From positions 1-64,000 of the forward strand of contig NZ_MKKE01000001.1 in NCBI RefSeq assembly GCF_001942305.1: a stretch of DNA of 64,000 nucleotides. Direction: 5' to 3'. The notes under the pieces were generated by a model. It was given only the letters and a program-made list of their open reading frames with translations, was not told the origin of the DNA and did not search any database. The translations under genes and the position numbers were made by a program. The stretch's first letter is position 1. Every line of letters starts with the position of its first letter. Shown here in pieces: positions 1 to 64,000 of the stretch. The stretch comes from Saccharomonospora sp. CUA-673. Its GTDB lineage: Bacteria; Actinomycetota; Actinomycetes; Mycobacteriales; Pseudonocardiaceae.

Positions 1-1
1 C

Positions 2-553
2 GCCGACCTGCTCCTGGGCAACGACCCCGGTGTGACCGTGCCGCAATCGGCGGCGATGGTCTATCTCCACATGCCCATCGACACCGCGCTCTCCATGTCC
101 GAGACCGGAGCCTCGATCGACGGGATCGGACCAGTCCCGGCCGCGTACGCACGGGAGATCATGACCAACCCCAAGTCGATCTGGCGGAAGGTGCTGTGTG
201 ATCCCGCCACCGGCAACCCCGTCGACCTCGGCCGATCCAGCTATCGTCCGAATTCGACGATCCGCACACTCGTCCAGGTCCGCGACCACATGTGCATCGT
301 CCCCTGGTGCCGACGACCCGCCCGCCACTGCGACTTCGACCACCAGAAACAGTGGGCCAAAGACGGTGGCTCAACCTCGACCAGCAACGCCGCACCACGC
401 TGCCGCAAACACCACCGACTCAAGAACGCACCCGGCTGGATCCACCACTACGACCCGACCCGCGGCACGTCCTCGATCACCACCCCACTCGGCGTGATCT
501 ACACCGACAAACGCGAAACCATCCTGCCACCGCGATCGTCCGAAACCCGCTAG
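2..553 (+). CDS. HNH endonuclease, 13E12/DUF222 family, C-terminal part
   Basis: The reading frame is already open at the left edge of the window, so the N-terminus is missing. The remaining 183 residues end in a classic HNH module: a CIVPWC zinc-knuckle-like pair, a DFDH motif, a GGSTSTSN stretch and a CRKHH motif. This arrangement is typical of the 13E12 repeat/DUF222 proteins that are present in many copies in actinomycetes; their biological role is poorly defined, but the HNH core implies metal-dependent DNA cleavage. Its stop codon lies inside a CTAG that also provides the stop of the convergent thiQ gene, so the two genes overlap by three bases. Confidence 0.85.
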   Translation, partial: ADLLLGNDPGVTVPQSAAMVYLHMPIDTALSMSETGASIDGIGPVPAAYAREIMTNPKSIWRKVLCDPATGNPVDLGRSSYRPNSTIRTLVQVRDHMCIVPWCRRPARHCDFDHQKQWAKDGGSTSTSNAAPRCRKHHRLKNAPGWIHHYDPTRGTSSITTPLGVIYTDKRETILPPRSSETR

Positions 554-1578
554 CCGATGATCGCCACACCGTCGGCGTCGAGCACCAGCCCGACGTCGTC
601 GCCCACGCGCACCTCCTCGCCCGCGCCGGCCACCGTGTCGACCGTCGCCGCCACATCGACGGCGCCGGACACGTCGACCGACAGGCGGAGGTGGTCCAGA
701 CGGCGCACACACTGCACGACCGTCCCGCGCACCGAACCCGACGCGGCGGCCGCGGCCAGGCGCAACGCGTGCGGGCGCAGGCCCACCGCCGCCCTGCCGG
801 CCGCCGCCCACGGCACACTCGCCGAGCCGAACGCGCAGGTCAGACGACCGTCCGACACCTCACCCGGCACGACGGTCGTGACGCCCAAGAACCGCGCGAC
901 CCGCTCGTCGACCGGCGCGCGCCAGACATCGAGCACGTCGCCGGACTGGCGGATCGTGCCCGCGTCCAACACGGCCAACCGGTCGGCCAACGTGAACGCC
1001 TCCGCCTGGTCGTGCGTCACCAACAACGTCGTCGTCTTCGCGCGCCGCAACACGCTTACCAACTCGAGCGCCAACGACTCCCGCAACTCGGCGTCCAAAC
1101 CGGACAACGGCTCGTCCAGCAACAACAACCGCGGCCGGGGCGCCAAGGCCCGCGCCAACGCCACCCGCTGCGCCTCGCCACCCGACAACTCGGTCACCCG
1201 GCGACGCTCGTACCCCGCCAGGCCGACGAGGTCCAGCAACTCCGCCACCCGGCCGGCCTGCTCCGCAGCAGGCACACCGTGCATCCGCAGACCGAACGCG
1301 ATGTTGCCCGCCACGTCGCGATGCGGAAACAACTGCCCGTCCTGGAACACCAAGCCGAACCCACGACGATGCACCGGCACGTCGTCGAGACCCTGCCCGT
1401 CCCAGCGCACCGAACCACCGGACGTCTCCAACCCGGCGATGGCGCGCAACAACGTCGACTTGCCCGAACCCGACGGCCCCAGCAACGCCAACACCTCACC
1501 GTCGGCGATCTCCAACGCCACATCCCGCACCGCAGGCACATCGCCGTACGCCACCGACAGGCCGTCCACCGTCAACAT
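550..1578 (-). CDS. thiQ: Thiamine-type ABC transporter ATP-binding protein
   Basis: A 342-residue ABC ATPase. It has a Walker A motif GPSGSGKST at about residue 34, a Q-loop near 79, the signature LSGGE at 131, Walker B LLLLDEP at 151 and the switch histidine in VTHD at 189. The extra C-terminal region resembles the regulatory (TOBE-like) tail of the ThiQ/PotA/FbpC group. The start codon overlaps the permease stop (TGATG), so the two are translationally coupled. Because the operon begins with a TPP riboswitch and a ThiB-like binding protein, thiamine or its phosphates are the likely substrate. It would energise import at the inner face of the membrane. Confidence 0.85.
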   Translation of the reverse strand: MLTVDGLSVAYGDVPAVRDVALEIADGEVLALLGPSGSGKSTLLRAIAGLETSGGSVRWDGQGLDDVPVHRRGFGLVFQDGQLFPHRDVAGNIAFGLRMHGVPAAEQAGRVAELLDLVGLAGYERRRVTELSGGEAQRVALARALAPRPRLLLLDEPLSGLDAELRESLALELVSVLRRAKTTTLLVTHDQAEAFTLADRLAVLDAGTIRQSGDVLDVWRAPVDERVARFLGVTTVVPGEVSDGRLTCAFGSASVPWAAAGRAAVGLRPHALRLAAAAASGSVRGTVVQCVRRLDHLRLSVDVSGAVDVAATVDTVAGAGEEVRVGDDVGLVLDADGVAIIG

Positions 1579-3221
1579 CAGAACTCCCCCACCCTCGCCT
1601 GCGGCGACCGCAACCGATCGATGACCGCAGCCACCACCGCCGTCACCACCATCAACAACGTGCACGCCGCATACGCCATCTGCGTGTTCAACTCCCCCGG
1701 CCTGCTGATCAACTCGTGAATCGCCACCGGCAACGTCGGCGCCTCCGGCCGCGCCAGGAAACTCGTCGCACCGAACTCGCCCAACGCCACCACGAACCCG
1801 AACGCCGCTGCCGCCGCCAACGATCGCGCCGCCAACGGCAGATCCACCGCCCACCACACCCGCACCGGCCGCGCACCCAGCGTCCCCGCCGCCTGCCGCA
1901 GCCGCTCGTCCACCGACCGCAACACCGGCAACACCATCCGGATCACCAACGGCACCACCACCAGCGCCTGCGCAACCGGCACCAACAACGGCGACGTCCG
2001 CAGGTCCCCCGGCAACGCGTCCAACGTGACCAGGTACCCGAAACCGACCGTCACCGCCGACACACCCAACGGCAACATCAACGCCGCATCCACGTCTCCG
2101 ACGCCGCCCGCGCAGCCCGGCCCCGCGCACGCCCGGCCGCCACCACGCGACCGCAGCCACAACCCCCACCACCATCGCCAACACCGTCGCGTCGAACGCG
2201 GTGCGCAGCGAATTCACTGCCGCATCCCACCCCGTGACGCTCAACGTCCCGTCGCCCGAACCCGCCAGCGCGCGATAACCGTCCAACCCCCACCCGTCGC
2301 GTGTGGACAACGACCGCACCACCAACGCCACGATCGGCACCACCAGCGCGCCCACCACGGCCAACGCGGCCCCGACCACCCACCACTCACGACCCTCCGG
2401 CCGCCGGGCCACCGACAACGCGCCCGCAACGCCGCCGCACGCTCCCTGCGCCGACGCGCCGCACCGCCGATCACCAACGCCGCCACCACCGCGGCCAACT
2501 GCACCAACGACAACGCCGCCGCGCCCGGCAGATCCAACATCTCCACGGTGCGGACGTAGATCTCCGTCTCCAACGTGCGATACCGGGCCCCGCCCAACAT
2601 CAACACCACGCCGAAGCTCGTCGAACAGAACAGGAACACCACCGCCGCCGACGACGCCAACGCCGGCATCAACGCGGGCAACGTCACCGACCGGAACGCC
2701 CGCCACCGCGACGCGCCCAGCGACCGCGCCGCATCCTCGGCCCGCCGGTCCAGGTGCGCCCACAACCCGCCCACCGTGCGCGCGACGACGGCGACGTTGA
2801 AGAACGCGTTCGCCAACACGATCGCGCCGACCCCGCCACCCGGCCACAACGCGCGGAACGCCAGGCCGACCACCACCGTCGGCAGCACGAACGGGATCAG
2901 CAGGAACGTGCGCGCCCACCCGGACACGCGCAGGCGCGCCCGCGCGAGCAGGAACGCCACCGGCATCCCCGCCACCACGGCGACCACCGTCGACGCCGCC
3001 GCCTGGCCCACCGTGAACGCAGCCAGATCCCACGTCTCCGCGCTCACCAGCGCAGCGGCGACCCCACCGTCGGCCAGGCCCAGCCGGACGATCGCCACGA
3101 CCGGCCAGGCGAAGAACACGCCGAGGAACGCGATCGGCACCGCCGCCAGCGCGGCCACGCCCAGGCCACGGGGCAGGCGTGGACCGCCGGGCCGGCTCAG
3201 CCCTCGTACAGCTCGCGCCAC
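1578..3221 (-). CDS. thiP: Thiamine-type ABC transporter permease, reading frame broken
   Basis: A two-module permease of about 548 residues, the usual ThiP size with 11-12 membrane spans. The first half reads well from a GTG at 3221 that overlaps the thiB stop (a GTG at 3158 is an alternative). The EAA-type loop around 'LGASRWRAF' and the second copy 'LGARPVRVWW' mark the two ATPase-contact sites. Coding shifts frame near 2400-2460 and again, probably twice, near 2090-2165. Each shift is explained by loss of one base, and the sum returns to the original frame. Either the sequence has deletions here or the gene is a recent pseudogene; I favour the former because the coding signal on both sides is clean. 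Confidence 0.75.
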
Positions 3222-4258
3222 TGCGTGATCCAGTCCTCCCGGTGCTCGTCGACCTGCTCGGCCGGCAGCTCCGCCGGGTCCTCCGGCAACGGCGCCGCCT
3301 CCTGCCACGCCTCGGGCAGCTCGACGTCGTCCCGCGTCGGGTAGACGTACATGTTGTCGGCGACCGTCTCCTGGAACTCCGGGGACAGCAGGAAGTCGAC
3401 GACCTGCCGCGCCTGCCGGGGCTTGTCCGTGCCGTCGAGCACGCCCGCGTACTCCACCTGCCGGTAACAGGTGTCGAGCAGCGCCTTCGTGCGCGGCGTC
3501 CCGTCGTCGCCGACCTCGGCCGCCGGCGACGACGCGTACGACACGACGATCGGCCGCGGGCCCGCGCCGGACGAACCCGAGAACTCCTGCGTGTAGGCCT
3601 CGGTCCAGCCGCTGACGACCTGGACGCCGTTGTCCTTGAGGCCCTGCCAGTAGTCCTGCCAGCCGTCCTCGCCCTCCGCGGCGACCGTGGCCAGCAGGAA
3701 CGCCAGCCCGGGCGACGACGTCGCCGGGCTCGGCGCCACCAGCAGATCGCGGTAGCGCGGTTCGGTGAGGTCGGCGAACGTCTCCGGCTCGGGCACGTCG
3801 TTCTCGACGAACCACTCGGTGTCGATGTTGACGCAGACGTCGCCGACGTCGACGGCCGTGAGCCGGTCGCCGTCGGCACCGTCGACCGCGTACCGCTGCG
3901 GACCCTGGTCGGCGGCGTCCGGGGTGTGGGGTTCGAACACGCCCTCCCGGAGCGTGCGGGAGGCGAACGTCGAGTCGACGCCGAAGGCCACGTCGGCGAC
4001 CGGGTTGGCCTTCGTCAGCACGAGCCGGTTCGCCAGCGCACCCGCGTCACCCTGCTTGAGCTGCTCGATCCGGATGCCGGAGCGCTCCTCGAACGCATCC
4101 AGCACCTCCTGCGGCACCGTGAACGAGTCGTGCGTCGCGAGGATGACCGCGGTGGTCCCCTCGTCGGCCGGTTCGTCCCCGCCGATCAGGGTGCAACCCG
4201 AGACCAGCAGACCCGTGAGGGCGACGGCGGTGGTCGTGCGCAGGGGGCGCGGCAACAT
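3197..4258 (-). CDS. thiB: Thiamine-type ABC transporter substrate-binding lipoprotein
   Basis: A 353-residue exported binding protein. It starts with a signal peptide and a lipobox ending LLVSGC, so Cys22 would be lipidated and the mature protein anchored outside the membrane. The ATG at 4258 is preceded by an AGAGGAG ribosome site; an upstream in-frame start would add an arginine-rich stretch that hides the signal peptide. The region after the signal (LATHDSFTVP, ALANRLVLTK, ADVAFGVDSTF) is characteristic of ThiB/TbpA thiamine-binding proteins. It heads the operon thiB-thiP-thiQ, directly downstream of the TPP riboswitch. Confidence 0.85.
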   Translation of the reverse strand: MLPRPLRTTTAVALTGLLVSGCTLIGGDEPADEGTTAVILATHDSFTVPQEVLDAFEERSGIRIEQLKQGDAGALANRLVLTKANPVADVAFGVDSTFASRTLREGVFEPHTPDAADQGPQRYAVDGADGDRLTAVDVGDVCVNIDTEWFVENDVPEPETFADLTEPRYRDLLVAPSPATSSPGLAFLLATVAAEGEDGWQDYWQGLKDNGVQVVSGWTEAYTQEFSGSSGAGPRPIVVSYASSPAAEVGDDGTPRTKALLDTCYRQVEYAGVLDGTDKPRQARQVVDFLLSPEFQETVADNMYVYPTRDDVELPEAWQEAAPLPEDPAELPAEQVDEHREDWITQWRELYEG

Positions 4259-4367
4259 GGCTCTCCTCTTCCGACGCCGCTGACGACGTCCTCCGGCACC
4301 GTCACGCGGCGTCACCGCCAACCTCACCGGATCGGGCGAGGGCGGGAGGCGGGCGGCCCGAGGTGAG

Positions 4368-4462
4368 CCTGCCTCCCTGCGCCGGCATGATCCGGATCAG
4401 GTGCGAACGGTCGTGGGTCGTGCGCCCACCTCTCAGTCCGGCCGGTGCACCGGACTCCCGTG
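4368..4462 (-). promoter_or_regulatory. TPP (thi-box) riboswitch
   Basis: Reading the minus strand toward thiB, the segment holds the two conserved arms of the thiamine pyrophosphate aptamer: GGACTGAGAGG and, after a variable hairpin, CACCTGATCCGGATCATGCC followed by GGCGCAGGGAGG. The P1 stem pairs CGGGAG at the 5' end with the CTCCC complement at the 3' end. It lies about 110 bases before the thiB start, leaving room for an expression platform. TPP binding is expected to switch off the transporter operon. Confidence 0.93.
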
Positions 4463-4511
4463 GCGGTAATGCGACTGTGCAGCTTACCCCGCTGACCAGC
4501 ACCATGGACAC

Positions 4512-4814
4512 ATGACGGAACTACTTGACGACGACCGTATCCGCGCGGCGCTCGAACACCTTCCCGACTGGCAGCGCGAGGGCGACGCGATCACCCGGGA
4601 GGCGAAGCTGCCGACCTTCCTGCGAGCCATCGAGGTGGTGAACCGCGTCGCCGAGCTCGCCGAGGCCGCCGACCATCACCCGGACGTGGACATCCGATGG
4701 CGCACGCTACGTTTTTCCCTCAGTACCCACAGTGCGGGTGGGCTGACCGACAAGGACGTCTCGTTGGCGAACGAGATCGACCATGCCGTTGACGGCGTCA
4801 TGAGGGGCGCGTAG
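4512..4814 (+). CDS. Pterin-4a-carbinolamine dehydratase (PCD/DCoH) family
   Basis: A 100-residue protein matching the full length of the PCD family. It dehydrates 4a-hydroxytetrahydropterins in the recycling of the pterin cofactor of aromatic amino acid hydroxylases; in many bacteria the true role is unsettled. The family motif HHPDVDIRW (catalytic HHP at about residues 55-57) is intact, and the C-terminal GGLTDKDVSLA helix is present. It is divergent from the thiamine operon. No aromatic amino acid hydroxylase is visible nearby, so its pathway partner is unknown. Confidence 0.88.
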   Translation: MTELLDDDRIRAALEHLPDWQREGDAITREAKLPTFLRAIEVVNRVAELAEAADHHPDVDIRWRTLRFSLSTHSAGGLTDKDVSLANEIDHAVDGVMRGA

Positions 4815-4913
4815 CCGCGTCACACACACGATCATGTGACGTGTACGGCAGCCGGCAACGTTTCCGTGTCGAGTGGCGATACACGGGTAACCGACCAGAG
4901 GGAGGGAGTGCGC

Positions 4914-5213
4914 ATGAGCCGAATCGCTTTACGTACCAACGATTTCCGTGGTGTGTCCACAGAAGACGCCGGGTGGCGGACACGGCCGTTGCGCGCCCTG
5001 GCGGTGTCGATTCTCGCCGTCCTCGGTTCGCTGTTCGCCGGAGCGTTGCCGGCCGGGGCCGCCGAGGAGGAGACCCGCCGCGCGGCGGGCGACCAGTGGG
5101 ACGCCTTCACCCAGGCGCTCGTCGTGGGCGGCACGGCGTTCGTGATGTTCGTCGGCCTCGCCGCGGCGGTGCTGTACTACACGGCCAAGGGCCACCGCCG
5201 GCAGCCCCAGTAG
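4914..5213 (+). CDS. Small membrane protein of unknown function
   Basis: A 99-residue protein starting at an ATG preceded by a strong GAGGGAGGG ribosome site. It has an N-terminal basic stretch, a hydrophobic signal or anchor segment (about residues 28-48, ending AGA near 45-50), a polar middle and a second hydrophobic span (about 68-90) followed by a basic tail. It could be a signal peptide plus C-terminal anchor or a two-span protein. I recognise no family. It follows the PCD gene by 100 bases on the same strand and precedes another tiny membrane gene. Confidence 0.6.
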   Translation: MSRIALRTNDFRGVSTEDAGWRTRPLRALAVSILAVLGSLFAGALPAGAAEEETRRAAGDQWDAFTQALVVGGTAFVMFVGLAAAVLYYTAKGHRRQPQ

Positions 5214-5327
5214 CGGCTCCGGCGGGGCCGACCGGGAGCGGTGCGCATCACCCGGATGCGCTGTAACGACGGCAGGGCGGTGCGCGCTGTTCCAGGTGGA
5301 CGTCCCTACACCCCTCCTGGAGCACCC

Positions 5328-5432
5328 ATGCAGCGCGTTCCCGTCCTGGACCCCCGCCGCCAGGCCGCCGTCACGGCCCTCGCCACGTTCGTGACCCTGA
5401 TGATCGTGATCACCCTGGCCCTGCTGGGCTGA
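5328..5432 (+). CDS. Very small single-span membrane peptide
   Basis: A possible 34-residue product: MQRVPVLDPRRQA followed by one hydrophobic span rich in Ala, Thr, Val, Ile and Leu and ending LALLG. The ATG at 5328 has a GGAG seven bases upstream. A longer reading from 5241 exists but begins with sequence that looks non-coding. Such short peptides are easy to over-call; the ribosome site and the amphipathic-then-hydrophobic layout are the only support. Confidence 0.4.
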   Translation: MQRVPVLDPRRQAAVTALATFVTLMIVITLALLG

Positions 5433-5475
5433 CACCGGTGCCGGCGGGCCCGCGCGCGTGCGAGCCCGCCGGATC

Positions 5476-6096
5476 TCAACCGCCGATGCGTTCGGCGAGG
5501 ACGCTCTGTCCTGGGCCGGTGAGTTCGTCGACGACGCCTCGCCGGCCGGCCATCGCCAGCAGCAGAGCCTCGCCGGGCCCGCGGACCTCCGCGCCCTCGC
5601 CCAGGGCGACGTCGATGTCGTCGGCGATCAGTCGGAGTCCGTGCGTCCGCCCCTTGGCGCGCAACGGCGGTGCGCCGAGCGACAGCGGCAACGCCACCGC
5701 CAACCGCTCCGCCGGGACGTCGCGCTGTTTGCCGAGTCCACGCCGGATGTCCTGGTGGTGGATGAGCCCGTCGAGGAACGCGATCCGGCCGTCGCCCCAC
5801 GTCGGGAAGCCCCGCGGGGTCAGGCGCTCGTCGAGCAGCTCCAGCAACCGGTCGGGTTCGTGCGAGTACTCCTGCACGCCGATCTCGTTGACGACGGCGG
5901 GCCGGAACCGGCCGCGGACGAACCGCCGGAGCACGCCCGCCGGGCCGAGCCCGTCGTAGCTGATCATGTGGGCGACGACGTCCCGTACCCGCCAGCCCTC
6001 ACACAGACTCGGGCTGTCCCATTCGGCGGACGTGAGCGTGCCGAGGAACTCGGCCAGCTCCGTCCGTTCCTCGGTGGCGAACTCGACGTTGCCCAT
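5476..6096 (-). CDS. Maleylpyruvate isomerase family mycothiol-dependent enzyme
   Basis: A 206-residue protein with the N-terminal DinB-like helical bundle shared by the mycothiol-dependent maleylpyruvate isomerase superfamily. The stretch LCEGWRVRDVVAHM is the typical family signature; its histidine is a candidate metal ligand, and further histidines lie in LIHHQDIRR. Family members use divalent metal and often mycothiol for isomerisation or thiol transfer, but the substrate cannot be told from sequence. It stands alone between genes on both strands. The family assignment supports an actinobacterial host. Confidence 0.85.
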   Translation of the reverse strand: MGNVEFATEERTELAEFLGTLTSAEWDSPSLCEGWRVRDVVAHMISYDGLGPAGVLRRFVRGRFRPAVVNEIGVQEYSHEPDRLLELLDERLTPRGFPTWGDGRIAFLDGLIHHQDIRRGLGKQRDVPAERLAVALPLSLGAPPLRAKGRTHGLRLIADDIDVALGEGAEVRGPGEALLLAMAGRRGVVDELTGPGQSVLAERIGG

Positions 6097-6217
6097 GACG
6101 GTCCCCTCGCGGCGCGGCCTCGACGCCCAGGACCGTAACCCCCGGGGCCCGGGAACACAGCCCCCACAAACGCCGCGTTCCCGGCAAAGCAGGTGCCCCG
6201 GGGGTCACAATGCGATG

Positions 6218-7276
6218 TCAGACGATCCAACGCCAGGTGATGGCGCCGACGATGCCGTCGACGGTGAGGTCGTTGGCGTCCTGGAACTCCTTGACCGCGG
6301 TGTCGGTGACGGGGCCGAACGAACCGTCGACCTCGAGCCCGGCGCCGTACTTGTTGAGCGCGGTCTGCACGGCGCGCACGGCGTGGCCGTCGGATCCGGA
6401 CCTGCGCTCGGCGATGAGCTCGGCGAACGTCTGCGGGCCGACGACACCGTCGACGGTCAGGCCCTGCTCCTCCTGGAACTCGCGTGCGGCAGCGCCGGAC
6501 ACCGAGCCGAACACGCCGTCGACCTCGAGGTCGGCGCCGCGGAAGTTGAGCAGGTGCTGGGCGACCCTGGACGTCTGGGGCGGGTTGGACCGCTCGGGCG
6601 ACACGGTCGAGTAGGTGTCGCGGGCCGCGGTCCACGGTGCGGGCGGCTCGTCGGACACGGACTCGCCGCGCACGAGGGACATGAAGTACGACCAGTTCCA
6701 GCCGGGGCCCGGGTCGGTGTGCGTGGCGTCCTCGACCTCGTTGTGACCGATGATGTGGTCGCGATCCTGCGGGATGTTCCACGTCGAGCACAGGTGCTGC
6801 ACCAGCTTCGCGGACTCGCGGTACATGGTGCCGGTGTAGTAGAAGCCGGGCTCCTCGACCCAGCCCTCGTGCTCGATGCCGACGGAGTAGCTGTTGGCGC
6901 TGTTGGCGTGCCAGGAGATGCGGTTCTCGCGCACCATCTGCGTCATGTGGCCGTCGGACGAGCGGATGACGTAGTGCGCGGCGACGCCGTTCTCGCCGGC
7001 CATGTGATTGATCGCGCCCTGGTAGGCGCCCTGCGTGGTGTGGATGACGACGGCGGTGACGTCGGAGCGGGTGTCGCCGAGTGCGTTGGAGCCGGCCGAG
7101 ACCCAGTCGTCGGCGCCGGAGTACTCGGGCACGTTGGCGGTGCTGGGCGCGGCGCCCGCGACGCGGGCGAGCGCGGGCACGCTCACGGCGGCCACGGCGG
7201 CGGCACCGCCGGTGAGGGCGAGCATGCGGCGGCGGGACAGGGCGAGATCGGGGAGCGAGTTCTGGTCGGACGACAT
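6218..7276 (-). CDS. Tat-exported N-acetylmuramoyl-L-alanine amidase with two peptidoglycan-binding domains
   Basis: A 352-residue protein with a twin-arginine signal (SRRRML then a hydrophobic stretch ending AGAAP near 44). The amidase_2 domain follows: His79 in VVIHTTQG and a second histidine in the DATHTDPGPGWNW segment (about 186) are likely zinc ligands. Two C-terminal peptidoglycan-binding repeats (about 230-290 and 295-352) carry the VDGVFGSVSG and VDGSFGPVTD motifs. The ATG at 7276 has a GGAGGAA site. It would cut the amide bond between muramic acid and the stem peptide during wall turnover or against other cells' walls. Confidence 0.9.
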   Translation of the reverse strand: MSSDQNSLPDLALSRRRMLALTGGAAAVAAVSVPALARVAGAAPSTANVPEYSGADDWVSAGSNALGDTRSDVTAVVIHTTQGAYQGAINHMAGENGVAAHYVIRSSDGHMTQMVRENRISWHANSANSYSVGIEHEGWVEEPGFYYTGTMYRESAKLVQHLCSTWNIPQDRDHIIGHNEVEDATHTDPGPGWNWSYFMSLVRGESVSDEPPAPWTAARDTYSTVSPERSNPPQTSRVAQHLLNFRGADLEVDGVFGSVSGAAAREFQEEQGLTVDGVVGPQTFAELIAERRSGSDGHAVRAVQTALNKYGAGLEVDGSFGPVTDTAVKEFQDANDLTVDGIVGAITWRWIV

Positions 7277-7462
7277 GGTTCCTCCGGTTACGACAGCGAG
7301 GTCCTCTCGGGCGCACGCGCCGCAGGGATGACGGCGCTGTGCTGACCGCGAACGTAGGGACCCGGCCACGACAAAACCGCGAAAAACCGCGAACTACCTA
7401 CTTTGCTACTACCGACGAACGGATTGGACCACCTGCGGAGAACCCCGCCCCGACCAGCGGGG

Positions 7463-7837
7463 TCAGGACCGGAACAGGCGAATGTGGGCGAAGTGCTCGG
7501 CCTTGAGCGTGCGGAACCACAGCACGTGCGACCACGACACGACCTCACCCCCGGCCGTCGTCCACGTGCCCCACGCGGAGGCGGCCCTGCCGTGCGTGAT
7601 CGCGGCCTCGACGTGCGCGGCGACCAGCCCGTCCGGGACCGCGTCGACCAGTGCCGCGGCGACGTCCTCACGCCCGGTCGCTTCGGGCCCGCCGACGACC
7701 TCGAGTACGCACCCGTCGGCGAGCACCTCGGCGATCGCCGCGACGTCCCGCCGCGCGAGGTGCTCCTCGAACCGGGCGACGAACAGGTTCTTCGGCGAGT
7801 TGCCGCACGAGTCCGTCCCCGTGATCTCCACAGCCAC
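7463..7837 (-). CDS. SnoaL/NTF2-like protein
   Basis: A 124-residue protein with the NTF2-like fold pattern: an N-terminal helix (FEEHLARRDVAAIAEVLADGCVLEVVGG), the GREDVAAALVD helix and then beta strands rich in Trp and Val. Such proteins are small hydrolases, isomerases or ligand binders; catalytic residues are not diagnostic here. It starts at a GTG; a second in-frame GTG lies two codons later. It lies just upstream on the same strand of the Tat amidase but is separated by 186 bases, so it is probably its own unit or the end of the toxin-antitoxin transcript. Confidence 0.65.
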   Translation of the reverse strand: MAVEITGTDSCGNSPKNLFVARFEEHLARRDVAAIAEVLADGCVLEVVGGPEATGREDVAAALVDAVPDGLVAAHVEAAITHGRAASAWGTWTTAGGEVVSWSHVLWFRTLKAEHFAHIRLFRS

Positions 7838-7849
7838 TCCGTTCGTCGG

Positions 7850-8274
7850 TTACCCGTCGGCGAGCCACGGGTCGATCAGGCGCACGTCCAGCCGGTCGAA
7901 GTCCTTCGTGTTGCGCGTGACCAAGGTCAGGTCGTGGACCACGGCGGTCGCCGCGATCAGCGCGTCTCGCTCCGGCCGGGGGTCCGGGACGTGCGACCGG
8001 CACGCGTGCCGCGCGACCGGTACGTCGACCGGCAACACGCGGCCCGCGAAAACGTGGAGGACGTCGTCCTCGAGCCAGGTGCGCAGCCTGGTGGCCTGGG
8101 CCCGGTCGCGCCGTTCGACCCGGCTGATCCCCAGTTCCACCTCCAGAATCGTCACCGCGGACAGGTAGAGATCGGACGCGTCCGCGATGCAACCCAGGAG
8201 CGCACCGCACCGTCGGCCCGGTCGGCGGGTTTACGAAGCTCGCTCAGGACATTCGTGTCGAGCAGGTAGCTCAC
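7850..8274 (-). CDS. VapC-type PIN-domain toxin, frame broken
   Basis: The N-terminus MSYLLDTNVLSELRKP (GTG start at 8274) and the C-terminal part from VTILEVELG through ERDALIAATA to TRNTKDFDRL are unmistakably a PIN ribonuclease with its acidic active-site residues. They lie in two frames. The joint is near 8190, where TCCGCG would restore the frame but TCGCG is present. The repaired protein is about 141 residues, normal for VapC. The GTG start overlaps the antitoxin stop (GTGA), the usual coupling of such pairs. It should cleave RNA when not bound by antitoxin. If the break is real, the toxin is dead. Confidence 0.8.
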
Positions 8275-8510
8275 AACTCGGGAACCTTCGGCTGCAACTG
8301 GACGGGTTCGAAGTCGACGTCGATGTCGTCGGTCATGCTCAGCCGGTCGACCAGATCCGCTCCCGTTTCACCGAGCCGCCGGTACTCGTCGATCGACAGC
8401 AGCACGAACGCCGGCTCGCCGCGATCGGTGATCAGCACCGGCCCCTCTTCGGCCGCCCGCTTGGCAGCGCTGACGTCCCGGTTGAACTCGCGCGCACTCA
8501 TCGTCGTCAT
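8271..8510 (-). CDS. Phd/YefM-type antitoxin
   Basis: A 79-residue protein with the Phd/YefM N-terminal DNA-binding fold: MTTMSAREFNRDVSAAKRAA followed by GPVLITDRGEPAFVLLS and the DEYRRL helix. The C-terminal acidic tail would wrap the PIN toxin encoded immediately downstream. The ATG at 8510 is preceded by a G-rich ribosome site; a GTG two codons earlier is also possible. A short palindrome just upstream (8532-8543) is a likely autoregulatory operator. Confidence 0.85.
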   Translation of the reverse strand: MTTMSAREFNRDVSAAKRAAEEGPVLITDRGEPAFVLLSIDEYRRLGETGADLVDRLSMTDDIDVDFEPVQLQPKVPEL

Positions 8511-8531
8511 CGCCACCCCCGGAATGTAGGT

Positions 8532-8543
8532 ACGTAACTACGT
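8532..8543. promoter_or_regulatory. Candidate operator of the Phd/VapC pair
   Basis: ACGTAACTACGT is an inverted repeat with five-base arms and a two-base centre. It sits inside a tandem direct repeat TACGTAAC-TACGTTAC, about 20 bases before the antitoxin start. Phd/YefM proteins usually bind such short palindromes at their own promoter. Confidence 0.5.
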
Positions 8544-8626
8544 TACCAGGGCTCGTGGTCCGCCTCAAACAACGCCGGACCACCGCTGGCCGTGCTTCAG
8601 GCGTGGTTCACCGCTACCGTGGCCGC

Positions 8627-9468
8627 GTGGACACACCACTCCCCGACGAAGTGGCCCACGCCGTCGGCACGTATCTGCGGGCAGCCGACCGTGTGCTGCC
8701 GGGCGGGATCGTCGCGGCAGCCGTCGGCGGGTCGATCGCACTCGACGCCCATCGGCCGGGCGCCAGCGACGTCGACCTGGTCGCCCTGCTCGACGACGAT
8801 CTGCGTGAACGACGTGATCTTCTCCCCCGGCTACGCGCCCTGCATGTGTCGCAACTTCCACGTCTCCTCGGCCGAGCCGTGCGCGGACACGGGTTCTCCG
8901 CGTGCTGCAACACGGCCTTCGTGTGGGAATCGGATGTGTCCCTGCCGGTGAGCCGGATCGAACCGGCGGCCTCCCACACCGGAGAGCTCTTCGACGCCCG
9001 CGGAGCGTTCGACGTCAACCCGGTGACCTGGCATGAACTCACTCGCGGCGGCATTCCGGTCCGTGGCGGTGACCTGTCGACGTGGCGCCTCGATCCCGAA
9101 CCCGACACCCTGCGAGCCTGGACCCGGCAGAACCTCCACGACTACTGGGCGCCCCTCGCCGACCGACTGAATGGACGGAGCGGACAGAGCCGTCGACGGC
9201 CGATCGGCGCGAGTCGGGTCGAATGGTGCGTACTGGGCCCGGCCCGAATGCACGCCACGATCACGAATGGAGACGTCGTCTCCAAGGAGGAAGCCGGCCG
9301 CGCGCACTCGAAACCTTCCCCGAGCACACACCGATCACCCACCTTGCGCTCGCCCGACTCCGGCGCACCGCCATCCCCGCGAGACCCCCACGGGCGCATT
9401 GGCGTGAACAGACGGTCGACGCCATGGACGCGATCATCACGGCGGCCACCGAGGCCCGGACGCAATAG
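8627..9468 (+). CDS. Nucleotidyltransferase (aminoglycoside adenylyltransferase-like), frame broken
   Basis: From the GTG at 8627 the protein shows a nucleotidyltransferase core: VGGSIALDAHRPGASDVDLVALLDDD holds the G-S followed by D-V-D that binds metal and NTP. A helical C-terminal domain (EWCVLGPARMHATITNGDVVSKEEAG) resembles the DUF4111 part of ANT(3'')-like enzymes. Coding then continues in another frame as ALETFPEH...AIITAATEART to the stop at 9468. One missing base near 9298 explains the shift. The repaired length is about 280 residues. It may modify a small hydroxylated or amino-sugar compound; resistance activity cannot be claimed from sequence alone. Confidence 0.7.
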
Positions 9469-9533
9469 ACCCAGCAACGACATTCGGGCGCGGCCAGCTC
9501 CAGGACCACGGCGAGCCAGGACCTGTCACTTCG

Positions 9534-9746
9534 TCACTGGGCAAAGCGATCCAGCAAAGCCACATAGCGCGTACGCCCCTCGCAGGACAATGCGCGGACA
9601 CGGTCGGCGCGAACCATGCGCGCCGCCGCCTCGGAGATCGCGCGTACTGCGGCGTCGTGCCTGCTGATGCCACTGGCCGCCGCGAGCAGGGTCAACGCCC
9701 GCCCCTGCTCCGCGGTCAGTCGCAACGTCATCTCCATGTCAGACAT
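9534..9746 (-). CDS. Small ribbon-helix-helix-like protein
   Basis: A 70-residue protein beginning MSDMEMTLRLTAEQGRALTLLAAASGISRHDAAVRAI. A short beta strand followed by two helices matches the CopG/RHH DNA-binding pattern, as found in many antitoxins. No toxin gene lies downstream: the next gene to the left is convergent. The start at 9746 is chosen because the upstream in-frame sequence is low in coding character. It could be a free-standing repressor or an orphan antitoxin. Confidence 0.6.
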   Translation of the reverse strand: MSDMEMTLRLTAEQGRALTLLAAASGISRHDAAVRAISEAAARMVRADRVRALSCEGRTRYVALLDRFAQ

Positions 9747-9774
9747 GCTCCCACCACGAGGCCCCGGCCGCGGT

Positions 9775-10191
9775 TCAGGCGTGGTTGACATCGAGGTTGT
9801 CGGGGACGAGGTCTGCGCTGTCGGCGTACTGCCGGAAGCCGAACGCCGCTGCGCGGAAGTACGCCGAGACGCACTGGGCGGCATCGCCGGTGACGCCGAC
9901 GTCGGACAACGCCTGGTCGAACAGCCGTAGGCAGGCCTCCTCCATGTCGGCGTCGGAGCCCTGACCCGCGTGCAGTCGGCGCATCGACGATTCGTCGCCG
10001 TAGCCGGCCGTGTACAACGCGGGCCCGCCCACCGCCTCGGCGAGATAGGCGGCGAGGCGTTCGTCGTGCTGCGGGTGCATGCCGTGGGAGAAGGGGTGTT
10101 GCGCCAGCGGGTCGTCCAGGCACAGCTCGTGCCACCGGCGGCACACCGCCAGGATGCGGTCGAATCCCCCGACGTCCTCGTACAGGCTCAT
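9775..10191 (-). CDS. Truncated-hemoglobin-like globin
   Basis: A 138-residue protein with the layout of group II (trHbO-like) truncated globins: MSLYEDVGGFDRILAVCRRWHE at the N-terminus, PFSHGMHPQHDERLAAYLAEAVGGP with the conserved HxxRL segment, and a C-terminal helix pair. The histidine in HAGQG could be the proximal heme ligand. These proteins bind oxygen or NO and often act in redox protection. No strong ribosome site is visible before the ATG at 10191, so translation may be leaderless. It is encoded next to the small RHH-like gene on the same strand. Confidence 0.75.
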   Translation of the reverse strand: MSLYEDVGGFDRILAVCRRWHELCLDDPLAQHPFSHGMHPQHDERLAAYLAEAVGGPALYTAGYGDESSMRRLHAGQGSDADMEEACLRLFDQALSDVGVTGDAAQCVSAYFRAAAFGFRQYADSADLVPDNLDVNHA

Positions 10192-10245
10192 CACCGGAGG
10201 GTAGCGGCGCGAACCCGGTCGTGCCCGCGGTGAAACGGGGCTACC

Positions 10246-10650
10246 GTGACGTCCATGGCCACGTTGACCGACGTCGAGCGGATCGCCACCGGGCTTCCCG
10301 AGGTGACGATGCGCCCGGCGTGGGGCATGCGCATGTGGCGGGTGCGCGACCGTGGGTTCGTGTGGGAACGGCCGTTGAACGGCACCGATCGTGCGGCGCT
10401 CGGCGACGCCGCCCCGGACGGCGAACTCGCGGCCGTACGGGTCCAGGACGAGCCCACGACCCGCGAGCTGCTCGCCGCCTACCCCGACCGTTTCCTGACG
10501 ATCCCGCACTTCGGCAACTCACCCGTGCTGCTCATCCGGCTCGAGGCCATCGACACCGAGCACCTGCGCGAGATGATCGTCGACGCGTGGCTCGACCGCG
10601 CCCCGAAACGACTCGCCGCCGCCTACCTCGCCGAACACCCCGACGACTAG
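10246..10650 (+). CDS. MmcQ/YjbR family DNA-binding-like protein
   Basis: A 134-residue protein of the MmcQ/YjbR (CyaY-like fold) family. The pattern VERIATGLPEVTMRP near the start, GFVWERPL, then YPDRFLTIPHFGNSPVLLIRLEAI and the C-terminal DAWLDRAPKRLAAAYL helix is typical. The family is annotated as DNA-binding on structural grounds, but its function is not established. The GTG at 10246 has a GGGG stretch upstream; an ATG three codons later is an alternative start. Confidence 0.75.
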   Translation: MTSMATLTDVERIATGLPEVTMRPAWGMRMWRVRDRGFVWERPLNGTDRAALGDAAPDGELAAVRVQDEPTTRELLAAYPDRFLTIPHFGNSPVLLIRLEAIDTEHLREMIVDAWLDRAPKRLAAAYLAEHPDD

Positions 10651-10652
10651 GC

Positions 10653-11051
10653 CTACCCGGCGGCCGGGACGAGGGTGTTCTGTCGGCGCTGAATCCACCA
10701 CCTGCCCTCGCGGCGGACGAACACGTACAGCGCGTTCATCGCCGGCGGCTCCCCCGAATCCGCCGCCGCACGGGAGGCCCACGCGGTCTTCAGCGCAACG
10801 GCGACGTCGGGCGCGACGAGCTCGATGTCACCGAGTTCGTAGTGGGCGGTCGCGTCGCGGAGCGGACCGGCAAGGCCCGCCCGGACGGATTCCTCCACCG
10901 CCGACCGCCCACGGAGGACGCCGCCGACGGCGTTCACGATCACCGCGTCGTCGGCGACGTGCCGCACGAGCAGTTCCGGGTCGTTGGCGTTGAACCCCGT
11001 CTCGACGTCCGTGACGATCGCCTGCAACGCCGCGCTGTCGCTCTTGGTCAT
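10653..11051 (-). CDS. SgcJ/EcaC-type SnoaL-like protein
   Basis: A 132-residue NTF2-like protein: FNANDPELLVRHVADDAVIVNAVGGVLRGRSAVEESVRAGL is the hallmark N-terminal half of the SgcJ/EcaC family, and RREGRWWIQRRQNTLV is the usual closing strand. Members are often linked to small-molecule metabolism without a defined reaction. The ATG at 11051 is chosen over an upstream in-frame start that adds an unlikely extension. It converges with the MmcQ gene, with only two bases between stops. Confidence 0.75.
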   Translation of the reverse strand: MTKSDSAALQAIVTDVETGFNANDPELLVRHVADDAVIVNAVGGVLRGRSAVEESVRAGLAGPLRDATAHYELGDIELVAPDVAVALKTAWASRAAADSGEPPAMNALYVFVRREGRWWIQRRQNTLVPAAG

Positions 11052-11164
11052 ATCCACGACACCGTTGTAGTACCTCGACCTCACTCGAGGTCAAGTCGAG
11101 AACCGTGCCGGCCGGGCTCGTCGAGCTCGGCCGGCACGGTCCGGATCGTGCTTCCCCGCCGATG

Positions 11165-12031
11165 TCAGGCACGTTCGACGGGGAGCCAGAGCTCGCACGT
11201 CGCGGTGCTGAAGTCCTCGGCCTGGTCCAGATAGGAGACCAGCGACGGTCCGGGACGGAGTCGCCACGGGTTGGACGGGAACCATTCGGTCGCCGTCGCC
11301 GCCATCGTGTCCTGCAGCGCCTTCGGGTGCTCACCGGAGGTGCGGAACACGGCCCACGAACCGGCCTCGGCCTCGATCGCGTCGAGGTCGTCCGGGACGT
11401 CGGTGTCGGCCCCGACGGCAACGCCCTGCATGTGCGTCAGTTCGCTGCCCTCGGCATAGCCGGGGTCGACGTCGGCGCTGACCTGCAGCACGCCGCTCGG
11501 GTCCATGGTGCCGAGTTCCTCGAGTCGCACGAACGCCGAGTCCGGCAGCGACCGGATGTGCTCGGCGATGTGCGGGTTGATGCCTTCGTAGACGAGCGGC
11601 ACGCGCGCGGCGTGGCCGACCAGGCGGAAGGCGGGTTTGTCGACGATACGTGCGTCCATTGTGGTGCTCCCTTCGACGGTCAGGCGGAACCTGAGCTGTG
11701 CTTGACTGCGAAGGGGGCCGCCTGCGCGGCGCACGTCTCCCGGACGCACGCCGTGGACCGTGTGGAACGCCCTGCCGAACGCCTCGGTCGATCCGTATCC
11801 ATATCGGACGGCGATCGTCAGCAGGTCCTCACCGCCGATGACGTCCGCCGCGGCGACCGTCATCCGCCGGCGCCGGATGTAGTCCGACACCGGCATTCCC
11901 GCCAGGGACGAGAACATGCGGCGTAGGTGATACTCGGTGGTTCCCGCGCCGACCGCGAAGGCGGCGACGTCGAGTTCCTCGTCGAGATGGTTCTCGACGG
12001 CGGCCACGAGGCGGTTCAGAGTGTCGATCAC
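11165..12031 (-). CDS. AraC-family regulator with GyrI-like effector domain
   Basis: A 288-residue protein. The N-terminal AraC double helix-turn-helix spans about residues 5-105 (AAFAVGAGTTEYHLRRMFSSLAG and IAVRYGYGSTEAFGRAFHTVHG). The C-terminal GyrI-like/BmrR-type ligand-binding domain starts near TMDARIVDKPAFRLVGHAARV. The same order is found in Rob- and BltR-like multidrug sensors. The GTG at 12031 has a GGGAG site five bases before it. It probably senses a hydrophobic or cationic small molecule; its target promoter is not evident here. Confidence 0.88.
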   Translation of the reverse strand: MIDTLNRLVAAVENHLDEELDVAAFAVGAGTTEYHLRRMFSSLAGMPVSDYIRRRRMTVAAADVIGGEDLLTIAVRYGYGSTEAFGRAFHTVHGVRPGDVRRAGGPLRSQAQLRFRLTVEGSTTMDARIVDKPAFRLVGHAARVPLVYEGINPHIAEHIRSLPDSAFVRLEELGTMDPSGVLQVSADVDPGYAEGSELTHMQGVAVGADTDVPDDLDAIEAEAGSWAVFRTSGEHPKALQDTMAATATEWFPSNPWRLRPGPSLVSYLDQAEDFSTATCELWLPVERA

Positions 12032-12147
12032 GGCTGCTCCCTTCGTGACCGAATTCTTCCGAGTATCGGCATGGGCCCGCCCGATCTTTCCTGCCCGATT
12101 CGATCGGCGCGATCCGGCGCCGGTCGGGTGCGGCTCAGCGGCGCGGT

Positions 12148-12582
12148 TCAGCCGCGGACGTGCCGGGCGCAGGCGGCGACGATGGCTTCGGCGGCATCGA
12201 TCGCCTCGGTGACGTCCTGCGAGGTGGCGGTCGGACGGTCGACGGCGGGGTACTCGGTGGCGTTGCGCACCTGGCGCATCCACTCGAAGTCCTCGAGCGC
12301 CTCGTCGGCGACGAACACCGCGGCCGCGGTTCCGGTGTTGCGGTGGGCGCCGCCGATGGGCCGCACCCGCAGTCCCTCCGCGGCCAGCACCGCGCCGAGT
12401 GCCTTGCGCGCCCCGTCGTAGGCGGCGGTGAAGGCCATCGCGTGGTCGTCGGTGCCGGCGAGCACGCGCGCGGTGTGCACGTGCCGTTCGGCCGTGTCGA
12501 TGACGCCCAGTGCGTGCTCCCGGTTCACCTCGACGCGGTCGAGGCGGTTCTGCTTGAGCATCCGGGCGATCGGATCAGTCAC
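12148..12582 (-). CDS. HEPN-domain protein paired with an MNT nucleotidyltransferase
   Basis: A 144-residue all-helical protein with HEPN character (NREHALGVIDTAERHVHTARVLAG, TAAYDGARKALGAVLAAEG, EDFEWMRQVRNATEYP), close in style to the SAV_6107-type HEPN group. Its start overlaps the MNT stop by eight bases, so the two are one operon. Classical HepT toxins carry an R-x4-6-H RNase motif; here the equivalent site reads RNATEY with no histidine, so RNase activity is doubtful. It may be a modified toxin, or the substrate that the MNT partner nucleotidylates. Confidence 0.7.
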   Translation of the reverse strand: MTDPIARMLKQNRLDRVEVNREHALGVIDTAERHVHTARVLAGTDDHAMAFTAAYDGARKALGAVLAAEGLRVRPIGGAHRNTGTAAAVFVADEALEDFEWMRQVRNATEYPAVDRPTATSQDVTEAIDAAEAIVAACARHVRG

Positions 12583-13195
12583 GGCTGTCCCCGTTTCCGG
12601 CCGGGTCGAGTACCTCGCCGGTCCGGACGTCGACGACGGGACGCGAGCGCACGGTCGTGACGAACGGGTCCGGGTCCGGCGTGTCCCAGTCCTCGCGTGC
12701 GAGCCGCGTGATGTTGACGGGGAGGTCGAGGCGGTCGCCGACGTCGCCAGCGATGCGGGTCAGCGTCCGCCGGGGCGCGTCGCCGACGACGAGCACGTCG
12801 AGGTCGTGGGGAAACGCGCCGCTCTCGCCCGCGCGGCGCGCCGCCCACGAGCCGTAGATCAGGACGCGCTCGGCGCCGTCGACACCGTCGAATGCCTCGC
12901 GCAGCATGGGAATCGGTCCGTAGGTAGCGGCGATGAGGTCGCGCATCAACGCGAACAGCGGATGGTCCTCGTTCGCCTGCACGAGACGGTTACGCCCCTC
13001 GTGCCGGTCACGTAGGACGTCGTTGTCGATGAGTCGTCCGATCTCGCGGTGGACGACCGGCCCGCTCACGCCGGTACGTCGTCCGAGCTCGGCCAGCGAG
13101 AACTCCCGGTCGGGGTGGCCGAGCGTCTCGGCCAGCAGCGCCCCGACCGCGTCCGACCGCACGAACGGCGTCAGCTGCGGAGCCAGAGTCTTCAC
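12575..13195 (-). CDS. Winged-helix plus MNT nucleotidyltransferase (antitoxin-type)
   Basis: A 206-residue fusion. Residues about 13-70 form a winged helix (FSLAELGRRTGVSGPVVHREIGRLIDNDVLR), and residues about 105-200 form a minimal nucleotidyltransferase with GS at 115-116 and the D-x-D pair at 131/133 in PHDLDVLVVGD. MNT proteins of MNT/HEPN systems neutralise the HEPN toxin by transferring AMP; here the enzyme also carries its own DNA-binding domain. The GTG at 13195 has no clear ribosome site and may be leaderless. A perfect palindrome lies seven bases upstream, suggesting autoregulation. Confidence 0.78.
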   Translation of the reverse strand: MKTLAPQLTPFVRSDAVGALLAETLGHPDREFSLAELGRRTGVSGPVVHREIGRLIDNDVLRDRHEGRNRLVQANEDHPLFALMRDLIAATYGPIPMLREAFDGVDGAERVLIYGSWAARRAGESGAFPHDLDVLVVGDAPRRTLTRIAGDVGDRLDLPVNITRLAREDWDTPDPDPFVTTVRSRPVVDVRTGEVLDPAGNGDSRD

Positions 13196-13201
13196 AAAAC
13201 A

Positions 13202-13215
13202 GGAAGATATCTTCC
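13202..13215. promoter_or_regulatory. Candidate operator of the MNT/HEPN operon
   Basis: GGAAGATATCTTCC is a perfect 14-base palindrome directly before the MNT start codon. A further TATCGGAAGAG partial copy of one arm follows. The downstream protein has a winged helix, so binding of its own promoter is the simplest reading. Confidence 0.6.
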
Positions 13216-13242
13216 ATTTATCGGAAGAGTCAAGCGTAGCCG

Positions 13243-13803
13243 TCAGTCGCCCTTCGCTGCCCTGAAGCGGGCCTTCTTCTGCTTGTTGCCGCAGGTGTTC
13301 ATGTCGCACCACCGCCGGCTTCGGCTGCGGCTGGTGTCGAAGAACGCGGCGCGACATGTCGGCGATGCGCACAGCGCCAACCGCCCTTCACGTTCGCCGG
13401 CGAGCATGTCGATCGCATCGGCGGCGATGACACCGAGCGCGTCCGCCACGGCGGCGCCGTCCGCACCGAGGCGCCACTCCCGTCGACCCTCGGATGTCAA
13501 CATCGCGGCAGCCCGCCCCTGGCCACTGCAGTCGTTGATCACCGCGACGGCCTCCGGCGGGAGTTCCTCATCGGATGCGGCCGCGGTCGCCGCGGCGTGG
13601 ATCGACTCCCGCAGCTGCTTCGCGCGCTCGAGTTCGGCCTCGGTGCATCCGTCGACGGTCAGGCCGTGGATGTCGAGCCAGTCGACAAGTCGCCGCGGCA
13701 CGGGAATCCGCTCGACCTGCGCGCCCTGACGTTCGGTCAACGTCGCCGTGAAGCTCGTCGCCAGCTCGCTGCCGAGGCGGAACTCGGGGAACTCAGCACC
13801 CAT
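13243..13803 (-). CDS. CGNR zinc-finger (ABATE-type) regulator
   Basis: A 186-residue protein. The C-terminal CGNR zinc finger is complete: CASPTCRAAFFDTSRS with the first cysteine pair, then RRWCDMNTCGNKQKKARFR with the second pair and the CGN(K) signature. The N-terminal region is the helical ABATE-type domain thought to bind a small ligand. It is divergent from an epoxide hydrolase gene, and two near-identical 19-base inverted repeats fill the shared promoter, one touching its own start codon. I infer that it represses itself and the epoxide hydrolase until a substrate-like ligand appears. Confidence 0.85.
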   Translation of the reverse strand: MGAEFPEFRLGSELATSFTATLTERQGAQVERIPVPRRLVDWLDIHGLTVDGCTEAELERAKQLRESIHAAATAAASDEELPPEAVAVINDCSGQGRAAAMLTSEGRREWRLGADGAAVADALGVIAADAIDMLAGEREGRLALCASPTCRAAFFDTSRSRSRRWCDMNTCGNKQKKARFRAAKGD

Positions 13804-13804
13804 G

Positions 13805-13823
13805 GAACCAGCTTAGCCGGTTG
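13805..13823. promoter_or_regulatory. Operator copy 1 between CGNR regulator and epoxide hydrolase
   Basis: GAACCA-N7-CGGTTG with the core GCTTAGC: an inverted repeat whose outer bases differ by one position from the second copy. It starts two bases upstream of the CGNR start codon, so binding would block that gene directly. Confidence 0.65.
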
Positions 13824-13846
13824 CCATCACGCAACGCCGACTGGTA

Positions 13847-13865
13847 GAACCGTCTTAGCCGGTTC
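13847..13865. promoter_or_regulatory. Operator copy 2 between CGNR regulator and epoxide hydrolase
   Basis: GAACCG-N7-CGGTTC with perfect six-base arms and core TCTTAGC. It repeats copy 1 exactly 42 bases away, four helical turns, so two dimers would bind the same DNA face. The right arm also forms CCGGTT-CC-AACCGG with the following bases. Confidence 0.65.
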
Positions 13866-13895
13866 CAACCGGGTTCGACGTCGCGAGGAGGTCGC

Positions 13896-15067
13896 ATGTC
13901 CGCCCCCACCCTCGATGTGCAGGAGTTCCGCGCCCACGCCGTGGACGCCGACCTGGCCGATCTGTGGGCGCGCCTGGCCGCGACGCGACTGCCGGAGGCC
14001 GAGACGGTGCACCGCGCCGGGCCCGACCCGCGCCGCTGGGATCAGGGCGTTCCGCTGGCCGACCTCGTCGACGTCGTCGAGTACTGGCGGACCGACTACG
14101 ACTGGCGCGCGTGCGAGGATCGCCTCGACCGGATCGGCCAGTTCCGCACGACGATCGACGGCCTGGGCATCCATTTCCTGCACCGCCGCTCGCCCCGCGC
14201 GGACGCCGTTCCGCTGGTGCTGACGCACGGGTGGCCGAGCAGCGTCGCCGAGTTCGTGGATGTCGTCGACGAGCTGGCCGATCCGGCCGACGGCGCGGCG
14301 CCGGCGTTCACGTGGTGGTGCCGTCGCTGCCGGGTTTCGGATACAGCGACAAACCGTCGGCCACGGGTTGGGGCACGGAGCGGATCGCGGCGGCGTGGGT
14401 GGAACTGATGGCGCGCCTCGGTTACGCCGAGTTCGCCGCGCACGGCGGGGATTGGGGCGGCAATATCACGACGGTCCTCGGCGGCCGGTTCCCGGACCGC
14501 GTCCTCGGCATTCATTCGACGTACGCGGAGGCCCCGCCCGGGGTGACGACCGACGGTCTGACGGCGGCAGAACGCCGGTGGGCCGACGACACGGCCGATT
14601 TCTGGCTCAACCGCGCGGCGTACGCGAAACAGCAGGCGACCCGTCCGCAGACGATCGGCTATGCGCTCGTCGATTCGCCGGTGGGTCTGCTCGCGTGGAT
14701 TCTCGACAAGTTCGCGGAGTGGAGCGACACGGTCGACAGTCCATTCGAGACGATGTCGCGGGACCGCATCCTGGACACGGTGACGTTGTACTGGTTGACG
14801 CGCAGCGGTGCGTCGGAGGCGCGGATCTACTACGAGAGCCACAATTCGCTCGATCCGGATCTCCGGGTGGACGTCCCGGCGGCGATCACGACGTATCCGC
14901 GCAACATCGAGAAGTGCCCGCGTCCGTGGGCGCGGGAACGGTATCGGCAGATCGTGCGCTGGCGGGAGCCGGAATCCGGCGGCCACTTCCCAGCGCTCGA
15001 GCGACCCGAGTACTTCGTCCAGGACCTGCAGGCAGGCCTGTCGGCGGTCCTGGCCGCACGGGGCTGA
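13896..15067 (+). CDS. Epoxide hydrolase (alpha/beta-hydrolase with EHN domain), frame broken
   Basis: The EHN N-terminal domain (residues about 5-105, including FRAHAVDADLADLWARLA and YWRTDYDWRACEDRLDRI) leads into an alpha/beta-hydrolase with the oxyanion motif HGWPSS. The frame then changes near 14308, where TTCCACGTGG is expected but one C is missing. In the next frame it continues VVVPSLPGFGYSDKP, the nucleophile aspartate in HGGDWGG and the catalytic histidine in ESGGHFPALE. The repaired protein has about 390 residues, the family size. It would hydrolyse epoxides to diols in the cytosol and is probably controlled by the divergent CGNR regulator. Confidence 0.85.
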
Positions 15068-15100
15068 CCGGCGTTGCCCGCCGGATACGATCGGACGGTG

Positions 15101-15574
15101 ATGTCCGTCCGTCGCGCGACACCCGAGGATGCGGAGTCGCTGACCGACCTGCACCTCGACGTGTGGGACGAGGCCTATTCCGGGCTCATCCCCGCGGAGT
15201 TGCTGGCGGCGCGGCGCGCACGGCGCGAGAGCATGATCGAACGGTGGCGCGACGTCCTCGCGGATGGAACGACCACGCAGCTCGTCGCCTGCGACGACAC
15301 GTGCCGATTGCAAGGCTTCACGAGTGTCGGCCCTGGTCAGGACGAGGGCCTGCCGGACCTACGGGTCATGGCCCTGTACGTGCGGGCCGAGGTCTACGGC
15401 ACGGGCGTCGGCCACGCCCTGCTCGACGCGGCGGTCGGCGACGCGCCGGCCTACCTGTGGGTTCTCGACGGCAACCGCCGAGCGATCGACTTCTACACCG
15501 GACAGGGCTTCCAGTTCGACGGCACGACCATGACCGAACCCGAAGGCGTCGAACACCGCATGGTCCGCAGATAA
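15101..15574 (+). CDS. GNAT-family N-acetyltransferase
   Basis: A 157-residue acetyltransferase. The acetyl-CoA-binding region LRVMALYVRAEVYGTGVGHALLDAAVG contains a G-x-G-V-G version of the Q/R-x-x-G-x-G/A loop, and the closing DGNRRAIDFYTGQGFQFDG strand is typical of GNAT enzymes. The substrate is unknown. It follows the epoxide hydrolase by 33 bases on the same strand and could be co-transcribed with it. A GTG directly before the ATG at 15101 is an equally possible start. Confidence 0.85.
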   Translation: MSVRRATPEDAESLTDLHLDVWDEAYSGLIPAELLAARRARRESMIERWRDVLADGTTTQLVACDDTCRLQGFTSVGPGQDEGLPDLRVMALYVRAEVYGTGVGHALLDAAVGDAPAYLWVLDGNRRAIDFYTGQGFQFDGTTMTEPEGVEHRMVRR

Positions 15575-15583
15575 CCCCAGCGC

Positions 15584-16373
15584 TCAGGCTCGCGCGAACG
15601 ATCCGTCCTCGAACAACAACGGCACGACATGACGAGTTCACGCGGACTGCTGCGTCCACATCGGACGCGTATCCCATCGCGGTGAGCTCGCGAGCGCCGA
15701 CGCACGCGCCGAGGTGTTCCACCGCGTTGTCACCGACGGCACCGAACAACGCGGCGGCCGTCGACGCCTCCGGACTCATCACCGCGCGACGCTCCGACGT
15801 CGTCGACCCGATGGCCGACGCCAGCTCGGCGAGGATCGCGCCGGCGCCGAGGTGGCCCTCGAGGGCGGGTCGGAGCGAGTCGTCGTGCTCCCACCGTTCG
15901 CCCGCGGCGATGACCGCGACCGATGCGCCCTGGTCGATCCGCGGCGCGAGCCGGTCGGCGACGGCGCGGGCGTTGCGCAGGCAGCCGATAACGACCTCGC
16001 CGCCGGCGTCGGCCACAGCGGCGGCGATCGTCGATCCGTTCGGCGACGGCAGGACGAGGCGCGGTACCGGTTCGCACGAGAGGAGACCGGCGGGCGACAG
16101 CGACGGGACCGGTGCGGCGCCCTCCTTCGTCGCCTCGAGCCGGCCGACGGCGAGCACGGCGTCCCGTTCCCGCGCAAACGTTTCCGCGCGGTCGTCCTTC
16201 CACCGGTACGGGTAGACCCGCATGCCGCGTTCGACGGCGATGCAGACCGAGGTGGAGAAACTCAGCACGTCAACGACGACGGCGATATCGGCCGCGGTGG
16301 CCCGTGCGCCGACCGGTCCCCAGTCGAAGCGGACGGCATGGTTCCGCTGTCCGAACAGTTCCGTGCCGGCCAT
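15584..16373 (-). CDS. ComB-like 2-phosphosulfolactate phosphatase family protein, frame disturbed near the end
   Basis: About 262 residues. ComB features are clear: DIAVVVDVLSFSTSVCIAVERG near the start, PSPNGSTIAAAV in the middle and GCLRNARAVAD. ComB removes phosphate in coenzyme M synthesis in archaea; actinobacterial homologues lack that pathway and their substrate is unknown. The last 15 residues (VVPLLFEDGSFARA) lie in another frame; unlike the other breaks, this one needs one base less (or two more) near 15625. The ATG at 16373 is chosen; a GTG five codons upstream is possible. Confidence 0.72.
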
Positions 16374-16408
16374 CGCGTGCCCGTCCACCTACCCGGACAC
16401 CGGTGCGG

Positions 16409-16951
16409 TCACGGGCGGAGTTCCTTCTTCAGCTTCTCCCAGGCGGTGGTGCGCAGCTTTCCGCTTGCGTGGGCCTGTTCGGCGGCGGCGAGGAGGTGCT
16501 CGGGGTCGACACGTCCGTGACATTCGGCGAAGGCGTCGGCGACGGGCTGGCACTCGAGGCCTTCGTAGCGGGTCGTCTCGACCTCGTACTTCGCGTGCGT
16601 GAGCTTGACGAAGTCCGGCATGGTGCGCCGCACGCGCCGGGTGGTGGTCACGTAGACGTGGCGGGGGTTGGCGTCGGCGAGCCCGAACAGCGCCAGCACC
16701 GATTCGCCGTGCAGGAACGCACCGTCGCCGACCCGCAGGAGCGCCTCGGCGAACCGGTCGTAGCGCGTCGCGGGCGCGTTCGGCACGCGGTACAGCCCGT
16801 ACGCGACGTTCTCCAACCCGCCCCGTGCGGCCAACTTCGGGAGTTCGACGGCCGGAACCCCGGCCGCGACCGCATCCTTCGGGGTGAGGAATCCGTACTG
16901 CTTCAACCCGATCTCGCGGACGACGTCCCGGTACTTCACCCGACTGGCCAT
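16409..16951 (-). CDS. AbiEi-type antitoxin-domain protein without a neighbouring toxin
   Basis: A 180-residue protein with an N-terminal winged helix (REIGLKQYGFLTPKDAVAAGV, ELPKLAARGGLENVAYGLYRV) followed by the AbiEi C-terminal region (FLHGESVLALFGLADANPRHVYVTT). In type IV pairs the partner AbiEii nucleotidyltransferase is downstream; here the next gene is a ComB-like enzyme, so the antitoxin is an orphan or has another role. A TATAGT -10-like box (minus strand, 16958-16963) lies seven bases from the ATG, which suggests a leaderless transcript. Confidence 0.78.
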   Translation of the reverse strand: MASRVKYRDVVREIGLKQYGFLTPKDAVAAGVPAVELPKLAARGGLENVAYGLYRVPNAPATRYDRFAEALLRVGDGAFLHGESVLALFGLADANPRHVYVTTTRRVRRTMPDFVKLTHAKYEVETTRYEGLECQPVADAFAECHGRVDPEHLLAAAEQAHASGKLRTTAWEKLKKELRP

Positions 16952-17064
16952 GGCACGACTATACCATTAACGGTAGTGTCCTGACATCGGCGAGTTGCTT
17001 GCTTTGATGAAGCACAGTGGGCAGGCTGGGCCCGACCGGAGCTTGCGCCGACCCGAGGAGTGCC

Positions 17065-17469
17065 ATGTCCGCGCGTATCCGCGAGGTGACCATCAGCCTG
17101 CCGATCGCCGACCGCCACAGTTCCATGACCTTCTACCGCGACGCCTTCGGCCTGGAACCGTTCGGCGACCCGGCTCCGGACGGCATGCCCGAGCCGCTGA
17201 TGTTCCGCCTCGACGAGCGGACCGTGCTCGGGCTCATCCCGGCGGACGGGTTGGCGTGGGTCCTCGGGGACCGGCAGCTGGCACCGACGGCCACCACCGA
17301 ATACCTGCTCGGCCTCACGCTCGACGCAGCGCCCGATGTCGATCGATACCTGGACCGGGTCGCCGCCGCGGGTGGATCCGTGCTCGCCACGCCCACTCAT
17401 CAGGAATGGGGCTACACGGCACTCTGCGCCGACCCGGACGGCCACGCCTGGCAACTCGTCGCGCCGTAG
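17065..17469 (+). CDS. VOC (glyoxalase/dioxygenase superfamily) protein
   Basis: A 134-residue VOC-fold protein with the two beta-alpha-beta-beta-beta halves: VTISLPIADRHSSMTFYRDAFGLEPFGDP and then LDAAPDVDRYLDRVAAAGGSV...CADPDGHAWQLVAP. The ATG at 17065 has a GAGGAG ribosome site five bases before it. Family members bind a metal and act on glyoxal adducts, fosfomycin or aromatic compounds, or serve as binding proteins; the first metal-ligand histidine position is not canonical here, so the reaction is open. Confidence 0.8.
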   Translation: MSARIREVTISLPIADRHSSMTFYRDAFGLEPFGDPAPDGMPEPLMFRLDERTVLGLIPADGLAWVLGDRQLAPTATTEYLLGLTLDAAPDVDRYLDRVAAAGGSVLATPTHQEWGYTALCADPDGHAWQLVAP

Positions 17470-17479
17470 CCGGCGGCGG

Positions 17480-17965
17480 TCAGGTTTCGAGGTCCTTGAA
17501 GTACCGCGCCACGGGCCAGCGCTGGAAGCCGGCGGATTCGTAGAGCGCACACGCGGGGCCGTGCCCGGAATCGCCACCGGTCTCAACCATGACCATGCGC
17601 ATCCCGGCGGCCCGGGCGCGCTCGTAGGACCGGTCCATCAACGCCGTCGCGACACCCGAACGCTGGTGGGCGGGGTCCACGGCGAGGATGTGGACCTCCG
17701 CCATCGAATCCTCGCGGTGGAACCGCGTGCAGACCCAGCCGACCGGGGTGTCGTCCACGACGGCCACGTCGATGTTCTGCGGTTCGCCCTGCAGCACGGC
17801 GACGATGTCGGCGCGTTGCCGGGTTTCCCAGCCGTCGGGGTAGAAGGCGTCGTAGACGAAACCGGGGACGTCACGTCGCATCCCGGGGAACACCGGCGCC
17901 CAGGCCCGAATGGACAGTTCGACCAGCGCATCGTGGTACGCGTCGTCATAGGCAACGATCGTCAA
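17480..17965 (-). CDS. GNAT-family N-acetyltransferase
   Basis: A 161-residue acetyltransferase with the core EVHILAVDPAHQRSGVATALMDRSYERARAAG: the loop H-Q-R-S-G-V-A fits the acetyl-CoA pyrophosphate-binding consensus. The end, CALYESAGFQRWPVARYF, is the usual beta-strand/Tyr motif. It converges with the VOC gene. Substrate unknown; one of five GNAT genes within 8 kb. Confidence 0.88.
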   Translation of the reverse strand: MTIVAYDDAYHDALVELSIRAWAPVFPGMRRDVPGFVYDAFYPDGWETRQRADIVAVLQGEPQNIDVAVVDDTPVGWVCTRFHREDSMAEVHILAVDPAHQRSGVATALMDRSYERARAAGMRMVMVETGGDSGHGPACALYESAGFQRWPVARYFKDLET

Positions 17966-18041
17966 CGTTCTCCCCGTCCTCCGGTGTCGTCGGCGTGAGT
18001 CGCATGTGCAGGATCGTCAGGGAACCGTCCGAAGGGGACGG

Positions 18042-18704
18042 TCACGTCGCCTCGCGTGCGGCCGCGGCGGCGCGGGCGAGCCAGGCGGGGGGGCGTCCTG
18101 GGCGCTGGGGTGGGATGAGTTCCCCGGCCTCGCAGCAGTCGACGAGTTGGCCGGCGCGCCGCTCGCGGGTGGCCTGTTGTTTGGCGGACATGATCCAGTG
18201 GCGGACGGCTTTGCGGTAGCCCGGCGTGGCCTGGTCGAGGAAGGCGAGGGCGCCGGGCGAGGCGTCGACGATCGCCTGCAGTTCGGGGGTGAGTTCGGCG
18301 TCGGGGTTCTCGTGGGAGTAGGTGCCCGAGCGGTCGGCGGTGCGACGTTCGAACGCCGCTATGCCCGCCGGGTGCATCCGTCCTTCGGCCGTCAGGCGTT
18401 CGACGTGCGCGATGTTCACCTTCGACCATGTGCTGCGGGGTGTGCGCGGCGTCCATCGCTGCCGGCGCGAGTCCGCGTCGATCTTCTGCGAGACGGAGTC
18501 GATCCACCCGAAGCACAGCGCCTCGAGCACGGCGTCGCCCCAGGTGAGCCCGCGGTCCTCGACGTGCGCGAGCTTCAACCCCATCCACAACTCCACCTCG
18601 GAGGCGTGGTGCCGTTCGAGCCACGCGCGGAACTCGGCGGCGTCGCGGAAGAAGATCGCCGGACGCTCCGCCGTACCGCCCGGAGTTCCGGGTTCGTCGG
18701 ACAT
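18042..18704 (-). CDS. YdeI/OmpD-associated family protein
   Basis: A 220-residue protein with the YdeI pattern: FFRDAAEFRAWLERHHASEVELWMGL, then TWGDAVLEALCFGWIDSVSQKIDADSRRQRWTPR, and a C-terminal helical part with the repeated R-x-x-A stretches (GYRKAVRHWIMSAKQQATRERRAGQLVD). The DSV...W-TPR block is the most conserved family feature. The function of this bacteriocin-protection/OmpD-associated family is uncertain. It is divergent from a GNAT gene 109 bases away. Confidence 0.85.
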   Translation of the reverse strand: MSDEPGTPGGTAERPAIFFRDAAEFRAWLERHHASEVELWMGLKLAHVEDRGLTWGDAVLEALCFGWIDSVSQKIDADSRRQRWTPRTPRSTWSKVNIAHVERLTAEGRMHPAGIAAFERRTADRSGTYSHENPDAELTPELQAIVDASPGALAFLDQATPGYRKAVRHWIMSAKQQATRERRAGQLVDCCEAGELIPPQRPGRPPAWLARAAAAAREAT

Positions 18705-18812
18705 GCACCGAGTCTACGAGGACATCTATGCGCTGAACGAGCTCGCACCGCTCGACCGTCGCACCCGCGGGCAACCTGAACCGCCTACGCCGTCGCCCTG
18801 AACGGAGGAGAT

Positions 18813-19301
18813 GTGGCTGACCCATCACCTGCCGAGATGCGTGATGTCCGTGGAATCTGGTCCCTGCGGCGTCAACGGGAGGACTGGCTGGCCACCCAGG
18901 GCATAGATCAATGGCGTCCAGGGGAAGTGCCCGTCTCGGAGATCGAGGAGCAGGTGAACCGCGGCGAGTGGCACGTCCTGCGAGATGACGATCAACGCGT
19001 GGTCGCCGGGCTGCGAATCCTGTGGGCCGATCCGGACTTCTGGGGACCCGACGACGGGACCGCTGTCTACGTCCACGGCCTCATGGTCGACCTCGCCCTG
19101 GCCGGCCAAGGCCTCGGAGCGCGGCTCCTCCAGTGGGCGGCGCACACGGGCGCGCAACGCGACAAGACGAGACTCCGACTCGACAGCGCTGCAACAAACC
19201 CCGGACTGTCCGCGTACTACGAACGCATCGGCTTCCGACGCCAGGTAGGCGACCATTTCGACGTCATCCTCTGGGAACGCCCGATTCCACCATCGAGCTG
19301 A
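18813..19301 (+). CDS. GNAT-family N-acetyltransferase
   Basis: A 162-residue acetyltransferase: VHGLMVDLALAGQGLGARLLQWAAHTGA carries the Q-G-L-G-A loop and NPGLSAYYERIGFRRQVGDHF the terminal strand. The N-terminus IWSLRRQREDWLATQGIDQW is typical of a subgroup seen in streptomycetes and relatives with unknown targets. An AGGAG lies before the GTG start. Confidence 0.85.
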   Translation: MADPSPAEMRDVRGIWSLRRQREDWLATQGIDQWRPGEVPVSEIEEQVNRGEWHVLRDDDQRVVAGLRILWADPDFWGPDDGTAVYVHGLMVDLALAGQGLGARLLQWAAHTGAQRDKTRLRLDSAATNPGLSAYYERIGFRRQVGDHFDVILWERPIPPSS

Positions 19302-19331
19302 GCGCCATGTCCGCCCACGCAGAGAAATGCA

Positions 19332-19757
19332 TCATCGGTCGGCATGCCACGGGTCGATCAGCTCGACGCCCGTGTGCACGAAGTCCTTGATGTTACGCGT
19401 CGCGCACGTCGCGCCGTGGGCGAGACAGATCGCGGCGATCTGCGCATCCGCCGTGCTGATCGGCACACCCGCAGACTCACGGGCCACGAGCACCTGGGCG
19501 TACCGGTCGGCCGCCAGATCATCGAACGGCAGCACCGCACTACTGCCCCGATACGGCTCGAGTGCCACTTCAATGCGGCTCGTCAGCTCGTCCCTGCGAC
19601 GGCCATCCGGGAGCCGCCGAACACCGGCCAACAGCTCCGCCAGCGTGATGGACGTGATCGCAACATCGCCTGTGAGCGATGCCAGCCAATCGACAACCCG
19701 CGTCTCCGGCGAGGGCCGGAAGACCTCCGAGATGACATTGGTGTCGAGGACGATCAC
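19332..19757 (-). CDS. VapC/FitB-type PIN-domain toxin
   Basis: A 141-residue intact PIN ribonuclease. Asp5 (MIVLDTN), the glutamate in ITLAELLAG (about 41), the aspartate in ISTADAQIAAICL (about 106) and the aspartate in TRNIKDF (about 124) form the acidic metal site. It overlaps the upstream antitoxin by four bases (ATGA). It should cleave RNA when released. It closely resembles the first PIN toxin at 7850-8274 in its ending (IDPW-LADG versus IDPWHADR), so the two may be related paralogues, though their antitoxins belong to different families. Confidence 0.9.
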   Translation of the reverse strand: MIVLDTNVISEVFRPSPETRVVDWLASLTGDVAITSITLAELLAGVRRLPDGRRRDELTSRIEVALEPYRGSSAVLPFDDLAADRYAQVLVARESAGVPISTADAQIAAICLAHGATCATRNIKDFVHTGVELIDPWHADR

Positions 19758-19987
19758 TCGAAGTCCACCGTCCGCGCGATGTCATCACGCGCCGGAATCG
19801 ACAGCTCTTCAACTCCGCCGAAATCCTGCGCAGCAGACAGCAGCGCCATCCCGACATGCGGCCGCCGAGCGGCCCTGGTCAGGATGTCGCGGACCTCAGC
19901 CTCCATGGAGCGCCCGTGTTCCCTCGCCTGCGTGGCGAGCTGTTGCTTCACGGACTCATCGAGACCGCGCACGATGATCGATGACAT
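19754..19987 (-). CDS. FitA-type ribbon-helix-helix antitoxin
   Basis: A 77-residue protein: SSIIVRGLDESVKQQLATQAREHGRSMEAEVRDIL is a textbook ribbon-helix-helix domain of the FitA/VapB type, followed by a tail (LSIPARDDIARTVDFE) that would occupy the toxin groove. An AGGAGG site precedes the ATG. An 18-base perfect inverted repeat lies 17 bases upstream and is the likely operator. Confidence 0.9.
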   Translation of the reverse strand: MSSIIVRGLDESVKQQLATQAREHGRSMEAEVRDILTRAARRPHVGMALLSAAQDFGGVEELSIPARDDIARTVDFE

Positions 19988-20004
19988 GGACGACCACCTC
20001 CTCT

Positions 20005-20022
20005 GCTATCAACGATGATAGC
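20005..20022. promoter_or_regulatory. Operator of the FitA/VapC pair
   Basis: GCTATCA-ACGA-TGATAGC: seven-base perfect arms around a four-base centre, between the antitoxin ribosome site and the upstream region. Its spacing fits a ribbon-helix-helix tetramer. Confidence 0.65.
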
Positions 20023-20174
20023 TCGCCGAATCAGGACTCGCCAGGGGCGCAAAGCTTCGCCGGCGCAGCCCCTGAGATCTGACCTCCGCCTGTACTCGAC
20101 ATGCCCTGACTGTCGAGCTCACATGCTTGGCCTCTACCTTGACAAAATTATTTGTCAACGGGCACGATGGTGCC

Positions 20175-20818
20175 ATGCACGAGGTGAGCAGCATCGAGGA
20201 TCCGGCGGCCGCGGAGGCGTCGCTGGATCCGCTGCGGCGTCAGATCCTGACGCATCTGGTCGAGCCGGGGTCGCGTCGACGATCGCCGCCCAGCTCAATA
20301 TCCCCCGGCAGAAGGTGAACTACCACCTGAAGATCCTCGAGCAGCACGGACTGATCGAGCTCGTGTCGGAGCGACGTCGCGGGAACTTCACCGAGCGGAT
20401 GTTGCAGACGACGTCCGCGTCCTACGTGATCTCACCCGGCGTCCTCGGCGGGCTCCAGCCGGACCCGGGCCGCGCCCCGGACCGGCTGTCGGCGCGCTGG
20501 CTGCTCGCACTGGCATCCCGTCTGATGCGCGACGTGGGCACGCTGCTCGCGGGAGCACAGCGGGCGCGCCGGCCGGTGGCGACCTTCGCGATCGACGGTC
20601 AGATCCGCTTCGCCTCGGCGGCCGACCGCGCCGCCTTCACCGAGGAACTCTCCGCCGCCGTCACCGAGCTGATCGCCAAACACCACACCGACCAACAGCC
20701 GGATACCGCCGGGACGGGCAAGCTGAACCGTGTGGTCATCGCCCTGCACCCCGCCGTCCCGGACACCGCCCACGACAGCACCCCGCCGGCCACCGAGCCC
20801 GAGCAGAGCCAGTCCTGA
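20175..20818 (+). CDS. ArsR-family winged-helix regulator, frame broken
   Basis: From the ATG at 20175 the protein opens with SLDPLRRQILTHLVEPGS and then, in the next frame, continues STIAAQLNIPRQKVNYHLKILEQHGLIELVSERRRGNFTERML: a complete ArsR/HTH_20 winged helix. One missing G near 20268 (TCGGCG expected) explains the shift. The C-terminal half, up to residue 214, has a helical dimer or ligand region. The gene is followed 23 bases later by an SRPBCC protein on the same strand, a common pairing in which the ArsR regulator controls the SRPBCC gene. Confidence 0.82.
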
Positions 20819-20841
20819 GCCACACCTGAGGAGTAACCGCA

Positions 20842-21558
20842 ATGTCCAAGAACTTCGAGATCCGCAAGCACGTCGTCCTGGAAGCCACCCCCGAACAGGT
20901 GTGGCGGGCGATCGCCACCCCGGAGGGGCAGGCCGCCTGGTCGCCGGACCCGTACCAGCCGATGGACGGGATGGACGTCGAGTCCACCGAGAACGAGCGC
21001 CTGGCCGTGCGCACCCCGGAGGCCGAGAACGGCGCCTTCCACGCGTTCGAGTACCTCGTGCACGCCGACGACGACAGCACGACCTCGCTCACCTTCGTCC
21101 ACAGTGGATACCTCGGCGACGACTGGGACGCCGAGTTCGACTTCGGTGAGATGACCGGCTACGGCTGGGACATGTACCTGCACACGCTGGCCCAGTACCT
21201 CAAGCACTTCGCCGGCCGGCCCGCCAATTTCGTCACCGCGCAGGGCCCCGCGTCGTCGGCGACCCCGGAGGCGTGGACGACCCTCGAGAAGGCCCTCGGC
21301 GTCGAGGGTCCGTTCGAGCTGGGGCAGCAGTTGCGCCTGACCCCGGAAGGGCTGCCCGCGCTCGAGGGCGTCGTCGACTTCGCGTTCCCGCCGGACGTCA
21401 ACTTCCTCGCGCTGCGTACCGCCGACGGCCTCTACCGCTTCCACGACAACTCGTCGATGGGCATGCCCCAGGCCGTGGGCCACTACATCTACAGCGACAT
21501 TGACCGGGAGGCCACCGAGCAGGCCTGGACGGACTGGCTCGCGCGCGTGTTGGCCTGA
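20842..21558 (+). CDS. SRPBCC (AHSA1-type) protein
   Basis: A 238-residue START/Bet v1-fold protein. IRKHVVLEATPEQVWRAIATPEGQAAWSPDPY is the standard AHSA1 opening, and GYGWDMYLHTLAQYLKHFAGRP the long C-terminal helix of the first domain. An additional 90-residue tail follows (TPEAWTTLEKALGVEGPFELG...). Such proteins bind hydrophobic ligands. It is in one operon with the ArsR-type regulator upstream and has a TGAGGAG ribosome site. Confidence 0.85.
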   Translation: MSKNFEIRKHVVLEATPEQVWRAIATPEGQAAWSPDPYQPMDGMDVESTENERLAVRTPEAENGAFHAFEYLVHADDDSTTSLTFVHSGYLGDDWDAEFDFGEMTGYGWDMYLHTLAQYLKHFAGRPANFVTAQGPASSATPEAWTTLEKALGVEGPFELGQQLRLTPEGLPALEGVVDFAFPPDVNFLALRTADGLYRFHDNSSMGMPQAVGHYIYSDIDREATEQAWTDWLARVLA

Positions 21559-21570
21559 GAGCTCCGAGAG

Positions 21571-22233
21571 TCAGGGGCGGCGGGCGAGAACGAGCGCGCC
21601 CGGCGACTCGTCGTCGGGCCTCAGCAGCGACTCCCACTCGATACGAAAGCCGGCTTCGCGCAGCCAATCCGACATCGTGCCCGGTCTCCGGCGGTGGGTA
21701 TCGACGCTGATCGGCGCACCGGTGTATCCCGTCGAGGAGTGCTGGATCGCGTCACCGACGTGGAAGCCGATCAACACGCACCCGTTCGGACGCAGTACGC
21801 GGAAGAACTCCCCGGCCACGTGCGGCATGGAATCGTCGGGGATGTGAATCGTCGACCAGAAGGCGACGACGCCGCCCACCGACCGATCCTCCAGGTCGAG
21901 ATCCGTCATCGTGCCCTGCCGGAAGTGGATATGCGGGTGATCGCGGCGCGCGATCGTCACCATCTCGGGCGCAAGGTCGATTCCGAAGGTCTCGACGCCC
22001 GCATCGTGGAGGTACCGCGCGACGTATCCGGGGCCGCAGCCCACGTCGACGATCGGTCCACCCCCATCGCGCCGCACGAACTCCGCGAACACATCCAGGT
22101 GCGCCCGTAGGTCCGAGCGGGCGCCGAGGAGGCCGTGCACCCGCTCGGCATAACCGGAGGCGTCGATGTCGTACGACGTCCGGGTGCGCAGCAGCCATGC
22201 CGGCTCCTGGTGCGCGCCGGCGTCCTGGGTCAT
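21571..22233 (-). CDS. Class I SAM-dependent methyltransferase
   Basis: A 220-residue methyltransferase. The SAM-binding motif I IVDVGCGPGYVARYL, the acidic loop GIDLAPEMVTIAR, motif II region LDLEDRSVGGVVAFWSTIHIP and EFFRVLRPNGCVLIGFHVGD are all present. The ATG at 22233 has a GGAGG site; the in-frame extension upstream looks non-coding. The substrate is probably a small molecule (UbiE/COQ5-like group) but cannot be named. Confidence 0.88.
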   Translation of the reverse strand: MTQDAGAHQEPAWLLRTRTSYDIDASGYAERVHGLLGARSDLRAHLDVFAEFVRRDGGGPIVDVGCGPGYVARYLHDAGVETFGIDLAPEMVTIARRDHPHIHFRQGTMTDLDLEDRSVGGVVAFWSTIHIPDDSMPHVAGEFFRVLRPNGCVLIGFHVGDAIQHSSTGYTGAPISVDTHRRRPGTMSDWLREAGFRIEWESLLRPDDESPGALVLARRP

Positions 22234-22313
22234 CGGGGCCCTCCGTGCGCTCGGGGTCGGGGGCTGCACCGGGTCTCGCCCTGGCGACGACCATTGTTCC
22301 ACCACGTGGGCGA

Positions 22314-22335
22314 CCATGGGCCCACAAGCCCATGG
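22314..22335. repeat. Inverted repeat in a 246-base gene-free gap
   Basis: CCATGGGC-N6-GCCCATGG has perfect eight-base arms. It sits in the gap 22234-22479 between the divergent methyltransferase and GNAT genes, which contains no convincing gene. A CCACGTGG box lies just to the left. The repeat could be an operator for either gene. Confidence 0.4.
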
Positions 22336-22479
22336 ACCAAAGTTCCACAGCCATCATGCGAAACACGTGATGACGTGGAAGATCATGCGTCGAACCGGAA
22401 CTTCACCCAGTTCCGGTAGCTGCGGCCCGCTGACAGCGCCGCGCTGGGGCCCGCGAATGTCGGTGGCAACGCGCACACT

Positions 22480-23058
22480 GTGTCCATGACCCTCGACGTG
22501 CGTCCCGCGGTGAACTTCGACGACGTCGCCGCTCTCGTCGGGCCGAAGAAGCCGACGTCGAACGTCTGCTTCTGCCTGAGCTATCGGATCGGCAGCAAGG
22601 AGAACAATGCGCTGCGCGGCCCCGCCCGCGCGGACAAGGTGCGCGACCTGTGCGCGCAGGATCCCCCGCCCGGCGTCCTCGCGTACCGCGACGCGGAACC
22701 CGTGGGCTGGGCGGCTCTGCACCCGCGGCGCGAGACGAGCTTCGCCCGCAACCGGCTCATCCCGCACATCGACGACCTCGACGTCTGGTCGCTGTGGTGT
22801 TTCCGGGTTCGCCCCGGTCACCGAAAGCAAGGCGTGCTGCACACGCTCATCGACGGCGCCGTTTCCTACGCGCGGCAACGAGGAGCGCCGGCGATCGAGG
22901 GATACCCCGTCGACAACCGCGGCGAGCGGGTCGATCAAACCATGGCGTACGTCGGCACCAAGGCCCTGTTCGCACAGGCCGGGTTCACGCAACGGGCCGA
23001 GACCCGCTCGGTCCTCAACGGGTTCCCTCGCGTCCTCATGCGACTCGACCTGACCTGA
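22480..23058 (+). CDS. GNAT-family N-acetyltransferase
   Basis: A 192-residue acetyltransferase. LWCFRVRPGHRKQGVLHTLIDGAVSYARQRGAPAIEGYPVD holds the acetyl-CoA loop H-R-K-Q-G-V and the beta strand after it; KALFAQAGFTQRAE is the terminal motif. The cysteine-containing NVCFCLSYRIG segment near residue 30 is characteristic of one actinobacterial GNAT subgroup. The start is a GTG at 22480 or the ATG two codons later. Confidence 0.85.
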   Translation: MSMTLDVRPAVNFDDVAALVGPKKPTSNVCFCLSYRIGSKENNALRGPARADKVRDLCAQDPPPGVLAYRDAEPVGWAALHPRRETSFARNRLIPHIDDLDVWSLWCFRVRPGHRKQGVLHTLIDGAVSYARQRGAPAIEGYPVDNRGERVDQTMAYVGTKALFAQAGFTQRAETRSVLNGFPRVLMRLDLT

Positions 23059-23094
23059 CGGCCATTCGTACGTCGAGCCCGCACTCGCCTCCGA

Positions 23095-23739
23095 CTACGA
23101 ATTTCCCCGCTCATCCCCACGGCGGCCCGAGCGGCGAGGGCTTCTCGTCATCGCCGTGGCGCTGACACCGGGTGCGAGGCCGATGGCGGCCACCTTTTCG
23201 AACCCGTGCCGTTCGTACAAGCGCCGGCTCGCGCGGGTCGTGGCCTCGAGGTACGCAGGAACGGCTTCCGCATCGACGGCTTCCAGCCGGTGCGCAAGAA
23301 GTGCCGAGCCGACGCCGAGGCCGCGCGCCTCCGAGCTGACGGCCATGTCGGCGAGGTACCAGTGCCGCACATCCAGGCGGTGGGTTCCGAGCGCTCCGAC
23401 GGCCCGCAACGCCGCCGGGACGTGGCGGAGTCCGATCGCGCGCAGGTAGCGGGGCGCCTCGATGAGTTGCCGCCACACCGAGGCGGAGCCATGCGGACCC
23501 TCCCAGGCCGCGACGCCGATGATCGGCCCGCCGGACTCGGCACGGGCCACGTCGATGACGCCGTGCGACAGCGCGCCGGCGCGTAATACGGCGGTGTAGA
23601 GACCGGTGAGCCGGTTGGTGCGGTTCCGGTCCCCTCGGACGATCTGGTGGACGACAGGATCGTCCCGCATGGCCTCTGCGATGAGGCGGGCACACGTGCG
23701 GATTTCGTCCTGACCGGCCATTCCGATGTGTACGGTCAC
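23095..23739 (-). CDS. GNAT-family N-acetyltransferase
   Basis: A 214-residue acetyltransferase: WYLADMAVSSEARGLGVGSALLAHRLEAVDAEA contains the R-G-L-G-V-G loop and YLEATTRASRRLYERHGFEKVA the terminal strand and Tyr. The N-terminal IAEAMRDDPVVHQIVRGD is typical of a subgroup that protects against self-made or foreign amino compounds, though this is only an analogy. The GTG at 23739 has a GGGGAAAGG site just upstream. Its start lies 11 bases from the stop of the next gene, so the pair 24115-23095 may be one transcript. Confidence 0.82.
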   Translation of the reverse strand: MTVHIGMAGQDEIRTCARLIAEAMRDDPVVHQIVRGDRNRTNRLTGLYTAVLRAGALSHGVIDVARAESGGPIIGVAAWEGPHGSASVWRQLIEAPRYLRAIGLRHVPAALRAVGALGTHRLDVRHWYLADMAVSSEARGLGVGSALLAHRLEAVDAEAVPAYLEATTRASRRLYERHGFEKVAAIGLAPGVSATAMTRSPRRSGRRGDERGNS

Positions 23740-23749
23740 GGCCTTTCCC

Positions 23750-24115
23750 CTAAGCCGGTATCGGGGTTTGTTGGTAGCTTGCCAGCCGCCACTCACCGGC
23801 GAGCTCCACGTAGACGCTGGACATCCACGCTTCGAAGTCCGGTTCCGACCGTTCGCGCCAGGCTTTTCCCCGATACGCCAGAACCGCAGAATCATCGCTC
23901 AACCGAACAAGGCGTTCGTCGGAGATCTCATAGGAACTCCAGGGTGGAGCGTCGTTCAGCGAGGCAACGACCTGTTGCCGGTCCAGGACGAAGCCGTGAG
24001 CCAGAATCATGATGCCGTCGTCCGTCATGATCCGCCCGTAGAAGTCGGCGCCCGTACTGTCGCAGAGGGACTGCCACCCTTGATGCTCCAGTCTCAACAA
24101 TTCCGCCTCAGCCAT
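23750..24115 (-). CDS. SnoaL/DUF4440-like protein
   Basis: A 121-residue NTF2-like protein: ELLRLEHQGWQSLCDSTGADFYGRIMTDDGIMILAHGFVLDRQQVVASL is the DUF4440/SnoaL opening, and SSVYVELAGEWRLASYQQTPI the final strands. It is located 10 bases upstream of a GNAT gene on the same strand and is probably cotranscribed with it. Function unknown. Confidence 0.75.
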   Translation of the reverse strand: MAEAELLRLEHQGWQSLCDSTGADFYGRIMTDDGIMILAHGFVLDRQQVVASLNDAPPWSSYEISDERLVRLSDDSAVLAYRGKAWRERSEPDFEAWMSSVYVELAGEWRLASYQQTPIPA

Positions 24116-24252
24116 GGGGGTCACGGTAGGACAGGAACACCACCGGCGCCCAGTTCTGTCCGAGCCCCAACACCGTGGACGGGTGAACCGCTTGAGCGGT
24201 CCACAACGGCGTTATAGATTGCGTGCGACCGGCGCCGCCAGAGGAGGGCCAC

Positions 24253-24660
24253 ATGCCCGTAGAACTCGTCAACCCACCGGGCCTACCGACCCCGGAGGTC
24301 TACGCGCAGCTCTCCATCGCCGAAGGCAGTCGCATGGTGTTCATCTCGGGACAGGTGGCACGCGACGAGGACGGCAGTCCCGTCGGACCGGGCGACCTGG
24401 CGGCACAGGCCGAGCAGGCCTACGCGAACGTCCACACCGCCATCACCGCGGCCGGCGGCACCTTCGCGGACATCGCCAAACTCACCGTGTACGTCGTGGA
24501 CTGGGAGCCGAGCAAGATGGCGCAGCTCGGCGAAGGAGCAAGCCGAGCCGCCGAACGACTCGGCTTCGACCTGGTCCGCCCCATCACCCTGCTCGGCGTC
24601 GCCGCACTCGGCGAACCGGACCTGCTGATCGAAGTCGAAGCCGTCGCCGTTCTCCCCTGA
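24253..24660 (+). CDS. RidA-family protein
   Basis: A 135-residue RidA/YjgF/UK114 protein. The signature regions are visible: VFISGQVARDEDGSPVGPGDLAAQAEQAYANVHTAITAAGGTFADIAKLTVYVVDW, and the closing LLIEVEAVAVLP. RidA deaminates reactive enamine and imine intermediates from PLP enzymes; the usual arginine in the C-terminal strand is not obvious here (ALGEPDLLIEVEAV), so this could be a non-deaminating subgroup member. A GAGGAGG site precedes the ATG at 24253. Confidence 0.88.
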   Translation: MPVELVNPPGLPTPEVYAQLSIAEGSRMVFISGQVARDEDGSPVGPGDLAAQAEQAYANVHTAITAAGGTFADIAKLTVYVVDWEPSKMAQLGEGASRAAERLGFDLVRPITLLGVAALGEPDLLIEVEAVAVLP

Positions 24661-24765
24661 CCGTCGGGGTCCAACCGCACGCAGCGGGACGCCTACTCCG
24701 ACGTCAGTGATCCCGGCTGATCGGGACGCGCGCCCTGCGCGATCTGGAGCCCAAGGAGATGGCCG

Positions 24766-25517
24766 ATGCGCAGCAGTGAACTCGCCGAGCTCGCCGGGGT
24801 CACCGTGCGCACGCTGCGTCATTACCACCAGATCGGTCTGCTGCCCGAGCCTCCGCGGACTTCGGGGGATTACCGGACATACGACGTGGGTCATCTCGTG
24901 CGCGTCCTGCGGATCACGCGGCTGACCGCGCTGGGGATCCCCCTGTCCGCGCTGCCCGAACTACTGGAGACCCCCTCGGCCTCGGAGGAGCTGCTCGAGG
25001 AGCTCGATCGGCAGGCCGCCGCCGAGATCGAGCGGCTCAGCGCGCGTCGCGCCAGCATCGAGGTGCTGCGCCGCACCGGCGCCGCACCGGACATGCCCCT
25101 CGAGCTCTCCGCCGTGCACGCGGACCCAGGTCCGGACGTGCCGGAGGAGATGGTCCGGTTCGAGCGTGAACAGCTCATCCTCATCGCGCACCTGCTCGGG
25201 GACGAGGGAGCGGGAGAGCTGGCTGCTCTGCTCGATATCCCGAACGATGCACGGTCAGCCATGACCGCCATGGCCCAGCGCTACTACGCCCTCGACGCCG
25301 ACACCCCGGACCACGAGGTGGAGGCGTTGGCCGAGGAATGGGCCGAGCAGATCCACCCGCTCATGGCGACGACGGAGGCTCGGGGCACCTTCCTCCCATC
25401 GCCTCGGACCTGCTCGACGAGCTGAGCGCCAGGGAGCTCCGGCCGATCCAGCACCGCGCCGTGCAGGCGCTCCAGCGGCACCTGGCGGAGAAGCAGCCCG
25501 AGCCGCCGACTGCGTGA
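24766..25517 (+). CDS. MerR-family regulator, frame broken near the C-terminus
   Basis: The N-terminal MerR winged helix is complete: SSELAELAGVTVRTLRHYHQIGLLPEPPRTSGDYRTY, followed by the long dimerisation helix with SEELLEELDRQAAAEIERLSARR. The effector region (about 110-215) has TipA-like helices. Coding shifts frame near 25397 and then reads ASDLLDELSARELRPIQHRAVQALQRHLAEKQPEPPTA to the stop; one missing base accounts for it. The repaired protein has about 250 residues. It may control the SpoIIM-like membrane gene downstream or an unlinked target. Confidence 0.83.
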
Positions 25518-25703
25518 TCCTGCGCGGGCAGGCAGCGATGGCATGCCCGCGCCCCCGGTACCGCATCCGCACGCCCAGCCGGCGCGCCCTGTGACGCCCC
25601 CGCGGCTACCCCGGGCTTGACCCCGACGCGACGTCACAGTCTGGACTCGTCCCATGGCACGGATCGCCCCACCTCGCCGCCACCACGACAAGGAGGCACC
25701 TCC

Positions 25704-26318
25704 ATGCGCATGATCGAGAGCTTCCGGACCGTTCTGCGTGCGAACTGGAAGACCTACCTGATCACGAACCTCGTCGTCTACGGCACGCTCGTCACGACGA
25801 TGATCTTGGCCGTCTACATCCCGGGAATCCGCGACGCCGGCCTCAGTGCCACCGAGGCCTTCCTGAGCTCGCCCGGGTCGTCCGCGGTCCTCGACGCGTA
25901 CACCCGCGGCAGCATCGTGCATGCCGCGGCACTGACGTTCCTCGGCAATCTCCTGTTCGCCTCGTTGGCGACGACGACACTTCCCTCGCTGTGCATCCCC
26001 TACATCGGCGTGCTCACGACGCTCGGGCGCGCGGTCTTCATCGGCCTGCCCACCGCCCCCACCACGCTGCCCGAGGTGGTCACCTTCCTGGCCTTCGCGC
26101 CGGTGCTGGTGATCGAGTTCCAGGCATACGTCCTGGCGATGCTGGGCGCCATCATCCACGGACGGTCGACCTTCGGATACCGGCGACGCCACGGCCTATC
26201 ACCGGCGGACGGGTATCTTGCCGGGGTGAGGGACACCCTCCGGCTCTACCCGGCGATCATCGCGGTGCTTCTGGTGGTCGCCTTCATCGAGGCCATCACA
26301 TCCTGGCTCGCGCACTGA
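25704..26318 (+). CDS. SpoIIM-like (stage II sporulation protein M family) membrane protein
   Basis: A 204-residue membrane protein with about five spans. The N-terminal SFRTVLRANWKTYLITNLVVYGTLV and the mid-region FLGNLLFASLATTTLPSLCIPYIGVLTTLGRAVFIG fit the SpoIIM/DUF95 family, whose members act in membrane remodelling in sporulating Firmicutes and have unknown roles in actinomycetes. An AAGGAGG site lies seven bases before the ATG. The preceding gap (25518-25703) holds no gene. Confidence 0.75.
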   Translation: MRMIESFRTVLRANWKTYLITNLVVYGTLVTTMILAVYIPGIRDAGLSATEAFLSSPGSSAVLDAYTRGSIVHAAALTFLGNLLFASLATTTLPSLCIPYIGVLTTLGRAVFIGLPTAPTTLPEVVTFLAFAPVLVIEFQAYVLAMLGAIIHGRSTFGYRRRHGLSPADGYLAGVRDTLRLYPAIIAVLLVVAFIEAITSWLAH

Positions 26319-26406
26319 CCGTCCTCGCGCCGGGGCACCGCCGTCCGAAGTGGAGGTTGATGCTCTCCCCTGCACCAGCGTTCGATGCGCGACTACGCCA
26401 CGGCAC

Positions 26407-27489
<1,083 letters not shown>

Positions 27490-27604
27490 GACTCGTGAGT
27501 GTACGTGCCCCTGCCCGGCCGCTCGCCGCTCCCGTGGACCTCACCGCGTCGCCGCGTCCGATTTCCGCGAGTCGAACCACTGACCAGGTGGCAGGATCGA
27601 CGGC

Positions 27605-29127
27605 ATGACCGACACGGCCACCCGGACCACCACGGCGCTCTGGCGCGACGACGACCGCTGCTACGCGGCCGTCAGCTCCCGCGACGCCCGGTTCGACGGC
27701 CAGTTCATCACCGGCGTGCGCACCACCGGGATCTACTGCCGGCCGTCGTGCCCGGCGATCACGCCGAAACGCCGCAACGTCGAGTTCTTCCCCACCGCCG
27801 CGGCCGCCCAGTCCCGCGGCTTCCGCGCCTGCCGGCGCTGCCTGCCCGACGCCGTGCCCGGCTCGCCCGAGTGGAACGTCCGCGCCGACCTCGCCGCCCG
27901 CGCCATGCGCCTCATCGCCGAGGGCACCGTCGAACGCGAGGGCGTGCCCGGACTGGCCCGCAAACTCGGCTACTCGGAACGCCAACTCGGCCGCGTGCTG
28001 ACCGCCGAACTCGGCGCCGGTCCGCTCGCCCTCGCCCGCGCCCACCGCGCCCACGCGGCACGGCTGCTCGTCGAACGCACCGCCATGCCGCTCACCGACG
28101 TCGCGTTCGCCGCCGGGTTCACCAGCGTCCGCCAGTTCAACGACACCATGCGCGAGGTGTTCGCCATGACCCCGTCCGACCTGCGCACCAGGGCCTCGGC
28201 CCGCCGCGACGACAGCTCCCCCGCCGACGCCGCCCCCACCGACGACCTCGCCACCACGATCACCGTGCGCCTGCCGCTGCGACCACCGTTCGACGGCGAC
28301 GGCCTGCTGGCCTTCCTCGGCGAACGCGCCGTCGACGGCGTCGAACACCGCACCCCGTCCGGCTACACGCGCACCCTGCGACTCCCCCACGGTCCCGGCC
28401 GCGTAACCGCCACCCCCGGTGACACCCACGTGCACTGCCGCCTGTGGCTGACCGACGTGCGCGACCTCGCCGCGCCGTCGCCCGCATGCGCAGGCTGTTC
28501 GACCTCGACGCCGACCCGGTAGCCGTGAGCGCCACGCTGCGGCGCGACCCGGCACTCGCACCGCTGGTCGACGCGGTCCCCGGGATGCGTGTTCCCGGCG
28601 CGGTCGACGGCCACGAACTCGTCGTGCGCGCCATGCTCGGCCAACAGATCACCGTCGCCGCGGCGCGCACCGCCGCGAGCCGGCTCGTCGCCGAACTCGG
28701 CGAGCCCGTGCCCGGCGGCGAACCCGCGCTGCTGTTCCCCACCGCGGCCGCGATCGCCGAACGGGCCCACGGCGCACTGCGCGGTCCGCGCCGCCGGGTG
28801 GAGGCGATCCGCGCCGTCGCGGCCGCGCTGGCCTCCGGCGAACTCGACGTGCACGCCGGCCGCGACCCGGACTCGCTACGGGCCGACCTGCTCGCCCAAC
28901 CGGGCATCGGCCCCTGGACCGCCGACTACGTGCTCATGCGTGTGCTCGGCCACCCCGACGTGCTGCTCGAGGGCGACCTCGTCCTCCGCCGAGGTGCCGA
29001 GGCCGTCGGCATCGATATCGACCGGCTCGCCGATCGCGCGGCCGCCTGGCGTCCGTGGCGTTCGTACGCCGGCATGCACCTGTGGCGCGCCGCCACCACG
29101 ACCCACCACCAGGGAGGAACCCGATGA
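27605..29127 (+). CDS. alkA: Bifunctional AdaA-like regulator / AlkA 3-methyladenine DNA glycosylase, frame broken
   Basis: Three modules in order. First, an Ada zinc domain with Cys45, Cys49, Cys76 and Cys79 (CRPSC and CRRC) that accepts methyl groups from phosphotriesters. Second, an AraC helix-turn-helix (about 100-190). Third, an AlkA glycosylase with N-terminal lobe and the helix-hairpin-helix GIGPWTADYV followed by the catalytic aspartate in LLEGDLVL. The frame breaks near 28472 between lobe and catalytic domain; one missing G restores it, giving about 507 residues. The stop overlaps the ogt start (ATGA). It excises alkylated bases and probably activates the operon. Confidence 0.9.
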
Positions 29128-29626
29128 CGACCGCCCACTGGTCCACACTGGACACCCGCGTCGGCCCGTTCACCGCCGTCGTCGCCGCCGACGGCGCCGT
29201 GCTCGCGTCCGGCTGGACATCCGATGTGGACACGCTGAACGCACTCGTGTCCCCCTCCCTGCGCGCCGCGCAGCTGCGCGAGACCCGCGACCTGGGCGAC
29301 GTCACCGCGGCGATCCGCCACTATCACGCCGGTGAGCACGACGCGATCGACCGGATCCCCGTCCGGCAACGGTCCGGCGAGTTCCTGACCCACGCGTGGG
29401 AGGTCCTGCGGACCGTGCGGCGGGCAAACCGGTCACCTACACCGACCTCGCGGCGCTCGCGGGCCGGCCCGACGCCGTCCGCGCCGCCGCCGCGGCCTGC
29501 GCCCGCAACGCCTGCGCCCTGTTCGTGCCGTGCCACCGCGTGCTGCGCATCGGCGGCGCGCTCGGCGGATTCCGTTGGGGCGTCGACGTCAAACGCTGGC
29601 TGCTCGACCACGAGAACGGCGGCTGA
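29124..29626 (+). CDS. ogt: Methylated-DNA--protein-cysteine methyltransferase, frame broken
   Basis: The N-terminal RNase H-like domain ([24 protein letters not shown]) is followed, after a frame break near 29418, by the active-site domain: [29 protein letters not shown] and the acceptor cysteine in VPCHRVL, then [21 protein letters not shown]. One missing base explains the shift; the repaired length is about 167 residues. It removes methyl groups from O6-methylguanine by suicide transfer and is coupled to alkA in an adaptive-response operon. Confidence 0.9.
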
Positions 29627-29706
29627 CCAGCCCGGCGGGTATCAAGCCCCCGGTGCCTGCCAGCCGCCGGTTCGTGTCGGTCGTCGGCGTATGAACCGTC
29701 GGCGTG

Positions 29707-30375
29707 TCAGCCGCCCGGAACCATCGGCGGTGCGGCGGGCAATTCCGGCGCCCCGGCGAACAGATCCAGATACATGCCGCCCGCGAGCAGCACGCCGATC
29801 AGGCCGAGGACGGCGCCGCCCACGGCGAGGCCCGTGACCCACGCCCGCGACTCGGCGCGGCGCATGTTCACCGCGAGCACGATGGCACCGACGAGCACGG
29901 CCACCAGCGCGATGGAGCCGTTGACCAGCGCGGTCGTGTTCCACGGCGCGCCGTAGAACGCCTCGATCTGGTCGCCGCCACCGCCGCCCATGCCGGCCTC
30001 GATCTGGCCCATGATCTCTTGGCGCGCACGCAGCATGTCGCTCAGCGGATTGCCGATGAGCGAGCTCAGCCCGAGCCCGGTGCTGACCACGGCGAGGCCG
30101 CCGAGCAGGCCACCGCGCGAACCGGAGGAGGCCGCGGCGGTGGGCGGGAGCGGCGCAGCAGGCGGCTGCGGGGCGAACTGCTCCGAAGAGGACTGTTCCG
30201 AAGTGGAATCCGGCACCGCCGGCTCCGTCACCGCGGTCTCGGCGGACGTGCCGTCCGGATCGGCGCCCTCCGGCGTGGTGTTGTCCGTCGCGACGTCGTG
30301 TTCGCTCGGGTTGTCCTGGTTACGGTCCTGGTCGCCATCGACGACATTGGTGTTTTCGGTACCGGGAGAAGTCAT
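29707..30375 (-). CDS. Membrane protein of unknown function with long acidic N-terminus
   Basis: A 222-residue protein. Residues 1-75 are disordered and rich in Asp, Glu, Thr, Ser and Pro. A hydrophobic segment (about 88-108), a polar segment with GMGGGGG, and two clear membrane spans (about 148-170 and 177-200) follow. No domain is recognised. It lies between convergent ogt and downstream sbcC, and is preceded by a 75-base spacer only, so it may belong to the sbcDC transcript. Confidence 0.6.
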   Translation of the reverse strand: MTSPGTENTNVVDGDQDRNQDNPSEHDVATDNTTPEGADPDGTSAETAVTEPAVPDSTSEQSSSEQFAPQPPAAPLPPTAAASSGSRGGLLGGLAVVSTGLGLSSLIGNPLSDMLRARQEIMGQIEAGMGGGGGDQIEAFYGAPWNTTALVNGSIALVAVLVGAIVLAVNMRRAESRAWVTGLAVGGAVLGLIGVLLAGGMYLDLFAGAPELPAAPPMVPGG

Positions 30376-30450
30376 TGGCCGCGAACGTACGCCGCCCGAT
30401 CTGATACCCCGGTAAAGTAGAGCGGCGATTCACCGAATTTCTCGAGACGC

Positions 30451-33400
30451 CTATGCGGCGAGGCCGCCCTCGAGCACCAACGTCGACCCGCTCCGCGCCT
30501 TGGCCACGCGCAGCCGTGTCGGGATGCGCTGCCGCAGTTCCTCCACGTGCGACACGAGGCCGACCACCCGGCCGCCGGCGCGCAGTTCGTCGAGCACGTC
30601 CATGACCACGTCGAGCGTCTCGCCGTCGAGCGTGCCGAATCCCTCGTCGACGAACAGGGTGTCCAGCAGCGCACCGCCCGTCTCGGCCGCGACGACGTCG
30701 GCCAACCCCAGCGCGAGCGACAGCGACGCCAGGAACGACTCCCCGCCGGACAGCGTCTTGGCCGACCGCACCAGACCGGAGTAGTCGTCGAGCACGTCGA
30801 GGCCCAACCCGCCGCGGGTGCCGCGCCGCCCCGGGTCGTCGGAGTGCACGAACGAATAGCGGCCGTGGCTCATCGACCGCAGCCGCGCGGTCGCCGCGAC
30901 CGCCACCTCCTCCAGACGCGCGGCCAGCACGTACGAACGCAACGACATGCGGCGCGTGTTCTGACCGCGGCCGTTGACGACGTCGGCGAGCGCCTCCAGT
31001 TCGGCGTACTGCTCCTCGACGGGCGCGAGCTCACGCAACGCCGTGTCCAGCTGCTCGGCCAACCCGTCGAGGTCCCGGGACCGCTGCACGGCCGCCTGCA
31101 ACGCCGCCGCGTCCCGTTCGGCCGTGCCGCGCGCGAGCTCCGCGGCGTGGCGCGCGGATTCGACGTCGACCACGTCGTCGGGCTGGACGTCGGCCATCTC
31201 CGGTTCGGCCAGCACCGCGTTCGCCGCGGCCTCCGTCTGCTGCGCCTCGGCGAGCCAGCGTTCCAGTTCGGCGATCCGCTCGTCGTCGCGCGCGGCCTCG
31301 CGCGCCTGCGCGACGTCGGCGAACTCCGCCTGCCGAGCGGCGGCCTCGACGGCGGCGGTCTGCTCGTCCAGGCGGGCGCGCGCGGTGTGCAGTTCGCTGC
31401 GCGCGTCGGCGAGGGAGTCGAACGCGGTCGCCAGTTCGGTCAGGTGGGCACGGCGCGCCGCGACGTCGGCGAACCCGGCCGCGGCCTCGTCGAGCCGCGC
31501 GGCCCGCCGCTCGACCTGGTCGGCGAGCGCGCGCCGCTGTTCCTCGGCCGCCGTGGCCTGCTTGTCGGACTCGGCGCGCCGCACCGTCAGGTCCTCGTGC
31601 TCGCGTTCGGCCGCGCGGACGGCCTCCTCCAGCTCGTCCTTGCGGGCGGCCGATTCCGACACGGCGACCAGGTCGCTGCGCACCTCGGCGAGCTCGGCGC
31701 GGATCGACTCCGCGGTGCGGTCCTGCAGCCGCTCCCGTACCGCGGCGAACGCCGCGTCGGCCTCGTGCCGGGCCGTGGCGGCGGCCTGCCTGCGCTGCTG
31801 TGCCTGCTGTTCCGCCGTGGTCGCGGCCTGTTCCTCCGCCTCGCCGACGCCCTCGGTGGCCGTCGCCGGGTCGGGGTGCGAGTCGGAACCGCACACCGCG
31901 CACGGCGCGCCGTCGACGAGCTCGCCCGCCAACTCCGCGGCCATGCCCTTGAGCCGCCGCGCGCGCAGATCCAGCAGCGCGTCGCGGGCGTTCTGGTGCG
32001 CGTCGACTGCCGCCTGTTCCGCCTCCCGCGCCTCGGCCACCGCGCCTTCCAGCGCCGGCAGCCGTTCGGCCTCGGCGAGCACGCCCGCCAACTCGGCCTC
32101 GCGCGCTCGCACGCTGTCCAACCGCACCGACGCCTCGGCCGCGGCGTCGAGCTCCGTGCGCAGTCTGCGCGTCCGCTCGGGCAGTTCGTCCAGCTGCGTG
32201 CCCAGTGCCGTGGCCCGTTCGGCCGACACGGCGGCGGTGTCGGCCAGTTCCCGGAGCCGGTCCCGGTCCCGGGTCTGCTGCGCGGCCTCCTCGACGAGAC
32301 CGGACAGCGCACCGGCCTCCTCCCGAACCCGGCCCGCACGCGTCCGCCACACCGCGACGTCACCGTCGGCGTCGGCGGCCGTGTCGGCATCGCCGCCGGC
32401 CGGGTCGGTGTCGGGAACGCCGAGGGCGGCCAGGGCCTCCTGCGCCGCGGCGTCCCGCCGCCCGGCGTGTTCGACGCGCGCGTGCTGCCGATCGGCCTCG
32501 GCGGCCAGTCCGGTGACCGACACGGCCCGGCGCGCGGCGGCCAGCTCGGCGCGCCAGTCGGCCCGCAGGTCGGCCTCCTTCTCCAGACCGGTGAGGCTCT
32601 CGTGCGCGGCGCGCACCCTGCGGACCCGCTCGGCCTCGACCCGCCGCCGCTCGAGCACGGCGGACGCCTCCTCGCGCGCCTTGGCCGACGCGTCGGCAGT
32701 GCTCCGGGCCTCGATCACCGCATCGGCCGCACGTCGGCGGACGTCGGCGACCCACCCGCCCCAGTCGGCCACGTCGTCCTCGGGCGGCTCCTCGCGCGCG
32801 ACCTGGCCGATCCGCGCGAGCCATTCGCGCACCGACTGCCTGCGCTCGTCGAGATCACGGCGCGTGCTGCGTTTGCGTTCGACGAACCAGTGCTCGACCG
32901 CGCCGAAGCGTTCCGTTCCGAACAACGTGCCCAGCAGCTGCTCGCGATCCTCGTTGCGCGCCCGCAGGAACCTGGCGAACTCGCCCTGCGGCAACAGCAC
33001 GAGCTGGAAGAACTGCTGCGCCGTCATACCCAGCAGATCGCTGACGACCCGCGCGACCTCGTCGATCCGCGTCACACCGTCCGCCGAGCGCCGCTCGGCG
33101 GCTCGCCGATCCACGCCAGCGCCGCCTTCGCCTGCTGTTTCGTGGTGCCCTCGCCGCGGCGCTTGGGCCGTTCGTACTCGGGACTGCGCACGATCCGGAA
33201 CCGGTGGCCCTGCACGGTCAGCTCCAACGCGACCTCGGTCGCCGTCGCCTGGTCGGCCACGTCGCAGCGGAACCGCTTCACCTCCGCCCGCGCGCCCGGA
33301 ACCTCGCCGAACAACGCGAACGCCACGGCGTCGAGCAGCGTCGTCTTGCCCGCACCGGTGTCGCCGTGCAGCAGGAACAGCCCGTCGGCGCCGAGCGCGT

Positions 33401-33467
33401 CGAAGTCGACGACCTCCGTGCCCGCGTACGGCCCGAACGCCGAGACCTCGAGTCGATGCAGCCTCAT
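30451..33467 (-). CDS. sbcC: SbcC subunit of SbcCD nuclease, frame broken
   Basis: A Rad50-like SMC-type ATPase of about 1,005 residues after repair. Walker A GDTGAGKTT is at residue 35, the zinc hook CAVCGS lies in the middle of two long Glu/Arg/Ala-rich coiled coils, and the C-terminal lobe has the signature LSGGESFLASLSLALGLAD, Walker B LFVDEGFGTLD and the D-loop/H-switch VSHVEEL. The frame breaks near 33085, just after the first ATPase lobe; one missing base restores it. It overlaps sbcD by four bases (ATGA). SbcCD opens hairpins and removes blocked DNA ends. Confidence 0.92.
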
Positions 33468-34654
33468 CGCACGTCACCGTCCTGATCCGGATCGTGCTTG
33501 CCCGCCGACTCGAGCGCGGCCACGAGCCACGCGTCCTCACGCTCGTTGGGCGGGGCGCCGCGGCAGGCGTCGAGGAACCCCCTCGCGATGTCCACATCGG
33601 ACCGTCCACGCACCGCCTCGGCGTACCGCAGCACCGGTTCGCTCCTGCCCTCCGGTTCCCAGTCCAGATGCACCGCGTGCGGGAACCGCTCCCGCAGCCT
33701 GCGCATCGCGTCGACGGGCCGCACGCGGTCGGTCAACGTCGCCGACACGAAGCAGTCGGTCACGTCCTCGTGCTCGGGCGATTCCAGGAGTTCCTCGAGC
33801 GTGCCCCGCACCGTCGCGAGCCGCCGCGGCACGGGCAGTTCCCTGCGCTCGATGCCGCTCACCCCCGATTCGTCCACATCGAACAGGAACACCGATTTGC
33901 GTTGTGAGGCCTCGGAGAACGAGTACGCGAGCGGACTTCCGGAGTAGCGGAGCCGGTCGTCGAGGACCTGCGCGCCGTGCAGATGCCCCAGCGCGACGTA
34001 GTCGATGCCGGCGAACACCGAACCGGGAACCTGCTCGACTCCGCCGACAGCGATGGTGCGCTCCGAGTCGCACGCCATGCCGCCGGTGACGAACGCGTGC
34101 GCCAGCACGATCGACCGGGTGCCCTCCGGCCGCGTCGCCAGGTCCGCGTGCACGCGCCGCATCGCCTCGGTCAACACGGCCGCGTGCCCGCGCTGCTCCG
34201 GCCCTTCGAGTCCGAGGGCACGGCGCGCGGTCTCCGGCTCCAGGTACGGGATCCCGTACACGGCGACCGGTGCGCTCCCGCCGTCGAACAGCACCGGGTC
34301 GGCCAGACCGGCCGAGCCCGCCGGGTCGTCGATGCTCGTGCGCAGGTGCAGCCCGCCCGCGGCCGCGAACTCGGCGAACGCGCCGAGCCTGGCCGCCGAG
34401 TCGTGATTGCCGGAGGTCAGCACCAGTTGCGCGCCCGCCTCCCGGATCCGCCGCAGCCCCCGTGTCGCGACGCGCACCGCGTCGGCGGACGGCACGGCGC
34501 GGTCGTAGATGTCGCCTGCGACGAGGACGACGTCGATCGCCTCGGCGGACACGAGGTCCGCGAGGTGCTCGAGGATCGCCTCCTGCTCGGCGAGCAGGTT
34601 CGCGCCGTGGAACGTCCGTCCCACGTGCCAGTCGGAGGTGTGGAGCATGCGCAC
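33464..34654 (-). CDS. sbcD: SbcD subunit of SbcCD nuclease
   Basis: A 396-residue Mre11-like phosphoesterase. The metal site is read from HTSDWHVGR (Asp8, His10), GDIYDR, SGNHDS, and the later LAHAF and GHLHGAQ motifs. A C-terminal capping domain follows (EDVTDCFVSATLTDRVRP). The GTG at 34654 gives VRMLHTSDWH, the family's usual beginning; an ATG two codons later is possible. It is the upstream partner of sbcC in the same operon. Confidence 0.93.
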   Translation of the reverse strand: MRMLHTSDWHVGRTFHGANLLAEQEAILEHLADLVSAEAIDVVLVAGDIYDRAVPSADAVRVATRGLRRIREAGAQLVLTSGNHDSAARLGAFAEFAAAGGLHLRTSIDDPAGSAGLADPVLFDGGSAPVAVYGIPYLEPETARRALGLEGPEQRGHAAVLTEAMRRVHADLATRPEGTRSIVLAHAFVTGGMACDSERTIAVGGVEQVPGSVFAGIDYVALGHLHGAQVLDDRLRYSGSPLAYSFSEASQRKSVFLFDVDESGVSGIERRELPVPRRLATVRGTLEELLESPEHEDVTDCFVSATLTDRVRPVDAMRRLRERFPHAVHLDWEPEGRSEPVLRYAEAVRGRSDVDIARGFLDACRGAPPNEREDAWLVAALESAGKHDPDQDGDVR

Positions 34655-34820
34655 GCGATCAACGCTAGGACCCACGGCCGACAGAACCCCGCATGCCCAC
34701 CCGGCGTGTCACTCGAACGTGCGTTCCCATATCGTGCACGCACGGTTTTGTCGGGGGTGTGCGCCATGCTGCCCCCGATTCCGGGCCCGAACGACAGGCC
34801 CGCGAGAAGGAGCGTGCGCG

Positions 34821-35738
34821 TTGACGTCGACGGTGCTCGCCGCGGTCGCGACCATCGCGGCCCTGCTGCTGGCCGGTGCGGTCGCCCTGCTGTGGCGGTT
34901 GTATCAGGACGGCATGCGCAGGGCCGACGCCGCGGCCAGGCAGATCGAGGCCGAACGCGCGAAGTCGGACCGGCAGCAGTCCGCGCTGCGGCGCTACGAG
35001 GTCGCGTTCGCCTCGATCAGCGGACGCGGCGAACTGGGCGAGCACGTGCTGGTCGAGACCGCGCGTGCGCTGGGCCTTCGCGAAGGGTTGCACTACACGC
35101 TGCAGACCGACCTTGCCGGCGGCGGCGCGGCGAAGCCGGACCTGGTGCTGCGGGTCGGCGGCGACCGCACGGTGCCCGTCGACGCGAAGGCGAGCCTGGC
35201 GATCTGGGCCGAGGCGGTCGAGACCGACGACCCGGACGAACGCGCCGACGCCCTGCGCGTGCACGTGCGCAACCTGCGCTCGCGCGCGACCGAGCTGGCG
35301 GGCAAGGGCTACCAGCGGTGGGCGGACGCGATCTACGGCACCGTGATGTTCGTGCCGTCCGACGCCGCGGTCGTCGCCGCACTCGACACCGACCCGGAAC
35401 TGCTGCGCTGGATGCTCGACCGCCGCGTGTTCCTGTGCGGCCCCACCGGATTCGCCGTCGTCGCCTCCGCCGCCATGTTCGCCGCCACCGAGCGGACCCT
35501 GCTCGACGACGTCGAACAGGTGCGGGCGTCCGCGGCGTCGGCCCACCGCGCGGCCACGGGCGCCGTCGACGCGGTGAACCTCTCCAGCACGCACCTGCAG
35601 CGCTTCCTGTCGGCACGCAAACGGGAACTCGAGGCGCTGGAGAACTTCCGCGGCGCCGTGTCGCCCCTCACCGAGACGGCGGCGAGTCCGGCACCCGTTC
35701 CGGCGATTCGGAACACCGACGACACGGCAACGGCCTGA
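34821..35738 (+). CDS. rmuC: RmuC-like DNA recombination protein
   Basis: A 305-residue protein with an N-terminal membrane anchor (residues 1-25), a coiled coil and the RmuC nuclease-like core: GRGELGEHVLVETARALGL, PDLVLRVGGDRTVPVDAKASLAIW (a PD-(D/E)xK-like D-x-K), and KGYQRWADAIYGTVMFVPSDAAV. The TTG at 34821 is chosen because an AAGGAG lies eight bases upstream and it begins right before the anchor. RmuC limits inversions at short repeats. It is shorter than enterobacterial RmuC, lacking much of the coiled coil. Divergent from sbcDC. Confidence 0.85.
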   Translation: MTSTVLAAVATIAALLLAGAVALLWRLYQDGMRRADAAARQIEAERAKSDRQQSALRRYEVAFASISGRGELGEHVLVETARALGLREGLHYTLQTDLAGGGAAKPDLVLRVGGDRTVPVDAKASLAIWAEAVETDDPDERADALRVHVRNLRSRATELAGKGYQRWADAIYGTVMFVPSDAAVVAALDTDPELLRWMLDRRVFLCGPTGFAVVASAAMFAATERTLLDDVEQVRASAASAHRAATGAVDAVNLSSTHLQRFLSARKRELEALENFRGAVSPLTETAASPAPVPAIRNTDDTATA

Positions 35739-35765
35739 ACCGCCGCCGCTGGTTCATACCCCTTT

Positions 35766-35788
35766 CACAGGCCGCCGCGAAGCCTGTG
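35766..35788 (+). terminator. Possible terminator hairpin after rmuC
   Basis: CACAGGC-N9-GCCTGTG forms a seven-base stem 28 bases after the rmuC stop. There is no T-run, so it could be a weak intrinsic terminator or an unrelated repeat. Confidence 0.35.
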
Positions 35789-35875
35789 GGAGATGTCACG
35801 CTGTCGGTTCCCAATGCGGACAAGGTTGAGGATCCGTAACAGCTTTGCCGTATCCACCAGCTACGGTGGTGCGCT

Positions 35876-36934
35876 GTGACCGCCACACGAGATCGCCAGA
35901 GCGATCCTGACGCCGCGAACGAGGACGCGCCCCTCGAATGGGACGAACGTCCGGTCATCGGCGACCGGCGCGGTCTGCCCTGGTGGGGAGCCGTGCTGCT
36001 CGCCCTGATCACCGCCGTCGCGGGCGCGGTACTGGCCACATTGGCCACCGACGGCCTCGGCCTGGTGTTCCAGCTGATCTACCTGGCGGGCTGCCTGGCG
36101 GCCGTGGCGATGGTGCAACGGCGCCAACTGTTCGGCCCGATGGTTCAACCACCGCTGGTCATGGCCGTCACCGTGCCGGTGATCGTGCTGACCGTGTCGT
36201 CGCTGCCCGACAGCAACGACACGCTGGCCAACGTCCTGGCCGTCAGCACGCCGTTGATCAACAGCTTCCCCGTGATGGCCATCGCGACGGTGTTGACGCT
36301 GGGCCTCGGCGCCTTCCGTATCTACCGCGAGCGTGACCCCGACCTTCCGCGCAAGAGCGACAAGGACGGCAAGGCCCCGTCCGACAAGGCCGCCAAGACC
36401 GACAAGGCGGGCGGCAAGGACGCCGCGCTCGCCGACGACGCCACCGCCAAGGGCGGCAAGGGCAAGGCCGCCGCCAAGGGCGCGGCCGCTGCCGGAGCAG
36501 CGGCCGGAGCGGGTGCGGTCGCCGCGGCCGTCGCGTCGGACGATCGCCGCGGCAAGGACGTACCGGACGCCGACCGTCCCCGCAGGCCCAGACCGCCCGA
36601 GGACCGCGGTGAGCCGCCGCGGAAGAAGCGGCCCGCCGGCGAGGCGCCGCCGCCGCGTCGTCCACGCGGACCCGAGGACGGTCCCCCGCCCCGCAGGCCG
36701 CGTCCCGCCGACGGCGCCCCGCCCCCGGGACGGGACGCACCGCCGCGCGAGGGTCGCCGTCCGCGGACACCGCCGGACGCCGCCGAGCGTAAGCGCCGGG
36801 TCGAGGAGTGGCCCGATTCGGTGCCCGGCCCCAAGCGCCCGCAACGGCCGCCGCGCGGGGAACAGCCGCCCCGCGGGGAACGGCCGCCGCGCCGCGACCA
36901 GCCGCCCCGGCGCCCCTGGGACGAGGACGCCTGA
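35876..36934 (+). CDS. DUF6542-type membrane protein with long basic/proline-rich tail
   Basis: A 352-residue protein. A cytosolic N-terminus is followed by about four membrane spans between residues 38 and 145 (PWWGAVLLALITAVAGAVLATLA and later ones), then a long disordered tail rich in Lys/Ala and afterwards Pro/Arg repeats such as RPPRGEQPPRGERPPRR. The membrane part fits DUF6542, found beside ispH in Pseudonocardiales and related actinomycetes. Function unknown. The tail has low-complexity codons; replication slippage there is plausible. Confidence 0.75.
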   Translation: MTATRDRQSDPDAANEDAPLEWDERPVIGDRRGLPWWGAVLLALITAVAGAVLATLATDGLGLVFQLIYLAGCLAAVAMVQRRQLFGPMVQPPLVMAVTVPVIVLTVSSLPDSNDTLANVLAVSTPLINSFPVMAIATVLTLGLGAFRIYRERDPDLPRKSDKDGKAPSDKAAKTDKAGGKDAALADDATAKGGKGKAAAKGAAAAGAAAGAGAVAAAVASDDRRGKDVPDADRPRRPRPPEDRGEPPRKKRPAGEAPPPRRPRGPEDGPPPRRPRPADGAPPPGRDAPPREGRRPRTPPDAAERKRRVEEWPDSVPGPKRPQRPPRGEQPPRGERPPRRDQPPRRPWDEDA

Positions 36935-36950
36935 GGCAGGCGAAGCAACG

Positions 36951-36992
36951 AGAAGAGCCCGCCCACCCCGTTCGGGGTGGGCGGGCTCTTCT
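36951..36992. terminator. Bidirectional terminator between convergent genes
   Basis: AGAAGAGCCCGCCCACCCC pairs perfectly over 19 bases with the complementary right arm around a GTTC loop (extendable by one pair). It lies 17 bases past the DUF6542 stop and 21 bases past the ispH stop, so it serves both. The arms begin and end with AGAAGA/TCTTCT, giving a short T-rich tract on each side. Confidence 0.9.
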
Positions 36993-37012
36993 CTGTCCGG
37001 GGGCTCGGCGGC

Positions 37013-38004
37013 TCAGCGCACGCTGCTGCGCTTGCCGTCGCCCGTGGCGCGCAACTCACGCGGCAACGCGAACTCGATCTTCTCGTTGGCGGTGGTGACC
37101 TCCTGGACGTCGTTCCAGCCGCGTCCGTCCAGGTAGTCGAGCAGCTCCATGACCAGCACGTCGGGCACGGAGGCGCCGCTGGTCACGCCGACGGTCTCGA
37201 CGCCGTCGAGCCACGTGGGGTCGACCTCGCTGGCGTAGTCGATCAGGTGCGCGTCCTTCGCGCCCGCCTGCAGGGCCACCTCGACGAGCCGCTGCGAGTT
37301 CGACGAGTTCGTCGAGCCCACGACCAGCACGAGGTCGCATTCGGCGGCCATCGCCTTGACCGCGACCTGGCGGTTGGACGTGGCATAGCAGATGTCGTCG
37401 CTCGGCGGGTCCGAGATCTCGGGGAACCGCTCGCGCAGCTGGTCGACGCGTTCCATCGTCTCGTCGACGCTGAGGGTCGTCTGCGAGAGCCACACGACCT
37501 TGGACGGGTCGCGCACCTTCACCTGGGAGACATCGTCGGGGGTGTCGACGAGCTGCACGTGCTCGGGCGCCTCGCCGGACGTGCCCTCGACCTCCTCGTG
37601 GCCGTGGTGGCCGATGAGCATGATGTCGTAGTCGTCCCTGGCGAAGCGGTTGACCTCCTTGTGCACCTTCGTCACCAGCGGGCACGTGGCGTCGATGGTG
37701 CGCAGGTTCCGCTTCTCGGCCTCCTCGTGCACCGCGGGCGAGACGCCGTGGGCCGAGAACACGACGAGCGCGCCCTCGGGAACCTCGGTGGTCTCTTCGA
37801 CGAAGATCACGCCGCGTTCGCGCAACGTGTCCACGACGTGCCGGTTGTGGACGATCTCCTTCCGCACGTACACGGGCGGGCCGTACATCTCGAGCGCCTT
37901 CTCGACCGTGATCACCGCACGGTCGACACCGGCGCAGTACCCGCGCGCTTCGCGAGCAGCACACGCTTGCCGTTCTGGTCACCGCTGGGGCTGGCTGCAC
38001 TCAT
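37013..38004 (-). CDS. ispH: 4-hydroxy-3-methylbut-2-enyl diphosphate reductase, frame broken
   Basis: The last enzyme of the MEP isoprenoid pathway. The start [19 protein letters not shown] is in one frame; the rest, from the [10 protein letters not shown] iron-sulfur cysteine onward, is in the next. One missing C near 37950 (AAGCCGCGC expected) restores a 331-residue protein. The other two cluster ligands, in DATCPLV and [11 protein letters not shown], and the acid in [10 protein letters not shown] are intact. Because actinomycetes rely on this pathway, an inactive ispH would be lethal; the break is almost certainly a sequence error. Confidence 0.94.
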
Positions 38005-38128
38005 ACCTCTCAGGGTACGGATCGTTGCGCCGGCGTCGACACCGTGCGCCGGCCACTGCGACGCCCGCGACACGCACACGTGGGTAGTGGGGCTGTGCAG
38101 CCGGGGACTCATGCGGCAGGCTTGCCTC

Positions 38129-38824
38129 ATGAAGCATTTCCCGTTCCCGGTTCGGGTGGCGGCCGGAATCGCCGCCTCGACCGCCGACACGGTGCGCGAC
38201 CTGCCGAAGCATCTCACCGAGCTGCCGGTGACGGTGGCCAGTCAGGTGCTGCAGACGTCGATGCGGGTCCAGCAGCACGTCACCGAACTGGCCATCAAGG
38301 GTGACGACGCGCTGGCGGCCTTCCGGGCCGCCGAGGACGACCCCAACTGGGCGACGTTCGACGAGGACGACGACCTGCCCGAGCCGGGCGAGCCCGGTGC
38401 GGAGGCGACGTTCGACGATCCGTGGGACGCCGAGTCGCACGCGCTCGGCGAGGAGCACGAGGACGGCGAGTTCGACAGCGCCGAGCTCCCCGAGCAGCCG
38501 GACGAGACGGCCACAGCCACCACGGCCACCACGAGCACCGCGGACACGACGAGCGCCACCAGCACCGCGGGCCCGTCCGGTGCCACCGGCGGTTCGGGTT
38601 CGGCGCCGGCCGGGTTGGCGAACTACGACGAGTTGACGCTGCCGCAGCTGCGCTCGCGGCTGCGGTCGTTCTCGGCCGAGGAGCTCGAGGAGCTGCTCGG
38701 CTACGAGCGCGACAACGAGAACCGGCCGTCGTTCACGGGGATGCTCACGCGCCGGATCGCCAACGTCCGCGCCGAGGCGAACGGCGGCGCCGGAGCGGGC
38801 CAGCAGGGGTCCGGCAACGCGTGA
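38129..38824 (+). CDS. Lipid droplet-associated-type protein
   Basis: A 231-residue protein. The N-terminal 70 residues ([57 protein letters not shown]) form amphipathic helices, as in the actinobacterial 'lipid droplet-associated' proteins that adjoin xseA. The middle is acidic and Thr/Ala/Ser-rich, and the end ([23 protein letters not shown]) is a short helix-rich motif that occurs in related proteins. The stop overlaps the xseA start (GTGA). A start six codons upstream is also possible. Confidence 0.7.
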
Positions 38825-40077
38825 GTACCGACCAGCAGGCGGCCGATAACCAGTCCGGGCCGTCGACGGCGGAGAACCCGTGGCCGGTACGCACGGTCGC
38901 CAGGAAGATCGCCGACTGGATCCACCGGCTCGGTTCGGTATGGGTCGAGGGGCAGATCACGCAGATCTCGGCGCGTCCCGGCACACAGACGGCGTTCCTC
39001 ACGCTGCGTGACCCGGCGGCGGACGTGTCCATGTCGGTGACGTGCCAGCAGCGCATGCTGCGGTCGATCGACCCGCCGTTACAGGAGGGCGCGAGCGTCG
39101 TCGTGCACGCGCGTCCGTCGTTCTGGCTGGGCCGCGGCACGTTGAGCCTGCGGGCGAGCGAGATCCGCGCCGTCGGCATCGGCGAGCTCCTCGCCCGGGT
39201 CGAGCGGTTGCGCAAGCTGCTCGCGGCCGAGGGGCTGTTCGCACCGGAGCGCAAGCGCACGCCGCCGTTCCTGCCGCGCGGGGTCGGTCTGATCACCGGG
39301 CGCGCGTCGGCGGCCGAGCACGACGTGCTCGCGAACGCGCAGAACCGGTGGCCCGCCGTGCGGTTCACGGTGCTCAACACGGCGGTGCAGGGCGCGAAGG
39401 CGGTGCCGCAGATCGTGCGGGCGCTGTCCACTCTGGACGCCGACCCGGAGGTGGACGTCATCGTCATCGCCCGCGGCGGCGGCAGTGTCGAGGACCTGCT
39501 GCCGTTCTCGGACGAGACACTGTGCCGCGCGGTCGCGGCGGCGGGCACCCCGGTGGTGAGCGCGATCGGGCACGAACCGGATGCGCCGCTGCTGGACCAC
39601 GTGGCGGACGTGCGCTGTTCGACGCCGACGGGCGCGGCGAAGACGATCGTGCCCGACGTGCAGGAGGAGACGGCGCGGGTGCACCAGCTGCGGGACCGCG
39701 CGCGGCGCGCCCTGCACGGTTGGGTCGACGGGCAGCGCAGGCAGTTGGACCAGTTGCGCAGCCGGCCGTGTCTGGCCGATCCGCTGGGACCGATCGACCG
39801 GCGCGCGGCCGACGTCGAGGTGCAGGCCGAGCGTGCACGCAGGGCGATCCTGTCGACGTTGGCCCACGAGCAGAGCGCGCTGGCGGCCTCGCGGGCGCGG
39901 CTGACGGCGTTGGGGCCGTCGGCGACGTTGGAGCGCGGCTACGCCGTGGTCCAGTACCGGGGCGACGACGGCGAGCTGAAGGTGCTGCGCTCGGTCGACG
40001 AGGTGAGAGAGGACACCGAGCTGCGGGTGCGGGTCGCCGACGGCGCGGTGTCGGCGGTGTTGAGACCGCCGCGATAG
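38821..40077 (+). CDS. xseA: Exodeoxyribonuclease VII large subunit
   Basis: A 418-residue protein with an N-terminal OB-fold ([30 protein letters not shown]) and the central nuclease domain: [70 protein letters not shown] coiled coil and the C-terminal RGYAVVQY strand follow. The GTG at 38821 overlaps the preceding stop. It degrades single-stranded DNA together with XseB. Confidence 0.95.
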
Positions 40078-40122
40078 TGTCGGCCCCGGCCGACAGCATT
40101 GAGACGTGAGGCGAAGCGCGAC

Positions 40123-40389
40123 GTGAGCGAATCCGGTGGCGACACCCCCGACGACCTGTCCGGCCTCGACTACGAGCAGGCCCGTGACCAGCTGGTGGAG
40201 GTCGTCCGCGAGCTCGAGGCGGGTGGCCTGTCGCTCGAGGAGTCCCTGGCGCTGTGGGAGCGCGGGGAGCAGCTGGCGCGCCTCTGCGAGACGCACCTGG
40301 CGGGTGCGCGGGAGCGCATCGAGGCGGCGCTGGCTACCGTGGAGGACACCGACGAGGCCGAGGACGGCGCCGACGACCCGCAGGGGTGA
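40123..40389 (+). CDS. xseB: Exodeoxyribonuclease VII small subunit
   Basis: An 88-residue helical protein: [47 protein letters not shown] is the full XseB signature. It begins at a GTG 46 bases after xseA; a TTG eight codons earlier is possible. It regulates the large subunit. Acidic C-terminal tail. Confidence 0.93.
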
Positions 40390-40507
40390 GCGTCAGTGAC
40401 GTCCGCGACAACTCCAGCAACGCAGGCTCGCGCAGACTGTAAGCAGTTGGATACGCCGTTCATCGAGTGACCGGCGCATCTCCGCGACACCCACCCCGGG
40501 AGGCAGC

Positions 40508-41552
40508 ATGAACACCAGCACGCCGAGACGGGGCGAGGCGCCCGACCGCAACCTCGCCATGGAGCTCGTCAGGGTCACCGAGGCGGCGGCGATGGCGGCG
40601 GGCCGTTGGGCCGGCAAGGGCGACAAGATCGGCGGCGACGGCGCGGCGGTCGACGCGATGCGGCAGCTGATCAGCACCGTGACGATGCGCGGTGTCGTCG
40701 TGATCGGCGAGGGCGAGAAGGACGAGGCGCCCATGCTGTTCAACGGCGAGGAGGTCGGCAACGGCGAGGGCCCCGAGGTGGACGTCGCGGTCGACCCGAT
40801 CGACGGCACGACGTTGATGAGCAAGGGCATGCCGAACGCGCTGGCCGTGCTGGCGGTGGCCGAGCGCGGGGCGATGTTCGACCCGTCGGCCGTGTTCTAC
40901 ATGGAGAAACTGGCCGTGGGCCCGGAGGCGCGGGGGTCGTGGACCTGGCGGCGCCGATCGCGGAGAACATCCGCCGGGTGGCGAAGGCCAAGCACAGCGA
41001 TGTCTCCGACGTGACGGTCTGCATCCTGGACCGGCCGCGGCACGAGACGATGGTCAAGGAGGTCCGTGAGGCGGGGGCGCGGATCCGGTTCATCAGCGAC
41101 GGCGACGTGGCGGGTGCGATCGCGGCGGCGCGGCCCACGACGGGTGTCGACATGTTGCTCGGCATCGGCGGTACGCCGGAGGGCATCATCACGGCGGCGG
41201 CCCTGAAGTGCCTCGGCGGCGAGCTGCAGGGCCGATTGTGGCCGAAGGACGACGAGGAGCGCGAGCGCGCCGTCGCCGCCGGGCACGACCTGGACCGCGT
41301 GCTGACGACCGACGACCTGGTGCGCGGCGACAACGTGTTCTTCTGCGCCACGGGCATCACCGACGGCGACCTGCTGCGCGGTGTGCACTACCGCGCAGGT
41401 GGCGCGACGACCCAGTCGATCGTGATGCGCTCGAAGAGCGGCACGGTGCGGCTGATCGACGGCTACCACCGGTTGACCAAGCTGCGTTCGTACTCGTCGG
41501 TGGACTTCGACGCGTCGGACGACGGTGACGACGGCTCGGCGCCGCTGCCTGA
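40508..41552 (+). CDS. glpX: Class II fructose-1,6-bisphosphatase, frame broken
   Basis: GlpX motifs are complete: [32 protein letters not shown] (about 68-78), the metal/phosphate motif DPIDGTT (96-102), and later SDGDVAGAI and [17 protein letters not shown]. The frame changes near 40933 in a G-run (one G missing). A second lost base near 41549 is inferred, because the family normally ends with PLP, which would give a stop overlapping the protease start as TGATG. Repaired length is about 348 residues. It makes fructose 6-phosphate in gluconeogenesis. Confidence 0.9.
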
Positions 41553-42325
41553 TGCGGGGTCTGCTCGGCAGGGCCGCCGCGGTGGCCGCGGCCCTGGTGG
41601 TGGCGGGTGCGCCTGCGGTGTCGGCATCGGTGCAGCCCAACATCGTGGGCGGTGAGCCCGCGGCGGAGCCGTACCCGTTCATGACGTCGCTGTCCGACGC
41701 CGAGGGGCATTTCTGCGGTGCGTCGTTGATCCGGTCGGACTGGCTGGTGACGGCGGCGCACTGCGTGGACGGCGTTCCGGCCGACACCCTGACCGCGCGG
41801 GTTGGCAGTGCCGACCGCGCGGAGGGCGGCGAGGTCGCACAGCCGGCCGAGGTCGTGGTGCACCCGTCGTACACGTCGCCGGGGTCGACCGGGGACGTGG
41901 CGTTGGTGCGGCTGGCCCAGCCGGTGCAGGCGGAGCCGGTCGACATCGCCGCGGCGGCCGAGCCGGGCACGGAAACTCGCCTGCTCGGCTGGGGCCGCAC
42001 GTGCGCACCCGAGGGCTGCGGCGACGAGTCACCCCGGACGTTGCAGCAGTTGGACACGCGCGTGGTCGCCGACGAGCGGTGCGCGGCGGGTTTCGACGGG
42101 CGCTCCGAGGTGTGCACGGGCAACCCTGAAGGGGCGGGCGCGTGCTACGGCGATTCGGGTGGCCCGCAGATCGTGCGCGACGGCGACCGCTGGCGGCTGG
42201 TCGGCATGTCCAGCCGTTCCGGCAACAACGACCCGGTGTGCGGTTCGGCCCCGTCGATCTACACGTCCGCACCCGCGCATCAGACGTGGATCGACGAGAC
42301 CATTGCCGCGCAGGCGCCGACGTAA
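41552..42325 (+). CDS. Secreted S1-family serine protease
   Basis: A 257-residue protein with signal peptide (about 1-26) and an IVGG activation site at 31. The triad is His70 (TAAHC), Asp115 (TGDVALVRL) and Ser202 (CYGDSGGP). The residue at the position of trypsin Asp189 is Gly196 rather than Asp, so a hydrophobic rather than Arg/Lys preference is likely. Three cysteine pairs support extracellular folding. Translation appears coupled to glpX, an unusual partner for a secreted protease. Confidence 0.9.
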
Positions 42326-42328
42326 GGA

Positions 42329-42988
42329 TCACTGCTCGGCGTTCGGCTTCGTGTCCGGCATCCAGCGGTACTGAACCTGTTCCATGAGCGCCTTGCGCTG
42401 GGTGTTCTGGAAGGCGGCGATCTTCCAGTCGTCGCCGTCGCGGGTCAGTGTGTAGGTCTGCACCTTGGTGAGCTCATCGGGCTGGTCGCCGTCGTAGGTG
42501 TCGCCGCGCGTGGTCAGCACTGCGATGTCCTCGGACAGGAAGCGCAGGCCCAGATACCGGTCCGCGAGGCGGGTTCCGGACAGCGGCCCGTCGTAGAGCG
42601 CGGCGTGACTCCGGACGATGTCGTCGCGCCCGTCGTAGTAGGTGCCCGCGAACGTCGTGTAGGTGGCGGTCTCGGTGAAGTTCGCGCCGTAGGCTTCGGC
42701 ATCCTGCCGGTCCCACGCGGTGGCGAGTCGTCCGATCACGGCGCACACGCCGGTGCGGGCCTGCGACTCGTCCGCGTGGTCCAGCGCGCCCTCGGTCGAC
42801 ACCTCCTCGCAGTCCGCTGTGCCGGCGGCCTGCACCGAGGCGTCCGACATCAGCCAGGCGTAGGCGCCGCCGAGCAGGATCGCCAACGCCCCGACGACCG
42901 ATGCGAGGACGATCCACAGCCGGCGTCGCGGTCTCCGTGTCGGTCGGGGTTCGCGGGATTCGCTGGTGGAGCTGTCGTCGCGTGTCAT
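42329..42988 (-). CDS. Membrane-anchored SnoaL/NTF2-like protein
   Basis: A 219-residue protein: a basic cytosolic start (RRPRRRLWIV), one membrane span (about 27-47) and an outer NTF2-like domain (GRLATAWDRQDAEAYGANFTETATYTTFAGTYYDGRDDIVRSHAALYDGPLSG...VQTYTLTRDGDDWKIAAFQNTQ), typical of the SgcJ/EcaC group. Two cysteines (in DCEE and GVCAV) may form a disulfide. It is divergent from a MarR regulator with a large shared operator, so it is probably the regulated target. Start at 42988 is by context; ribosome site weak. Confidence 0.7.
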   Translation of the reverse strand: MTRDDSSTSESREPRPTRRPRRRLWIVLASVVGALAILLGGAYAWLMSDASVQAAGTADCEEVSTEGALDHADESQARTGVCAVIGRLATAWDRQDAEAYGANFTETATYTTFAGTYYDGRDDIVRSHAALYDGPLSGTRLADRYLGLRFLSEDIAVLTTRGDTYDGDQPDELTKVQTYTLTRDGDDWKIAAFQNTQRKALMEQVQYRWMPDTKPNAEQ

Positions 42989-43015
42989 CGGCTGTTCCCC
43001 AGTTCGGTGAGTTAT

Positions 43016-43052
43016 TATGTGTATGAGTGCAACAGTTGCACATGTGCACATA
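43016..43052. promoter_or_regulatory. Large symmetric MarR operator
   Basis: Two 18-base half-sites face each other around one base. The outer arms are TATGTG/CACATA and the inner arms GTGCAAC/GTTGCAC, each perfect, separated by five unpaired bases. It fills the 74-base gap between the divergent membrane protein and MarR genes and ends seven bases before the MarR ribosome site. A MarR dimer pair could bind it. Confidence 0.75.
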
Positions 43053-43062
43053 AGGAGTCAAG

Positions 43063-43506
43063 GTGAACCCGTCCGACATGACCCGCACGTACCGGACATA
43101 CCTCGCAGCCGTCGTCCGCTTCCACCTGGCCGCGGCCGAGGCCGGCGGGCTCGGCCCGTCGGACTACCAGGCCAGCAGCCTGCTCGACCTGGACGGACCG
43201 TTGACCACGGGACAGCTGGCCGAACAGCTGGGGCTCTCCCCCAGCGCCACGACCCGCGTCGTGGATCGCCTGATCAGTGCGGGCATCGCCGAACGCGTCG
43301 TCGACTCCGCGGACCGGCGCCGGACCGCGATCACCCACACCGGCCACCTGCCGACCGGCCTGTCCGAACTCCTGAACCACGTCCGCGGCCCCATCGGCGA
43401 GGCCGTCGCGGCGTTGAGCGACGATCAGCGGGAGGGACTGCTCGCGTACTTCCACGCCGCGACCGAGGCCTACGCCACGGCCACGCGCGCGTCCCGGGAA
43501 AGCTGA
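43063..43506 (+). CDS. MarR-family regulator
   Basis: A 147-residue winged-helix regulator: DYQASSLLDLDGPLTTGQLAEQLGLSPSATTRVVDRLISAGIAERVVDSADRRRTAI is the MarR DNA-binding core with the D-R-R-R wing. N- and C-terminal helices form the dimer. The GTG start has an AAGGAG site. The 37-base operator just upstream suggests autorepression and repression of the divergent SnoaL-like gene. Confidence 0.9.
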   Translation: MNPSDMTRTYRTYLAAVVRFHLAAAEAGGLGPSDYQASSLLDLDGPLTTGQLAEQLGLSPSATTRVVDRLISAGIAERVVDSADRRRTAITHTGHLPTGLSELLNHVRGPIGEAVAALSDDQREGLLAYFHAATEAYATATRASRES

Positions 43507-43518
43507 ACCCCGCGCCCG

Positions 43519-44181
43519 CTACGGCTCCAGCCCCCCGCGCCGGGCGATACCGTCGAGGATCACGTCGAGCCCGTCGGCGAACCAGTCCCGGTCGGCGGGA
43601 ACGCTCGCGGACACCAGCCGCTGCAGTTCGGGAAATCCCGACAGGTCGACGTCGCCGAGCCGGCGCCGCCACCCCACCCCCGGATCACCCTCGACGTCGT
43701 CGAACTGCCCGCCCAGGGCGACCCGCGCGGCACCCTGGACGTAGTTGTTGATCGTCATGACCGCGCGTCCGCTCTCGGCGGGCGACAGTCCCGCCCTGCG
43801 CAGCGCGGTGAGCGCCCATTCCATGGCCGCGAGCGAGGCCGTCCCGAACGGCGGGGTCGTCGTCGCCGTGGCCGTGAGCAGCCAGGGATGCGCGAGCAAC
43901 GCAGCCCAGTCCTGTTTCGCGAGCGCGTGCATGCAGTCGCGCCAGTCCATTCCGGACGCGTCGGGGTAGGCGTACTCGCCGGTGACGTGCTCGACCATCG
44001 CGGTCACCAGTTCCTCGCGGCCCGCGATGTGCCGGTAGAGCGACGCCGGGCCGGTGCGCAGCTGGTCGGCGACCCGGCGCATCGAGACGGCGTCGAGTCC
44101 CTCGCGGTCGGCGAGCTCGATGGCCGCCGTCGTGATGCGAATGCGCGACAGCGGGCCCGACGGGCCGATCCGAGGGCTCAC
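43519..44181 (-). CDS. TetR-family regulator
   Basis: A 220-residue regulator. RITTAAIELADREGLDAVSMRRVADQLRTGPASLYRHIAGREELVTAMVEHV is the TetR DNA-binding domain; the C-terminal domain (LAMEWALTALRRAGLSPAESGRAV) is of the TetR_C type found with DHA2 exporters. The GTG at 44181 has a GGAGGTGAG site. It is divergent from an MFS gene, with a 25-base operator between them. Confidence 0.9.
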   Translation of the reverse strand: MSPRIGPSGPLSRIRITTAAIELADREGLDAVSMRRVADQLRTGPASLYRHIAGREELVTAMVEHVTGEYAYPDASGMDWRDCMHALAKQDWAALLAHPWLLTATATTTPPFGTASLAAMEWALTALRRAGLSPAESGRAVMTINNYVQGAARVALGGQFDDVEGDPGVGWRRRLGDVDLSGFPELQRLVSASVPADRDWFADGLDVILDGIARRGGLEP

Positions 44182-44207
44182 GACCTCACCTCCACACCCG
44201 ACCCTAG

Positions 44208-44232
44208 CCGTAGCGAACATCGTTCGCTACGG
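44208..44232. promoter_or_regulatory. TetR operator between regulator and MFS exporter
   Basis: The arm CCGTAGCGAAC is followed by ATC and the exact reverse complement of the arm: an 11-3-11 perfect inverted repeat. Located 26 bases upstream of the TetR start and 41 bases upstream of the MFS start, it can silence both. Confidence 0.75.
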
Positions 44233-44273
44233 TGGATGGGAACGGTGTTCGCATCCACGTCGAGGAGAAGGCC

Positions 44274-45788
44274 ATGAGCACGGACACGAAGGGCGCGAGG
44301 TCGAGGTGGGCCGGACTGACCGTGCTGACCCTGCCGGTCGTCGCCACCTCGATGGACGTCACGATCCTGCACATCGCGATGCCCACGATCGGGCGCGAGC
44401 TGACACCGGGACCGGGGCAGACGCTCTGGATCCTGGACATCTACGGGTTCCTGCTCGCGGGCCTGCTGATCGTGATGGGCAACGTCGGCGACCGCATCGG
44501 CAGACGGCGGCTGCTGCTCTACGGCTCGGCGGTGTTCGGGGCGGCGTCGGTGCTCGCGGCGTTCGCGACCACGCCCGAGGTGCTGATCGTCGCGAGGGCG
44601 CTGATGGGTGTCGGCGGTGCGACGCTCATGCCGTCCACGCTGTCGCTCATCCGGTCGCTGTTCCCCGACCCGGCCGAACGCAGTCGGGCCATCGGCATCT
44701 GGACCGCCAGCCTGTCCGGCGGCATCGCGTTCGGCCCGGTCGCCGGCGGGCTCCTGCTCGAGGTGATGTGGTGGGGGTCGGTGTTCCTGATCAACGTCCC
44801 GGTGGTCGTGCTGTTGATCCTCGTGGTGCCACGACTCGTGCCCGAGTACCGCGACACCGGCGTCGCCCGGATGTCCACACTGGACGTCGTCCTGTCGTTC
44901 GCCGCGATCCTGCCGATCGTGTGGGCGGTGAAGACCGTCGCCGAGGACCTGGCCGTCACGGTCGCACCCGTGCTCGCGGCGGCCGCCGGCCTGGCCGCGG
45001 GCGCGGCCCTGCTGGCGCGGCAGCCACGCGCGCGGATGCCGCTGATCGACGTGCGGCTCTTCCGCAGCCCGCCGTTCGTCGGCGCTGTGCTGGGCGCGGG
45101 ACTGGCGATGTTCGCGCTCGTCGGGCTGATGCTCTACAACGCGCAGTACCTGCAGCTCGTCCACGACCTGTCCCCGTTGACCGCCGCCGTGGCAATGCTG
45201 CCGATCATGGGCGCCGTCGGCGCCGCGTCCGTGACCGCACCCGCCCTCGCGGCCCGATCCGGATACGCCCCGGTCTTCGCCGGCGGTGCGGTCGTCGCGG
45301 CGACGGGCATGGCCCTGTTCGCGGTGGCCGCGTCGGGCGGTGGACTGGCCACGGTCATCGCGTCCGGGGCCGCGATCGGCGGCGGCATCGCGCCGATGAT
45401 GACGCTGGCGACGGACGTCGTCGTCGCGTCCGCGGCACCGGAACGGGCGGGCGCGGCGGCCGCACTGTCGGAGACGTCGAGCGAGCTCGGCGCCGCCATG
45501 GGGATCGCCGTGCTCGGGTCGGTCGGCACGGCCGTCTACCGGAGCGGGGTCCTCGACGGCCTACCGGACGCCCTTCCCGGCGAGCTGGGCGACGTGGTCG
45601 GGTCGAACCTCGGGGCCGCCCTGGCCGTGTCCGAGCGGGTTCCCGATCAGCTCGGCGGCGTGGTTGTCGAGCTCGCTCGCGGGGCGTTCGTCGACGGACT
45701 GGTCGTCGCCTCGTGGGCCGGCGTCGGCGTGCTCGGAGCCGCCGCCGTCGCGTGCGGACTGCTGTTGCGTGGACGGCGGGTCCGTTGA
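44274..45788 (+). CDS. MFS exporter, DHA2 (14-span) family
   Basis: A 504-residue transporter with about 14 membrane spans. Family motif A is GDRIGRRRLLLYG near residue 80; motif C-like GPVAGGLLLEV and the N-terminal VVATSMDVTILHIAMPTIGREL are typical of EmrB/QacA-type drug:proton antiporters, with the membrane-embedded aspartate in MDVTI. A GAGGAGAAGG site precedes the ATG. It is controlled by the divergent TetR gene; substrate unknown, probably a cationic or hydrophobic compound. Confidence 0.9.
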   Translation: MSTDTKGARSRWAGLTVLTLPVVATSMDVTILHIAMPTIGRELTPGPGQTLWILDIYGFLLAGLLIVMGNVGDRIGRRRLLLYGSAVFGAASVLAAFATTPEVLIVARALMGVGGATLMPSTLSLIRSLFPDPAERSRAIGIWTASLSGGIAFGPVAGGLLLEVMWWGSVFLINVPVVVLLILVVPRLVPEYRDTGVARMSTLDVVLSFAAILPIVWAVKTVAEDLAVTVAPVLAAAAGLAAGAALLARQPRARMPLIDVRLFRSPPFVGAVLGAGLAMFALVGLMLYNAQYLQLVHDLSPLTAAVAMLPIMGAVGAASVTAPALAARSGYAPVFAGGAVVAATGMALFAVAASGGGLATVIASGAAIGGGIAPMMTLATDVVVASAAPERAGAAAALSETSSELGAAMGIAVLGSVGTAVYRSGVLDGLPDALPGELGDVVGSNLGAALAVSERVPDQLGGVVVELARGAFVDGLVVASWAGVGVLGAAAVACGLLLRGRRVR

Positions 45789-45805
45789 GCGTCCCCGGGA
45801 CGCCA

Positions 45806-45884
45806 ACACGGCGACGTGGAACGCTGACACGGCGACGCCAAGTGCTGACACGGCGACGTGGGGTGCTGACACGGTGGGGCGGGG
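45806..45884. repeat. 21-base tandem repeat between convergent genes
   Basis: Three copies of a 21-base unit beginning ACACGGCGACG (45806-45826, 45827-45847, 45848-45868) plus a degenerate partial fourth. Copies share ACACGGCGACG and GCTG and vary in the centre. It lies entirely in the 96-base gap between the MFS stop and the reductase stop. As 21 is a multiple of three it could encode a heptad, but neither strand continues as a gene. Confidence 0.85.
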
Positions 45885-46880
45885 TCAGCCGGTGGAGTGA
45901 CCCGGGAAGAGTTTGGCGTTGGGGTCGATCTCCACGGCGATGTTGTTGATCGCCGTGGCCGCCTCGCCGAAGCCGGTCGCGATGAGCTTCACCTTGCCCG
46001 GGTAGGCGGCGACGTCCCCGGCGGCGTACACGCCCTTGCGGGCCGTGGCCATGGTCGAGTCCACGCTGATCGAACGCTGGTGGATCTCCAGACCCCAGCT
46101 CTCGATGGGGCCCAGGTCGGCCGTGAAACCCAAGGCCGCCACGACCGTCTGCGCGGGCAGCGTCTCGTGCCGCAATTCCTTGGTCTCCGGGTCCTTGATC
46201 TCCAGCGTGACGTCGGCGAGGCCGCGTTCGTCCCCGCGCAGCTCGGTCACCTCGGCGTCGGTGATGATGCGTACGCCCTTGTCCCGCACCTCGCGCACGA
46301 TCGACTCGGCGGCACGGAACCTGGCCCTGCGGTGCACCAGCGTCACGCTGCGCGCGATCGGGTGCAGCGCCAGCACCCAGTCGAACGCCGAGTCGCCGCC
46401 ACCGACGACCACGACGTCCCTGCCGGCGTGCTCGTCGAGCGCGGGTACGAAGTGGACCATCCCCCGGCCGAGCCAGCCGTCGCCCGCGGGCAGGGGACGC
46501 GGCGTGAACTCGCCGATCCCCGCGGTGATCAACACGGCCCTGGCGCGCACCGTGTCCGCGCCGTCCAACGTCATGGTGAACCGGTCAGCGGTCTCGCCCA
46601 ACGTCTCGGCCTTGCGCCCCAACAGGTACTGCGGGCTCCACTGCGACGCCTGTTTCACGAGCCCGTCGACGAGATCGCGGCCGCGTACCGCGGGGAAACC
46701 CGCGACGTCGTAGATCATCTTCTCCGGGTACATGGCCGTGACCTGGCCGCCTGCCTCCGGCAGCGAATCGACCACCGCCGTCGACAATCCCCGAAAGCCC
46801 GCGTAGTAGGCCGCGAACAGGCCCGTCGGTCCCGCGCCGACGATCACCACGTCGACGTCGATGTTCTCCGCCTGTCCCAT
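45885..46880 (-). CDS. Ferredoxin/flavodoxin-NADP reductase, thioredoxin-reductase-like (FNR2) type
   Basis: A 331-residue flavoprotein. FAD binding: [18 protein letters not shown] (from about residue 11); NADPH binding: [13 protein letters not shown] (about 156); second FAD motif [15 protein letters not shown]. The site where thioredoxin reductases carry C-x-x-C reads [10 protein letters not shown], so it lacks a redox disulfide and fits the FNR2 group that reduces ferredoxin or flavodoxin. Ribosome site weak. It is divergent from fumC by 70 bases. Confidence 0.88.
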
Positions 46881-46950
46881 GATCCGATCGTGCCCGAACG
46901 TGCGCCACGACACCAGGCGCGCACCGCCGCCCCGGGAGCAGACTGGGGAC

Positions 46951-48348
46951 ATGGCAGAGCAGGAATTCCGGATCGAACACGACACCATGGGCGAAGTGCG
47001 GGTCCCCGCCGACGCCCTCTACCGCGCACAGACCCAGCGTGCCGTCGAGAACTTCCCGATCTCCGGGCGCGGACTCGAACGCGCCCAGATTCGCGCCCTC
47101 GGCCTCCTCAAGGCCGCGGCGGCCCGCGTCAACGGCCGCCTCGGCGTCCTCGAGGCGGACCTGGCGGCGGCGATCGCGTCCGCGGCCGACGAGGTCGCCG
47201 ACGGTGAGCACGACGAGCACTTCCCCATCGACGTGTTCCAGACCGGCTCCGGCACGTCGTCGAACATGAACGCCAACGAGGTCATCGCCACCGTCGCGAG
47301 CCGGGCTCTGGGCCGCGACGTGCACCCGAACGATCACGTCAACGCCTCGCAGTCGTCGAACGACACGTTCCCCACGACCATTCACGTCGCCGCGACCGAG
47401 GCCGTGCTCACCGACGTGATCCCCGCGCTCGACCACCTCGCCACCGCCGTCGAGCAGCGCGCGGCCGAGTGGTCGGACATCGTCAAGTCGGGCCGTACCC
47501 ACCTGATGGATGCCGTGCCCATCACCCTCGGCCAGGAGGCCGGCGCGTGGGCCGCCCAGGTGCGGTTCGGCATCGAACGGCTGCGCAGCGGTCTGCCCCG
47601 CCTCGGCGAGCTGCCCATCGGCGGCACCGCCGTCGGCTCCGGGCTCAACGCCCCCGACGGATTCGGCTCCGCGGTGTCCGCCGAGCTGGCGAAGGTCACC
47701 GGACTGCCGTTGACCGAGGCGCGCGACCACTTCGAGGCGCAGGCCGCGCAGGACGGCGTGGTGGAGACCTCCGCGCACCTGCGCACCGTCGCCGTGTCGC
47801 TGAACAAGATCGCCAACGACCTGCGGTGGCTCGGCTCCGGACCGCGCACCGGCCTCGCCGAGCTCGAGCTGCCCGACCTGCAGCCCGGGTCGTCGATCAT
47901 GCCGGGCAAGGTCAACCCCGTCATCCCGGAGGCGACGCTGCAGGTCGTGGCCCAGGTGATCGGCAACGACGCCGCCGTCGCGTTCGCCGGTGCGCAGGGC
48001 AACTTCCAGCTCAACGTCAACCTGCCGGTCATCGCCCGCAACGTCCTCGAGTCCGCGCGGCTGCTGGCGGCCGTGTCGCGGCTGTTGGCCGACAAGGTGT
48101 TCGCCGGCGTCACCGTCAACACCGAGCGCACGCAGGCCTACGCCGAGGGGTCGCCGTCCATCGTCACGCCGCTCAACGCCTACCTCGGCTACGAGGAGGC
48201 GGCGGCCGTCGCCAAGCAGGCCCTCAAGGAGCTCAAGACCATCCGGGAGGTCGTCGTCGAGCGCGGCCACCTCGAGCGGGGGTCGCTCACCGAGGCCCAG
48301 CTCGACGAGGCCCTCGACGTGCTGCGCATGGCCCGCGGCGGGAAGTGA
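46951..48348 (+). CDS. fumC: Class II fumarate hydratase
   Basis: A 465-residue FumC. All three family blocks are intact: [12 protein letters not shown] (around 100-111), [16 protein letters not shown] (181-196) and the signature [12 protein letters not shown] (313-324). It interconverts fumarate and malate in the TCA cycle without an iron-sulfur cluster. It ends just before a strong terminator and the organic-acid gene block, to which it may be functionally, but not transcriptionally, related. Confidence 0.96.
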
Positions 48349-48350
48349 AC

Positions 48351-48387
48351 CGTTCGGGGGTCGCCCGGCGCGGGCGACCCCCGAACG
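48351..48387. terminator. Strong hairpin between fumC and tctB
   Basis: CGTTCGGGGGTCGCCCG pairs perfectly with its complement across a three-base loop (GCG), giving a 17-base stem. It starts three bases after the fumC stop and ends 26 bases before the stop of the convergent tct operon, so it probably terminates both. Confidence 0.88.
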
Positions 48388-48412
48388 CGCTACCTGGCGA
48401 ACGCCTCGTTCG

Positions 48413-48862
48413 TCAGATGAGCCAGCCGACCGGCGCCATGAGCTCGGCGAACCGCTCCAAGGCGTAGAGCGCCCCGACGATGGCGGCCACGTAGATCACC
48501 GCGAAATGTGGCTTCATCCGGGCCACCACGCGGAGGAAGACCAGGGCGAAGACGGCCGTGCCGACGTACATGCCGACCAGGAAGACCAGCCACACGAAGG
48601 CCAGCAGCCACAGAATCGAGATTCCCACGACCTTCAGCTGCGCCCGGAAAGCTCCTTCGACCCGTCCGAAGCCGCCCTGTCTGCGCACCTGTCGGAGGTC
48701 GTTGACTAGCGCCACCGATCCGAGTCCGAATCCCAGGATGCTGGCAGCGTACGGGAAAAGCTGGCCGTTCGGAGAGAAGTCGGTCGCGAGGACGAAGGCG
48801 GCCACGAAGAAGAGCATCGCGCCGACGGTCATGGCCACTCCCACGAAGGGCGGGACATTCAT
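48413..48862 (-). CDS. tctB: Tripartite tricarboxylate transporter small membrane subunit, TctB type
   Basis: A 149-residue protein with four membrane spans: VGVAMTVGAMLFFVAAFVLATDF, LFPYAASILGFGLGSVALVN, VVGISILWLLAFVWLVFLVGMYVGTAVFALVFL and IYVAAIVGALYALERF. It fits TctB in size and pattern. There is no stop codon between it and the TctA part, so a TctA-TctB fusion is read; however, ATG 48862 has a GAGG six bases upstream and could start it separately. Confidence 0.82.
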   Translation of the reverse strand: MNVPPFVGVAMTVGAMLFFVAAFVLATDFSPNGQLFPYAASILGFGLGSVALVNDLRQVRRQGGFGRVEGAFRAQLKVVGISILWLLAFVWLVFLVGMYVGTAVFALVFLRVVARMKPHFAVIYVAAIVGALYALERFAELMAPVGWLI

Positions 48863-50414
48863 CTTGTCCTCATTGGTCGCGGAAGAGTCCGCGGCCGCTT
48901 CCGTCGCCACATCGCCGTCCGTTTCGGTGTTCTCGGCAACCTTCTGGCGTTTGACGTTCCGATAGACGACCACGCAGACAGCGATGACGAGCAGCAACGC
49001 GACCGCGATGACGAAGGGCCGGGTCATCCACTCGCCGGGCTCGAACGCCGACACGGTGATGTAGTAGTACCTCTCCAGCGGGATCGCGAGCACGTAGGCG
49101 ATCAGGAACGGCGCCCGCGGAATGTCGGAGATCTTGCAGAGCCAGCCGACGATGCCCAGCAGCAGCATCGTGTAGAAGACGCCGAGGTGCAACGGCTCCT
49201 GGAACCCGCTCATGAACAGCAGCGGTACCAAGGCGGCGGCCAGGACCGGGAAGCTGACATAGCTGAGCCGGGCGAGCGGCCGGGCCATGAAGAAGGCAAG
49301 GATCGCACCGACGACCGACGCGATGGCGAACGACCAGACGATGAAGTAGACGAGGTCGAGGTCCTGCTCGATCAAGTCGGGGCCGGGCTGGATGCCGAAG
49401 ATCAGTAACACGCCGAGAAGCAGAGCGAAGGGAGCGGCGCCGGGCACGCCGAACAGCAGTGTCGGGATCAACGCGCCGGACTCGATACCGTTGCTCGCCG
49501 CCGATGGGGCGATGACGCCGCGGGGGTCGCCCTGGCCGAAACGAGCGCCCTTGCGACGGCTTCCGAGTGCCTGCGCCTGCCCGTAGGCCAGCCACGCCCC
49601 GGCCGTGGCCCCGACGCCGGGCAGGATGCCGACACCGACACCGAGGCCGGACCCGCGAAGGACATCTCCCTTGTACCTGACGACGTCGCGGGCTCCCCTG
49701 GCCCAGCCCTTACCGAGGCTGATGTTCTTGTCTGCGACTGCGGTGCGCTTGGCGACCAGCTGGATGATCTCGCCACGCCGAAGATGCCCAGCGCAGCCGC
49801 CACCAGGCCAATGCCCTCGGACAGATACTCCGAACCGAAGCTGTAGCGGTACTCGGCCGAGATCGGGGACATCCCCACGATTCCCAGGACCATGCCGAAG
49901 GCGGCGACCACCAGTCCCTTGACGACATTGCCCTCTGACAACATCGCGGTAAGGAAGATCCCCAGCACGATCAGCATGAAGATCTCTGGCGATCCGAAGG
50001 CCGTGACCACCGGCTGAGCCACAGGTACGACCAGGGTCAGTCCGATGATGCCGATGATGCCGCCGAGGGCGGATGCGATGAAGCTGGCCGAGAGTGCGCG
50101 GCCGCCTTCGCCCTTCTTGGCCATCGCGTGACCATCCATCAGGAACACCGCCGCCGACGCGGAACCGGGGATACCCAGCACCACCGACGTGATGACGTCG
50201 ACGTGTGCACCACGGCGACGGCACCGATGATCATGGCGATCGCCTGGTTCGGCTCGAGCACGAACACGAAGGGCATCAGGACCGCTACCGCCCCCGTGCC
50301 CCCCAGTCCGGGGATGACGCCGATGACCAGTCCGACGACGACTCCGACGATCAGGTACAGCAGCATCGCCGGATCGGCGAAGCTGGCCAAGGCGGCAGTG
50401 GCTGCCTCTAACAT
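48863..50414 (-). CDS. tctA: Tripartite tricarboxylate transporter large membrane subunit, TctA type, frame broken twice
   Basis: A 518-residue, roughly 12-span permease. The TctA signature is seen in GVIPGLGGTGAVAVLMPFVFVLEPNQAIAMIIGAVAV, then (next frame) DVITSVVLGIPGSASAAVFLMDGHAMAKKGEGGRAL, and later (third frame) GVGVGILPGVGATAGAWLAYGQAQAL and FGVPGAAPFALLLGVLLIFGIQPGP. The two breaks, near 50205 and 49772, are each solved by one missing base. The ATG at 50414 has an AGGA site. It uses the proton or sodium gradient to import the ligand delivered by TctC. It runs without a stop into TctB. Confidence 0.88.
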
Positions 50415-50508
50415 CTGTTGTCCTTAAAGTGCTACTGGTTGCGGCGCTGGAAACCGGTACGGATAACAACCGGCCGGGCAGCCGCATGGTCGGTGTGCCA
50501 CGGCGGGA

Positions 50509-51609
50509 TCAGCTCAGGACCGCTCCGTACTCGCTGGTGAGAAACCTCTTGGCATGGCGGAGTGCTGCGGGCCTGATGTCCAGGGCCCTGCGGAAGATCT
50601 CGGCGTTACCGTGGCCCGGCTGCAGGTCGTAGCCGCCCAGCGCGCCTGCGGCCTCGTCCAGGAACTTCTCGTTCCGGTTGAGCTTCCCGACCATCTCCGC
50701 ATACGCGTCGACGAGCTCCTCACTCGTTCCCGCGTTGGACCAGAAGCCCTTCTGGTAGAAGAACGCCGGGGTGACGAACGACTGATAGGCCTCGTAGGCC
50801 AGACCGTGGGGAGCCTCGCCGTGGAGGTTCCGGTAGATCTCTTCGAGCGTAGGCACATCCGGCATGTTGGGATCGCGGACGACCTCACCGTCCCTGAGGA
50901 CGCCCACGGAGAAGATCGGGTGGATATCCCCGTCCTCGGCCATGGACGAGAGAGGACCGAGCCAAGTGGAGGTGGTCTGGAAGTCGATATCGGTTTCGCC
51001 CCGTTCCAATGCCAGACGCGACGGCCCTCTTCCCTCGAAGCCGAAGACTCCCGTCACGGTCGCTCCCAGGACCTCGAGCGCCAGCAAGGGGACCAGGTCC
51101 AGACCTGAGGCAGAAATGCCCCCGATCTTGGCGCGCTCGCCCGCTTCGAGAAGGTCTTCCATGGAGCGGATTCCACTGGCTGCGTTGGAATACAGGATTC
51201 CGCCTGTGCCATGCAGAACCAGCGGCACCATCTTGCGGAAGTCGAACTCGACGTTCCCCTGTTCCAGCATCCCCTGCAGGTACGTGGTCCCGGAGCTGAC
51301 GAGGATGTACCGGCCGTCGTTCACACCCGAGGCGGCGTAGGCGTTGGTTCCTGTCACTGATTCGCCACCGGCGATGTTGTCGAACTGGTACCGGGAGACG
51401 TCCTTCTGCAGGTCGGCGAAGTACGGGGCTACGAATCGGCCCCAAGTGTCGGTCCCGCCGCCGGCGGCGTAGGGGATGACGACATCGACCACCCCGGGCC
51501 CCGAAGCCTTGAAAGCGGCCTGAGGCGGGGCGCATCCGGCCAAGCCGGCCGCTGCGACGCCCAGTGCGCCACCGATGAGGAAGTTCCGTCGGGAGATCGG
51601 ATGCACCAT
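50509..51609 (-). CDS. tctC: Tripartite tricarboxylate transporter binding protein, TctC/Bug type, Tat lipoprotein
   Basis: A 366-residue exported binding protein. The start has a twin-arginine motif (SRRNFL, Arg7-Arg8) and a lipobox LAGC with Cys26, so it is exported folded and lipidated. The Bug-family opening VVDVVIPYAAGGGTDTWGRFVAPYFAD and YAASGVNDGRYILVSSGTTYLQG follow; this fold holds carboxylates through two loops. An AGGAG site precedes the ATG. It is the first transporter gene of the minus-strand operon with tctA and tctB, after the PrpF-like gene. Confidence 0.9.
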   Translation of the reverse strand: MVHPISRRNFLIGGALGVAAAGLAGCAPPQAAFKASGPGVVDVVIPYAAGGGTDTWGRFVAPYFADLQKDVSRYQFDNIAGGESVTGTNAYAASGVNDGRYILVSSGTTYLQGMLEQGNVEFDFRKMVPLVLHGTGGILYSNAASGIRSMEDLLEAGERAKIGGISASGLDLVPLLALEVLGATVTGVFGFEGRGPSRLALERGETDIDFQTTSTWLGPLSSMAEDGDIHPIFSVGVLRDGEVVRDPNMPDVPTLEEIYRNLHGEAPHGLAYEAYQSFVTPAFFYQKGFWSNAGTSEELVDAYAEMVGKLNRNEKFLDEAAGALGGYDLQPGHGNAEIFRRALDIRPAALRHAKRFLTSEYGAVLS

Positions 51610-51646
51610 TGCATCTCCTGGTTCGTAAAAGCGAAGTACGCCGCAC

Positions 51647-52741
51647 CTACGCGACGTGCTCCAGCGGGGGGTCGGGAATGTACAGAGTGGCGTCGGCCAG
51701 GGTGCGCGCGGTGCGGTCGGCACCGACGACGAGCTCGCCGCCGAAGTCGTCGGCGAAGGTGACGATGATCCCGGCCGGGGTGCGAAAGCGCAGTTTTCCG
51801 GTCGTACGGCCCAACATCACTGCCCGGTGGAGGAACGTCCCTTCGGTGAAAGCCGCCATCGTCATCGCCACGCTGCCGGTGATGGGCATGGCCGGGTGGG
51901 GCTTGCCCATCGAGAGCATCAGGACCTCGATATCGGCATCCGCATCCTCGGCAGGGCCTGCGATTCCGAGCTTGGGGACAGCGCGCTCGGCCGATCCCGG
52001 GGTGGGAGCAAGGCCCATGGCGACGGCGCCCGCTCGGCGGATCTTGTCCAGCACGGAGAGTTTCTCGGTGATCGCCGTCCCGGCCCACTCCGCATGTGGC
52101 AGCCCGGCGAGACCGGCAGTTTCCGGTGAGAGGATGACGGCCGGAGCCCCCGCGTCGATGATCGAGACGGGGTAGTCGACGCCGCCGACGGTGAGCACAT
52201 CAGTGCTGGACCCGGTCGGCAGAAGGTTACCGGTGGTCTTTCCTCCCGGTTCGACGAAGCCCAGACCGACCTCGTGGCCGGGGTAGACCGTGCCGGGGAT
52301 GATGGCGTTCGGCTCGGCAGGCAGTGCGCCCCCCGGTGTAGGGATCCGCTGAACCACTTTCTGACCACTGTTGGTGTTGAACGTCCGGACGTACGTCACG
52401 TCCCCGGCGGCCTGCACCCAGCCGCGCTCCAGTGCGTACAGACCCGCGGTAGCCGAGCAGTTTCCACAGTTGCTGCCCCAGTCCACCTTGAACTCCTCGA
52501 TCCCGACCTGGGCGAACGTGTACACGACGTCGAGGTCGTCATCGGCGGACGGTTCAAGGATCACTGCCTTGCTCGTGGTGGACGTGGCCCCTCCAACTCC
52601 GTCGATCTGCCGTAGGTCCGGACTCCCGTAGACGCGCGGGAGCAGCTCATCGGCCGACAATCCGGTTCTTTCGATGTGCTCCTTCTCGAACACCCAGCAT
52701 TTGCTGGTTCCTCCTCGGACCCAGCTTGCCGAGATCTGCAT
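51647..52741 (-). CDS. PrpF-family isomerase (aconitate/oxalomesaconate-type)
   Basis: A 364-residue protein of the PrpF family with diaminopimelate-epimerase-like fold. The family marks are WVRGGTSKCWVF (residues 7-18, Lys14), DWGSNCGNCSATAG (Cys92 and Cys95) and KTTGNLLPTGSSTD. Known members isomerise methylaconitate or aconitate or tautomerise 4-oxalomesaconate. Since it is first in the tct operon and opposite a TcuA-type dehydrogenase gene, conversion between aconitate isomers is my best guess. No prpB, prpC or prpD is present, which argues against the methylcitrate role. Confidence 0.87.
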   Translation of the reverse strand: MQISASWVRGGTSKCWVFEKEHIERTGLSADELLPRVYGSPDLRQIDGVGGATSTTSKAVILEPSADDDLDVVYTFAQVGIEEFKVDWGSNCGNCSATAGLYALERGWVQAAGDVTYVRTFNTNSGQKVVQRIPTPGGALPAEPNAIIPGTVYPGHEVGLGFVEPGGKTTGNLLPTGSSTDVLTVGGVDYPVSIIDAGAPAVILSPETAGLAGLPHAEWAGTAITEKLSVLDKIRRAGAVAMGLAPTPGSAERAVPKLGIAGPAEDADADIEVLMLSMGKPHPAMPITGSVAMTMAAFTEGTFLHRAVMLGRTTGKLRFRTPAGIIVTFADDFGGELVVGADRTARTLADATLYIPDPPLEHVA

Positions 52742-52803
52742 CAGGTGCCTTTCGCCACAATGTCCGCTATCGCAGAGCAGCTTCACAGCACCCGCGAATT
52801 AAC

Positions 52804-52817
52804 ACAATGTTCATTGT
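52804..52817. promoter_or_regulatory. Candidate LysR binding site in the prpF/LysR divergent promoter
   Basis: ACAATG-TT-CATTGT: six-base perfect arms, 63 bases upstream of the PrpF-like start. A half copy CACAATG lies at about 52757 nearer that gene. The surroundings are notably A+T-rich for this genome. The layout fits the recognition and activation sites of a LysR regulator. Confidence 0.6.
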
Positions 52818-52948
52818 TTGATGGATGGTTAAGCAACGCTTCACTCGTCAGTGGGGAAACGCGGAGGCCTTGCGCGCACACAGGCCCTGCGCATAGCCTG
52901 CGACCTGCCAGATAAAGCAGATTTACAAAAAAGGAAGCGCCGTGAAGG

Positions 52949-52962
52949 TCCACTTAAGTGGA
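52949..52962. promoter_or_regulatory. Palindrome over the LysR ribosome site
   Basis: TCCACTTAAGTGGA is a perfect 14-base palindrome. Its right arm contains the GGAG that would serve as ribosome site for the ATG at 52968. It may be an autorepression operator, or an mRNA hairpin that hides the ribosome site. Confidence 0.55.
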
Positions 52963-52967
52963 GTGTC

Positions 52968-53933
52968 ATGCTGAACCCGCACAGACTTGAGGTTCTGCTG
53001 CGTGTAGCCGAGACCGGCTCCATCACGGCGGCGGCCGACGAGCTCGGCTATACCCCTTCCGCCGTGTCCCAACAGCTCAAGAAGCTCGAGCGGGAGGCCG
53101 GGCACCCCCTGGTTCGGCGCCGTCCCCGCGGGATTACCCCCACCGACGCAGGGCATGTGCTCGTCAGTCACGCGCGCAAGGTGCTGCGGCAGCTCGATGC
53201 GGCAGCGGCCGACCTTCGCGATCTGGCCGAAGGGAACAGGGGGTCGCTGATCGTAGGGGCCTTCCCCACCATGGCCGCCTCGTTCCTGCCACGCGTGCTG
53301 GAGACGTTCAAGACCCGCTATCCCGCCATCGACCTCTCGGTCTCCAGCGGACGCTTCGACGAGCTCCTGGAGGATCTCGAGCGAGGACGATCCCACCTAT
53401 GTTTCCTGTGGGAGTACCCATGGCAGCCGGTCAAGATCGAAGGGCTGCGACTACAAGAGCTGTTTCGGGAGGACTCCGTAATCCTGGTCTCGAAACGCCA
53501 CCCCTTGGCCGGCCAGGACCAGATCACCCTCGCACAGCTGCGCGACGAATCATGGATCGTGCGCGCCAACCGGCATCCTGTGGTGGAAGTCCTGGAGCGA
53601 GCGGCGGAGAAGGCCGGATTCCGGCCGTCGATCGCCCTGTACGCCAACAACTACCAGGAGGCTCAGGCGATGGTGAGCGTCGGCATCGGAGTGGCGATGG
53701 CCCCGCGCAGCGCCATCGCCATCCAGCATCCGGACGTCCGGGTACTTGCCCTGGGGGACGAAGCCCCTGTGCGTAACGTGCTGCTCGCCCAGCGGGAGGA
53801 GCGAGTCTATTCCCCGGCCGAAGTGGCCTTCCGCTCAGTGTTGATGGAGCAGGTCCGGCAGGAATTCACCACGTCCGACCCCGTCGGCACGCGTCCGTCC
53901 CGCGACGCGGGGAGCGAATCTCACTCCGCCTGA
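52968..53933 (+). CDS. LysR-family regulator
   Basis: A 321-residue regulator. The winged helix (residues about 4-62) reads PHRLEVLLRVAETGSITAAADELGYTPSAVSQQLKKLEREAGHPLVRR, followed by the linker helix and a periplasmic-binding-protein-like effector domain (GSLIVGAFPTMAASFLPRVLETF...). It is divergent from the PrpF-tctCAB operon and likely activates it when the carboxylate is present. Its stop overlaps the convergent AbrB-like gene by 13 bases. A longer reading from 52851 lacks a ribosome site. Confidence 0.92.
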   Translation: MLNPHRLEVLLRVAETGSITAAADELGYTPSAVSQQLKKLEREAGHPLVRRRPRGITPTDAGHVLVSHARKVLRQLDAAAADLRDLAEGNRGSLIVGAFPTMAASFLPRVLETFKTRYPAIDLSVSSGRFDELLEDLERGRSHLCFLWEYPWQPVKIEGLRLQELFREDSVILVSKRHPLAGQDQITLAQLRDESWIVRANRHPVVEVLERAAEKAGFRPSIALYANNYQEAQAMVSVGIGVAMAPRSAIAIQHPDVRVLALGDEAPVRNVLLAQREERVYSPAEVAFRSVLMEQVRQEFTTSDPVGTRPSRDAGSESHSA

Positions 53934-54457
53934 CCGTCCCGCCCTCCGGCTATCCATCGGCGGTGGATAGCTTCGGCAGCCCAGAAGATCAAGGGAAGAC
54001 TGAGTACGACGGTGAACAGTCGGACCATATGGGCGCCCGTCACCACGGCTCCGTCGAACCCCAGCGATACCGCCGTCGCCACCATCTCACCGACCCCGCC
54101 TGGCAACAACGCGAACATGGATTCCCCCGGTTCCATCAGGCCCCATGCCGCGAAGCCCCACCGAAGAACACTCCGACCCCGAGGACCGTGGTCACCGCCA
54201 GACGCCCGGCCCGACGAAGCGCAGGAACTGTCGCAGGACATCGGGGCCCAGGGCGGCCCCGATAGCGGCGCCGATCAGGAGCTTGGCAGCGAGGACGACC
54301 AGCTCGGGGGCCTCCACCTCCAACCCCATACCGAGGTTCATCGAGGCTGCGCCGACAAGCCCCCGGTCAGGGCCCACAGGGGGATGCGGGCCCAGCGGAA
54401 AACCAGCGCGGTCCCCACAGAACCTGCCATGACGACGATCAGCGGAACCAGATCCAT
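53921..54457 (-). CDS. Half-size AbrB-type membrane protein, second of a pair, frame broken
   Basis: About 179 residues after repair. From the ATG at 54457 it reads MDLVPLIVVMAGSVGTALVFRWARIPLWALTGG, then in other frames SMNLGMGLEVEAPELVVLAAKLLIGAAIGAALG and FALLPGGVGEMVATAVSLGFDGAVVTGAHMVRLF. Three single-base losses (near 54358, 54208 and 54163) join the pieces. The segment LPGGVGEM is the core of the AbrB membrane repeat (AbrB_dup). Normally two such repeats are in one protein of about 350 residues. The start overlaps the partner's stop (TGATG). Confidence 0.7.
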
Positions 54458-55059
54458 CAAGCGAGCACCATCAGCAGAACGGGGAGCAGGAGGAAGACGA
54501 GGGCGAACAGACGTACCGCGTGGACGGTGAGCACCACTCCGAGCTGGGCCCCCTTGTCGATGGCCAGCGCGCTGACCTCGCTCAGGCCCCCGGGAGTAAC
54601 CGTGAGTACGGCCGTGGCGGGGTCGAGGCCGTAGCGAGACATCAGAAGCGTGATGAGACTCAGGTTGAGGATGCCCAGGGCAAGGTAAGCCCCCACGACG
54701 GGTAGAGCGATAGCCGCAGTGCTCACCAACGAGTCCACGGTGAGCATCACGCCACTCACCAGGCCGATGGCGATGAGGCCGGTCTGGCGCATCGCACGCG
54801 GAAAGGCCGTGGGACGCATACTCGGCCGATACGGCTGGTTGACCAGAGCCGCGCCGAGCGCGCTACCGAGAAGCATCCCCGCCGGTAGCCCCAGGTACTC
54901 GAAGAGACCTCCCACCACGGCTGCTCCCACCAGGAGCCGCAGCACTCCCAGTCGCTGCTGGCCGCGCCGTCCCGCGTGTTCGGAGGTCAAGCCTCTCTCC
55001 TCACTCTCCGCGCCGATCCTGCGCCGACGCCGGTTGAGCTCCGGGCCAAGTGTTGGCAT
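54457..55059 (-). CDS. Half-size AbrB-type membrane protein, first of a pair
   Basis: A 200-residue protein with a basic N-terminal tail (RRRRRIGAESEERG) and about five or six membrane spans (from LRLLVGAAVVGGLFEYLGLPAGMLLGSALGAAL on). TVTPGGLSEVSALAIDKGAQLGVVLTVHAVRL is the AbrB repeat motif and mirrors the one in the partner. Despite the family name, these are membrane proteins possibly involved in transport, not AbrB DNA-binding regulators. It is divergent from tcuA with only 34 bases between start codons; a downstream start near 54990 would leave a longer promoter. Confidence 0.78.
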   Translation of the reverse strand: MPTLGPELNRRRRRIGAESEERGLTSEHAGRRGQQRLGVLRLLVGAAVVGGLFEYLGLPAGMLLGSALGAALVNQPYRPSMRPTAFPRAMRQTGLIAIGLVSGVMLTVDSLVSTAAIALPVVGAYLALGILNLSLITLLMSRYGLDPATAVLTVTPGGLSEVSALAIDKGAQLGVVLTVHAVRLFALVFLLLPVLLMVLA

Positions 55060-55079
55060 GCTGAATAGTCAGTTGGCAT
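55052..55079. promoter_or_regulatory. Twin GTTGGCAT boxes in the tcuA/AbrB-like divergent promoter
   Basis: GTTGGCAT occurs at 55052-55059 and again at 55072-55079, exactly 20 bases apart (two helical turns), in the space between the start codons. The GntR/FCD regulator encoded behind tcuA is the obvious candidate binder. Confidence 0.55.
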
Positions 55080-55093
55080 ACCGAGGAGTATAA

Positions 55094-56566
55094 ATGTCTA
55101 CCTACACGACCGACGTTGTCGTCGTCGGCGCGGGGAACGCAGCGATGTGCGCGGCCCATGCCGCCCGTGAGACCGGCAAGCGGGTGCGGATGGTGGAGGC
55201 AGCCCCGAAGTCCAGGGCGGGTGGCAACAGCTACTTCACCGCCGGGGCCACCCGGATCACCCATGAGGGATTGGAGAGCCTCAAGGACCTGGTGGAACCC
55301 GACGAGCGGCACAGCCGCAGCGAGGTACCGCCTTACTCCAAGGAGGACTACGCGGCCGACCTGAAGAAGGTCACCCTGGGACGCAACGACCCGGACATGA
55401 CCGAGCTCCTCACCTCGAACATCTCCGCCGATATGCGGTGGCTCAAGACCAAGGGGATGCGGTACCGCCTGATGTACGAGCGACAGGCCTACGAGACCTC
55501 GGACGGTGGGTACCTGTTCTGGGGCGGGCTGCACGTGGGCAACGTCGACGGAGGCGAGGGCCTGATGCGCGATCATCTCCGCATCGCGGAGGCCACCGGC
55601 ATCGAGATCCTCTACGAGGCCCGAGCGGTGAAGCTACTCGCGGAGGACGGAACCGTCACCGGTGTGGCCTTCGAACGCGACGGCGAGGAGCACACCGTCC
55701 GCGCCGGAGCGACGGTCCTGGGCAGCGGCGGGTTCGAGGCCAGCAAGGAGATGCGCGCCGAGCACCTCGGCGCCGAGTGGCACCACGCCGTCACCCGAGG
55801 CACCCCGTTCAACACGGGCACCATGCTGCAGGAGGCGCTTCGCCTCGACGCAGCCAAGGGCGGAGACTGGTCCTCCTGTCACGCAACCCAGTGGGACGCC
55901 GGCTACGAGGACAACGAGTCCAACTACGAGGTCACCAACCGTCTCACCCGGCAAAGCTATCCGCTGGGTATCATCGTCGATCGCCACGGGAAGCGATTCC
56001 TCGACGAGGGCGCGGACTTCCGGAACCTGACCTACGCCAAGTACGGCAAGGAGGTGCTGATGCGGCCCGGTGCCATTGCCTGGCAGATCTTCGACGCACC
56101 TTTGCGCCCCATGCTGCGGCCTCAGGAGTACGAAGTACCCGGGGTGGGCGAGCACGTGGCCGGCTCCCTGCAGGAGCTCGCCGAAGAGGCCGGCATCGAC
56201 CCGGGCGGTCTCGCCGAGACGGTGGAGTCCTTCAACACCTCCATCGACATCTCCACCGAGTTCGACCCCAACGTGAAGGATGGTCGCGCGGCACGGACCG
56301 AACCGCCGAAGTCGAACTGGGCCAACAGGATCGCCGAACCGCCCTTCTACGCCTATCCGGTCACCTGCGGAATCACGTTCACCTTCGGAGGGCTCAAGGG
56401 CGACGCCCAGGCTCGGGTGCTGAAGGAGGACGGCTCGCCCATCCCTGGGCTCTTCGCCTGCGGTGAGACGCTCGGCGGCCTCTTCAGCGAGAACTATCCC
56501 GGCGGATCCGGACTGGCGGCCGGGATCGTCTTCGGCCGGATCGCCGGACGGAGCGCGGCTGCGTGA
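55094..56566 (+). CDS. tcuA: FAD-dependent tricarballylate dehydrogenase-type flavoprotein
   Basis: A 490-residue intact flavoprotein of the fumarate reductase/succinate dehydrogenase superfamily. FAD motifs: TDVVVVGAGNAAMCAAHAAR (from residue 6), AGGNSYFTAGA and the C-terminal GLFACGETLGGLFSENYPGGSGLAAG. RGTPFNTG, IVDRHGKRFLDEGADFRN and PPFYAYPVTCGITFTFGGLK are found in TcuA, which oxidises tricarballylate to cis-aconitate. TcuB, the membrane electron acceptor of Salmonella, is not nearby, so electron transfer must use another route or the substrate differs. GAGGAG ribosome site. Confidence 0.85.
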   Translation: MSTYTTDVVVVGAGNAAMCAAHAARETGKRVRMVEAAPKSRAGGNSYFTAGATRITHEGLESLKDLVEPDERHSRSEVPPYSKEDYAADLKKVTLGRNDPDMTELLTSNISADMRWLKTKGMRYRLMYERQAYETSDGGYLFWGGLHVGNVDGGEGLMRDHLRIAEATGIEILYEARAVKLLAEDGTVTGVAFERDGEEHTVRAGATVLGSGGFEASKEMRAEHLGAEWHHAVTRGTPFNTGTMLQEALRLDAAKGGDWSSCHATQWDAGYEDNESNYEVTNRLTRQSYPLGIIVDRHGKRFLDEGADFRNLTYAKYGKEVLMRPGAIAWQIFDAPLRPMLRPQEYEVPGVGEHVAGSLQELAEEAGIDPGGLAETVESFNTSIDISTEFDPNVKDGRAARTEPPKSNWANRIAEPPFYAYPVTCGITFTFGGLKGDAQARVLKEDGSPIPGLFACGETLGGLFSENYPGGSGLAAGIVFGRIAGRSAAA

Positions 56567-57180
56567 CGTTCCGCCCTCAGGTCGACGTGGTCTACGAACA
56601 GCTGCGCTCGAAGATCCTCGACGGCTCACTCGAACAGGGGTACGACCTCCACGAACGGACAGTGGCTGAGCTGGTCGGCACCTCCCGGACTCCGGTCCGG
56701 GAGGCGGTCGCCCGGCTGGTGGTCGACGGGCTGGCCGAACGCCACGGCCGACGCACCAGGGTGACCGTGTGGGACGAGGAGAAGACCGGCCAGCTCTACG
56801 AGATACGTGCGGCCCTTGAGTCGGAGGCCTGCCGACTGGCCGCGATGCGCCGCAGCGAGAGCGTGATGATGCGGCTACAGACCTCGGTGGCAGAGCAGCG
56901 ACAGCTATCGGATCCCTCCGCCACTGCCCGCCGCAACATCAATTACGAGTTCCACGAGCAGATCTGGCAGGCCAGCGGCAACCCGTTCCTGCTGGAGACC
57001 AACCGGAAGTACGGGGTGCAGTCGATGTGCATCGCACCCACCACGTTGCGTCACGATGAGCGTTGGGCGACGGCCCTGGACGAACACGAGCAGCTCGTCG
57101 AACACATCAGCCGCCACGAGGCCGCCGAGGCGGCGGCGCTGATGCACCACCACCTCGAATCGGCGTTCAGGCGGCGTTGA
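56563..57180 (+). CDS. GntR-family regulator, FCD type
   Basis: A 205-residue regulator. GntR winged helix: QVDVVYEQLRSKILDGSLEQGYDLHERTVAELVGTSRTPVREAVARLVVDGLAERHGRRTRVT; the all-helical FCD domain follows, with metal-ligand histidines (INYEFHEQIW, ALMHHHLESAF) that often bind a carboxylate. The GTG start overlaps the tcuA stop (GTGA), so it is coexpressed. It should sense an organic acid and control tcuA and the divergent AbrB-like pair. Confidence 0.92.
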   Translation: MTFRPQVDVVYEQLRSKILDGSLEQGYDLHERTVAELVGTSRTPVREAVARLVVDGLAERHGRRTRVTVWDEEKTGQLYEIRAALESEACRLAAMRRSESVMMRLQTSVAEQRQLSDPSATARRNINYEFHEQIWQASGNPFLLETNRKYGVQSMCIAPTTLRHDERWATALDEHEQLVEHISRHEAAEAAALMHHHLESAFRRR

Positions 57181-57403
57181 CCACCCTCAGTGTCCCTCCA
57201 CGAGACCCGACCACAGGAATAACCAGGTTTTCAAGGTGCGAGCCTGTGTTCTATTCACGGACTGTCGGCAGCTGAAAGCCGAAATCGATGAAGGCCGCCG
57301 CTTAAAAGTCCACGAAATAGAGAACCTCCGTCTGGTTCAGATCGTCCGACCAACTACCACGCCTCGTCGAGACTCGAACAGGGCTTCCCTTGCCGAACGC
57401 CGC
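57181..57403. other. Gene-free, A+T-richer gap at the right edge of the organic-acid block
   Basis: I see no gene here. By eye the stretch around 57220-57330 is clearly less GC-rich than its surroundings (runs such as TTTTC, TTAAAAG and GAAATAGAG). Short frames in it have no recognised family. It separates the GntR gene from a convergent ABC permease and may mark an integration or rearrangement boundary. Confidence 0.4.
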
Positions 57404-58273
57404 TCAGCGGCCCAGGCCCCGCCAGGTGCGCACCGCCAGCGGCAGGAACACCGCGATCAGCACCAGCGGCCACACCACGGCCGGCCACGGCGCGGCGTCC
57501 ACGAGCCATGACGGCTGTACGGCGGCGACACCGAACGCCTCCCGGACGGCCCCGACCGTCGCGGTCAACGGGTTGACGTCGGCGACCGCGCCCAGCCACG
57601 CGGGCATCGTCGACGTGTCGACGAAGACCCCGGACAGGAACATCACCGGCCACACCGACACCTGCACCGCGCTGATCGACTCCTGACCGCGCACGCGCAG
57701 GCCGAGGTAGACGCCGATCCACAGCACCGCGACCCGCAACAGCACCAGCAGGCCGAGCACCGTGAGCCACGCGCCGACGCCCGCGTCAGGGCGCCAGCCG
57801 AACGCGAATCCCGCGGCCACCACGAACCCGAGACCGACGAGCGAGTTCAGCAGGTCGGCCGAGCACCGCCCCGCCAGCACCGCCGACGCCGACATGGGCA
57901 ACGACCGGAACCGGTCGGTCACCCCGCGCGAGGCGTCGAGCGACACGGCCGTCATCGTCGACTCCAGGCCGAAGAACATCGTGATCACGAGCATCCCCGG
58001 CATCAGGAAGTCCACATAGGACCCGCCGGTGGCCATGCCGAGCGCCCCGCCCAGCAGCCCCTGGAACATCGCGAGCATCAGCACCGGGAACAGCCAGCCG
58101 AACACGACCAGTCCCGGCCGGTTGCGCCAGTGCTGCAGTTCCCGCGTCGTCATGGTCACGATGTCGCTCACGATCCGGGGCAACGCGGTGTCCCCGGCCG
58201 CGTTGCCCCGGATCGCGGTTCCCCCGGTCCCGGTGTCGCCGTTCGCGTCCGGCCGTGTAGTCGTCGCCGTCAT
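57404..58273 (-). CDS. ABC-2 type transporter permease (DrrB-like)
   Basis: A 289-residue permease with six spans in the C-terminal two thirds: GLVVFGWLFPVLMLAMFQGLLGGALG, FLMPGMLVITMFFGLESTMTAVSLD, RFRSLPMSASAVLAGRCSADLL and so on. The R-x-x-P-M segment is the DrrB/ABC2 family mark. Its start overlaps the ATPase stop (ATGA). Together they would form a homodimeric exporter for a hydrophobic compound, under the adjacent TetR regulator. Confidence 0.9.
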   Translation of the reverse strand: MTATTTRPDANGDTGTGGTAIRGNAAGDTALPRIVSDIVTMTTRELQHWRNRPGLVVFGWLFPVLMLAMFQGLLGGALGMATGGSYVDFLMPGMLVITMFFGLESTMTAVSLDASRGVTDRFRSLPMSASAVLAGRCSADLLNSLVGLGFVVAAGFAFGWRPDAGVGAWLTVLGLLVLLRVAVLWIGVYLGLRVRGQESISAVQVSVWPVMFLSGVFVDTSTMPAWLGAVADVNPLTATVGAVREAFGVAAVQPSWLVDAAPWPAVVWPLVLIAVFLPLAVRTWRGLGR

Positions 58274-59247
58274 GCCGGCACCCCCTTCGACTGGGTGAGT
58301 TCGAGGAACGCATCGTCCAATGTGGGCGTCCGCACGGCGACGTCGTCGAGCGCGATGCCGGACTCCCGCACCGCCGCGGAGATGCCCGTCAACGCCTCGA
58401 CCCGGTCGACCACGGGAACGCTCACCTTCCCGCCGGCGACGTGCACCTCCCCGCTCGACCACGGCGCCGCCAACGCCGACAGCCGATCGACGTCGCCGTC
58501 CCCGGACGGGGTCAGCTCGATCAGATCGCCGCCGATCCGCGCCTTGAGCTCGTCGGGCGTGCCGTCGGCGACCACGCGGCCGTCGGCCATCAGCGAGATC
58601 CGGTCCGCCAGCTGATCGGCCTCCTCGAGGTACTGCGTGGTCAGCAGCACCGTCGTGCCCGCCGCGACGAGCCGGCGCACCGCGTCCCACACCTCGCGGC
58701 GTGCGGCCGGGTCGAGGCCCGTCGTCGGCTCGTCGACGAACAGCACCTCGGGAGCGACCAGCAGTGCCACCGCCAGGTCCAGCCGCCTGCGCATCCCGCC
58801 CGAGTAGGTCGCGATGCGCCGGTCGGCCGCGTCGACGAGCGCGAACTGCTCGAGCAACTCGCCCGCCCGCGCACCAGCCGCGGCCCTGGTCATCCGCGCG
58901 AGCCTGCCGAACAGCACGAGGTTCTGCCGGCCCGTCAGGTCCTCGTCGAGTGCGGCGTACTGGCCGACGAGGCCGATCCGGCGGCGCACCTGCGCGCCGT
59001 CGGCGGCGACGTCCCGGCCCACCACGCGCGCCGTTCCCCCGTCGTGGCTGGTCAGCGTGGTCAGCACGCGGATCGCGGTCGTCTTGCCCGCGCCGTTGTG
59101 CCCCAGCAACCCGTGCACGGTGCCGCGCGGCACCGTGAGGTCGAATCCGTCCAGCGCCGGGGCCTCCGCTCCCGGATAGGTCTTGCGCACGCCGAGACAT
59201 TCGGCGGCGGGTCCGGCGTGCCCGTCCCGTGTGGTTGTCGGAACCAT
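58270..59247 (-). CDS. Daunorubicin-resistance-type ABC transporter ATPase (DrrA-like)
   Basis: A 325-residue ATPase. Walker A GHNGAGKTT at about 49-57, signature YSGGMRRRLDLA, Walker B VLFVDEPTTGLD, and the DrrA-type C-terminal domain ending TLDDAFLELTQSKG. Export of antibiotics such as anthracyclines is the best-known role of the group; the real substrate is unknown. A GGGAGGAG ribosome site precedes the start. The divergent TetR gene and CGTACG-rich promoter suggest inducible control. Confidence 0.92.
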   Translation of the reverse strand: MVPTTTRDGHAGPAAECLGVRKTYPGAEAPALDGFDLTVPRGTVHGLLGHNGAGKTTAIRVLTTLTSHDGGTARVVGRDVAADGAQVRRRIGLVGQYAALDEDLTGRQNLVLFGRLARMTRAAAGARAGELLEQFALVDAADRRIATYSGGMRRRLDLAVALLVAPEVLFVDEPTTGLDPAARREVWDAVRRLVAAGTTVLLTTQYLEEADQLADRISLMADGRVVADGTPDELKARIGGDLIELTPSGDGDVDRLSALAAPWSSGEVHVAGGKVSVPVVDRVEALTGISAAVRESGIALDDVAVRTPTLDDAFLELTQSKGVPA

Positions 59248-59261
59248 GATCTCCTCCCATT

Positions 59262-59302
59262 CCGTACGCTTTACCGTACGGCGTACGCAACACTGTACGG
59301 TA
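59262..59302. promoter_or_regulatory. Cluster of CGTACG boxes in the DrrA/TetR promoter
   Basis: CGTACG occurs at 59263, 59275 and 59282, and TACCGTAC (59272-59279) is mirrored by GTACGGTA (59295-59302). Overlapping palindromes of this kind, 15-40 bases before the ATPase start, are expected targets of the divergent TetR protein. Confidence 0.65.
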
Positions 59303-59348
59303 GGTTCCGGGAGAAGGCAAAACGCCCACGGACGGAAGGGAGCACGCC

Positions 59349-60094
59349 GTGAGCCGAGGGGCGCCCGTGGTCGACCTGGCGCGCAGCATCTACCTGCTGT
59401 GGGGTCACCACCCGAAACCCGGCCGTTCCGGGCTCACCGTGCCGGCGATCGTCGAGGCCGGCATCGAACTGGCCGACGCGCACGGACTGGAGGCGGTGTC
59501 GATGCGCAAGGTCGCCGAGCACCTCGCGTCGGCGCGATGTCGCTGTACGGCTACGTGCCCGGCAAGGACGACCTGACCGCGCTCATGACCGACGCGATGT
59601 ACGCGGGCATGTACGGCGACCTCGACGAGGCGGCGCGCGCCGGCGACTGGCGCGAGGCGATGCGGTTCGTCGCGGGACGCAACTGGGAGGTGCTCACCCG
59701 ACACCCATGGCTGCTCGCGGTCCGTTCCGCGCGCCCCGACCTCGGCCCGGGCGTGCTGCGCAAGTACGAGACCGAACTACGTCCGCTCGACGGCATCGGC
59801 CTGTCCGACGTGGAGATCGACAGCGTGCTGACGCTCATCCTCGGCCACGTCGCCGACACCGCGCGCACCCACGTCCAGCACGTCACCGCCAACCGCTCCG
59901 GCATGTCCGACGACGAGTGGTGGCGCACCGTCGCCCCCGTGCTTGAGCAGGTCATGGGCGAGGAGAGGCTGCCCGTGTCCGACCGGGTGGGCAGCACCGT
60001 CGGGTACGAGTTCCAGGCGGCGGCCAACCCCGAGCACATCTTCACCTTCGGCCTCGAGGTCATCCTCGACGGCGTGCAGGCCCGCCTGAGCTGA
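59349..60094 (+). CDS. TetR-family regulator of the DrrAB-like exporter, frame broken
   Basis: The DNA-binding domain GLTVPAIVEAGIELADAHGLEAVSMRKVAEHL continues, after a break near 59529, as VGAMSLYGYVPGKDDLTALMTDAMY; one missing G restores the frame and the helix-turn-helix. The C-terminal TetR_C domain (ETELRPLDGIGLSDVEIDSVLTLILGHV...) follows. Repaired length is about 248 residues. It is divergent from the DrrA-like gene and most likely represses it. Confidence 0.86.
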
Positions 60095-60141
60095 ACCGGG
60101 CGGGACCGGTCAGTCGAGGGCACTGCTGGCCGAGGGCCCTA

Positions 60142-60723
60142 TCAGTCGAGGGCACTGTCCAGGAGCTGGGCAGCGGCATCCCGTGCGGTCGCGACGGCGT
60201 CGGGGAGCATGCCGTACGAGGCGGACACGATCGCGCCGTCGTAGAGCAGGAACAGCGATGCGGCCAGTTTGCGCTGATTGCGCGCGCCGGTCTCGCGCAC
60301 GAGCGCGCGGAAGTAGTCCAGCACCCACTGCTTCTCGTCGTCGATGGCCTCCCGCGCCGGGTGCTGCGGGTCGGGCAGTTCGGCGAGGGCGTTGACGAAC
60401 GCGCAGCCACGCGGATTCTCGGCGGCCATCCACGATTCGAGGGCGTCGAACATCAGCAGGACGCGCCGCTTGGCGCCGAACCGACCGGGCTTCTCGACGA
60501 TCGACGTGACGTGCTCGCGCCACCGCGCGTCCCGGCGTTCGAGATACAGCCGCACGATGGCGTCCTTGGATCCGAAGCGGTCGTAGAGCGTCTTCTTCGT
60601 CACGCCAGCCTCGGCCGCGATCATGTCGACGCCCACGGCGTGGATTCCGTTGTCGTAGAACAACGTCTCCACGACCTCGAGGACCCGCTCGGCCGCGGGG
60701 GTCAGCGTCACCTGCCGGCTCAT
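60142..60723 (-). CDS. TetR-family regulator
   Basis: A 193-residue regulator: VLEVVETLFYDNGIHAVGVDMIAAEAGVTKKTLYDRFGSKDAIVRLYLERRD is the TetR binding domain; the ligand domain is of the TetR_C_33/BetI-like type with cysteine in NPRGCAFVNALAELP. It faces an EamA exporter gene and shares an unusual A+T-rich promoter with two direct repeats. A 15-base direct repeat (60111-60125 and 60143-60157) spans its 3' end. Confidence 0.9.
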   Translation of the reverse strand: MSRQVTLTPAAERVLEVVETLFYDNGIHAVGVDMIAAEAGVTKKTLYDRFGSKDAIVRLYLERRDARWREHVTSIVEKPGRFGAKRRVLLMFDALESWMAAENPRGCAFVNALAELPDPQHPAREAIDDEKQWVLDYFRALVRETGARNQRKLAASLFLLYDGAIVSASYGMLPDAVATARDAAAQLLDSALD

Positions 60724-60768
60724 GCGCCAACCCTACTCCATGCCCACACTTCCCGCCGACATTGACGG

Positions 60769-60811
60769 TATACCGATCTGTCTAGTAGACGTATATATAC
60801 CGGTCTGTTTA
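60769..60811. promoter_or_regulatory. Direct-repeat operator between TetR and EamA genes
   Basis: TATACCGATCTGTCTA (60769-60784) and TATACCGGTCTGTTTA (60796-60811) differ at two positions and are 27 bases apart. Between them GTCTAGTAGAC is a perfect palindrome. The right copy ends just before the GGGAGG ribosome site of the EamA gene. Confidence 0.65.
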
Positions 60812-60826
60812 CATGGGAGGGTCTTC

Positions 60827-61815
60827 GTGCGCGTGACGGGAACCGACGTCGCCTCGCGGCGGGTTTCGTGCTGATGTGGAGCTCGGGATTCCTCGGCGCG
60901 ACCATGGGCACCGAGTTGACCGGCAGCACGACGCTGCTGTTCTGGCGGTTCCTCGTGGTCACCGGACTGCTCGGCGCGTGGTGGCTGCTGCTGCGGCGCA
61001 CGCGGATCACCCGGCGCGACCTCGGTATCCACGCGGTGCTGGGCCTGCTGTCCCAGGCCGGTTACCTGTCGGGCGTGGTGTTCGCCGCCGAGCTCGGCGT
61101 CCCCGCGGGCACGTCGGCGCTGATCGCGGCGCTGCAACCGCTCGTCGCCGCGGCGCTCGCGGGTCCATTGCTCGGCCAGCACACGGCACCCCGGCAGTGG
61201 GTCGGGCTGGCGATCGGTCTCGGCGGCGTGGCGCTGGTGGTGTCGGGTGATCTGGGCGGCAGCGCCGCAGTGTTGGCCTACACACTGCCGCTGTTGGCGA
61301 TGCTCAGCCTCGTCGCGGGCACGTTCGCCGAACGCAGGCTCCCGTCGGCGTTGCCGATCGGCGAGTCGTTGCTGGTGCAGTCGGCCGTGTCGACGGTCGT
61401 GTTCGGCGTACTGGCCGCCGGCACGGGATCGACGGCTCCCCCGACGTCACCGGAGTTCTGGCCGGTGATCGCCTGGCTCGTGGTCTTCTCGACGTTCGGC
61501 GGGTACGGGTTCTACTGGCTCAACGTGCGCCGCGGTTCGGTCGGCCGCGTCTCGACACTGCTGTACCTGACCCCGCCGACGACCATGGTGGCCGCGTGGC
61601 TGATGTTCGGCGAACCCGTCAGGGCGGCGGGCCTCGCCGGACTGCTCATCTGCTTCGCCGCGGTCCCGCTGGCCCTCGCGCCCACGCCTCGCGCCGCCGC
61701 CCCTCCCGGCGTCACTGTCCGCTCCCGCTGCGACCGACGCCCTCCACGACGTCCGGCTCGGTCTCGTCGTCGCCGTCGCGAGCTCGCTGCAGACGGCGGC
61801 CGTAAGCCTTCGTGA
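60827..61815 (+). CDS. EamA/DMT-family transporter, frame broken near the start
   Basis: A transporter of about 10 spans with two EamA repeats: SSGFLGATMGTELTGSTTLLFWRFLVVTGLLGAWW and later FWPVIAWLVVFSTFGGYGFYWLNVRRGSVGRVSTLLYLTPPTTMVAAWLMFGEPV. The GTG at 60827 (GGGAGG site) starts a short N-terminus that joins after one lost base near 60850. The last 35 residues are basic, non-membrane and overlap the convergent gene, so the true end may be earlier. Likely an exporter of a metabolite or drug, repressed by the divergent TetR gene. Confidence 0.83.
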
Positions 61816-62398
61816 ACTGAACGATGGCGGTCAGCAACACCACCAGGAATCCGGCACTCAGCGCGGGGACCACGTCGACGGGCAGGGTGTAGGCCATGAC
61901 GACCCGGGCCGCCGCGTCGAGGAGGAACGCGCCGCCCCACGCCGCCGTCATCCTCCGCATCACGCGGCGGAACGTGGGGTCGTGCTCCCAATCGTGTTCC
62001 CAGGCTCGGGCCGTCTGCTCCGGAAGCAAGGGCAGCGTTGCGGACAGCAGGATGGGCCGGGAAGCCCAGAGTGTGCCGAGGATCCAGAGACCGACGATGG
62101 CGGTCAGGTAACTCTCGCGGGCCAGCAGCAAGCGGGGATCTCCGGTGACCAGGCCCAGTGCCGTTCCCGCGATGAGGATGGTGAGCGTGAAGACGGCCGG
62201 GAGTGTGATCCGGCGTTCGGTGACGAGCCGATAGACGAGTGTGGCCAGGGGTATCGCCCCGCCGAGCAACAGGGCGAGCCACGGGTTCACACCGGCCCAC
62301 CGCAGCCCGTAGAACACGGCCAGCGGAGCGGCCGTGTCCAGCAGCAGCAACGCCAGTTGTGCGCGCGGATTCGGCCGAGCCGGCCTCGCCGCTGTCAT
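61712..62398 (-). CDS. VC0807-like membrane protein
   Basis: A 228-residue protein with five or six spans: LALLLLDTAAPLAVFYGLRWAGVNPWLALLLGGAIPLATLVYRLVTERRITLPAVFTLTILIAGTALGLVTGDPRLLLARES matches the VC0807 family. The ending is acidic and Gly/Ser-rich. Function unknown. Its start overlaps the upstream TetR stop (ATGA), so regulator and membrane protein form one operon. Its 3' end overlaps the convergent EamA frame by about 100 bases. Confidence 0.78.
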   Translation of the reverse strand: MTAARPARPNPRAQLALLLLDTAAPLAVFYGLRWAGVNPWLALLLGGAIPLATLVYRLVTERRITLPAVFTLTILIAGTALGLVTGDPRLLLARESYLTAIVGLWILGTLWASRPILLSATLPLLPEQTARAWEHDWEHDPTFRRVMRRMTAAWGGAFLLDAAARVVMAYTLPVDVVPALSAGFLVVLLTAIVQFTKAYGRRLQRARDGDDETEPDVVEGVGRSGSGQ

Positions 62399-63024
62399 CG
62401 CGCGCCGTCTGCGGTGGTGGCCAGATCGAACATGGTGAGCAACTCCCGGGTGTAGGAATCGATGTCGAACTGCGGATCCATCGCGATCTGACCGGACGCG
62501 GCGTCGACGGCCGCCCGGATGACCAGAGCCATCGGGCGCGTGGCGAACTCGCGGAACACCCCGGTCTCCTGCCCGCGCCGCAGGATCCCCTCGAGGTGCC
62601 GCACGAGACCGTCGGCATCGGCCCCGCCGAAGTGGAGGCTGCCGTCCTTGTCGCGGAAGTTCATGACGATGTCGGTCAGCACCCGCACGTGGGTCGGGTT
62701 CTCCCGGATGAAGGTCAGGTTGGCCTCGAGGTATCCGCGGAGCGCCGACGATGCGTCCGGCGCGGCCTCGATCCGTTCGCCGATGAGCCGGCCTGCCCGC
62801 GCGTACAGCTCGACGACCACCTGCTCGGTCAGCTCGTCCTTGCCGGCGAAGTGGTACGAGATGACGCCCTTGCTCACCCCGGCACGCTTGGCGATCTCGG
62901 CCAGGGACGCCCGCACGTACCCCAGCTCGGACATCGCCTCGATGGCGCACTCCACGATCTGCGCACGTCGCGCCTGCTCCGTGAACGTCCGAGACTGGCC
63001 ACTTGTTCCAACTTCTGACCGCAT
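62395..63024 (-). CDS. TetR-family regulator
   Basis: A 209-residue regulator: QIVECAIEAMSELGYVRASLAEIAKRAGVSKGVISYHFAGKDELTEQVVVELY is a TetR domain of the BetI/AcrR kind. The C-terminal domain has the long helices expected. The ATG at 63024 lies within a small palindrome. It is followed directly by the VC0807-like gene, which it probably controls. Confidence 0.9.
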   Translation of the reverse strand: MRSEVGTSGQSRTFTEQARRAQIVECAIEAMSELGYVRASLAEIAKRAGVSKGVISYHFAGKDELTEQVVVELYARAGRLIGERIEAAPDASSALRGYLEANLTFIRENPTHVRVLTDIVMNFRDKDGSLHFGGADADGLVRHLEGILRRGQETGVFREFATRPMALVIRAAVDAASGQIAMDPQFDIDSYTRELLTMFDLATTADGAR

Positions 63025-63035
63025 GGTCAAACCAT
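63023..63035. promoter_or_regulatory. Palindrome at the TetR start codon
   Basis: ATGGT-CAA-ACCAT overlaps the start codon of the TetR gene at 63024. Five-base arms are short, so chance is possible, but the placement suits leaderless autorepression. Confidence 0.4.
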
Positions 63036-63133
63036 AGCACGCACGTACTAACCGCGCTGATACTCGACGCCGGACGAGCCCCCTACCGGTTCCGCCGCAC
63101 GAGCGGCCTGTGCTCACGATCCGGTCGCGGTCG

Positions 63134-63349
63134 TCACGTCTCCCGAAACGAGAGCCCCTTCGCGGCCAACGCCTCCCGCAGAATGCGGATCGCCTTCGGG
63201 CCGACTCCGTGGATCGCCAGGAGTTCGGTCTCGGTGCACGCGCTCACCTTCGCCAGGGAATCGATGCCGGCGGACTGCAACTCCCGCGGTGCGGTCTTAC
63301 CGAGTTCGTTCGGCAGGTCTCCCACCGGCCGGACATCGGGTGTGCTCAA
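63134..63349 (-). CDS. Small helix-hairpin-helix protein
   Basis: A 71-residue protein: LPNELGKTAPRELQSAGIDSLAKVSACTETELLAIHGVGPKAIRILREALAAKGLSF. The second half is a clear HhH motif (IHGVGPKAIRIL), as in the RNA polymerase alpha C-terminal domain and DNA-binding HhH proteins. The TTG at 63349 is chosen for its GAGGAA ribosome site. It is 38 bases downstream of an SDR gene and probably cotranscribed with it. Confidence 0.78.
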   Translation of the reverse strand: MSTPDVRPVGDLPNELGKTAPRELQSAGIDSLAKVSACTETELLAIHGVGPKAIRILREALAAKGLSFRET

Positions 63350-63387
63350 CGGTTCCTCACTCTCTCCGCCTGCACGCGGCGGACGGG

Positions 63388-64000
63388 TCAGAGTTGGACG
63401 CCCTTGGTCAGGGCGCCGTCGACGACGAGGTTGGTGCCGGTGATGAAGCTCGCCGCGGGGCTGGCCAGGAAGGTCACGGCCTTGGCGACCTCGTCGGCGG
63501 TGCCCATCCGACCGGTCGGGTTCAGCGACAGGGCGTGGGCGAAGAACTCGGGGTTGTCGGCCTCGGTGTTGGCCCAGATCCCGCCCGGGAAGTACGTGTT
63601 GCCGGGCGAGACGCTGTTGGCGCGGATCGGTTTGTCCGCGAGCTGGTACGCCAGACCCTGCGTGTAGTGCACGAGGGCGGCCTTGACCGTGCCGTAGGGA
63701 CCGGCGGCGAAGTCGATCTCCCGGCCGGACACGCTGGAGATCGTGACGATCGACCCCGCCGCGCTGCGTTCCAGGTACGGCAGCGCGGCGTTCACGGTGC
63801 GCACCGTGTGCATGAGGTCGACGTTGAAGCTGGTCTTCCAGTTCTCCTCGGTGTCGGGGATCGCGAGCGCGCTGACGTTGGCGACGACGATGTCGATGCC
63901 ACCCAGCTCCTCGGCAGCGGCATCCACCCACCGCCGGAGGGCGTCGGCATCGGCGACGTCGACGGCCTGTCCGCTCACGGTGTGCCCCGCGGTGCGCTGT
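63388..64000 (-). CDS. SDR-family oxidoreductase, N-terminus beyond the window
   Basis: The frame runs off the right edge, so the Rossmann glycine motif is not seen. Present are the adenine-contact segment ANVSALAIP (N-V-S in place of N-N-A-G), the catalytic serine in TISSVSG, the Y-x-x-x-K in PYGTVKAAL, and the closing SFITGTNLVVDGALTKGVQL. This is a classical SDR, probably NAD(P)-dependent; the substrate is unknown. It forms an operon with the HhH protein. Confidence 0.9.
   Translation of the reverse strand, partial: QRTAGHTVSGQAVDVADADALRRWVDAAAEELGGIDIVVANVSALAIPDTEENWKTSFNVDLMHTVRTVNAALPYLERSAAGSIVTISSVSGREIDFAAGPYGTVKAALVHYTQGLAYQLADKPIRANSVSPGNTYFPGGIWANTEADNPEFFAHALSLNPTGRMGTADEVAKAVTFLASPAASFITGTNLVVDGALTKGVQL

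Follow-up and report, generated by a model that had tools for sequence, protein, structure and literature searches.

Two copies of one palindrome, op1 and op2, lie between a CGNR zinc-finger regulator gene and a divergently oriented epoxide hydrolase (EH) gene of Saccharomonospora sp. CUA-673. With a probability of roughly 85%, and on comparative sequence grounds, we read them as operators of the adjacent CGNR/ABATE protein, which would act as a ligand-controlled autorepressor of its own gene and of the EH gene. Dozens of soil bacteria retain the twin sites, precisely at the expected places of both promoters, and with related sites preceding many other CGNR regulators this gives the little-studied zinc-finger family a testable DNA-binding code. 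The window, the whole stretch of 64,000 nt that was analysed, contains both genes, and the features of the locus are collected in Table 1.

Table 1. Genes, candidate operators and predicted promoter elements of the CGNR–EH locus (window coordinates)
Feature	Position	Strand	Supporting data
CGNR regulator gene	13243–13803	-	186 aa; Pfam ABATE 1.6e-22 and zf-CGNR 1.1e-16
op1, palindrome covering the predicted -10 box of CGNR and the upstream end of the predicted EH promoter	13805–13823		90/92 loci
Predicted CGNR -10 box TAAGCT, leaderless promoter, 6 nt before ATG	13810–13815	-	TAnnnT in 90/90 loci
Predicted EH -35 box TTGCCA, overlapping the op1 edge	13821–13826	+	TTGnnn 18 bp before TAGAAC in 64/66 loci with 42-bp spacing
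Predicted EH extended -10 box TGGTAGAAC, overlapping op2	13842–13850	+	TAGAAC between the sites in 86/90 loci
op2, palindrome covering the -10 box and start point (about 13857) predicted for EH	13847–13865		41–42 bp spacing in 83/90 loci
EH gene (EHN and alpha/beta hydrolase)	13896–15067	+	EHN 6.1e-35 and Abhydrolase_1 9e-13, one per frame

Within the window, op1 (GAACCAGCTTAGCCGGTTG) and op2 (GAACCGTCTTAGCCGGTTC) are spaced 42 bp apart. The initial annotation had described two 19-base copies 42 bases apart, and pattern searches of the window and of the whole genome confirmed them; the end coordinate that it gave, 13872, overshoots the end of op2 by 7 bases. The pattern GAACCNNCTTAGCCGGTT matches the window twice with 0 mismatches and, with up to 3 allowed, gives 4 strand-matches, all at op1 or op2, compared with 0.21 expected and with 100 shuffles none of which reached 4. 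When loci are compared, both sites prove to be one palindrome, AACCGnCTwAGnCGGTT, with cores at 13806–13822 and 13848–13864; in op2 the two 6-bp arms match each other perfectly in inverted orientation. The CTTAGC core noted earlier as common to both copies is present and, across loci, is the centre of this palindrome. The initial annotation also put the left copy two bases away from the start codon of the CGNR gene (13801–13803), a distance that is right for the core AACC..GGTT but not for the 19-mer with its outer G, which stands 1 base away.

A genome-wide search for the motif, proposed along with the initial annotation, found the exact pattern AACCNNCTWAGNNGGTT at op1 and op2 and nowhere else in the organism's own genome (5.42 Mb, 85 contigs). 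Allowing up to 2 mismatches to AACCNNCTTAGCCGGTT adds two places, one with a single mismatch that falls within an open reading frame and one with 2 mismatches. Near-matches elsewhere in this genome are taken as background because a reversed control pattern outscores the motif (16 matches versus 7). A wider regulon in the same genome was considered and rejected, since the near-matches do not rise above the control and the single-mismatch place is in a coding frame.

Conservation was assessed in 92 orthologous loci, made up of the window's own locus, 11 orthologues at 67–73% identity (from 60 genomes, the own genome included) and the best 80 of 496 relatives in named genomes; these are not all independent, as L008 and L065, and likewise L014 and L069, each appear to be one genome. 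The initial annotation had named absence of the motif upstream of orthologous pairs as grounds for refutation; the comparison was run and the motif is there, with op1 recognised in 90 of the 92 loci (64 exact to AACCNNCTWAGNNGGTT, 25 with 1 mismatch and 1 with 2). In a scan whose choice of op1 favoured candidates with a following start codon, that codon comes exactly 2 nt after the op1 core in all 90 loci, and the junction reads CCATG in 87. Op2 follows at 42 bp in 66 of these loci, at 41 bp in 17, at 40 bp in 2 and elsewhere in 5; all 83 copies at 41 or 42 bp are within 2 mismatches of AACCNNCTWAGNNGGTT, 62 of them exact. Where the sites are 42 bp apart (66 loci), pairwise identity averages 0.93 in op1 and 0.90 in op2, compared with 0.40 in the inner spacer. 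Streptomyces, Amycolatopsis, Nocardia, Nocardiopsis, Actinomadura and Gordonia are among the genera whose named genomes retain both sites, and EH is found at 87 of the 92 loci; for one of the remaining five, L108, the sequence stops 168 bases upstream of the CGNR gene.

A recognisable op1 is missing from two of the 92 loci, L009 and L076. In L009 the site is interrupted by other DNA: about 500 bases (about 2046–2560 on the reversed strand), transposase-like on reading, sit inside op1 and part the CGNR gene from op2 and EH. L076 is from the gammaproteobacterium Halomonas cupida, whose CGNR–EH pair lies in a 170-kb contig, with a regulator 70% identical to that of the window and with op2 kept; horizontal transfer of this pair is probable. 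Other arrangements are two sites 105 bp apart in L013 and, upstream of the CGNR gene of Stackebrandtia albiflava (L109), op1 together with two adjacent, mutually inverted variants of op2, AACTGTCTATGCCGGTT and AACCGGCATAGACAGTT.

The sites fall on the predicted promoters of both genes. In actinobacterial leaderless promoters, a TAnnnT -10 box is set so that transcription begins at the start codon. The arrangement TAnnnT-N6-start is present in 90/90 orthologous loci with op1 and, as a sequence criterion, corresponds to leaderless-promoter placement of the regulator gene. On the EH side, TGn precedes TAGAAC in 60 of the 66 loci with 42-bp spacing, and the predicted -10 box lacks the final T of TAnnnT. 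The 42-bp spacing itself amounts to about four helical turns.

Both neighbours had been named from the sequence of the window, and domain searches bore out each of them. The left-hand protein exceeds the Pfam curated cut-offs for ABATE (PF07336; 80.9 bits, cut-off 24.4) and zf-CGNR (PF11706; 60.7 bits, cut-off 24), and no helix-turn-helix family in Pfam matches it at E ≤ 0.001. Its treble-clef zinc finger has C145, C150, C166 and C171, invariant in 12/12 aligned orthologues; the motif reads CGNK in the window protein and CGNR in the remaining 11 of the 12. A sequence search of the PDB gave 3h0n (Jann_2411) as the sole relative at E ≤ 0.1, and the same entry is the only Foldseek match at E ≤ 0.001 (TM-score 0.42) to a predicted structure that is itself a weak model (12-row alignment, mean pLDDT 61.8) and serves as no more than a check of consistency. 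Relatives of the window protein at E ≤ 0.001 occur in 54 of the 60 genomes. In the same part of the window (12148–13195, minus strand), a HEPN-domain gene has a neighbouring gene with a weak, sub-cut-off MarR-like match and an apparent minimal nucleotidyltransferase motif, read by eye, so that the two resemble HEPN–MNT toxin–antitoxin pairs.

The right-hand gene encodes the EHN and alpha/beta hydrolase domains of an epoxide hydrolase and is frameshifted in the window. The break lies near 14306–14309, and the frames 13902–14309 and 14306–14884 match one uninterrupted relative; in 11/11 related genomes the orthologue has no internal stop, compared with two frames for the window copy. Both halves are still open and similar to relatives, which suggests either a recent frameshift or an assembly error, and EH may be non-functional in this genome if the frameshift is real. 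The motifs HGWP and GGDWG can be read in EH translations, that of the window included; we take the Asp of GGDWG to be the nucleophile and HGWP to be the oxyanion motif of EHN-class epoxide hydrolases. A close relative of the window enzyme (from L007) matches PDB entries 5f4z (2.3e-86) and 4i19 (8.4e-74). The window enzyme has the EHN domain and both motifs in common with these EHN-type (microsomal-like) epoxide hydrolases and differs from them in its frameshift.

The occurrence of the site follows that of the regulator. A CGNR orthologue (at least 67% identity), a close EH (at least 78%) and the exact motif are found in the same 12 of the 60 genomes, the own genome included, and are absent from the other 48; EH identity drops from at least 78% in the 12 to at most 56% in the rest. 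All of the exact-motif places listed for this sample are at the CGNR–EH locus. The regulatory link between regulator and EH through the sites, put forward in the initial annotation, thus gains support from the conserved sites at orthologous pairs and from this co-occurrence, although it remains a predicted one. EH was not found beside the regulator at four Streptomyces loci among the 92 (L040, L102, L105 and L112), at which the nearest sizeable upstream frames, judged from their translations, look like an oxidoreductase, a LysE-type exporter and two MFS-type transporters, those of L102 and L112 lying at some distance from the CGNR gene; at the plasmid locus L176 the upstream neighbour is annotated as thpD. 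Op1 is kept at the CGNR gene in all five of these EH-less loci, which indicates that the site belongs to the regulator; op2 is clean and exact in L105 only. In a sample of 296 genomes across the phylum, 10 have an exact match: three (the own genome, G055 and G228) at a CGNR–EH pair and seven as single matches elsewhere. These seven were set aside, as the flanks examined have no CGNR or EH match and their number is at control level (the reversed pattern occurs in 8 genomes).

We infer that the CGNR protein binds the sites, presumably with one dimer on each palindrome. On op1 it would cover its own leaderless -10 box and the EH -35 box and on op2 the EH -10 box and start point, and both genes would thereby be repressed; dimers lying on one face of the helix may cooperate in this. 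The protein would be released by a small molecule bound to its ABATE domain, for which an EH substrate or product is a plausible candidate; that the signal is an epoxide or a diol is our guess. Repression is preferred over activation because the sites overlap predicted -10 boxes. An activator, or a mixed activator and repressor, of EH would have op1 recruit polymerase and op2 repress or fine-tune, and two features speak for it: op1 abuts the predicted EH -35 box, a position open to activators, and the core promoter may be weak, given a predicted -10 box without its final T. This arrangement is unlikely, however, as op2, almost as conserved as op1, sits on the predicted EH -10 box and start, and op1 on the regulator's own predicted -10 box, each of them a repressor position.

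Because binding by the CGNR protein is a prediction, the sites could also be those of a different, unlinked regulator, with the CGNR gene merely one target. We hold this to be very improbable, considering that the exact motif is confined to the 12 orthologue-bearing genomes of the 60, with every listed place at the CGNR–EH locus, and that CGNR paralogues with other zinc fingers have different but related sites in similar places. Almost no weight falls on an origin as RNA-level or mobile-element features, such as a hairpin, an attenuator or a repeat element. The perfect arms of op2 would suit that origin, but op1 precedes both predicted transcription starts and would be transcribed from neither, its distance from the start codon is constant over 90 loci, and no spread of copies was seen in the genomes searched.

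Read as autorepression by the CGNR protein, the locus is organised like those of TetR/MarR-type divergent autorepressors, in which regulator and enzyme genes stand back to back, palindromic operators lie on both promoters and a ligand brings about release. The divergent genes, the palindromes on both predicted promoters and the probable release by ligand are common to the two. Unlike in TetR and MarR proteins, the DNA-binding part would be a zinc finger, and the operator is embedded in a predicted leaderless promoter, one of its half-sites separating the -10 box from the start codon. The closest structural precedent is Jann_2411 (PDB 3h0n), which has the same two-domain build, ABATE and zf-CGNR. 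On the strength of that one structure, CGNR/ABATE-type proteins were put forward as regulators in 2009, and PMC2954205 proposes that Jann_2411 is a dimer whose zinc finger probably binds DNA and which has a ligand yet to be named. The words operator, promoter, consensus, palindrom- and inverted repeat are absent from the main text of that paper; relative to that text, the present analysis adds a concrete site, a promoter layout and a partner gene. In the open-licence papers searched, we found no published operator for the CGNR/ABATE family, and among the papers listed PMC2954205 was the one that dealt with the family. Together, the conserved site, the promoter layout and the partner enzyme make binding, the inducer and the ABATE ligand testable. 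A hint of another context for CGNR proteins comes from an expression table in PMC9976334: the CGNR zinc finger gene bp3097, whose expression went up from 4 to 8 h of culture, is grouped there with sulfur-related genes, next to genes for molybdate transport.

Related inverted sites, in many cases at the start codon, also occur at distant CGNR genes. From relatives in the 60 genomes we took 78 distant loci (18, a further 58 in list order and two paralogues from the own genome); the zinc-finger pattern fitted 63 of them (15 were dropped), and 61 were scanned after the loss of 2 more with short upstream DNA. ACC-Nx-GGT was counted for x = 0–25 in these 61 loci and in 60 shuffles. The N9 spacing gave 43 matches in 27/61 loci, compared with a mean of 7.4 in shuffles (largest count at N9, 12), with 13 matches for AACC-N9-GGTT (0.1 in shuffles) and 16 for CACC-N9-GGTG (0.8); coding stretches of the distant loci, used as a control, gave 10 ACC-N9-GGT matches. 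A second peak lies at N17, with 28 matches (8 in the AACC form), above the highest count that the shuffles reached for any spacing (17); we made it a second operator class. N0 (27 matches) is likewise above this value, and N5 and N19 reach it with 17 each; these three were not made classes. One subfamily of eight loci carries twin TCACC-N9-GGTGA sites (one of them TTACC) 39–40 bp apart, with the inner site 1 nt before the start codon and 0.94 identical, compared with 0.50 for spacers of equal length. The arrangement TAnnnT-GGT-nnn-start occurs 11 times within the stretches scanned for the 63 distant loci, in all 11 cases in frame with the CGNR gene, whereas 100 shuffles average 0.02 loci with a maximum of 1. 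In L127, twin TGACC-N17-GGTCA sites upstream of the CGNR gene are another half-site variant of the long geometry.

Placed on a protein tree (FastTree, 26 distant rows), the operator class changes 4 times, whereas shuffling the labels 200 times never gave fewer than 8 changes (mean 12.5); the predicted class thus follows the phylogeny of the CGNR protein. Such a shift of the site pattern with protein subfamily offers a route to the DNA-recognition code of the family. Sorting the zinc-finger residues by operator class fixed no residue-to-base rule, because operator classes and clades largely coincide. In 35 of the 61 scanned distant loci there is no strict site of the three counted classes, so the rule is not established for every family member.

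Out of 11 plasmid loci picked by eye from 60 of 168 records, the eight annotated ones from Pseudomonadota were scanned between genes; a Caballeronia record (L185), which is without annotation at the locus, was left out. TAAC-Nx-GTTA peaks at N20 (5 matches) and N21 (7), with no more than 2 for each of the remaining spacings, in these eight loci, which are not all independent, some being close relatives (two are Pantoea records). Sites with N20 or N21 are present in 7 of the 8 and missing in L181 (Agrobacterium). The half-site resembles the actinobacterial one and the spacing is longer; the sites stand away from the start codon, and the CGNR genes here do not look leaderless.

Taken across Actinomycetota and Pseudomonadota, the CGNR/ABATE family probably shares one operator grammar of inverted (T)AACC/GGTT(A) half-sites, varied to TCACC or GAACC by subfamily. 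These would be set either in a short geometry, ACC-N9-GGT, or in one longer by 8–10 bases (ACC-N17-GGT in actinobacteria, TAAC-N20/21-GTTA in pseudomonads), and many actinobacterial members would have a half-site between their own leaderless -10 box and the start codon. Such a grammar, if true, would make the operators of an orphan family predictable from sequence, and we regard it as directly testable and as a more valuable result than the single locus. On three of the plasmids, two from Pantoea and one from Duffyella (L178, L179 and L184), CGNR/ABATE genes and alpha/beta hydrolase genes are transcribed divergently, and the DNA that separates them contains several GTAAC-N20/21-GTTAC sites.
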